Origin: a bacterium
GTDB taxonomy: Bacteria; Joyebacterota; Joyebacteria; Joyebacterales; Joyebacteraceae
DNA: 34,694 nt
Direction: 5' to 3'
Assembly: GCA_025782345.1 (NCBI GenBank)
Contig: JALGZG010000107.1
Span: forward strand, 1 to 34,694
Shown here: piece after piece, positions 1-34,694 of the stretch
Position numbering within the stretch: position 1 is the first letter of the stretch
How the letters are laid out: each line of letters opens with the position of its first letter
Position numbers and translations under genes: made by a program
The notes under the pieces: model-generated
What the model was told of the DNA's origin: nothing
The model's database searches: none
Seen by the model: only the letters and a program-made list of their open reading frames with translations

Positions 1-32
1 GTCCTGCTCCGATTCCTGGTCGTCGTGCTCAA
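1..32 (-). CDS. Possible 5' end of a riboflavin-biosynthesis gene, cut by the left edge
   Basis: Ten codons are visible, starting with TTG at 32..30 and reading LSTTTRNRSR before the window ends. GAGAGG at 48..43 lies 10 bases upstream and is the only reasonable ribosome binding site after the riboswitch terminator. No ATG- or GTG-started frame in the last 150 bases stays open to the edge; those tried end at TGA near position 27. The identity as a riboflavin gene (ribD, ribE or ribBA type) is inferred only from the FMN riboswitch upstream. The fragment is too short to recognise the family, and the true start could lie beyond the edge. Confidence 0.35.
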   Translation of the reverse strand, partial: MSTTTRNRSR

Positions 33-107
33 GCCATCACCGCCTCTCGGGGCGAAGACAAGACCTGCCGGGACAACGGTCCGTACCCGGAGCTGGGCAC
101 GACCGGC

Positions 108-141
108 AAAGAAAACGCGCCCCGTACATCCTTCGAGGCGC
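108..141 (-). terminator. Intrinsic terminator in the FMN riboswitch leader
   Basis: On the minus strand an 8-bp stem, GCGCCTCG (141..134) with CGGGGCGC (124..117, one T-G wobble), closes a 9-nt loop. It is followed by GTTTTCTTT down to 108. It lies 36 nt after the aptamer and about 75 nt before the candidate start codon. This is the arrangement of a riboswitch that controls transcription termination. A second hairpin (GCACGA/TCGTGC, 172..148) sits between aptamer and terminator and could take part in the switch. Confidence 0.75.
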
Positions 142-176
142 TGCGAGGCACGAGGAGAGACTGCTATCGTGCCGGC

Positions 177-288
177 TCCTTCTACCATCCAGACTGTCAC
201 TGTCGGCGCCTGGATTACACAGGCTCTGCGGATCGCTCCGCTCGCGGGCTCTGACCGCCGGTGGGGACTTGCACCCCGCCCCGAAGGA
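177..288 (-). promoter_or_regulatory. FMN riboswitch (RFN element) aptamer
   Basis: The minus strand carries the RFN core blocks in order: CTTCGGGGCGGGGTGCAAG, then CCCCACCGGCGGTCAGAGC, CCGCGAGCG, GTGTAATCCAGGCGCCGACA, and CAGTCTGGATGGTAGAAGGA. Stem P1 closes exactly, with TCCTTC at the 5' end (288..283) pairing GAAGGA at the 3' end (182..177). This aptamer class binds FMN and lowers expression of riboflavin synthesis or uptake genes when FMN is plentiful. The regulated gene must read leftward out of the window; the adjacent ftsY is upstream of the element and not its target. Confidence 0.96.
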
Positions 289-312
289 ACTTGTATTCAG
301 TTGTCACTACAG

Positions 313-341
313 AACCTACCACCCCCGGGGGGCGCTGTCAA
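313..341 (-). promoter_or_regulatory. Sigma-70-type promoter of the riboswitch transcript
   Basis: A perfect -35 box TTGACA (341..336) is followed by exactly 17 bp and a -10-like TAGGTT (318..313, 3 of 6 consensus matches including the first TA and last T). The expected start is near 306, about 18 nt before the riboswitch. The -35 box contains the TGA stop codon of ftsY, so the promoter sits at the very end of the preceding gene. The call rests on motif and spacing only. Confidence 0.65.
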
Positions 342-1282
342 GCTGTCTCGGGAGGCCCTTCGTCGACTCCCAGAAGCCCCCTGGCGAACGCCGCGGAATC
401 GAAGGGCTCGATGTCGTCGATGGCCTCCCCCAGCCCTACGAACCGGACCGGAATGGCCAGTTCCCTGGCGATAGCGACCACGATGCCCCCGCGCGCGGTC
501 CCGTCGAGCTTCGTCAGCACGAGCCCGGTCAGACCCAGTGCCTCGTCGAACACCTTGGCCTGCGACAGCGCGTTCTGCCCCGTGTTCGCATCGATCACCA
601 GGAGGAGTTCGTCAGGCGCGCTCTCCAGTCGCTTTCCGAGCACGCGTTTGACCTTCACGAGCTCCTGCATCAGGTTCTTCTGTGTGTGAAGCCGACCCGC
701 CGTGTCCACAATGAGTACGTCTGCACAACGCGCGATCGCTGCGTCGAGAGCGTCGTAGGCAACCGCGGCAGCGTCGCCGCCCGGCTGCCCCGCAACGAAC
801 TGAGCGTCACTCCTGTCCGCCCAGATGGACAGCTGCTCGTTCGCGGCGGCCCGGAACGTGTCGGCCGCCGCCAGGATAACGCTGCGTCCTTTGTCCGCAT
901 GAAGACGCGAGAGCTTTCCGATCGTCGTCGTCTTACCGACGCCGTTGACGCCCGCGACCATAACGACGAGAGGCGCCCCGGGTTCTCCCTGGGCGCCTTC
1001 CTTCTCGGCAGCGCGTAGCGCTTCTTCGATCTCCAGGGCAAGGAATTCCCTGACCTCACCCTCCGTGGCCGCACCGCTCGCGCCGAACCGCTCCCTGAGA
1101 GCGTCGATCAGATGCAGCGCGGTCTCGACACCGAGGTCGGCAGCGATCAGGGTCTCCTCTATCGAGTCCAGCGCGGCGCCGTCAAGACCCGCGCCGCTGC
1201 CCAGGGCTCCCCGGATGCCCTCTGTGATCGCCCGTCTTGTCTTCGCCAGCCCGTCACACAGCCTCGAGAACCGCTTCCTCAC
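338..1282 (-). CDS. ftsY: Signal recognition particle receptor FtsY
   Basis: SRP-type GTPase that docks SRP-ribosome complexes at the inner membrane for co-translational insertion by SecYEG. The 314-aa product has an N-domain helical bundle (about residues 1-85) followed by the NG GTPase: P-loop GVNGVGKTTT, DTFRAAA, DTAGR and TKLDGTARGG. There is no long acidic A-domain, as in many compact bacterial FtsY proteins. The start is GTG with AGAGG upstream; the N-terminus (FSRLCDGLAKTRRAITEG) matches the family. It overlaps the smc end by 29 nt, the frequent smc-ftsY pairing, and is probably translated from the same message. Its stop codon lies inside the -35 box of the next promoter. Confidence 0.97.
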   Translation of the reverse strand: MRKRFSRLCDGLAKTRRAITEGIRGALGSGAGLDGAALDSIEETLIAADLGVETALHLIDALRERFGASGAATEGEVREFLALEIEEALRAAEKEGAQGEPGAPLVVMVAGVNGVGKTTTIGKLSRLHADKGRSVILAAADTFRAAANEQLSIWADRSDAQFVAGQPGGDAAAVAYDALDAAIARCADVLIVDTAGRLHTQKNLMQELVKVKRVLGKRLESAPDELLLVIDANTGQNALSQAKVFDEALGLTGLVLTKLDGTARGGIVVAIARELAIPVRFVGLGEAIDDIEPFDSAAFARGLLGVDEGPPETA

Positions 1283-4200
1283 TCACCACCTCTTCCCTTG
1301 CATGATCGAGACTGACGGAAACCACCTTCGACACGCCCGACTCCTCCATCGTGATGCCGTAGAGCCGGTCGGCCTCCTTCATGGTCGCCTTGTTGTGCGT
1401 GATGATGATGAACTGTGTCCGGTCAGAGAAGTCCTTCAGCACCCGGACGAACCGCTGCACGTTCGCGTCATCCAGCGGCGCGTCCACCTCATCGAGAATG
1501 CAGAACGGCGACGGCTTAACCAGGTAGATCGCGAACAGAAGTGCGATCGCTGTCAGTGCCCTCTCACCGCCTGAGAGAAGTGAGAGACGGCCGAGTTTCT
1601 TCTGCCGTGGTGATGCCACTATCTCTATGGTCGAATCCAGCGGGTCGTCCGGATTGGTGAGCTTGAGGTCCGCGTCGCCCCCCTCGAAGAGCCGCTGGAA
1701 CATGTCGACGAAGTTCTTCCGCACCAGCTCGAACGTTTCGAGGAACATCTCGCGCGCGGTGTTGTTGATCTGGTCGATCGCGGCCTTCAGGGATTCCTTC
1801 GATCTCTCCAGATCCTCAAACTGACCTGTGAGAAACTCGAGACGTTTGCTCTCCTCGTCGTACTCGTCGAGCGCAAGGAGATTGACCGGCCCCATGGCGC
1901 GCAGGCGCGCCCTGAGTCGCTCGATCTCCTCCTTGGCCTTCGGCGCATCGAAGGGCGGCGCGTCCTCCTCCACCGCGAGGTCGCCAAGTTGTTCCACGTC
2001 CGCGGAGTACTCCTCCTGGAGCCGCTCGCGGAGGGACTCGAACCGGCTCCGAAGCTCGGTGTCCTTGAGCTCGATCTCGTGCAGCTCAACCTGCGCACGG
2101 TCCCTGGTATCCCTGGATGACCTGGTGTCCTCGTCCAGCTTCTCTATCTGGACGCGGAGCTGTCTCACGTCATTGCGCATCGCGTCCCTGTCACGCTCGA
2201 GCGCGTGCTTCTCCTCGTTCAGTCCGGACAGCACCTCACCGTCGGCGCCATTCCGTGTGTCCAGTTCACCGACGGTGCGAATGTGGTGCTCGCGCTCCTC
2301 GCTCTTCTTCTCGATGGCGCTTTTCGCCACCCTCACCGTCTCGCCCAGCTGCGCGTGCTCCGCCTTCAGCTGTGCAAGCTCGGACCTCGCGGCCGCGGCG
2401 GCTATCTCGCTCTGTTTCTCCTCCTCGCCCGCCCTGGCCCGCTCCCTCTCTGCCAGCTTGAACTTCCTCTGGAGTTCGCCCACCTGCTCTCCGAGCTCGT
2501 CCTCGCCCCTTGAGAGGTGAGACAGGCGGTCAGCCAGAACGACGACGTCCCTCCGTGTCGACTCCATCCGCACACCGAGCGCGTCGCGATTCGCCCCAAG
2601 GCGGGCGACGCTATCGGCCAGGTTCGTCTTGCCGAGTTCGAGTTCTGTCACCTGTCGCTTGGCCTCCCAGAGCTCGGCCTCCGCACGTTCCGCTGCTGCC
2701 TCGGCGCCCTCCGCGGCCGCAGACGCTGTCGCGAGTTCCCCCTCGGCTGTTTCCTCGGCGCGCCTCGCCTCCGCGAGACGTCGCGTGAGATCCGCGACAT
2801 CGCGCTGCGCTGCCTCGAGGCGCTCGGCACGCCGCAGAAGGCCGGCCTCCTCGTTCCCGGGCCGTCCTCCTGACAGAACACCCGCCGCGGTCGCCATGTC
2901 CCCCTCTGGAGTGACGAACGCCAGATGCTCGGCGTCCTCGCGTCCCCTGAGACCCAGCGCGGTGTCGAGGTCGCGCACGATCACGACGCCCTCGAGTAGA
3001 AACTCAGACAACGTTCCCAGGGAACCGTCACAGCTGACGAAATCCGAGGCGGGACCGACTACCCCCGCGGCCGAGCACACGGTGTCCGGAGGACGCTCCA
3101 CGTGGATGCCGGCCAGCTCCGAGACCGGGATGAACGTCGCTTTGCCGAGCGCGCCTCTCGAGAGGTGCCCCATGGCGTTCCGCGCCGATTCCACGTCGCG
3201 CGTTACGACGTACTGCACCGCGCCGGCGAGGGCCGTCTCGATGGCTCCCTCCATCCCCTGATCGATGGTGATCACGTCAGCTACCGTACCGACAAGCCCG
3301 GCGACCGAGTCGGCATCGTCCGTCAGGAGCGAGCGTACACCTTCCTGGAACCCGCCGTAGCCGTCGCGTATCTCGGACAGAAGCTGCTTCTTGTGTTCCG
3401 CCGAGTCAAGCTCACCCTCGAGCTTGGTCTTGTGCTCCCGCGCTCCCAGGAGTCCCTCCCTGGCGCCGTCAAGGCAGGCGGTTCCCTGCTTGTGCGCAAC
3501 GGCGGCGTCGTGCGCGGCGCCACGGAGGCTCTTCTCGGCCTCGAGGGCCGTCAGAATGAGTTCTTCCTTCTCGGCCAGCGCTCTCCTGCCCTCCCCGAGA
3601 CCGGTCTCGAGAGTGACGTGCTCCTCGATCAGGCCGTCGAGACGCGTCCTGTAGCTCTCGAGCTCACCCTTGAGCCCCGCGGAGCTCTCAAGGCCGGCGA
3701 GCCGCGTCTGCTTCTGGCCGTCAAGTAGATCTCTGAATCTGCGGTGCTCCTTCTCGATCTCGGACAGACCTTCCGTAACGGAGGCCAGCTCGCTGTCACG
3801 TTCATCGGTCCTGTCCGCCGCCCCCTTGATCTCGTCCTCCAACCGCGCCGTCCTGCTCAGCGCGAGCGCAAGGTCAGCCCGGATGTCCGTGAGTTCGGTG
3901 TCCAGCTCCGCGACCCGGCGCTCGGACGCGCTCCGCCTCTCGCTGCCAACCAGGAGTCCGTCCGCGAGCGAACGAACTCGCGCATCGAGCTCGCCGATCT
4001 CTATCTCGAGACTCGCCAGCGCCTCTTCCTTGTCGTGGCGTTCCGTGCGGACGCCCATGCCGTCGCGCTCGGACCTGGAAAGCACTCCGTCGCATTCGCC
4101 CATCGTTCCACGAAGCCCGCTGATCCGTCCGGTCGACTGACCCTTCCGGGTCTGCCACTCGGCGTACTCCCGTCTGCCGAGCGCGATCTCCAGCTCCTTG

Positions 4201-4865
4201 AGATCGTCCGTGTAGCGCCGGTGCCGCCGCGCCTGCGCCAACTGCCGCTTGAGCGACCGCACCTTCTTCTCGACCTCGCTGATGATGTCAGACACGCGCT
4301 GCATGTCCGTCTCTGTCGCAGTGAGCTTGTTCAGCGCCGACCGCTTCCGGACCTTGTACTTCATGATCCCGGCGGCCTCCTCGAACATGAAGCGGCGGTG
4401 CCCACTGGAATCCGAGAGGATCGAGTCAACCATCTTGCGTTCGATCAGCGAGTACGTCCGCGTGCCGACACCCGTGTCAAGGAACAGGTCCTGAATGTCC
4501 CTGAGGCGACAAGGGGTCTTGTTGAGAAGGTACTCGCTCTCTCCCGACCTGAAGACGCGGCGCCCGATGACGACCTCCGCGTAGTCGATAGGAAGGTAAC
4601 CGGCGGAGTTGTCGATGGTCAGCGCCACCTCGGCCATGCCGAGTCGGCGTCGCTGCTTGGTGCCGTTGAAGATGACGTCGGCCATGCTGGCTCCGCGCAG
4701 CTCCGAAGGGCTCTGCTCACCCAGGACCCACCGAATGGCGTCAGCGACGTTGGTCTTCCCGCACCCGTTGGGTCCCACGACGCACGTCATGCCGGAACCA
4801 AACTCGAGACCCAGCTTGTGCGCGAAGGATTTGAACCCGAAGACGTCCAGCTTCTTGAGGTACAC
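1254..4865 (-). CDS. smc: Chromosome partition protein SMC
   Basis: Full-length 1203-aa structural maintenance of chromosomes ATPase, the core of the bacterial condensin that organises and helps segregate chromosomes. The N-terminal head has Walker A GPNGCGKTN (residues 31-39). Two long heptad-rich coiled coils flank a hinge (roughly 500-680, with GYGGFQEGV and ATFIPVSEL). The C-terminal head has the signature LSGGERALTAIALLFA and Walker B FCILDEVDAPLDD. The start is GTG with AGGAGG 4 nt upstream. It follows the SPOR-domain gene by 16 nt and overlaps ftsY, so selA, the SPOR gene, smc and ftsY look like one transcript. The partners scpA and scpB are not in the window. Confidence 0.98.
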   Translation of the reverse strand: MYLKKLDVFGFKSFAHKLGLEFGSGMTCVVGPNGCGKTNVADAIRWVLGEQSPSELRGASMADVIFNGTKQRRRLGMAEVALTIDNSAGYLPIDYAEVVIGRRVFRSGESEYLLNKTPCRLRDIQDLFLDTGVGTRTYSLIERKMVDSILSDSSGHRRFMFEEAAGIMKYKVRKRSALNKLTATETDMQRVSDIISEVEKKVRSLKRQLAQARRHRRYTDDLKELEIALGRREYAEWQTRKGQSTGRISGLRGTMGECDGVLSRSERDGMGVRTERHDKEEALASLEIEIGELDARVRSLADGLLVGSERRSASERRVAELDTELTDIRADLALALSRTARLEDEIKGAADRTDERDSELASVTEGLSEIEKEHRRFRDLLDGQKQTRLAGLESSAGLKGELESYRTRLDGLIEEHVTLETGLGEGRRALAEKEELILTALEAEKSLRGAAHDAAVAHKQGTACLDGAREGLLGAREHKTKLEGELDSAEHKKQLLSEIRDGYGGFQEGVRSLLTDDADSVAGLVGTVADVITIDQGMEGAIETALAGAVQYVVTRDVESARNAMGHLSRGALGKATFIPVSELAGIHVERPPDTVCSAAGVVGPASDFVSCDGSLGTLSEFLLEGVVIVRDLDTALGLRGREDAEHLAFVTPEGDMATAAGVLSGGRPGNEEAGLLRRAERLEAAQRDVADLTRRLAEARRAEETAEGELATASAAAEGAEAAAERAEAELWEAKRQVTELELGKTNLADSVARLGANRDALGVRMESTRRDVVVLADRLSHLSRGEDELGEQVGELQRKFKLAERERARAGEEEKQSEIAAAAARSELAQLKAEHAQLGETVRVAKSAIEKKSEEREHHIRTVGELDTRNGADGEVLSGLNEEKHALERDRDAMRNDVRQLRVQIEKLDEDTRSSRDTRDRAQVELHEIELKDTELRSRFESLRERLQEEYSADVEQLGDLAVEEDAPPFDAPKAKEEIERLRARLRAMGPVNLLALDEYDEESKRLEFLTGQFEDLERSKESLKAAIDQINNTAREMFLETFELVRKNFVDMFQRLFEGGDADLKLTNPDDPLDSTIEIVASPRQKKLGRLSLLSGGERALTAIALLFAIYLVKPSPFCILDEVDAPLDDANVQRFVRVLKDFSDRTQFIIITHNKATMKEADRLYGITMEESGVSKVVSVSLDHAREEVVSEEAVLEAV

Positions 4866-4881
4866 CGCCCCTCCTTACTCG

Positions 4882-6591
4882 CTACTCGTTGTCAGCGGCG
4901 CGTTCTATCCACGCGCCTTCATACCCGAGAGCCTTAATCGTTTCAAGATCTTCGCGGGCCGCCGACAGTATCGGATACCCGCCGGACACGACGACCCGGA
5001 ACCACATCCCTCTGTTCTCCACCTCCTTCGCCACGACCTCCGCACCGACACCGCGTTGGATCAGCCGTTCGGCCTCGAAGACGGCCGCTCCTTCGTGACG
5101 GTGCGAGCTGATCATGATCCGATAGCGACCGCCGGGTCCGCTGATAGCGGTGCCCCCATCGGAGCTCTCGCGCACCGCGCGTACGTCTGACTCGTCGAGG
5201 TCAGCCGAGCCGATCTCCTCGCCCGCCGCCTCCCGCTCTCCCTCAGAAGCGATCTCCCCGGTCGATGGGTCTTCCCCACCTGCGGCCCTGTCTTCGCCGT
5301 CCGTGATGAGCTCCGTCGTTCCCACCTCGCCCGCCTCGCCACGAGGTGCCGAGCTGTCTTCCACCGGCTCCCAGTCCCCACCTTCTACCACACGCTCGTG
5401 TTCTCTCCGGCTGAGGTTGTCGAGCCACAAGTTGGACCTGCGCTCTCCGTCGACGAACCACCACAGCATCACCGCGATGGCGACGATCACGAGCATGGCC
5501 ACCGTGGCTGCCAGGTGGTTCGGAGTCATCCGTCGGCGACGCACCGAGGCTCCGAGCACGACCGGCTTGTGCTTTGCCCCACCGGTGTCGTCGCGACGCG
5601 CCTCGATCTCGGGGCGCCCACGTTCCGCACGCCCCGTCCTCGATCCCTGCGGCGCCGCTTCCAACCTCGCGGACACAACTAGACCTTCGCGCATCGGGAC
5701 CACGAGTGGGGGACGCTCCGCCAGCTCACCAGGCTCTTCGACATCCGCCAGCTCGCCAGGCTGTTCGGCATCCGCTACCTCACCAGCCTCTTCGACATCC
5801 GCCAGCTCGCCAGGCTCTTCGACATCCGCCACCTCGCCAGGCTCTTCCACATCCGCCGCCTCGTCGGGCTCTTCGACATCCGCCACCTCGCCAGGCTCTT
5901 CGGCATCCGCCGCGTCGCTCTGCTCGAGGACCAGGATCCCTGTCGTCCTCACATCACCGGTGCACGAGGCCAGCGACACTATGTCGGCTCCGGTCCCGGC
6001 GACGCAGACGACGGCGTCGAGAGCACCCAGTGTCTTCGTCACGTGGACCGGAGGGACAAGCACGAGCACCAGCGCATCCTCCGCGAGTGTCCTGAGCATC
6101 TTCGAGAATGCGTCCGACTCGAAGACGTTGTCGACCGAGAGCGGATGCGAACCTGCCGTGACCACGCTGACGCCCGGCGCGAGAGTGCGCCTGACAATGG
6201 CCGCGCGTGACACCCCGAACAGCACCGCGTCCACCAATCCCTCATCCCGGTCTTCGTCGAGCGCCTTTCCGAGGACGGGACTCTCCACGGTCGCGTCAAC
6301 AAGGACCACCGTTCTTCCTCTGTCACCGAGCCAAGCCGCGGCGTCCGCCGCGAGCCCGGCGGCTTCCGACATGTCCGTTCCGGAGATCCCGACCACACCC
6401 TTCACTACATCCAGTAACCGCTCGAGATCCGGCATCCAGCCAGCCAGCGCATCCCCGATCACCGGGCGGACCAGCACCGGGTCCCCGACCCGACCGGTCC
6501 GCTCCAGAGCCACACCGCCGGCGACCACGCCGGACTCGCGCAGACGCTCGAGTTCCTCACTGGGCGTTCCGGACAAGGCTCTGAACTCCAC
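4882..6591 (-). CDS. Pseudo-ATPase (CpsD/ParA-like) - repeat - TM - SPOR domain protein
   Basis: I do not recognise a named family for this 569-aa protein. Residues about 60-220 align by eye with CpsD/BY-kinase-type P-loop domains: the segment RTVVLVDA (Walker A'-like), then GVSVVTAGSHP and ALVLVLVPP. But the Walker A site reads GISGTDMSEAAG and lacks the GKS/T, so nucleotide binding is doubtful. Residues 228-290 are seven 9-residue acidic repeats (ADVEEPGEV type). One membrane helix lies at about 360-381, followed by an acidic linker and a C-terminal SPOR domain (about 488-566), a fold that binds denuded septal peptidoglycan. By membrane topology the N-terminal domain should be cytoplasmic and SPOR periplasmic. 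GTG is chosen as start because GAGGAGG sits 7 nt before it and overlaps the selA end; an upstream in-frame extension would run inside selA. A role at the division site is inferred from SPOR and from neighbours smc and ftsY. Confidence 0.85.
   Translation of the reverse strand: MEFRALSGTPSEELERLRESGVVAGGVALERTGRVGDPVLVRPVIGDALAGWMPDLERLLDVVKGVVGISGTDMSEAAGLAADAAAWLGDRGRTVVLVDATVESPVLGKALDEDRDEGLVDAVLFGVSRAAIVRRTLAPGVSVVTAGSHPLSVDNVFESDAFSKMLRTLAEDALVLVLVPPVHVTKTLGALDAVVCVAGTGADIVSLASCTGDVRTTGILVLEQSDAADAEEPGEVADVEEPDEAADVEEPGEVADVEEPGELADVEEAGEVADAEQPGELADVEEPGELAERPPLVVPMREGLVVSARLEAAPQGSRTGRAERGRPEIEARRDDTGGAKHKPVVLGASVRRRRMTPNHLAATVAMLVIVAIAVMLWWFVDGERRSNLWLDNLSRREHERVVEGGDWEPVEDSSAPRGEAGEVGTTELITDGEDRAAGGEDPSTGEIASEGEREAAGEEIGSADLDESDVRAVRESSDGGTAISGPGGRYRIMISSHRHEGAAVFEAERLIQRGVGAEVVAKEVENRGMWFRVVVSGGYPILSAAREDLETIKALGYEGAWIERAADNE
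5722..5910 (-). repeat. 27-bp coding minisatellite, seven copies
   Basis: Seven head-to-tail 27-bp units keep the reading frame and encode variants of ADVEEPGEV (the last position alternates V, L or A; single changes give PDEA, EAGEV, AEQPGEL). An eighth partial unit (AERPP) ends the run. Units differ at few bases, mostly conservative, so the array looks recently expanded or homogenised. It forms a flexible acidic linker between the pseudo-ATPase domain and the membrane helix. Confidence 0.95.
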
Positions 6592-6593
6592 GG

Positions 6594-8006
6594 CTATTCC
6601 TCCTCGAATGCACAGAGCAAGGCGGCGACCACCGCGGTGTCCTGGCTCTCGTAGACCGTTCTCAGGTCGACGATGACGCGGTCTTCGTGAGTCCGGGCCA
6701 CGACGGCAGGAGACGCTGTGAGCATCGTCGATGTAACCGATCCCGCCGAAACGCCGCATCGCGGTTCTATCTGGACTCCCCTGCTGGGTATGACCCTCTC
6801 CGGGGCGGCGCCTCCGCCCACCAGTCCTTCCAGTTCCACCACCGACACCCGCGCGCGGTCGCCCAGCGAGGACGCCAGAGACCGGGCCATCTCGTCGGAC
6901 CTTCGTCCGAGTGAGTCGAGCGGTGCCATGATGGCCGATAGCACCGGGACCGCGGTCTCAGCCTCGCCCCTGAGATAGCTTCTGAGAGTCGCCGACAGCG
7001 CGGCAAGGGTCAGCTTCCCGGGGCGAAGGGCCCGCATCAGCGGATTGGCTCTCATGCGGGAGATGGCGCTCTCCGTCCCCACGGCGATCCCCGCCTGCGG
7101 GCCGCCGAGTATCTTGTCACCGCTGAACGTCGACACGGTCACTCCCGCCGAGACACTCTCCCTCACTGTCATCTCGCCCGAGAGTCCCAGCTTCGCGGGG
7201 TCGGCGAGGATGCCGCTTCCGAGGTCGTGGATGACGGGAATGCCGAAGTGCTCGCCGAGCGACGCCAGTTCGTTGAGAGAGACGCGTTCGACGAATCCCG
7301 AGATCGAGTAGTTGCTCCAGTGAGCCGACAGAAGCGCGCCCGTGCTGCTTCTGATAGCATCCCGGAAGTCCGACAGGTGTGTGCGGTTCGTTGTTCCCAC
7401 CTCGACCATGCGAGAGCCGCTACGCTCGAAGACGTCCGGGAGTCTGAACGAGCCGCCTATCTCAATGAGTTCACCGCGCGAAACGATGACCTCACGGCCC
7501 GGAGCAAGTGTGTTCAGAACCAGGAGGACGGCGGCCGCGTTGTTGTTGACCACAAGGGCGTCCTCGGCCCCCGTCAGCTCGCAGATCGCGTCCCTCACCA
7601 GGTAGTCACGCTTGCCACGAGTGCCCCTGATGAGATCGTACTCGAGGTTCGAGTAGCCCCGGGCGATCTCCGCGATGGATGCCACCGCCTCCGCGGACAG
7701 CGGCGCCCTTCCCAGATTCGTGTGAACCACGATTCCGGTCGCGTTGATCACCGGGACCAGCCCGCGCGCGGGCGAACGGACGATCTCCGCCTCGACTTCA
7801 GCCAGGATCCCGGCACGCACGCTCTCATCAGACTCACCGTGGCGGCATTCTCCTGCAATCATCGCCCCGCGCTCTGCTTCGAGGATCTCCCTGACAAGAC
7901 GGACCGCGATCGGCCTCGGCTGTATCGCGCCTAAGCCCCTCTCATCGAGATGAGCCAGCACGGCATCGACGGAGGGAATTGCGCTCAGATTACTCTTGTC
8001 GGTCAT
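6594..8006 (-). CDS. selA: L-seryl-tRNA(Sec) selenium transferase SelA
   Basis: PLP enzyme that converts Ser-tRNA(Sec) to Sec-tRNA(Sec) with selenophosphate. At 470 aa it has the usual length. It shows the N-terminal family motif (IPSVDAVLAHL), a middle segment VINATGIVVHTNLGRAPLS, AEDALVVNNNAAAVLL, and the PLP-lysine region TFSGDKILGGPQAG. The organism should therefore make selenoproteins, but no selB, selD or selC lies in the window and I see no gene interrupted by in-frame TGA. No good Shine-Dalgarno is visible before the ATG. The 3' end overlaps the ribosome binding site of the SPOR gene, implying co-transcription downstream. Upstream is a 580-bp divergent intergenic region. Confidence 0.96.
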   Translation of the reverse strand: MTDKSNLSAIPSVDAVLAHLDERGLGAIQPRPIAVRLVREILEAERGAMIAGECRHGESDESVRAGILAEVEAEIVRSPARGLVPVINATGIVVHTNLGRAPLSAEAVASIAEIARGYSNLEYDLIRGTRGKRDYLVRDAICELTGAEDALVVNNNAAAVLLVLNTLAPGREVIVSRGELIEIGGSFRLPDVFERSGSRMVEVGTTNRTHLSDFRDAIRSSTGALLSAHWSNYSISGFVERVSLNELASLGEHFGIPVIHDLGSGILADPAKLGLSGEMTVRESVSAGVTVSTFSGDKILGGPQAGIAVGTESAISRMRANPLMRALRPGKLTLAALSATLRSYLRGEAETAVPVLSAIMAPLDSLGRRSDEMARSLASSLGDRARVSVVELEGLVGGGAAPERVIPSRGVQIEPRCGVSAGSVTSTMLTASPAVVARTHEDRVIVDLRTVYESQDTAVVAALLCAFEEE

Positions 8007-8374
8007 GAATCAGCGCGCGCGCCTTCGTGGGCCCGCGCATCCTTCCCGGCAGGTCTGGGGCGCGAATCCCCGCGCCTACGGATGGCCGCTCCCGGACACG
8101 GCCAGAGACAGTCTACGATGCCGTCAGAATATCTGTCCGTGAACAGGTGGTCAAGCGGTTTCGCCCCCGTAAGTTGCGGAGAGCCCACGCGTAGCGCTCA
8201 GCAGACCCCGCTTCCTGGCAGGGCACCCTGCAAGAGCGTGAGTGCATCATGACTCGCGGCCCTTGTTCCCCCCTGGCGGGTAGGCGCATCGGTAGGCGTG
8301 CAGGCGCTGCGCCCGAGCCCTTGAGCGCCCCAATCCGCCGCCCTTGTGCCAGCTACAGCTCAGGCGGCAGCGGC
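8007..8374. other. Intergenic stretch between selA and a divergent secreted-protein gene
   Basis: No convincing gene. It must hold the promoter of selA (minus strand), but no clear -35/-10 pair is seen. Several inverted repeats are visible: GGCGCG/CGCGCC at 8059-8076; a long-range pair CGTGGGC (8026-8032) with GCCCACG (8183-8189) that could close a rod about 165 nt long; and CAGAATATCTG at about 8127-8137. A structured RNA (6S-like in size) is possible, but no conserved motif was recognised. A tRNA-Sec gene was looked for here and not found. Confidence 0.4.
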
Positions 8375-8380
8375 TGGCAC
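8346..8380. repeat. Inverted repeat overlapping the sigma-54 -24 element
   Basis: GTGCCAGC (8346-8353) and GCTGGCAC (8373-8380) are perfect 8-bp inverted arms separated by 19 bp. The right arm includes the whole -24 element TGGCAC. It may be an operator where a regulator competes with sigma-54 polymerase, or a chance result of the promoter sequence; the sequence alone does not decide. Confidence 0.6.
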
Positions 8381-8390
8381 GTCAATTGCA
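8375..8390 (+). promoter_or_regulatory. Sigma-54 (RpoN) promoter, -24/-12
   Basis: TGGCAC-N5-TTGCA matches the sigma-54 consensus exactly. The invariant GG (8376-8377) and GC (8388-8389) have the required spacing. The expected transcript start is near 8401, giving a leader of about 185 nt before the secreted-protein gene. Such promoters are silent without an NtrC-type activator and ATP hydrolysis, so this gene is probably switched by a two-component or other enhancer-binding regulator encoded elsewhere. No clear upstream activator site was identified. Confidence 0.85.
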
Positions 8391-8463
8391 CGAACAACGG
8401 CCCTGTGGGACCCCAGAGAGCACGTTCAGGGGACAATGAGTCCACGAGCCCGGCTGCAGCAAA

Positions 8464-8493
8464 GGAGGGTAAACAACGACCGTTGTTACACCC
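8464..8493 (+). other. Leader hairpin adjoining a strong SD-like sequence
   Basis: In the sigma-54 transcript leader, AACAAC (8472-8477) pairs with GTTGTT (8482-8487) around a GACC tetraloop. The stem extends through GGGT (8467-8470) with ACCC (8490-8493). The GGG belongs to an AAAGGAGGG (8461-8469) that resembles a strong ribosome binding site but has no start codon at proper distance. It may be a standby ribosome site or part of a regulatory fold. Confidence 0.45.
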
Positions 8494-8587
8494 GTGGCAG
8501 ATCTGGTGCCCGGCGATCGCGACGAAAGCGAGGGGAAAGGCACTGCGTCCCCTCAAGACCCAGGGCTCCAACATGGAGTTTTGCGAG

Positions 8588-9805
8588 ATGCCTAAGAGAA
8601 CGCTTTGCGTGCTGGTAGTTGCTGCCGCTATGTTCGCGTTTGCAGCGACAGCGACGGCCAAGACAACGGTTGCCGAGTACACCGGCACGGTCGACCTGCC
8701 GGATTCGCGCAGCCCCATTGTGCTGTTCTTCGACGACATGGAGAGCGGCGTCAACGGCTGGACGACCGTCGACAACACTGCCGGCGCGCCGACCCACTTC
8801 CACCTGGACACGTACATGGCCTACGAAGGCACGTACTCCTGGTGGTGCGGCACGTTCGACTATGACACCGACGGTGGCTACGGCAACGGCTGGGATGACA
8901 GGCTGATCATCCCGACGACCGATCTGACCGGTGCCGCGTATCCGATCCTGACCTACGCGTTCCGTCACGATTCGGAGATCGGCTACGATTACACGTACGT
9001 GCAGGCCGAGAGCATGGGTGTCTTCGTGGACCTGAACCGTGGCTACGACGGTTCGGCCCCGTGGACCGACATCGGTCTCTACGGCTTCATCCTCCAGACC
9101 TACGACAATCCGCTCAACGCGCGTTTCCGGTTCCTGTCGGACGGCGCCTGGTCGGATGCGGACGGCCTGTATCTGTCCGTCGGTGGCGCTTTCATGTGCG
9201 ACATCGTCAAGGTCTTTGACTACTTCGGCGGCTACGTGTACTTCTTCGACGACGGTGAGAGCGGCGGCCTCTGCGTGCCCGGCGTCCCGTCTTCGGCCGG
9301 CGACTACTGGCACATCATCGACAGGTGTTGCCCGGCGTACAGCGACCCGCACAGCTGGTGGTGCGGCAGCGACGCCGACACCAGCCTGATACCTCCGAAC
9401 CTCAACAACTCGCTGATCTCTCCCGCCGTCAACATCATCGGCGCCGGGACCTGCACGCTCCGGATGTTGGTCCACGCGGAAGTGCCCACGGGCCTCGACG
9501 ACTACTGGAACGAGGAGGTCAGTGTAGACGGCGGCGCCACTTGGCACCTGACCGGCGCGTGGTGGGGCGACTTCGGCCAGTGCGACGGTTGGGGCACGAG
9601 CGGTATCGCTGGAGTCGACATCAGTCCGTTCCTGCCTGGAACGGCGTTCCAGTTCAAGCTGACGTTCTACTCGAGCGACGACGGGTGCGGTCCGGGTGCG
9701 GCCGGCGGCGCCGGCATCATGCTCGACGACACTTGGCTTGAGGACTGGACCGGTTCCGCGGTCGAGGAGAAGAGCTGGGGCAGCATCAAGGCCATGTACA
9801 GGTAG
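8588..9805 (+). CDS. Secreted protein with two related beta-sandwich domains
   Basis: A 405-aa exported protein. Residues 1-24 are a clear Sec signal peptide (MPKRTLC, then VLVVAAAMFAFAATATA). The mature part looks like two copies of a MAM/choice-of-anchor-type jelly roll: copy 1 has LFFDDMESG then YSWWCG then DRLIIP; copy 2 has YFFDDGESG then HSWWCG then NSLISP. The protein is rich in W, Y, D and G, with several Cys in copy 2 that could form disulfides. It ends in EEKSWGSIKAMYR, a basic tail that may be a sorting motif. Start: ATG with GGAG 9 nt upstream; ATG 8573 (five residues longer) is an alternative. It is the only plus-strand gene, with its own sigma-54 promoter and strong terminator. 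Function unknown; a cell-surface or matrix role is inference. Confidence 0.88.
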   Translation: MPKRTLCVLVVAAAMFAFAATATAKTTVAEYTGTVDLPDSRSPIVLFFDDMESGVNGWTTVDNTAGAPTHFHLDTYMAYEGTYSWWCGTFDYDTDGGYGNGWDDRLIIPTTDLTGAAYPILTYAFRHDSEIGYDYTYVQAESMGVFVDLNRGYDGSAPWTDIGLYGFILQTYDNPLNARFRFLSDGAWSDADGLYLSVGGAFMCDIVKVFDYFGGYVYFFDDGESGGLCVPGVPSSAGDYWHIIDRCCPAYSDPHSWWCGSDADTSLIPPNLNNSLISPAVNIIGAGTCTLRMLVHAEVPTGLDDYWNEEVSVDGGATWHLTGAWWGDFGQCDGWGTSGIAGVDISPFLPGTAFQFKLTFYSSDDGCGPGAAGGAGIMLDDTWLEDWTGSAVEEKSWGSIKAMYR

Positions 9806-9834
9806 AGTTCCGGAAACAGTACTTCTTGAGTAAG

Positions 9835-9867
9835 ACGAGGGGTGGCGTTCGACGCCGCCCCTCGTTT
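9835..9867 (+). terminator. Rho-independent terminator of the secreted-protein gene
   Basis: ACGAGGGG-T-GGCG (9835-9847) pairs with CGCC-G-CCCCTCGT (9853-9865) around TTCGA: 13 pairs counting one T-G wobble, followed by TTT. It starts 29 nt after the stop codon. On the minus strand the same stem is followed only by CTTAC, so it should be weak for the convergent permease gene. Confidence 0.92.
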
Positions 9868-9957
9868 CACGGTACGGGGGACATCGTGCCGGGCTAAGGC
9901 GGGAGGACGGCGGCAGTGCACACTGCTGGAGGCAGGGCGGCAGTTTCTGGGTGGACG

Positions 9958-11286
9958 CTAGAGGTATCGCAGCAGGAGGTACGCCGTTGTGATGAGCAGG
10001 CAGATGGCGGTCACGGGAACGCCTGTTCTCGCATAGGTCGCAAACGAGAGCGGTTCCCGCTCCTTGGACGACAGCCCGACGACCGCCATGTTCGCCGCCG
10101 CGCCGACGACGGTCGCGTTCCCACCCAGGCAGGCTCCGGCGGCGAGCGCCCACCAGAAAGCCAGCGCGACGCCCGGGTCGGACGCGCCCAGGTGGTTCAC
10201 GAGGATCTGGACCACCGGTATGAGAACGGTGACGGTCGGAACCGCGGAAAGCAGAGAGGCAGTTATGGCGGTTCCCCAGAGAATCATGACTATCAGGACG
10301 GCCGGCGTCTCGGACACCGCGAGGACTCCGCGCGCCGCCAAATCGACCACTCCCACGGCCTCAAGGGCGCCCACCAGAACGAAGAGACCGATGAAGAAGA
10401 AGAGCACCCCCCACTCCACCTCCGCAAGCAGTTCCTCCGGGTTGATGCGCGTGACCACGAGCAAGAGAGCGGCTCCCGCGAGTGCCACCGTGGCCGGTTC
10501 GAGCCCCAACTCGTGATGGAACAGGAATCCGACGAGCACGAGCCCGAGTACCGCGAGTGCGCGGCGCAGGAGCCCCGGATCTCTTATCGCTTGTGCCGCG
10601 TCCATCGATTCCAGCGCCTTGCTCTTGGCTTCGTCCGGCGAGGCGAAGAAGTCACGCTGCCCGGCCAGCCTCAGGTAGAGCAGGCTCACGCCAAGGCAGA
10701 TCAGCGCAAGAGGTCCGAGATTAACAAGGAAGTCCATGAAGGAGAGATGTCCTGACATCCCAGGAACGAGGGCGCGACTACCGACCAGTATGTTTGGGGG
10801 ATCGCCTATCAGAGTCGCCATTCCGCCGATGTTGGCCATGATTATCAACATGACCAGAAATGGCATCACGTTCTTCCCCAAGAGGTCAGAGACGAGGTAG
10901 ATGACGGGGACGATCATGAGGACGGTAGTGACGTTGTCGATGAAGGCCGAACTCACCGCCGTGATCGCGGCGAAGCCCGCGAATATCAGGAAGACCCTTC
11001 CCTTCCCACGTTGCGCTACTCTGAGGGCGAGGAACTTGAAGACCCCCGTGCGCGTGAGGACGGCCACGATGAGCATCATGCCGATCAAGAGGCCCAGCGT
11101 GTTGAAGTCTATGAACCCGACCGCCTCATCCTGGGATAGCGATAGCCCCGGCAGGAGCAGAACCAGAAGAGCTCCAGCCAGGGCGATCGTCGTTCGATGA
11201 AGCCGCTCGGTGACGATGAAGTAGTACGTGGCAACGAAGACCGTCGTCACCGCGACGAGTGGGAACATCTCTTGAAGTCCTCTCAC
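9958..11286 (-). CDS. ArsB/NhaD-type (ion transporter superfamily) permease
   Basis: Polytopic 442-aa inner-membrane transporter of the ArsB/NhaD/P-protein (SLC13-like) superfamily. It has about 11-12 hydrophobic helices in two inverted halves. The family motif ANIGGMATLIGDPPNILVG follows the first-half hairpin, where SAFIDNVTTVLMIVPV is also conserved; the second-half hairpin holds GACLGGNATVVGAAANM. Members carry sodium/proton antiport, arsenite efflux or dicarboxylate transport; the sequence does not say which, and no ars genes are nearby. The start is GTG with GGGAG 5 nt upstream; an internal ATG at 11268 is possible. It lies 14 nt after the parvulin lipoprotein gene and is probably its co-transcribed distal partner. 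Confidence 0.88.
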   Translation of the reverse strand: MRGLQEMFPLVAVTTVFVATYYFIVTERLHRTTIALAGALLVLLLPGLSLSQDEAVGFIDFNTLGLLIGMMLIVAVLTRTGVFKFLALRVAQRGKGRVFLIFAGFAAITAVSSAFIDNVTTVLMIVPVIYLVSDLLGKNVMPFLVMLIIMANIGGMATLIGDPPNILVGSRALVPGMSGHLSFMDFLVNLGPLALICLGVSLLYLRLAGQRDFFASPDEAKSKALESMDAAQAIRDPGLLRRALAVLGLVLVGFLFHHELGLEPATVALAGAALLLVVTRINPEELLAEVEWGVLFFFIGLFVLVGALEAVGVVDLAARGVLAVSETPAVLIVMILWGTAITASLLSAVPTVTVLIPVVQILVNHLGASDPGVALAFWWALAAGACLGGNATVVGAAANMAVVGLSSKEREPLSFATYARTGVPVTAICLLITTAYLLLRYL

Positions 11287-11300
11287 GCGTTCTCCCTCAG

Positions 11301-12470
11301 CTACTGGGAGATGACGTCCTCTTCATCGAAGGGTGGGTTCTCCTCACCCATGTGCTCGAGCATCCAGTCGGCGGATTCCACAAGATCCGAGTCCGGATAG
11401 CGCGTCTTCATTCTCTCGAACGCGTTACGCGCCGCCTCGTAGTTCGAAAGTTCCTCGGCATGGATGAACCCGATCATGAACTGGGCTTCCGCCGCGTGGT
11501 CTCCGTCGGGGTAGTTGAACACCAGTTCGGAGTAGTAGCTCAGCCTGGTCAGCGGGTCGTCCGTCTCCTGGGCAAGTGTGAAGAGCTCCTCTTCGCCTCT
11601 GGGCTTTGCCCTGAAGACGTCCTCGTTGACTTTGACACCGTAGCTTTCCTTCAGGTCCGCAAGGATCAGCTCGTAGTTCTCCCGCGTCTGCGCGGGCAAC
11701 AGGCTCTTCACGATCTGTTCGCGAACCTCCTCGAGAGGCTTGGTTCCCCCCTCGACCTTCTCCTCAATGAACATAACGTGCCAGCCTCTGTCGGACCGCA
11801 GCGGGTCGGTGACCTCACCGGCCTTCCACTCTCTGACACGCTCGATGAACGCGGCGTCCAGACCGGCGTCCGGCGCAGCGGCACCCTGGCTGACGGAAGC
11901 CATGAGCCCGCCGGCGCTCTTCGTCGCGGAATCGGTCGAGACCTCCCGCGCGACCGACGCGAAATCCTCGCCCCCGAGCACTCTCGACCTGGCGGCGTCC
12001 GCCTCTGCTCGGGTCGAGACGAGGATCTGACGGAACTTGACGCGCCCGCGACGCTGAAACTGCTCGCTGTGCTCATCGTAGTACGTCTGGACCTTCTCAT
12101 CCGGAACCACCGTCGTGGCCTCGATATCCTCGGCGTAGAAAGCCTGGATCACCGCGCGGCGCTTGACCGCCTCGAGTGCCCTCACCACCTCGGGATCTCG
12201 GTCGTGCCCCGCCTTGATGGCTGCCTGATAGAGTACTTCCTCATCCACCAGCCTGTGGAGAAACGCAATCGTCCCCTCGGGCCCGGTGAACTGCTGTTGT
12301 GAGAACGGCGGCAGTTCGGCCATCTTCTGCATGAGATAGGTCTTCGTGATGTTCGTTCGTCCGACCCTGGCCACAATCTCGTCGTCACCCCCGGAACCGC
12401 ATCCCACGCACCAGATACCCGCGACGAGGACGACGAGCAAGAGCGCAGCGATCGTGAAACCCCTCGACAT
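11301..12470 (-). CDS. Parvulin-type peptidyl-prolyl isomerase lipoprotein with TPR-like C-terminus
   Basis: A 389-aa envelope foldase. Residues 1-23 are a signal peptide ending at C24 (CVGC, an imperfect lipobox), so it is likely lipid-anchored. Residues about 28-150 resemble the SurA/PrsA N-domain. A parvulin rotamase domain follows (VKFRQILVST, EDFASVAREVSTD, SAGGLMASV, GWHVMFIEE). The C-terminal 80 residues are TPR-like in the BamD style (YYSELVFNYPDGDHAAEAQF, then ARNAFERMKTRYPDSDL). ATG 12470 is chosen because GGAGG lies 5 nt upstream and the signal peptide begins there; the longer open frame is not credible. It sits between rplI and the permease. A periplasmic chaperone role in outer-membrane protein assembly is inferred. 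Confidence 0.9.
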   Translation of the reverse strand: MSRGFTIAALLLVVLVAGIWCVGCGSGGDDEIVARVGRTNITKTYLMQKMAELPPFSQQQFTGPEGTIAFLHRLVDEEVLYQAAIKAGHDRDPEVVRALEAVKRRAVIQAFYAEDIEATTVVPDEKVQTYYDEHSEQFQRRGRVKFRQILVSTRAEADAARSRVLGGEDFASVAREVSTDSATKSAGGLMASVSQGAAAPDAGLDAAFIERVREWKAGEVTDPLRSDRGWHVMFIEEKVEGGTKPLEEVREQIVKSLLPAQTRENYELILADLKESYGVKVNEDVFRAKPRGEEELFTLAQETDDPLTRLSYYSELVFNYPDGDHAAEAQFMIGFIHAEELSNYEAARNAFERMKTRYPDSDLVESADWMLEHMGEENPPFDEEDVISQ

Positions 12471-12512
12471 GTGCACCTCCCTGCTTGGTCGTTGCCGAAT
12501 GCTGTCGTGCGC

Positions 12513-12537
12513 GCCCGCCACGGACAGCGCGGCGGGC
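12513..12537 (-). other. GC-rich stem-loop after the ribosomal protein cluster
   Basis: GCCCGCC and GGCGGGC form a perfect 7-bp stem around an 11-nt loop between rplI and the lipoprotein gene. There is no T-tract, so it is not a classic intrinsic terminator. It could stabilise the 3' end of the rpsF-rpsR-rplI message or cause partial termination. Confidence 0.45.
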
Positions 12538-12543
12538 CGCTCT

Positions 12544-12987
12544 CTACTCCCTGATGACCCAGACCTTGATCTCCGCCTCCACATCCTTGAACAGGCGGAT
12601 CTTGATGGGATAGACACCAAGCAGTTTGATGTGCTCTTCCATGATCACGTTGTTCGGGTCCGTCTTGTGGCCCTGCTCGTCCAGCGCCAGGGCGATCTCC
12701 CTCTCGCCCACCGAGCCGTAGAGCTTGTCGCCCTCATCGGCCTGAACGCGCACGGTGCAGGACACACCCTTCAGGCGTTCCGCTACCTGCTCCGCGGCTC
12801 GCTTGTCCTTCTTGACGCGTGCTTCATCCACCTGGACCTTGATCTCGAGCTGCGCAAGCGCTCCCGGCGTGGCCGGAAATGCCTTGCCGGACGGGATAAG
12901 GAAGTTCCTCCCGTAGCCGTCCTTGACCGTGACGACGTCCCCTCTCGACCCCAGTTGGTGAATGTCCTCGACCAGTATGACCTTCAT
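12544..12987 (-). CDS. rplI: 50S ribosomal protein bL9
   Basis: 147 aa, the normal length. The N-terminal domain MKVILVEDIHQLGSRGDVV with KDGYGRNFLIPSGKA is the bL9 signature that binds 23S rRNA. A long central helix leads to the C-terminal domain (KLYGSVGEREIALAL, then HIKLLGVYPIKIRL). It is the last gene of the rpsF-rpsR-rplI cluster, 39 nt after rpsR. Confidence 0.98.
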   Translation of the reverse strand: MKVILVEDIHQLGSRGDVVTVKDGYGRNFLIPSGKAFPATPGALAQLEIKVQVDEARVKKDKRAAEQVAERLKGVSCTVRVQADEGDKLYGSVGEREIALALDEQGHKTDPNNVIMEEHIKLLGVYPIKIRLFKDVEAEIKVWVIRE

Positions 12988-13026
12988 TGCGGCTCCACCT
13001 CCGTGTGACGGCCTTCTGCTGCCGGC

Positions 13027-13263
13027 CTAACCATGCTTGTGATGCCGGCCGACGAACGGCAGAAGGGCGATCTGGCGGGCGCGCTTCACCGCCACTGCCA
13101 GCTGCCTCTGATGTCTTGCGCAGGTTCCCGTTACCCTGCGTGGTATTATCTTGCCTTGCTCCGTGACGAAGCGCTGCAGACGCTTCTCGTCCTTGTAGTC
13201 GATCTTCACGACCTTGTCCTGGCAGAATCGGCAGAACTTGCCGTGCCTCTCACGTCTGGCCAT
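13027..13263 (-). CDS. rpsR: 30S ribosomal protein bS18
   Basis: 78 aa. The motif [19 protein letters not shown] with [15 protein letters not shown] is typical of bS18, which pairs with bS6 on the 30S platform. It keeps C-x2-C (KFCRFCQDK) and a later C-x2-H (CARH), so it appears to be the zinc-binding C+ form rather than the C- form that bacteria often add for zinc shortage. It lies 43 nt after rpsF and 39 nt before rplI. Confidence 0.98.
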
Positions 13264-13306
13264 TTGTGCCTCCTGAGATCTTAGATTGCAGTCCGAGCAG
13301 CCCGGG

Positions 13307-13603
13307 CTACTCGCCCATCACGATGTTCATGTTGCGGAGGATGTTCTCCCGCAGGCGATAAGCTTCCACGAGCTTCTCGATAGCAGCGGGGTCCGCTTCG
13401 AACGTGAGGAACGCGTAGTACCCGTCGTGCTCACCTTTGATCTCGTAGGAGAGCCGGCGCTTGCCCCACTTGTCCCATTCCTTGATCTCGCCACCTTCCG
13501 CGGCGATGAGCTCCTCGACCTTGCCCATCTCTTCCGTGAGGCCGGCCTCGTCGAGGCTCGGGCGGAAGATGAACGTGCCCTCGTATGTCCTCATTCCCTG
13601 CAT
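13307..13603 (-). CDS. rpsF: 30S ribosomal protein bS6
   Basis: 98 aa with the start used here. [16 protein letters not shown] and the C-terminal [13 protein letters not shown] are bS6 signatures. It binds the 16S platform together with bS18. Two close starts exist: ATG 13603 (MQGMRTYEG) and ATG 13594 (MRTYEG). The GGAGGAGGG at 13612-13604 fits 13603 better by spacing, while homology fits either. No single-strand binding protein gene separates rpsF and rpsR here, unlike many bacteria. The upstream 120 bp hold two hairpins that may be an autoregulatory leader. Confidence 0.96.
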
Positions 13604-13626
13604 CCCTCCTCCTGGTCTGACTGCGA

Positions 13627-13677
13627 CCCCGTCTCCCGGACGGGGTGAGGAGATCCCTGGTCTGCCAAAGACCGGGA
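13627..13677 (-). promoter_or_regulatory. Tandem hairpins upstream of rpsF (possible S6:S18 leader)
   Basis: In message order: hairpin 1 (13677-13654) is TCCC-GGTCT, loop TTGGC, AGACC, a single bulged A, GGGA. Hairpin 2 (13645-13627) is CCCCGTC, loop CGGGA, GACGGGG. Neither is followed by a T-tract, and hairpin 2 lies 14 nt before the rpsF ribosome binding site. Many bacteria have an S6:S18-binding leader with an exposed CCG ahead of rpsF; CCGG here is compatible, but I cannot match the full motif. They may instead mark the end of ychF transcripts. Confidence 0.4.
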
Positions 13678-13723
13678 CTTGCCCCTCTTCTGTCACACAC
13701 CACTCCACCACAACCCCTGCGCA

Positions 13724-14818
13724 CTAGTTGAAGTGAACGAGAACAACGTCTCCCTCGTGCACCTCGTAATCACGTCCTTCAGTCCTCAGGTGTCCGCTGT
13801 CGCGGACCGCGTGCATCGACCCCTCGTCAACGAGGTCGTCGAACGACACGACGTCGGCCCTGATGAATCCCCTCTCCATATCCGAGTGGATTCTGCCCGC
13901 TGCCTCTGCGACGCTCGTTCCGGCGGGGACCGTCCAGGCACGCGTTTCGGGACCTTTGACCGTGAAGAACGTCACGAGCTTGAGCAGCCGGTATCCCGCG
14001 CGGATGAGCCTGTCGAGCCCCCTCTCCCTGATGCCCCAACCCTCCAAGAACTCCCCGCGTTCTCCCTCCGGCAGAGTTACCAGTTCGGCCTCGAGCGATG
14101 CCGCGATGGGCACGATCTTCCAGGTCGGCTCGCCCGTCGCAGCCGACAGTCGCTCTTTCCAGTTGTCCTCACCCGCCCCTGCATCGACCTCGGATATGTT
14201 GGCCACTATCAGATGGTCCTTGGCCGTAAGGAAGCGGTATTCCTCAAGGAGGTCACGCTCGGTCTCGGACAGCGTCGCGTCGCGAAGCGCCGTCCCGGCG
14301 TCCAGAGAGTCTCTCGCCTTCTCGAGCGCGTCGGCGGTCGGGCCTGCCTCCTTGTCGCCTCTGGCCACTTCCTTCCTTCGTTTCTCCAGGTTGCGCTCGC
14401 TGGTCTCGAGATCGGCCAGTAGAAGCTCGGTCCTGATCGTCCCCAGGTCGCGTTCCGGGTCGACCGTTCCATCGACGTGAGCGACCGACGAGTCCTCGAA
14501 GCACCGCACGACGTGAGCGACCGCATCGACTTCTCTGATGTTCGCGAGGAACTTGTTCCCGAGACCCTCGCCCCTGCTGGCTCCCCGGACGAGCCCCGCA
14601 ATGTCGACGAAACGAATCGCCGCGGGCGTCAGCTTCTCGGGAGTCAGCACATCCGCGAGCCTCGCGAGCCTCGGGTCCGGGACGGCGACCACTCCGACGT
14701 TCGCGTCGACCGTGCAGAACGGGTAGTTGCTGCAGTCAACGCTCGTCCCAGCCAGGGCATTGAAGAGCGTCGACTTGCCCACGTTCGGAAGGCCGATGAT
14801 CCCGAGCTCGAAAGCCAC
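13724..14818 (-). CDS. ychF: Redox-regulated ATPase/GTPase YchF (Obg family)
   Basis: 364 aa, normal length. Obg-type P-loop [18 protein letters not shown] at the N-terminus, [20 protein letters not shown] (G3 region), an alpha-helical coiled-coil insertion (about 130-200) and the C-terminal TGS-like domain ([35 protein letters not shown]). YchF/OLA1 binds ribosomes, hydrolyses ATP better than GTP and is linked to stress and oxidative responses. GTG start with GGGAGG 5 nt upstream. It sits between hppA and rpsF. In many bacteria ychF lies directly beside pth; here hppA lies between them. Confidence 0.98.
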
Positions 14819-14851
14819 TGACGCCTCCCAGGGACTGCTTCCGTTCTCCGG

Positions 14852-16887
<2,036 letters not shown>

Positions 16888-16888
<1 letters not shown>

Positions 16889-17487
16889 TAGTCCTCCTGC
16901 GGTCCCTCGCCCTCGGTGGCATCCGTCCTTCGATTGAACACCGTCATCGCGGCCCCGATCCCATCCCTGAGCAGCAGCTCCACGGCCGCCACTGCCCGGC
17001 TGACCATCTCGTCTACGTCCAGGCGCTCCGTGTCCGCGAAGCGGTCGAGCACGAAATCGACCATCTCATCCCCGTCCGGGGGACGGCCGACTCCGAGACG
17101 GAGACGCGGGAAGCCCTCCGTCCCCAGCCGCTCAATGATGGACGACAGGCCCTTGTGCCCACCGGCGCTGCCCGAGCCTCTGAGACGGAGCTGACCCAGT
17201 GGCAGGTTCACGTCGTCGCAGACCACAAGAACCTCGGCCGGCGTAGCGCCGGTCTCTTCCAGAACCTGCTCGACCGCGCGGCCGCTCCCATTCATGTAGG
17301 TGAGAGGCATCACAAGCCGCACGCGGGTTCCGGCGATCTGGCCTACCCCACTCATGAAGTCGCCGCGCCCAGCCGAGAGTCGGATACCGCACCCGTCGGC
17401 CAGCCCGGCGACAACAAGGAAACCAACATTGTGGCGGGAACCCTCGTATTCCTCCCCGGGATTCCCAAGCCCGGCAATGACCCTCAC
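16888..17487 (-). CDS. pth: Peptidyl-tRNA hydrolase
   Basis: 199 aa. Releases tRNA from peptidyl-tRNA that has dropped off ribosomes. Family signature VIAGLGNPGEEYEGSRHNVGF carries the catalytic His (H19) and Asn9. Also present are MPLTYMNGSGRAV and VVCDDVNLPLGQLRLR with SGSAGGHKGL. GTG start closely follows the rplY stop (5 nt apart) with AGGAG in between. The C-terminal 25 residues are acidic and poorly conserved. It is translationally coupled to hppA through TAATG. Adjacent ctc(rplY)-pth is a widespread pairing. Confidence 0.98.
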
Positions 17488-17492
17488 TGCTC

Positions 17493-18176
17493 CTAGCTCT
17501 TCTCCTCGGAGGTCGTCTCCGCAGCGCCTTCCTCGGCTCCCTCGCCGGCTTCCGCGCCCTCTTCGCCCTCAACCTCTTCGCCGACCTCCGCGCCCTCCTC
17601 GACGGGTTCCACGAACAGCGTCGGCTGGAGCACCTCAACCACCGGACGATCCGCGTTGTCGAGTATCTCGATCTTATCAACCGAAATGTCACTGACGTGG
17701 ATGGCGTGCTTGACCTCGAGCTCCGAGATGTCGACGTCGATGTGCTCCGGGATGTCGCGAGGAAGACATCGGACCTCGAGCTGACGCATTGTGTGGTCGA
17801 GGATGCCGCGTCCTTCCTTCACCGCGAGCGACTCACCCACGAGGGTGACCGGCACGTGCATCACGACCGGCTTGTTCTCCGAGATCCGCTGCAGGTCGAG
17901 GTGCAGTATCTCACGCGTGACCGCGTCGCGCACCATGTCCCTGATGACGGCCTTCGCCGAAGACTCCTCACCATCCAGCCCCAGATCAATGATCACGTTC
18001 CGTCCTGATGGCGTCGAGAGCAACGCCCGGAGGTCGTTCAGCTCTATGGATATCGGCACGTTGTCCTGCTGCTCCCCATAGAGCACCGCCGGTACGTCGC
18101 CGACCGCTCGGGTTCGTTTGCTTCCCTGCTTCCCGGTGTCGGTTCTCCGCCGGACCATTAGTTTGACAGTCGCCAT
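17493..18176 (-). CDS. rplY: 50S ribosomal protein bL25 (Ctc/TL5 form)
   Basis: 227 aa: an N-terminal 5S-rRNA-binding bL25 domain (RTDTGKQGSKRTRAVGDVPA, with VLYG) followed by the TL5 beta domain (VVMHVPVTLVGESLAVKEG, RCLPRDIPEHIDVDIS) and a low-complexity Glu/Ala tail of about 40 residues. In Bacillus the equivalent Ctc is a general stress protein. It lies between prs and pth as in Firmicutes. GAGG precedes the ATG by 5 nt. Confidence 0.97.
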   Translation of the reverse strand: MATVKLMVRRRTDTGKQGSKRTRAVGDVPAVLYGEQQDNVPISIELNDLRALLSTPSGRNVIIDLGLDGEESSAKAVIRDMVRDAVTREILHLDLQRISENKPVVMHVPVTLVGESLAVKEGRGILDHTMRQLEVRCLPRDIPEHIDVDISELEVKHAIHVSDISVDKIEILDNADRPVVEVLQPTLFVEPVEEGAEVGEEVEGEEGAEAGEGAEEGAAETTSEEKS

Positions 18177-18223
18177 GTGTTCCTCTCCGTGTCTCCGTGT
18201 CAGTTGTGCCTGGCTCTACGTGC

Positions 18224-18239
18224 CGGCCGTAACCGGCCG
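18224..18239 (-). other. CGGCCG hairpin between prs and rplY
   Basis: CGGCCG pairs with CGGCCG around a four-base loop in the 91-bp gap between prs and rplY. No T-tract follows. It may give partial termination or stabilise the mRNA end; nothing else is recognised in this gap. Confidence 0.35.
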
Positions 18240-18267
18240 CTCGGGCGTTGCCTCTCGGGCGCCCGCA

Positions 18268-19200
18268 TCAGATGAACAGCGAGCTAACCGACTTCTCCCC
18301 ATGTATCCTGTCAATCGCTTCCCCAAGCAGCTCCGCGACTGACAGAATCCGGATCTTGTCCGACCGGCTGCGCTCGCTGCTGAGCGTGTTCGTAACGACG
18401 ATCTCCTGGATCACCGAGTTGGTAAGCGCCTCGACGGCGCCCTCGGCAAAGAGCGCGTGAGTCGCGCCCGCCGTGACCTTGGCAGCTCCCAGCTTCGTCA
18501 CGGCCGTTGCCGCCTCGATCATCGAGCTTCCCGTGCTTATGATGTCATCGATCATGATGACGTGCTTGCCCTTCACGTCACCGACGACGTTCATCACCTC
18601 GGTCGCGTCGGGTCTGGGCCGCCGTTTGTCGACGAAGCCGAGCGAAGCACCCAGTCGCTTCGCGAATGCCCTTCCCATCTTGATGCTCCCGATGTCCGGC
18701 GCCATGACCACGAGGTCATTCCCGGCGTGCTCGTCGAAGTAACGAAGGAGCACGGGCGCCGCGTAGATATGATCCATCGGTATGTCGAAGAACCCCTGGA
18801 TCTGCGGGGCGTGAAGGTCCATGGTCAGGATCCTGTCGGCTCCTGCGCTGGTCACCAGATTCGCGACGAGCTTCGCAGTGATGGCCACCCGCGGTCGGTC
18901 CTTGCGGTCCTGCCTCGCGTAGCCGAAGTAAGGCAACACCGCGGTGATCCGCCGTGCCGAAGCCCTCTTGAGGGCGTCCAGCATTATCAGAAGCTCGAAC
19001 AGGGTCTCGGCCGGAGGGGCCGTCGGCTGTACTACGAACGCGTCCATGCCGCGGACGTTCTCGGAGATACTGACGCTGATCTCACCGTCCCTGAATCTCC
19101 CGACCACGGCCTCGCCCAACCTGAGACCCAAGTATCCCGCGATCTCCTCCGCGAGAGCCCTGTTCGCATTACCGGTGAAAAGCCCCAGTTCGTTAGGCAT
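18268..19200 (-). CDS. prs: Ribose-phosphate pyrophosphokinase (PRPP synthase)
   Basis: 310 aa, class I PRPP synthase making PRPP from ribose 5-phosphate and ATP for nucleotide, His, Trp and NAD synthesis. Motifs: FRDGEISVSISENVRG, the ATP-binding FGYARQDRKDRPR, the flexible catalytic loop around the DKRRP segment, and the PRPP-binding loop VIMIDDIISTGSSM. ATG 19200 lies 7 nt after GGAGG and is preferred; GTG 19203 is directly before it. The ribosome binding site lies inside a near-palindrome (CCTCCGGAGG), so access may depend on local RNA folding. It follows tRNA-Gln by 70 nt. Confidence 0.97.
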   Translation of the reverse strand: MPNELGLFTGNANRALAEEIAGYLGLRLGEAVVGRFRDGEISVSISENVRGMDAFVVQPTAPPAETLFELLIMLDALKRASARRITAVLPYFGYARQDRKDRPRVAITAKLVANLVTSAGADRILTMDLHAPQIQGFFDIPMDHIYAAPVLLRYFDEHAGNDLVVMAPDIGSIKMGRAFAKRLGASLGFVDKRRPRPDATEVMNVVGDVKGKHVIMIDDIISTGSSMIEAATAVTKLGAAKVTAGATHALFAEGAVEALTNSVIQEIVVTNTLSSERSRSDKIRILSVAELLGEAIDRIHGEKSVSSLFI

Positions 19201-19270
19201 CACGTCTCCTCCGGAGGACGCCCAGCATGTCGGCCACGTCGATACAACTCCACTGCCCCAGCAATCGGTC

Positions 19271-19344
19271 TGGCTGGGGCGGGAGGATTCGAACCTCCGA
19301 TGCGGGATCCAAAGACCCGTGTCTTGCCACTTGACGACGCCCCA
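19271..19344 (-). tRNA. tRNA-Gln (anticodon UUG)
   Basis: 74-nt cloverleaf on the minus strand: acceptor TGGGGCG with CGCCCCA, D arm GTC-AAGTGGCAA-GAC, anticodon loop CTTTGGA (anticodon TTG), T arm GGAGG-TTCGAAT-CCTCC, discriminator G and an encoded CCA. Pair 31-39 is a T-T mismatch. It lies in the same direction between spoVG and prs, so it is probably excised from a polycistronic message. Its 5' end touches the last unit of a 25-bp tandem repeat. Confidence 0.97.
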
Positions 19345-19419
19345 GCGACTACTTCACTAGTCACAGAATGCGACTACTTCACTAGTCACAGAATGCGACT
19401 ACTTCACTAGTCACAGAAT
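19345..19419 (-). repeat. Three exact 25-bp tandem repeats spanning the spoVG stop and tRNA-Gln 5' flank
   Basis: Units at 19419-19395, 19394-19370 and 19369-19345 are identical. Each reads (minus strand) ATTCTGTGACTAGTGA then AGTAGTCGC. The first unit contains the last codons and TAG stop of spoVG; the last abuts the first base of tRNA-Gln. Every unit carries an inverted repeat GACTA-N6-TAGTC and several stop triplets. It looks like a tandem duplication of the spoVG 3' end. Confidence 0.97.
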
Positions 19420-19724
19420 TCATCAGCGTGCACCAGCTGGTGCTCCACCGTTTGAGGTGCGTCCCCACCAAGGGCGAGCTGACGCTCGTACTCGGCAAGA
19501 ACGGCGTCCTCGATCATTTGCCGCGTCGCGTTGTTGATCGGGTGAGCGATGTCCCTGAACTCCCCGTCCTTGCGCCGCCGGCTAGGCATCGCAACGAAAA
19601 TACCCGTGTTGCCGTCGATGACCTTGAGGCCCCTGACGACGAACGCGTTGTCGAACGTGATGCTGACGAACGCCTTCAGGCGCTCCTCGTGGCGCAGCGT
19701 CAGCCGTACTTCGGTGATCTCCAT
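19407..19724 (-). CDS. spoVG: SpoVG family RNA/DNA-binding regulator
   Basis: 105 aa. [10 protein letters not shown], then [20 protein letters not shown] and [20 protein letters not shown] are the SpoVG signature. The family is a small nucleic-acid-binding regulator that affects septation, sporulation or virulence in Firmicutes and also occurs in non-sporulating phyla; no sporulation is implied here. GGAGG lies 11 nt before ATG, rather far. Its last codons and stop fall inside the first unit of the 25-bp tandem repeat, so the C-terminal residues (EFCD) may be recent. It is flanked by ispE and tRNA-Gln/prs. Confidence 0.96.
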
Positions 19725-19781
19725 CGCTTCACCGCCCTCCGCCTGGATGAAGGGACTGAATCAAGTCCGTGTCATGCGTGG

Positions 19782-20699
19782 TCAGAGAGAACTCACCCGA
19801 CGGGGCTCGTTCTCGATCGGAGTCACGCGCTGACCGACATCGATCGGTGCCACGACATGTATGTCCCAACCACGCCCCGCCAGGCGTGTCGATATGCTCT
19901 GTCCAGCCGGCTCGTCCTTCACGAGGCCGACGACCGTCGGTCCGCTCCCGGACATCACTGCAGCCAGAGCGCCCTGCTCCAGCAGGGCGTCCTTGACGCG
20001 CGCGACTTCCGGATACGCAGATACGACACCGGCCTCCAGGTCGTTCCGAAGCCCCTTGGCAAGCGTCGGAACATCGCCTTGCCGGACAGCTAAACAGTTT
20101 ACTCTAATGAAGCTGACGGGCTCTGTCAACCCGATTCTCGCCATTCTGTAGGCCTCACCCGCGGAGACCCCGAACCGTGGTGTGACCAGCACGAACCAGA
20201 CCCCGCTGAGCGCCGGCAGACGTTCAAGGCTCTGCCCTCGGCCCGTGCCAAGCGCGGTCCCTCCCGACAGCATGAACGGTACGTCCGAGCCCAGGGCCGC
20301 CGCCACATCAACGAGAGTGTCGCGAGGGGCGCCAATGTCAAACAGAGCGTCCACGCCGACCAGGACCGCCGCCGCGTCGGCGCTGCCACCCCCCAAGCCG
20401 GCTGCCACGGGTATCCGCTTCGTGAGGTCAATGGAGACCCCCGGGCACCCGAACTCGGCCAGCGCGGCCTCGGCCGCCCTCCAGGCCAGATTGTCGGGTC
20501 CCTCGGGAACGGAGAACCCGTGGACACTGAGCGACACTCCCGAAGAGCTCTCCAGAGCCGCGAGAGCGAGTGTGTCCGAAAGCGACACACTCTGGAAGAG
20601 CGTCTCGATATCGTGATAGCCGTCAGGCCGCGCCGCTGTCACGGCCAGCCCCAGGTTGATCTTCGCGAACGCTTCTACACTGACGCCTTGCAGTTTCAA
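19782..20699 (-). CDS. ispE: 4-diphosphocytidyl-2-C-methyl-D-erythritol kinase (IspE)
   Basis: GHMP kinase of the MEP isoprenoid pathway, 305 aa. AFAKINLGL opens the fold (residues 11-18), RPDGYHDIETLFQSV follows, the ATP-binding GHMP loop PVAAGLGGGSADAA is at about 97-110, and a C-terminal AVMSGSGPTVVGL motif is present. The start is non-ATG: TTG 20699 with GGGAGG only 3 nt before it, or CTG 20693 at 9 nt; the frame continues upstream but there it is the shadow of ubiA. A strong terminator hairpin ends about 12 nt before the start codon with no room for a promoter, so expression may depend on readthrough. IPP/DMAPP from this pathway would feed the GGGP synthase and UbiA enzymes encoded nearby. 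Confidence 0.95.
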   Translation of the reverse strand: MKLQGVSVEAFAKINLGLAVTAARPDGYHDIETLFQSVSLSDTLALAALESSSGVSLSVHGFSVPEGPDNLAWRAAEAALAEFGCPGVSIDLTKRIPVAAGLGGGSADAAAVLVGVDALFDIGAPRDTLVDVAAALGSDVPFMLSGGTALGTGRGQSLERLPALSGVWFVLVTPRFGVSAGEAYRMARIGLTEPVSFIRVNCLAVRQGDVPTLAKGLRNDLEAGVVSAYPEVARVKDALLEQGALAAVMSGSGPTVVGLVKDEPAGQSISTRLAGRGWDIHVVAPIDVGQRVTPIENEPRRVSSL

Positions 20700-20711
20700 T
20701 GTCCTCCCTGA

Positions 20712-20741
20712 GAAAACGCTGCCGTGAGAGAACGGCAGCGT
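20712..20741 (-). terminator. Intrinsic terminator directly ahead of ispE
   Basis: ACGCTGCCGT (20741..20732) and ACGGCAGCGT (20725..20716) form a perfect 10-bp stem with loop TCTCTC, followed by TTTCTC. It ends the udk-ubiA side of the operon, yet the ispE ribosome binding site (GGGAGG, 20708-20703) follows within 4 nt of its tail. Confidence 0.9.
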
Positions 20742-20809
20742 CCGGCCGTGGCTCCCGGACGGAACATGACCGGCCGGCCCCCGGGCGCGGCGTGACCGAC
20801 CCGTCCGGG
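20740..20809 (-). promoter_or_regulatory. Competing inverted repeats upstream of the ispE terminator
   Basis: In message order: arm 1 CCCGGACGG (20809..20801), arm 2 CCGTCCGGG (20762..20754) and arm 3 CCGGAC (20745..20740). Arm 2 can pair with arm 1 (9 bp) or arm 3 (6 bp), and arm 3 overlaps the base of the terminator stem by 2 nt. This resembles an attenuator layout, but the region is very GC-rich and chance pairing is possible. Confidence 0.35.
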
Positions 20810-20824
20810 GCAGACCCTCGGCAG

Positions 20825-21712
20825 TTACGTCCCGTAGATAACGAAGGCCACCACGAGGACCCACAAGACGATGTTCAGTGCCAACGGAAGGTCCGACACG
20901 AGCGCACGCGACGGCCGCCCTCCGCCGCCGGCGGTGTACATCAAGTAGAAGTACCTGAACACCCCGTACACAACGAATGGTATGGTGTAGACGAGCCCCG
21001 TGCCCCCCACCTTCTCTACGGTTCCCGGCCAGATCGTGTAGATCGAGTATGAGACGACGGTCGACGCGGTCACGACGCCGAACAGTGAGTCGGTGAGCGC
21101 CGGCGGGTAGTGCTCGAGCACGGCCCGGTGCCTCTCGGCGTCCGCCCCGAGCGTCAGCACCTCGTGTCTGCGCTTCGCCAGGCCCAGGAAAAGGGCCAGG
21201 AAGAAGGTGCAGATCAGAAGCCACGGCGAGAGCTCAGTATCCGGCGCCGGCCCCCTGAGCACCTCCACACTCCCTACGGCACGAAGTACGAATCCCACGG
21301 CGATCGCCATGACGTCCAGCACCACCATCTTCCTCAGCGCGAGGCTGTAGAGGAACTGTAGAACCAGATAGCCGGTGGCTACGAACCCGAAGTTCGGGTG
21401 GAGTCTGAAGGACCACGCAAGCGCAAGCGCGGCCAGCACGACCGCGGCGGCCGCTGCGATGCCGATGGGAAGTTCCCCCGCCGCCAACGGCCTCAGCTTC
21501 TTGACGGGGTGCTCACGGTCACGGCTTACGTCCATGAGGTCGTTGAAAATGTAGGTCGCGCCCGACAGGGCGCAGAACGCGAGGAAGCCCCAAGTCGCGT
21601 GGAGAACGAGCGCCCGCGTTCCGAGACCGCCTGCGAAGAGCAGTCCGGCGAACAGCACGAGGTTCTTCGTCCACTGGTCCGGCCGCATAGTCTTGATGAG
21701 ATGTCGCACCAT
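20825..21712 (-). CDS. UbiA-family prenyltransferase (decaprenyl-phosphate phosphoribosyltransferase-like)
   Basis: 295-aa membrane protein with about 9 helices. RPDQWTKNLVLFAGLLF at the N-terminus and YIFNDLMDVSRDREHP with KKLRPLAAGELP (first Asp-rich motif) are typical of the DPPR-synthase-like branch of UbiA, which moves phosphoribose from PRPP to a polyprenyl phosphate; a second polar loop (LGLAKRRHEVLTLG) is also present. Homologues outside Actinobacteria are common but mostly untested; a prenyl-glycerol or quinone substrate is possible, and the GGGP synthase in the same cluster makes a lipid role attractive. ATG 21712 is preferred over TTG 21715. It is followed by the terminator before ispE. 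Confidence 0.88.
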   Translation of the reverse strand: MVRHLIKTMRPDQWTKNLVLFAGLLFAGGLGTRALVLHATWGFLAFCALSGATYIFNDLMDVSRDREHPVKKLRPLAAGELPIGIAAAAAVVLAALALAWSFRLHPNFGFVATGYLVLQFLYSLALRKMVVLDVMAIAVGFVLRAVGSVEVLRGPAPDTELSPWLLICTFFLALFLGLAKRRHEVLTLGADAERHRAVLEHYPPALTDSLFGVVTASTVVSYSIYTIWPGTVEKVGGTGLVYTIPFVVYGVFRYFYLMYTAGGGGRPSRALVSDLPLALNIVLWVLVVAFVIYGT

Positions 21713-21759
21713 CAAAGGCGGGTCCCTTTCTCCGCTAAGGACGGTGACGCCCGTCGGCG

Positions 21760-22380
21760 CTAGTGATTCGCGAGGATGTCCCGCGCCTTCGTGACGATCA
21801 GATCTACGGCGACGCGGTTCTGGCCGCCCTCGGGAATTATCACATCCGCGTACCGCTTGCTGGTCTCAACGAACTGCAGGTGCATCGGCCGGACGGTCTT
21901 GAGATACTGCTCTATGACCTGATCGACCGTTCTGCCGCGATCCGCGATGTCACGCCTCAGGCGGCGTATGAAGCGCTCGTCAGCGTCCGTGTCGACGTAG
22001 AGCTTGATGTCCATACTCTCTCTGAGGACGTCCTCAGCCAGCACCAGAATACCCTCGAGCAGGATAATCCGCGCCGGACGGACCGTGATGGTCTCCTTCC
22101 GCCTGGTGTGGGTCTCGAAGTCGTAGATGGGCTTCTCGACCGGTCGCCCGCCTCTCAGCTCGTTCAGGTGAAACAGGAGCAGCTGGTTGTCGAACGAATC
22201 CGGATGGTCGTAGTTGATGTTCTCGCGGCTCGCCGGCGGGAGATCGCTACGGTCCACGTAGTACGAATCGTGATGAAGAATGACCACGCTCTCTTCCGGG
22301 AAGTGCTTACGCACCTCCCTGGCGACGGTCGTCTTCCCAGACCCGGTTCCCCCTCCGATGCCGATGATTATCGGGTCCAC
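21760..22380 (-). CDS. udk: Uridine kinase
   Basis: 206 aa. Phosphorylates uridine and cytidine with ATP or GTP in pyrimidine salvage. P-loop [12 protein letters not shown] is at residues 7-18; [13 protein letters not shown] and [13 protein letters not shown] are the family substrate motifs, followed by [18 protein letters not shown] and [18 protein letters not shown] start with GGGGGAG 5 nt upstream; the longer open frame overlaps gmhA and is not used. The gap to gmhA is 23 nt. Confidence 0.96.
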
Positions 22381-22403
22381 TTGCTCTCCCCCTGCGATGC
22401 CCC

Positions 22404-22997
22404 TCACTGGCCGAACAGCGCTGCCTCGACGATCTCGCAGATCGCGTGTCCTGCAGCGATGTGTATTTCCTGAATGCGCTGCGTGTCCTCGCTGGGAGCG
22501 ACGATCAGGTGATCGCACAGCCCCCCCATCGACCCCGTGTCCTGACCAACCAGTCCCACCGTCACGAGGCCGGCGGTTCCTGCCGTCTCCAGGGCTCTCA
22601 CAACGTTGGTCGAGCTGCCGCTCGTGGAAATGCCGACCAACACGTCTCCCTTCCGCCCCAGCGCCTCCACCTGCCTCGCAAAGACCATGTCGTACCCGTA
22701 GTCGTTTGCCAGCGCGGTCATAACTGACGGGTTCACCGTCAGGGCGATGGCCGGGAGGCCGCGGCGTTCCAAGCGCAGCCTGCCCGCCAGCTCGGCAGCT
22801 ATGTGCTGCGCATCGGCGGCGCTTCCTCCGTTGCCGCACAGCAGCACTTTGTTCCCGGCCCGAAGTGACTCGGTCACTGCAGTTGCCGCGGCGGCAATCA
22901 CATCGGAGAGAGACTCCGCCGCCATCTCGTGCACTCTCGCGGACTCCGCGAGGACGGCCCTCACTCGCTCGGCGCCTGTCTCAGCCTGTCGTTCCAT
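22404..22997 (-). CDS. gmhA: Sedoheptulose 7-phosphate isomerase (GmhA) SIS-domain protein
   Basis: 197 aa. SIS fold with [40 protein letters not shown] and [12 protein letters not shown], as in phosphoheptose isomerase, the first step to ADP/GDP-heptose for LPS core or S-layer glycans. DiaA, a DnaA-binding SIS relative, is the main alternative; the [12 protein letters not shown] motif and the sugar-nucleotide neighbours favour GmhA. The other heptose genes (hldE, gmhB) are not in the window. It begins 5 nt after rmlD. Confidence 0.92.
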
Positions 22998-23002
22998 TCA
23001 GC

Positions 23003-23830
23003 CTACCTTTCGGCGAGGTATTCCGCCAGCGCGTCTTGCCAGCTCCGTGGCTCCTTCCCCGTGAGCGACACGAGCCTCGCGAGAGACAGGACCGAGTAGC
23101 CGGGCCGAGGCGCGGGCCTCGGGAACTCCTCACTGGTCACGGGCTCTACGGGAATGTCCTCCAGACCGGCCAGGTCGAGTATCTCGCGGGCGAACTCGAA
23201 CCAGGTGCACCACCCCCGGTTAGTAGCGTTTACCACACCCGTGGCCTCCACTGCAATCAGTTCCAGAATCGCCCCGGCAAGGTCACGGACGTTCGTCGGG
23301 GCGCCCACCTGGTCGGCCACGACCCGAAGAACTCGTCCGGAGGAAGCCAGAGACAGCATCTTCTCGATGAAGTTCGGACCCGCATGCCCGTAGAGCCACG
23401 CCGTACGAACTATCAGAGCGTCTTGCGAGACCTCCGCGACCTTTCGTTCTCCCGCAAGCTTCGAGCGCCCGTACACGCCAAGGGGCCTCGGTTCGTCCGT
23501 CTCTGCATACGGCGTGTCGCCCGTGCCGTCGAACACGTAGTCGGTGCTGACCTGAACGACTCGGTTGACGTCGAACGCGGCCTCGGGATCGCTCTCGGCG
23601 CCGTCGACGTCCGTGTAGGCGGCGCAGTTGATGATGACATCCGGAGCCGCCGCTGACACGAACGCGTCCGTCGCAGCGGCGTCCCGCATGTCGAACTCCG
23701 CGATGTCGGCCGCTGTCACGTCGAAGTCGCGCCGGAAGAGAGGCACAAGCTCCGTCCCCAGCATCCCGGCGGCGCCCGTGACCAGGACTCTCGTCCCGCC
23801 GTGCTCCCTTCCCGACGCCTCGGTTCCCAC
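23003..23830 (-). CDS. rmlD: dTDP-4-dehydrorhamnose reductase (RmlD), apparently missing a helix
   Basis: 275-aa SDR enzyme: Rossmann loop VTGAAGMLG (residues 18-26), APDVIINCAAYTDVDGAES, STDYVFDG (95-102), catalytic Y120-x3-K124 (YGRSK) and a C-terminal LARLVSLTG segment. Between N89 and V91 (DVNRVVQVSTDYVF) the usual segment of about 16 residues (in Escherichia coli RmlD the helix ATSVEAIAKAANETGAW) is absent. The frame stays open, so this is an in-frame deletion of about 48 nt or an assembly collapse; activity is uncertain. The GTG start overlaps the stop of the upstream nucleotidyltransferase by one base. Confidence 0.9.
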   Translation of the reverse strand: MGTEASGREHGGTRVLVTGAAGMLGTELVPLFRRDFDVTAADIAEFDMRDAAATDAFVSAAAPDVIINCAAYTDVDGAESDPEAAFDVNRVVQVSTDYVFDGTGDTPYAETDEPRPLGVYGRSKLAGERKVAEVSQDALIVRTAWLYGHAGPNFIEKMLSLASSGRVLRVVADQVGAPTNVRDLAGAILELIAVEATGVVNATNRGWCTWFEFAREILDLAGLEDIPVEPVTSEEFPRPAPRPGYSVLSLARLVSLTGKEPRSWQDALAEYLAER

Positions 23831-24903
23831 TACGGCACCTCGATCCGGCTGGCGTCACCGACCATGAACCGGAAGGCCTTGGGCATCGTGGCGCTCTTGG
23901 TGATCTCGACGTCCTTCCCGATCAGGCTCTTCTCCATTCGGCTGCCCAGATTCGAGATTCTCGAGTTCTCGAGCACGATGCTGTGCTCGATCTCCGAGTT
24001 CTGGATCGTCACGTCGTGATAGATGGACGTGAAGGGTCCAATGTACGACTTCACGATCCTGCAGCCCCGCCCTACAACGAGGGGGCCGCGCAGTACGCTG
24101 CCCTGCACCTCAGCTCCCTCGGCGATCACCACGTTCCCGTCGACGCGCGAGGCGCTGTCCACAGTGCCCGCGATGTCGCGACTGATCGTCTCGAGGATCA
24201 TCCTGTTGGCCTCGAGGATGTCGTCGAGCTTCCCGGTGTCCTTCCACCAGCCGGTGACCTCGTGCGCCCTCACCTCTTTGCCCGTGTCTATCAGTCTCTG
24301 GATCGCGTCTGTGATCTCGAGTTCGTTGCGTGCCGACGGCTTGATGCCGTCGACGGCCTCGAAGATCTCAGCGTCGAACATGTACACACCGACCAGCGCG
24401 AGGTTGGAGCGCGGGTTCTCAGGTTTCTCCTCCAGGCGCACGACCGTTCCACCGGCCAGCTCGGCCACGCCGAATTCGCTCGGATTGTCGACGCGCGCCA
24501 GCAGGATCTGCGCGTTCGGCTTGTTCTTCTGGAACTCGGCGACGAAGTCCGTGATGCCACCCATGATCAGGTTGTCGCCGAGGTACATCACGAACGGCTC
24601 CTTGCCTATGTAGTCAGCAGCTATCTTGACGGCGTGGGCCAATCCGAGCGGCTCCTCCTGGTGGATGAACGAGACCTTGAGTCCGAACGATGAGCCGTCG
24701 CCGACCGCCGACTCTATCTCCTTCGCCGTTTCGCCAACGATGATACCGACGTCGACGATGCCCGCCTCCCTGATCGCCTCCAGCCCGTAAAAGAGAATGG
24801 GCTTATTCGCTATCGGCACGAGCTGCTTCGCGCTCGTGTGTGTGATCGGTCTCAGCCGCGTACCCTTGCCGCCGGACAGAACGAGAGCCTTGATGCGGAC
24901 CAC
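23830..24903 (-). CDS. rmlA: Glucose-1-phosphate thymidylyltransferase, long form
   Basis: 357 aa. Nucleotidyltransferase domain with ALVLSGGKGTRLRPITHT at the N-terminus, KQLVPIANKPILFY, YLGDNLIMGG (metal Asp) and EITDAIQRLIDTGKEV with WWKDTGKLDD. The C-terminal about 100 residues are a left-handed beta-helix with imperfect hexapeptides (GNVVIAEGAEVQGSVLRGPL). This is the long RmlA type found in antibiotic-sugar and archaeal/bacterial pathways; the nucleotide used (dTTP or UTP) is not proven. GTG 24903 is chosen because homology starts there; the reading frame extends 19 codons further up. It overlaps rmlD by one base, so the two probably act together; rmlB and rmlC are not adjacent. Confidence 0.9.
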   Translation of the reverse strand: MVRIKALVLSGGKGTRLRPITHTSAKQLVPIANKPILFYGLEAIREAGIVDVGIIVGETAKEIESAVGDGSSFGLKVSFIHQEEPLGLAHAVKIAADYIGKEPFVMYLGDNLIMGGITDFVAEFQKNKPNAQILLARVDNPSEFGVAELAGGTVVRLEEKPENPRSNLALVGVYMFDAEIFEAVDGIKPSARNELEITDAIQRLIDTGKEVRAHEVTGWWKDTGKLDDILEANRMILETISRDIAGTVDSASRVDGNVVIAEGAEVQGSVLRGPLVVGRGCRIVKSYIGPFTSIYHDVTIQNSEIEHSIVLENSRISNLGSRMEKSLIGKDVEITKSATMPKAFRFMVGDASRIEVP

Positions 24904-24966
24904 CTGCCTTTCGAGTCTCTGCTGAAGTAGAGGCCAGGGCGCCATCGCCACCGCCCTCACGAGCCG

Positions 24967-25737
24967 CTAACGCCCGTGCACCGCCGCCGCAATTGCCTTC
25001 ACAAGCTCAGGATCACCGGTCTTCTCGACGACGTCGCCCGTGATGACGACGCTGGCACCCGCCTCGACCAACCGCCCCGCCGCCGCGGGCTCCCGAATTC
25101 CGCCGCCCACCATGATCGGCAGATCGATGTAGCCCGACACCGCGCGCACCATTTCCTCCGGAACGTGCTCGGCTGCGCCGCTGCCCGCGTCGAAGAACGC
25201 GAGCCGTAGACCCAGATACTGGGCGGCGAGCGCGTGCGCCATCGCTATGTCCGGCTTGTCTCGAGGGATAGGCCTGGTCGAGCTCATGAACTCCACGGAC
25301 GTCGTCGCGCCCCCGTCCACGAGCATGTAGGCCGTTGGTATCGGTTCGAGTCCGGTCTCCTTCAGAACGGGAGCTGCCCGGACGTGTTCCCCGATGAGAA
25401 ACTGCGGGTTGCGGCCGCTGACGAGAGACAGGAACAGGATCGCGTCGGCCGCCTCAGACACGAATCCCACATCGCCCGGGAAGATGATAACGGGCACATC
25501 GACTGCGCCCTTGACGGCGCGCACCGTCTCGTCGCATCGTCCCTTCAGCGACAGGCTGCCTCCCAGGAGCAGCGCGTCGGCTCCTGCCCCCACGGCCAGC
25601 TCGGCCAATCTCACGTTCTCCGGGGGCTCGAACCTGTCCGGGTCGAGGAGCACCAGATAGAGCGCGCCTAAGACCCCGATGCGCTCCTCCAGCCAGGCAA
25701 GTGTCCTGCCGGTCCGTAGCATCCTGCACCCTTCCAT
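24967..25737 (-). CDS. Geranylgeranylglyceryl phosphate synthase (PcrB/GGGPS, group II-like)
   Basis: 256-aa TIM-barrel prenyltransferase that joins a polyprenyl diphosphate to glycerol 1-phosphate, the first committed step of archaeal-type ether lipids. Motifs: YLVLLDPDRF, ADALLLGGSLSLKG, SLVSGRNPQFLIGEHV, TAYMLVDGGATTSVEFMSST then RPIPRDKPDIAMAHALA, FFDAGSGAAEHVP, and phosphate-binding VGGGIREPAAAGRLVEAGA. The STRPIPRDKPDIA segment fits group II enzymes of Bacteroidetes and archaea. Start ATG 25737, with ATG 25722 an alternative behind AAGGG. A G1P dehydrogenase and DGGGP synthase are not seen here, although a UbiA homologue lies 3 kb away. Chain length and product are unknown. Confidence 0.92.
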   Translation of the reverse strand: MEGCRMLRTGRTLAWLEERIGVLGALYLVLLDPDRFEPPENVRLAELAVGAGADALLLGGSLSLKGRCDETVRAVKGAVDVPVIIFPGDVGFVSEAADAILFLSLVSGRNPQFLIGEHVRAAPVLKETGLEPIPTAYMLVDGGATTSVEFMSSTRPIPRDKPDIAMAHALAAQYLGLRLAFFDAGSGAAEHVPEEMVRAVSGYIDLPIMVGGGIREPAAAGRLVEAGASVVITGDVVEKTGDPELVKAIAAAVHGR

Positions 25738-25762
25738 TTCTGTCCCGTTCGCTCATGCCCCA

Positions 25763-28429
25763 TCAGCTGGCCATGAGCCGCTCCACGATCTCGTAGAATT
25801 CCTCCAGAGCCTGCTCGAGCTTCGCCGGGTCTCCCCCGCCCGCCTGCGCAAGGTGCGGTTTCCCTCCACCACGGCCTCCCATGACGGCCGCGGCCTCCCG
25901 GACGATGTCTCCGGCCTTGAGCGTGCCCCGCTTGACCAGGTCGTCCGTCACGACCGCTATGAGGATGACACCGCCCTCGCTGACGGCAGCCAGCAGCCCG
26001 GCGCCGCTCCCGAGCCCGTCGCGCAGCCGGTCGGCCTGGCCGCGAAGCGTCTTGATGTCCGGTGCGTCAGTCCGGGCCGACAGGAGCCGCACGCCGGCGA
26101 CCTCGCGGGCGCCGTCGACGAGCGAATCTATCGATCCTCCCGCCGCCCTCTGCTTCTCCTTCTCGATGGTCTTCCTGAGCTTCGACGTCTCGGCCGCCAG
26201 TTCCCTGGCCTTCGTGAGCAGCTCAGCCGGGGCCGCCTTGAGCACGTCCGCGAACTCCCGCACGAGTTCCGCGTCGTGGCGGGCGGTCACCGCCTCGATC
26301 CTCCTGACGCCGGCGGCCACGCTCGCCTCGCTGACTATCGCGAAGGCGCCTATCTCGCCGGTGCGCTCGACGTGCGTGCCGCCGCACAGCTCGAGGCTGA
26401 CCTCAGATTCATTGCACCCGATACAGATGACCCGGACTTCGGACCCATACTTCTCGCCGAAGAGCGCCATGGCTCCCCTCTCGAGAGCCGCCTCCAACGT
26501 CATGCTCTCCGGAGTGACGGGGACGTCGGCGCGGACCCAGGCGTTCACGCGGTCCTCGATGGCCGCCATCTCGCGAGGCGAGAGCTCCGCGAAGTGCGTG
26601 AAGTCGAATCTCAGCCTGTCCGCACCCACCCACGAGCCGGACTGGTGCACGTGCTCGCCCAGCTCGCCCTGCAGCGCCGCCTGAAGCAGGTGGGTCGCCG
26701 TGTGATTCTTCTCTATTCGGCGCCGCCGCGCGACGTCGACACGGGCCCGGGCTCGCGCCCCGGGCGACACCACTCCCGCGGAGTCGCTCGCGACGTGAGC
26801 GTAGCGCTCGCCTCTCGTCAGCACGTTCACCACGTCGATGGTAGCCTCGCCCACTGTGAGAGTCCCGCTGTCGGCGACCTGCCCTCCCGACTCGGCGTAG
26901 AACGGGCTCTCGGTCAGTGTGAACTCCACTCCATCGTCGCTCGTACGCCTGGCTTCCGCCACGACCGTGGCGATCGGGTCGGACAGAAGCGTCTCGGCCA
27001 CCTCGCACTCTGAACCCGCTCCGCACGCGCAAGGGAGTTCGAATCCCACGAAACTGGTCTCCGCGCGCTGCCCCTCCCAGTCCCCGGCGCCACCTGTCTC
27101 AGCGAACCTGGAAGCGCTCCTGCCGCGCTCCTTCTGCTCCTCCATCGCGGCCCGGAAACCCTCCTCATCGACGCTGAAGCCGCGCTCCGTGGCCATCTCC
27201 CGGGTAAGGTCCAGCGGGAATCCGTAGGTGTCGTAGAGGCTGAAGGCGACGTCTCCGGGCATGATCCTGGAGCCGCTTCGCCCGAGCGATTCGATCATCT
27301 CCTCGAAGACCGCGCTGCCTTGCGTCAGCGTCTCGTGGAAGCGCTCTTCCTCCGACTTGATGACGAGAGCGATGTGCTCACGCTTCTGCAAGAGATGCGG
27401 ATGCGCCTCTCCCATCGTCTCCGCGACCACTCCGCTGACACGATACAGGAACGGCTCGCTTATGCCGAGGGAGAGCCCGCGGCGGACCGCTCTCCGTATC
27501 AGCCTCCTGATGACGTAGCCCTGGGCCTCGTTCGACGGCAGAATATTCTCCGCGATGGCGAACGAGGCGGCCCGCGCGTGGTCGGCTATGACGATGAGTT
27601 CCATCCCCGGCTTGCCATCGGGCGGCCGTGTCCCGCTTGCGGCCTCGACCTCGTCCCTCACGGAGGAAAGCACCGGAAGGCCCGTGTCGATCTCATGGAT
27701 GCTCCCGGCGCCCTGCACGACACTGGCGAGGCGCTCAAACCCCATGCCCGTGTCGATCCCGGGACGTTTGAGCGGCTCGCGACTGCCGTCGGGGTGCTGG
27801 AGGAACTGCGGGAAGACCAGGTTCCCGATCTCGAAGAAACGGTCGCAGTCGCATCCCGGGTCGCAGTCCGGCCTGCCGCAGCCGACCTCGGGACCCATAT
27901 CGAGGTGAATCTCGGAGCATGGTCCGCAGGGCCCCGAGTCACCCGCCGGTCCCCAGAAGTTGTGCTTGTCGCCGAACGGCACGATACGCTCGACCGGGAA
28001 CTTCATCCGGGTGCGCCAGATATCGGCCGCCGCGGTGTCGTCCTTGTGAACGGTGACCCACAGACGGTCGCGAGGGATGCCTATGACCTCGGTCAGGAAC
28101 TCCCAACCCCATTCGATCGCTTCTTCCTTGAAGTAATCCCCGAAGGAGAAGTTGCCGAGCATCTCGAAGAACGTTGCGTGGTAAGGGGTGTGCCCGACCT
28201 CGTCCAGGTCGGAGAGACGCAGACATCTCTGGATGGAAACCGCTCTCTTGAAGGGGGGATTCTCGTCGACGTAGTAGGACTTGAACGGCACCATCCCCGC
28301 CGACGTGAAGAGAAGGGTCGGATCGTCGCGCGGTATCAAGGGAGCGCTCTCGACCTTCTCGTGTCCGCGCTCCGTGAAGTAGTCGAAGAACAGCCGTCTG
28401 ATCTCGCTCGAAGACATGCCGTCAGGCAT
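25763..28429 (-). CDS. alaS: Alanyl-tRNA synthetase
   Basis: 888-aa class II synthetase. Catalytic domain (IRRLFFDYFTERGHEKV, PTLLFTSAGMVPFKSYY), a Cys-rich insert (CGRPDCDPGCDCDRF) seen in many AlaS, an editing domain with HTATHLLQAAL and Zn-site CGGTHVERTGEIG, then a C-Ala domain. The anticodon is not read; the enzyme recognises the G3-U70 pair of tRNA-Ala. ATG 28429 overlaps the recX stop by 8 nt, with GGGAG 6 nt upstream; recA-recX-alaS is a common order. Confidence 0.98.
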   Translation of the reverse strand: MPDGMSSSEIRRLFFDYFTERGHEKVESAPLIPRDDPTLLFTSAGMVPFKSYYVDENPPFKRAVSIQRCLRLSDLDEVGHTPYHATFFEMLGNFSFGDYFKEEAIEWGWEFLTEVIGIPRDRLWVTVHKDDTAAADIWRTRMKFPVERIVPFGDKHNFWGPAGDSGPCGPCSEIHLDMGPEVGCGRPDCDPGCDCDRFFEIGNLVFPQFLQHPDGSREPLKRPGIDTGMGFERLASVVQGAGSIHEIDTGLPVLSSVRDEVEAASGTRPPDGKPGMELIVIADHARAASFAIAENILPSNEAQGYVIRRLIRRAVRRGLSLGISEPFLYRVSGVVAETMGEAHPHLLQKREHIALVIKSEEERFHETLTQGSAVFEEMIESLGRSGSRIMPGDVAFSLYDTYGFPLDLTREMATERGFSVDEEGFRAAMEEQKERGRSASRFAETGGAGDWEGQRAETSFVGFELPCACGAGSECEVAETLLSDPIATVVAEARRTSDDGVEFTLTESPFYAESGGQVADSGTLTVGEATIDVVNVLTRGERYAHVASDSAGVVSPGARARARVDVARRRRIEKNHTATHLLQAALQGELGEHVHQSGSWVGADRLRFDFTHFAELSPREMAAIEDRVNAWVRADVPVTPESMTLEAALERGAMALFGEKYGSEVRVICIGCNESEVSLELCGGTHVERTGEIGAFAIVSEASVAAGVRRIEAVTARHDAELVREFADVLKAAPAELLTKARELAAETSKLRKTIEKEKQRAAGGSIDSLVDGAREVAGVRLLSARTDAPDIKTLRGQADRLRDGLGSGAGLLAAVSEGGVILIAVVTDDLVKRGTLKAGDIVREAAAVMGGRGGGKPHLAQAGGGDPAKLEQALEEFYEIVERLMAS

Positions 28430-29063
28430 CGGAGTCTCCCTCTATCTCCCTGAGGACGGTGGACACGACCTCGTAGGAGAAACCTCTTCTTAGCAGAAAC
28501 GAGTGCAGACGGGCGCGGCGCTTCGCGTCGTCCGCGCCCCCTGACACTCGCACCTTCTTCTCTACCGCTCTGCGGGCCAGCTCGAGCTCCGAGTGTTCCC
28601 GGAAGGTCTCCGCCACCACGCGGGCGATCAGCTCTCTGTCTATCCGTTTCGAGATGAGTTCCTGCGTGAGTCGCCGCGGCCCGGTGGGGCGAAGCCTCAC
28701 CTTCTCTTCCGCCCACGCTCTCGCAAACGCCTCGTCATCGACCAGCCCGACCTCGGCCAGTGAGGTAACGACAGTGGCCGTCAGCTCCTCGCCGAAGCCC
28801 TTGCGTCTGAGGCGGTCGACAAGCTCGCCTTCGCTTCTCGCGCGGACGGCAAGGAGCCTCAGCGCCGCCTCTCTGGCCTTCGCCCGCTCGTCGTTCGACG
28901 TCAGACGCTCGGCCGCGGCCGGGACCATCTCGCGCCCCACGGAGAGACCGAGCTCGCGCGCGACCTCCTCGGAAACCGTGAAGGCCTTTACGCCATCGAC
29001 GAACACCGTCACACAAGGCGTGTCGCCTGCACTCTTCCTGATCTCGGTGATCGTGCCGCTCAC
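28422..29063 (-). CDS. recX: RecA regulator RecX
   Basis: 213 aa. RecX binds RecA filaments and limits their activity. Three-helix repeats are visible: AALRLLAVRARSEGELVDRL then RRKGFGEE, GLVDDEAFARAWAEEKVR with LRPTGPRRLTQELISKRI, and RARLHSFLLRRGFSYEVV. The N-terminal 50 residues (VTVFVDGVKAFTVSEEVARE) are the extension found in many bacterial RecX proteins. GTG start with a distant GGAG (10 nt). It lies 40 nt after recA. Confidence 0.95.
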   Translation of the reverse strand: MSGTITEIRKSAGDTPCVTVFVDGVKAFTVSEEVARELGLSVGREMVPAAAERLTSNDERAKAREAALRLLAVRARSEGELVDRLRRKGFGEELTATVVTSLAEVGLVDDEAFARAWAEEKVRLRPTGPRRLTQELISKRIDRELIARVVAETFREHSELELARRAVEKKVRVSGGADDAKRRARLHSFLLRRGFSYEVVSTVLREIEGDSDA

Positions 29064-29103
29064 GGACGTATGTCTCCGTCATCGGCCTGGCGCCCGTCGC
29101 CCG

Positions 29104-30216
<1,113 letters not shown>

Positions 30217-30270
30217 CCTGCCCTCCCTGGGCCGCGCCCTAAGCGCGGCGACCGTAGCTCTTGTGTATGT

Positions 30271-30840
30271 TCACTCTCTCGACCCGCTGTCCAGGGGAAT
30301 CGCCTCCACCAACTCGTGTATCGCACCTCCGGGCCGAAGCGTGCTCCGCATCACCCGGGTATCCTTCACCTCCACCCTCTCCTTCGGGGCAACGAGTTCG
30401 TCCAGTATCTCCTGAACGCTCTCAGCACGGGGATCTCGTATCCTCGCCAGTGTCACGTGGGGATGGAACCTGCGCTTCTCCCGAGGGAAACCCAGCTCCG
30501 CGAGCTCGCTCTCCAGTGCCTTCTGAAGCGCGAAGAGTTCGTCGACGGGCTCGACTCCAACCCACAGCACCTTCGGCCGCCGCCCAGAGGGAAACGCGCC
30601 CAGCGAGCGCGTCTCGAAACCAAACGAAGACACGCGGCTCGAGGCGCGCGCGACAGCGGCGACGACCTCGGGCAGTTCGGTCTCCTCGACGTCTCCCAGG
30701 AACTTCAGTGTCAGATGGAGCGCAGGGCGCCTGGCCCAGCTGGCCCTCACCCCCCGCAACCTCAGCTCCTCTGCCAGGGCGAGTATGCCCTCTTTGAGGC
30801 CGTCGGACAACTCCAAAGCGATGAAGATCCGTGCGCTCAA
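30271..30840 (-). CDS. thpR: RNA 2',3'-cyclic phosphodiesterase (2H family)
   Basis: 189 aa. Two HxT motifs define the 2H active site: HLTL at residues 42-45 and HVTL at 128-131. The N-terminal RIFIALELSDGLKEGI is typical. It opens 2',3'-cyclic phosphates and can ligate tRNA halves in vitro. TTG start overlaps the cinA stop (TTGA), with GAGGAG 5 nt upstream inside cinA, so it is translationally coupled to cinA. A cinA-thpR-recA order is widespread. Confidence 0.94.
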   Translation of the reverse strand: MSARIFIALELSDGLKEGILALAEELRLRGVRASWARRPALHLTLKFLGDVEETELPEVVAAVARASSRVSSFGFETRSLGAFPSGRRPKVLWVGVEPVDELFALQKALESELAELGFPREKRRFHPHVTLARIRDPRAESVQEILDELVAPKERVEVKDTRVMRSTLRPGGAIHELVEAIPLDSGSRE

Positions 30841-32087
30841 CCCGGCTCCTCGATGTTGAGAAGGAAGCGTCTCAGAAGCTCCAGCGCGCCCTGGCAGGCG
30901 GCACGCCGGATGCTGCCCCTGCCCCCTCCCAGTCGCAGCTCACGCACGCGTTCGCCGGCTCCCCCCGCCACCGCGGCAAACACCATGCCGACAGGCTTGG
31001 TCTTCGTGCCTCCACCCGGCCCGGCCACGCCCGTGATTGCTAGCCCGTAGTCGGTGGCGCACTTTTCCCGTACACCCCGTGCCATCATGAGCGCGGTCTC
31101 AGAGGAGACCGCTCCGTGCTTCTTGAGGACGCTGGCCTTGACGCCCAGGAGACGTTTCTTGAGGTCGTCGGAGTAGGCAATGACACCGCCCTTGAAGTAG
31201 TCCGAGCTTCCGGGCACCCGTGTCAGCCGCCACCCGACCCGACCACCGGTGCACGACTCGGCAACCGATAGCGTCGATCCTCCCATCGACAGCAGATACC
31301 CCACGACCTTCTCCAGCGACTCGTCGCCGCGCGCATAGACGTAGGACCCGAGCTTTGCCGCGATCTTCTCCTGAGACTTCTCGGCCGTCTTCGTGGCCTC
31401 GACGGACGTCTGGCCGCGACCGATCACCTTGAGGTCCACGCCCGTTGCGGACGGGAGGTAGACGACGTCGGTCCTCGCCAGCCGCCGCGCGAGCTGCTCG
31501 ATCCGCTCGGCGATCTCGGATTCCGCCAGCCCCGTGGTTCGAATGAGACGCTCCTGCGCCAGCCTCCGAAGCCCCTTCCCCTCTAGAAAGGGAGAGACGA
31601 AACTCTCGAACATCGATCTGAGTTCGACGGGAACGCCCGGCAGAACAAAGAGCAGCGCCTCGCCCTTCTCGAAGAGAAGGCCCGGCGCCGTTCCTCTCTG
31701 GTTCTCTATGGAGCGAGCGCCCTCCGGGAGCATGGCCACAGCGATGTTGATCTCGGGCATGGGGACATCGCGGGCTTCGAAGCGGGCGCGCACTTTCTCG
31801 AGGACGCCCTCGTCCAGGACCAGCTTCCGCCCGAACAGCCTGGCCACGGCCTGCTTGGTGCGGTCATCCGCAGTCACGCCCAGTCCACCGGTCGTGATGA
31901 CCAGGTCGGCCCGCTCGAGGGCACGCGAGGTCGCCTCCTCGATGTCGTCGACGGCGTCGGGCACCGATGAGATGCGCACGACCTCAGCGCCGAGAGACGT
32001 GAGACGCGACCCCAGGTAGACCGCGTTCAGATCGACCTGGCTCCCGTCAAGAAGCTCTCCGCCTATGGTGATTATCTCGGCCTTCAT
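30837..32087 (-). CDS. cinA: CinA: MoCF domain plus nicotinamide-nucleotide amidase
   Basis: 416 aa. The N-terminal MoCF-like domain (AEIITIGGELLDGSQVDLNA, ITTGGLGVTADDRTKQAVA, FVLPGVPVELRSMF) has ADP-ribose pyrophosphatase activity in characterised CinA proteins. The C-terminal PncC domain (STLSVAESCTGGRVGWRLT, YFKGGVIAYSDDLKKRLLGV, ITGVAGPGGGTKTKPVGMVF) deamidates NMN to recycle NAD. The name reflects competence induction in streptococci; nothing here shows competence. The Shine-Dalgarno is weak. It lies between a 26-bp tandem repeat and thpR. Confidence 0.97.
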   Translation of the reverse strand: MKAEIITIGGELLDGSQVDLNAVYLGSRLTSLGAEVVRISSVPDAVDDIEEATSRALERADLVITTGGLGVTADDRTKQAVARLFGRKLVLDEGVLEKVRARFEARDVPMPEINIAVAMLPEGARSIENQRGTAPGLLFEKGEALLFVLPGVPVELRSMFESFVSPFLEGKGLRRLAQERLIRTTGLAESEIAERIEQLARRLARTDVVYLPSATGVDLKVIGRGQTSVEATKTAEKSQEKIAAKLGSYVYARGDESLEKVVGYLLSMGGSTLSVAESCTGGRVGWRLTRVPGSSDYFKGGVIAYSDDLKKRLLGVKASVLKKHGAVSSETALMMARGVREKCATDYGLAITGVAGPGGGTKTKPVGMVFAAVAGGAGERVRELRLGGGRGSIRRAACQGALELLRRFLLNIEEPG

Positions 32088-32103
32088 GCGACCACCGTCA
32101 GGA

Positions 32104-32181
32104 GGGAGTGGACTACTGACCCTGAACCAGGGAGTGGACTACTGACCCTGAACCAGGGAGCGGACTACCAACCCTGAACCA
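32104..32181 (-). repeat. Three 26-bp tandem repeats spanning the pgpA stop codon
   Basis: Units at 32181-32156, 32155-32130 and 32129-32104. The two downstream copies are identical; the copy holding the pgpA end differs at three bases. The minus-strand unit is TGGTTCAGGGTCAGTAGTCC then ACTCCC. In the first unit the frame reads LVQGW-stop (pgpA end); the other two would read LVQGQ-stop. Each junction forms a CCCTG-GTT-CAGGG hairpin. It fills the gap between pgpA and cinA. Confidence 0.96.
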
Positions 32182-32659
32182 GCAGCATGACGCGCAGGAG
32201 TATGTTCGTGTAGATGCCCGCTACGAGGTCGTCCGTCACGATGCCCACGCCGCCGGGTAGAGCCTCCGCCTGTCGCGCCGGGAAGGGCTTCACGATGTCC
32301 AGGGCTCGGAAGAGCACGAACGCCACGGCGAACAGGAGAAGCGACTTGGGCAGCAGGAGAACGGAAACGATGAAGCCGGCGTACTCGTCGATCACGATCC
32401 TCGAGGAGTCGTGCCCGAACTGCCGCTCTGCAAGATCTGCGGCCCAGATCGCCAGCGCGGCGAACGCCAGTGTGGAAAGGAGCATCACCCAGAGACCCAG
32501 GTGCGAGGTTGCCGCAGTTACCTCGGGGACAAAGAACCAGATCAGCACGGCGCAACCCAGCGATCCGACCGTGCCGGGGGCAACGGGCGCGTAGCCCAGG
32601 TAGGCTCCGGTGGCCAGGAACCTGACCACTGGATGCAGTTTCGTGCGGTGTTCTGCCAC
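32165..32659 (-). CDS. pgpA: Phosphatidylglycerophosphatase A
   Basis: 164-aa membrane phosphatase with four helices that converts phosphatidylglycerophosphate to phosphatidylglycerol. The family blocks are GAYLGYAPVAPGTVGSLGCA, IVIDEYAGFIVSVLLLP, RALDIVKPFPARQAEALPGG and VGIVTDDLVAGIYTNI. GTG start with GAGAGGA 9 nt upstream. It follows pgsA by 21 nt, so the two consecutive steps of PG synthesis are co-transcribed. The last five residues (LVQGW) lie in a tandem repeat and may be a recent replacement of the C-terminus. Confidence 0.96.
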   Translation of the reverse strand: MAEHRTKLHPVVRFLATGAYLGYAPVAPGTVGSLGCAVLIWFFVPEVTAATSHLGLWVMLLSTLAFAALAIWAADLAERQFGHDSSRIVIDEYAGFIVSVLLLPKSLLLFAVAFVLFRALDIVKPFPARQAEALPGGVGIVTDDLVAGIYTNILLRVMLLVQGW

Positions 32660-32680
32660 GTCGACCGATCCTCTCTGGCG

Positions 32681-33262
32681 TCACTCGGTCTTGCGTGCGT
32701 CGCTTTCGGAGTTCCTGTTGCAGACCACGTACTCGGCCCCGGAGATGACGGTGAGGGCCACGGCCACCACCCCGAGTCCCCAGAGCGCGCGCTCGAACGG
32801 CTGGGTGCTCGTGTCACCCGGGCTCAGTCCCAGCCCGTGGATGACCGTCAGGTAGAACAGCGAGGCTGAGATCCAGATCATCTGGGCGGCCGTCTTCCAC
32901 TTGGCCGTCCAGCTGGTAGCGAATCCTCCGCCGCTCTTGAACAGGCCCGTCCGCCAGCCGAGGATCAAGAGCTCACGCGCTATGATCACCCCGACCATCC
33001 ACAGCGAGACGAACGGCAACCCCATCAGCAGGAAGCCGACAAGGACCATAGAAACCAGGACCTTGTCGGCCAGTGGGTCCATGAGCTTCCCGAACTCGGT
33101 CACCCTGTCCCAGCGCCTCGCCAGGTAGCCGTCGTAGAGATCTGTCAGCATAGCGACGATGAAGATGTAGAAGGCCAGCCTCACGGAGCCCGCCAGGAGG
33201 CAGACGAGAACAATGGGCCCCATGATCATCCGCGCTACGGTCAGTCCGTTCGGCCAGTTCAT
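32681..33262 (-). CDS. pgsA: CDP-diacylglycerol-glycerol-3-phosphate 3-phosphatidyltransferase
   Basis: 193 aa. CDP-alcohol phosphotransferase signature D41-x2-DG-x2-AR-x8-G-x3-D62-x3-D66 (DLYDGYLARRW and FGKLMDPLAD), with about five membrane helices and start MNWPNGLTVARM, typical of PgsA. It makes phosphatidylglycerophosphate, the substrate of PgpA encoded next. ATG 33262 is chosen by homology, with GGGGG 9 nt upstream; the longer frame overlaps porB. The last 12 residues are hydrophilic. Confidence 0.96.
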   Translation of the reverse strand: MNWPNGLTVARMIMGPIVLVCLLAGSVRLAFYIFIVAMLTDLYDGYLARRWDRVTEFGKLMDPLADKVLVSMVLVGFLLMGLPFVSLWMVGVIIARELLILGWRTGLFKSGGGFATSWTAKWKTAAQMIWISASLFYLTVIHGLGLSPGDTSTQPFERALWGLGVVAVALTVISGAEYVVCNRNSESDARKTE

Positions 33263-33297
33263 GAGTGTGGACCCCCAAGGAGCGAGCCGCGGGAATC

Positions 33298-34227
33298 CTA
33301 CGCCTGAGTCAGTTCCTCGCGCTTGAGGAGCCACTCCCAGTTGCGGTCCGTGTCCTCCTGTATCTCATCGATGATGTGCCTGTTCTTGTCCTTGAACAGG
33401 TGGGCGAAGCGGCCCTGCCTCTCCAGCCACTCGGAGACCGGGCGCTTGTCCTTGGGCTTCCTGGTCACCCGGAAACGGCCGTGCTCCACCTCGTAGATCG
33501 GCCAGAAGCACGTGTCGACCGCAAGTCTGGCTATGTCCATCGACTCTTCCATCGGATACCGCCAGCCTCGCGTGCAAGGCGTCAGTATGTTCATGAAGGC
33601 CGGCCCCTCGATAGACAGGGCCTTCTCGACCTTGTCCGACAGGTCCTTGGGGTATCCGGGAGTGGCCTGCGCCACGTACGGGATCCTGTGCGCGATCATG
33701 ATGTCTGTCAGCGGCTTCGCGAACTGCTTCTTCCCCGGCATGACCTTCCCCGCCGGTGTGGTGGAAGTGGCGGTCCCCTTGGGCGTACCGCTGGATCTCT
33801 GGATCCCCGTGTTCATGTACGCTTCGTTGTCGTAGCAGATGTACAGCATGTTGTGACCACGTTCCATCGCTCCCGACAGGGCCTGTAGACCGATGTCGTA
33901 CGTCCCCCCGTCACCACCCATTGCGATGAAGTTGATCTCCTTGTCGACCCTGCCCTGACGTCGGAGCGACCTGTATGCCGCCTCGACCCCGGACATCGTC
34001 GCCGCAGAGTTCTCGAAGGCGCTGTGGATGAACGGGTTCCGCCACGCGGTGAACGGGTAGATGGTCGTCACCACTTCCACGCAGCCCGTCGAACATCCGC
34101 TTACCGTGTCCTTCCCCGCCGTCAACAGGATCTGTCTCATTGCCGTCATCGGCAGGCAGCCCGCGCAGGCACGATGCCCTGGGGCCATCAGCTCCTCGCG
34201 CTCGGCCAGTTGCTTGAGACCTGGCAT
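33298..34227 (-). CDS. porB: Pyruvate:ferredoxin oxidoreductase, beta subunit
   Basis: 309 aa. TPP-binding subunit of the four-subunit-type 2-oxoacid:ferredoxin oxidoreductase, which makes acetyl-CoA, CO2 and reduced ferredoxin. C21-x2-C24 (CAGCLP), C45/C49 (SGCSTGC) and a later PCTRGW Cys are candidate ligands of the 4Fe-4S cluster. The TPP motif is GGDGGTYDIGLQAL with YDNEAYMNTGIQRSSGTPKG downstream. GGAGG is 8 nt before ATG. It starts 1 nt after the porA stop (TAG-C-ATG). Implies ferredoxin-based, probably anaerobic metabolism. Confidence 0.96.
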   Translation of the reverse strand: MPGLKQLAEREELMAPGHRACAGCLPMTAMRQILLTAGKDTVSGCSTGCVEVVTTIYPFTAWRNPFIHSAFENSAATMSGVEAAYRSLRRQGRVDKEINFIAMGGDGGTYDIGLQALSGAMERGHNMLYICYDNEAYMNTGIQRSSGTPKGTATSTTPAGKVMPGKKQFAKPLTDIMIAHRIPYVAQATPGYPKDLSDKVEKALSIEGPAFMNILTPCTRGWRYPMEESMDIARLAVDTCFWPIYEVEHGRFRVTRKPKDKRPVSEWLERQGRFAHLFKDKNRHIIDEIQEDTDRNWEWLLKREELTQA

Positions 34228-34228
34228 G

Positions 34229-34694
34229 CTACACTCCTCCCTCGCCCCTCAGTCCGAGGAACCGAATATTGTCGTCTGGCGTTCCCTCGCGTGCCACCTT
34301 CTCCAGTCCGGCGAAGGCCGTCTTGATGTCCTTCACAGACATGTCTCGTCCACCGAGGCCGTAGATGTAGTTGACGATCCCGATCTTACGGTCGGTCCCG
34401 TAGAGAGCGGCCCTGATCTCCTTGTGGACGGGACCGCCCGGTGCGCCGAAGGATATGGACCTGTCGAGCACTCCTATCGCCTTGGCGTTCCCGAGCGCTT
34501 CTGCTATCTCGGCCTCTGGGAACGGCCGGAACGAGCGGATCTTCAGGAGTCCCGCCTTCGTGCCCTGGTCCCTCAACTCATCGACGACCACCTTCGCAGT
34601 ACCGCACGTCGAACCCAGCGCCACTACCGCGAGTTCGGCGTCCTCCAGCCTGTATGCTTCGAAGAGGTCGTACGACCTCCCGGACAACTCGCCG
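34229..34694 (-). CDS. porA: Pyruvate:ferredoxin oxidoreductase, alpha subunit (C-terminal part)
   Basis: About 154 codons are visible; the gene continues past the right edge, and the in-frame TTG at 34687 is internal, since the frame stays open to 34694. The segment holds domain II/C-terminal features of PorA: AYRLEDAELAVVALGSTCGT, GLLKIRSFRPFPEAEIAEAL, KAIGVLDRSISFGAPGGPV and NYIYGLGGRDMSVKDI. It forms the alpha-beta core with PorB. The gamma and delta subunits (porG, porD) are expected to the right. Confidence 0.94.
   Translation of the reverse strand, partial: GELSGRSYDLFEAYRLEDAELAVVALGSTCGTAKVVVDELRDQGTKAGLLKIRSFRPFPEAEIAEALGNAKAIGVLDRSISFGAPGGPVHKEIRAALYGTDRKIGIVNYIYGLGGRDMSVKDIKTAFAGLEKVAREGTPDDNIRFLGLRGEGGV

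Follow-up and report, generated by a model that had tools for sequence, protein, structure and literature searches.

A three-copy tandem repeat across the pgpA stop codon as a probable recent local duplication tolerated at a gene end

In the window (the whole stretch of 34,694 nucleotides analysed), a 26-bp unit stands three times across the end of pgpA, and we consider it very likely that this array arose recently and locally by tandem duplication, as a minisatellite kept where proteins stay intact. The unit has a single-copy ancestry in related species, copy number varies among relatives at several loci, the units of different loci are unrelated, array periods differ between coding and stop-spanning positions, and stop codons are spanned far more often than start codons. 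The conspicuous repeat at this gene end goes back to an ancestor with one copy, and the hairpin of the array and the motif that it shares with a second array are understood as by-products.

Structure of the array at the pgpA end

The preliminary description had reported three copies of a 26-bp unit that begins in the last pgpA codons and repeats the stop codon downstream, and this array is real. TRF places it at 32103-32182 (period 26, 3.1 copies, 94% matches), one base at each end from the 32104-32181 first given, and its score of 139 compares with a maximum of 71 among 100 Markov shuffles of the window. The near-identical head-to-tail copies fall in the size range of minisatellites (~10-100 bp). 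The features of the locus, each followed by its basis where one applies, are:

30837..32087, minus strand: cinA, the next gene, co-directional with pgpA (Pfam PF02464, PF00994, PF18146)
32088..32104, minus strand: remaining ancestral spacer CTCCTGACGGTGGTCGC, upstream of the cinA start (sequence, congener comparison)
32105..32130, minus strand: copy 3, identical to copy 2, untranslated spacer (sequence, TRF, congener comparison)
32120..32132, minus strand: junction hairpin 2, identical in sequence to hairpin 1 (sequence; missing in single-copy relatives)
32131..32156, minus strand: copy 2 (CTGGTTCAGGGTCAGTAGTCCACTCC), untranslated spacer (sequence, TRF, congener comparison)
32146..32158, minus strand: junction hairpin 1, CCCTG-GTT-CAGGG (sequence; missing in single-copy relatives)
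32157..32182, minus strand: copy 1 of the unit, the ancestral copy (sequence; same single copy in G001-G005)
32165-32167, minus strand: pgpA stop TAG, inside copy 1
32165..32659, minus strand: pgpA, phosphatidylglycerophosphatase A (Pfam PF04608, E 4.5e-38; 98% identical protein in G001)

On the minus strand, the sequence of copy 1 is CTGGTTCAGGGTTGG TAG TCCGCTCC; it takes in the pgpA stop together with the five codons before it (L V Q G W) and 8 bases of spacer after it, and it contains the gene end ...CTG GTT CAG GGT TGG TAG. The TAG recurs at 32139-32141 and 32113-32115, in both cases out of the pgpA frame because 26 is not divisible by 3. The first 2 bases of the remaining spacer (CT) match the start of the unit, which gives a trailing match of 2 bp.

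Single-copy ancestry of the unit and origin of the hairpin

The pgpA/cinA junctions of five congeners, G001-G005 (Candidatus Eisenbacteria MAGs where named), were retrieved by protein search. All five carry the 26-bp unit once, including G001 with its 98% identical PgpA, and the pgpA array is therefore a species-specific expansion from one copy to three which, as judged from the sequences, is younger than the split from G001. The single-copy junction in G003 and G005 reads ...CTGCTGGTTCAGGGTTGGTAGTCCACTCC|CTCCTGACGGTGGTCGCATG and leaves a gap of 25 nt between the genes. Copies 2 and 3 have a TG to CA change in common, and both retain an ancestral A that is replaced by G in copy 1; the simplest history thus involves two steps, with the mutation falling between a first and a second duplication. 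Outside the genus, the loci lined up from the family have no array at the pgpA stop, and 80 loci from across many phyla showed no evident array close to the end of pgpA. A role as backup-stop device was considered and rejected: of the two in-frame stops at the ancestral site (TAG, four codons, TGA), the second has been lost, and none was added in the pgpA frame.

The hairpin CCCTG-GTT-CAGGG, described earlier as held within the repeat unit, is present in the array but confined to its two copy junctions, and is not part of the ancestral unit. The sequence CCCTGGTTCAGGG occurs twice in the array, at the junctions only, and zero times in the single-copy site; it is composed of the final bases of one copy and the first bases of the next. 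The hairpin was made by the duplication itself, and its interpretation as an ancestral functional element was rejected in favour of a product of the copy junctions.

The spoVG array and the heptamer GACTACT

A second array of the window spans the stop codon of another gene, 12.7 kb away from that at pgpA:

19345..19419, minus strand: second array, three 25-bp copies over the spoVG stop, its end flush with the tRNA-Gln 5' end

The preliminary description had noted GACTACT on the plus strand of both arrays and proposed that its frequency be compared with chance. The word is present as stated in 3/3 spoVG copies, and in 2/3 pgpA copies (GACTACC in the third), but its significance did not hold up: it is not enriched genome-wide, with 231 occurrences against 355 of the reversed word, and two units of such size and composition have a heptamer in common in 2.6% of shuffles (one strand, before correcting for the post-hoc choice). 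At pgpA, AGTAGTC (plus strand GACTACT) is missing from copy 1 and from all single-copy junctions, where GGTAGTC or GGTAGTT is found, and it arose via the TG to CA change. The single-copy spoVG junctions (G002, G003, G004) have ACAGTC or TCAGTC and are heptamer-free; in multi-copy spoVG genomes, the heptamer is one arm of an inverted repeat beside tRNA-Gln. The heptamer is younger than the pgpA and spoVG loci themselves. Its absence from the ancestral sites, taken together with the lack of enrichment, argues that only coincidence links the two arrays in sequence and that the spoVG array is independent in origin. A shared GACTACT core was rejected on these grounds and on that of chance-level word sharing. 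The equal copy number and near-equal period of the two arrays, previously taken to signal a common class, are coincidental too, because copy number varies by species (at spoVG one in G002, G003 and G004, two in G005, three in G001 and three in the source genome) and the periods of stop-spanning arrays range from 14 to 44 bp.

The inverted repeat at the spoVG stop, GYGACTA-6 nt-TAGTCGC, abuts the tRNA-Gln 5' end with zero gap (19345-19419 and 19271-19344, minus strand). Its two arms still pair in every congener and in array copies that have diverged, in part owing to G-U changes, and it may form a terminal hairpin on the spoVG mRNA after RNase P cutting.

Stop-spanning arrays and copy-number variation across the genome

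Further arrays at stop codons, as anticipated in the preliminary description, were found in a scan of 878 kb of the 2.41-Mb genome (36%, window included) in which genes were called by a simple home-made codon-usage method. The sample is non-random, with many contigs picked via short-word or ABC-transporter matches, and the window, which gave rise to the scan, is part of it. Thirty arrays with a period <=60 lie outside CDS (16 in spacers, 11 stop-spanning, 1 start-spanning, 2 partial), where random placement would make 11% stop-spanning and 9% start-spanning; the stop-to-start ratio is 11:1 (p 0.008), or 9:1 when the window is left out. Ten of the 11 are credible, the weak one being L182 1211-1265 (78% matches). 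They stand at the ends of proS-, hflC-, CBM48-, hutI- and lptB-like genes, of acyltransferase-like, porin-like and THEP1-like NTPase genes, and of spoVG and pgpA, with gene names read from translations and Pfam-checked for spoVG and pgpA only. The expectation of further arrays at gene ends is borne out by these roughly ten credible arrays in the 36% sample, but a repeat class with a common core is not supported: the longest word common to the ten credible units is no longer than in shuffled units.

Inside CDS, 37 of 45 arrays have a period divisible by three, as against 3 of the 11 that span stop codons (Fisher p 0.0009). Both this contrast and the 11:1 asymmetry between stops and starts would be expected if arrays are tolerated where proteins are left intact.

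Copy number was read from match lengths and a collapsed-junction search; for the arrays other than those at pgpA and spoVG, relatives were compared by match coordinates only. Compared with the congeners, lptB is duplicated only in the source genome, whereas hflC is duplicated in all congeners except G004. The hutI array has a different copy number in nearly every genome, and the CBM48-like array of the source genome is longer than its G001 counterpart, with still shorter versions in G003, G002 and G004. The variation at these four loci is ordinary copy-number drift.

Two coding arrays were recorded besides. One, at 5717-5918 of the window, repeats a 27-bp unit 7.5 times in frame within a predicted CDS, with 9 residues per repeat; the other (L007 1-1120, G000 C4) consists of ~9.5 copies of RCC1-like 117-bp coding repeats, with the frame broken mid-array.

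Proposed history of the array

Under the explanation that we favour, a 26-bp segment over the pgpA end would have been duplicated with flanking homology of at most 2 bp, the event at the DNA level being, we infer, slippage or illegitimate joining; trailing matches of 0-2 bp are found at the pgpA, spoVG, proS, lptB and hflC arrays. One copy would then have undergone the TG to CA change and been duplicated again, with three copies as the outcome. Translation of pgpA stops in copy 1 and leaves the protein unaltered, the cinA start and its upstream bases lie past the last copy, and the array would persist because, with PgpA unaltered and the cinA start outside, it is probably near-neutral. Similar duplications occur across the genome; those within genes at frame-shifting periods, or over starts, are usually harmful and would mostly be purged by selection, and those in spacers or spanning stops would be retained, their copy number drifting among species. 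As a stop-spanning duplication leaves the protein unaltered, gene ends should accumulate such duplications.

Regarding repair genes, Ku was found neither in the genus nor in three further genomes of the family that were searched, and NHEJ by Ku as the source of the duplication was rejected on account of its absence from the genus. MutS1 and MutL domains are present in 5/5 congeners, with their genes close together, and were not found in the source draft (G000), which has only MutS2-like pieces at contig ends (C192:5-538, C106:5019-5120). This absence may be an assembly gap, in that one missing contig could explain both in a draft ~91% complete. A loss of mismatch repair is not needed, because same-locus arrays vary in congeners having both genes.

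Alternative explanations

One observation speaks against neutral tolerance alone, which predicts mid-spacer arrays to be at least as frequent as stop-spanning ones: in spacers <=200 bp and at periods >=18, there are nine stop-spanning arrays and a single mid-spacer one, where random placement would give 25% and 45% (small counts). Selection around starts may explain part of this excess. It could otherwise reflect a mutational hotspot at gene ends of the lineage, acting beyond tolerance and tied to the ending of translation or transcription (structure, R-loops, polymerase conflicts), an explanation to which we assign a small probability. It would accord with a share of stop-spanning arrays above random even relative to mid-spacer positions, with a rate of 11 in 878 kb compared with 1 in 520 kb from three further genera of the family (p 0.03; small numbers), and with the lack of any comparable stop-spanning array in 300 kb of E. 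coli. Yet the stop-spanning units show no significant gain in structure over matched stop-spanning segments (KS p 0.11 and 0.21), for which reason structure-driven slippage at all loci was rejected, and the units have no sequence in common; moreover, the counts are small, the gene calls home-made, and selective depletion near starts may distort the comparison. The mechanism acting at gene ends that the preliminary description envisaged keeps this small probability but is not required, since selection alone predicts that stop-spanning duplications survive. Were the hotspot real, the genus would possess a fast-evolving set of stop-spanning repeats; should full annotation confirm that stop-spanning arrays outnumber mid-spacer ones, this would be a sign, open to testing, that mutation is biased towards gene ends.

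A regulatory role of the repeats or their junction hairpins, in the stability of the pgpA mRNA or in the coupling of pgpA and cinA, is distinctly improbable. The gap between the two genes has grown from the ancestral 25 nt to 77 nt in the three-copy genome, which could weaken coupling, and shuffled versions fold somewhat less well than the transcript (z -1.9); however, the array is missing from all five sister species, the hairpins are by-products of the junctions, no intrinsic terminator (G+C-rich stem, then T run) is found in 31950-32350, and the loss of the ancestral in-frame TGA speaks against a backup stop. No Rfam family or promoter pattern was found at the pgpA array. At positions 173-292 of the window (minus strand) there is an FMN riboswitch (Rfam RF00050, 109 bits).

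Insertion at gene ends by a mobile, dispersed family of repeats resembling MIRU or REP/BIME elements can be practically discounted: the position at an intercistronic junction and the presence of several arrays per genome would suit it, but the unit is local ancestral sequence native to the site, its 18-base core with 2 mismatches is found nowhere else in the genome and the units of separate loci are unrelated, by which evidence this reading is already refuted.

Comparison with known systems

A literature search of limited wording, which is not proof of absence, found no paper devoted to stop-spanning arrays. The pgpA array resembles MIRUs (PMC12548453, PMC2734929) in consisting of tandem repeats between two co-directional genes and overlapping gene boundaries. 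MIRUs are a single dispersed, apparently mobile family whose ORF is coupled to the gene that follows, whereas the units here are local, unrelated and not dispersed; no one family extends over many loci, and the repeated unit is the native pgpA end as opposed to a foreign element bringing such an ORF. REP/BIME elements are dispersed palindromic gene-end units, whereas the palindrome at pgpA exists only at copy junctions and has no dispersed copies. With the Beggiatoaceae TAACTGA repeats (PMC4679880), the arrays have in common that short direct intergenic repeats occur at many loci of one genome, but there one heptamer is common genome-wide, and here GACTACT is not enriched.

The closest analogies are with bacterial minisatellites and VNTR loci. 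In the survey of prokaryotic satellites by Subirana and Messeguer (2019, PMC6749651), species are described whose many arrays are unique and mutually unrelated, and coding arrays have periods divisible by three. Many of the present arrays span a stop codon, a phrase that does not occur in the text of the survey; they are otherwise alike in having short unrelated units scattered in the genome and in-gene periods divisible by three. As in VNTR loci, copy number differs between close relatives (three against one at pgpA; one, two or three at spoVG), here between species and not strains.
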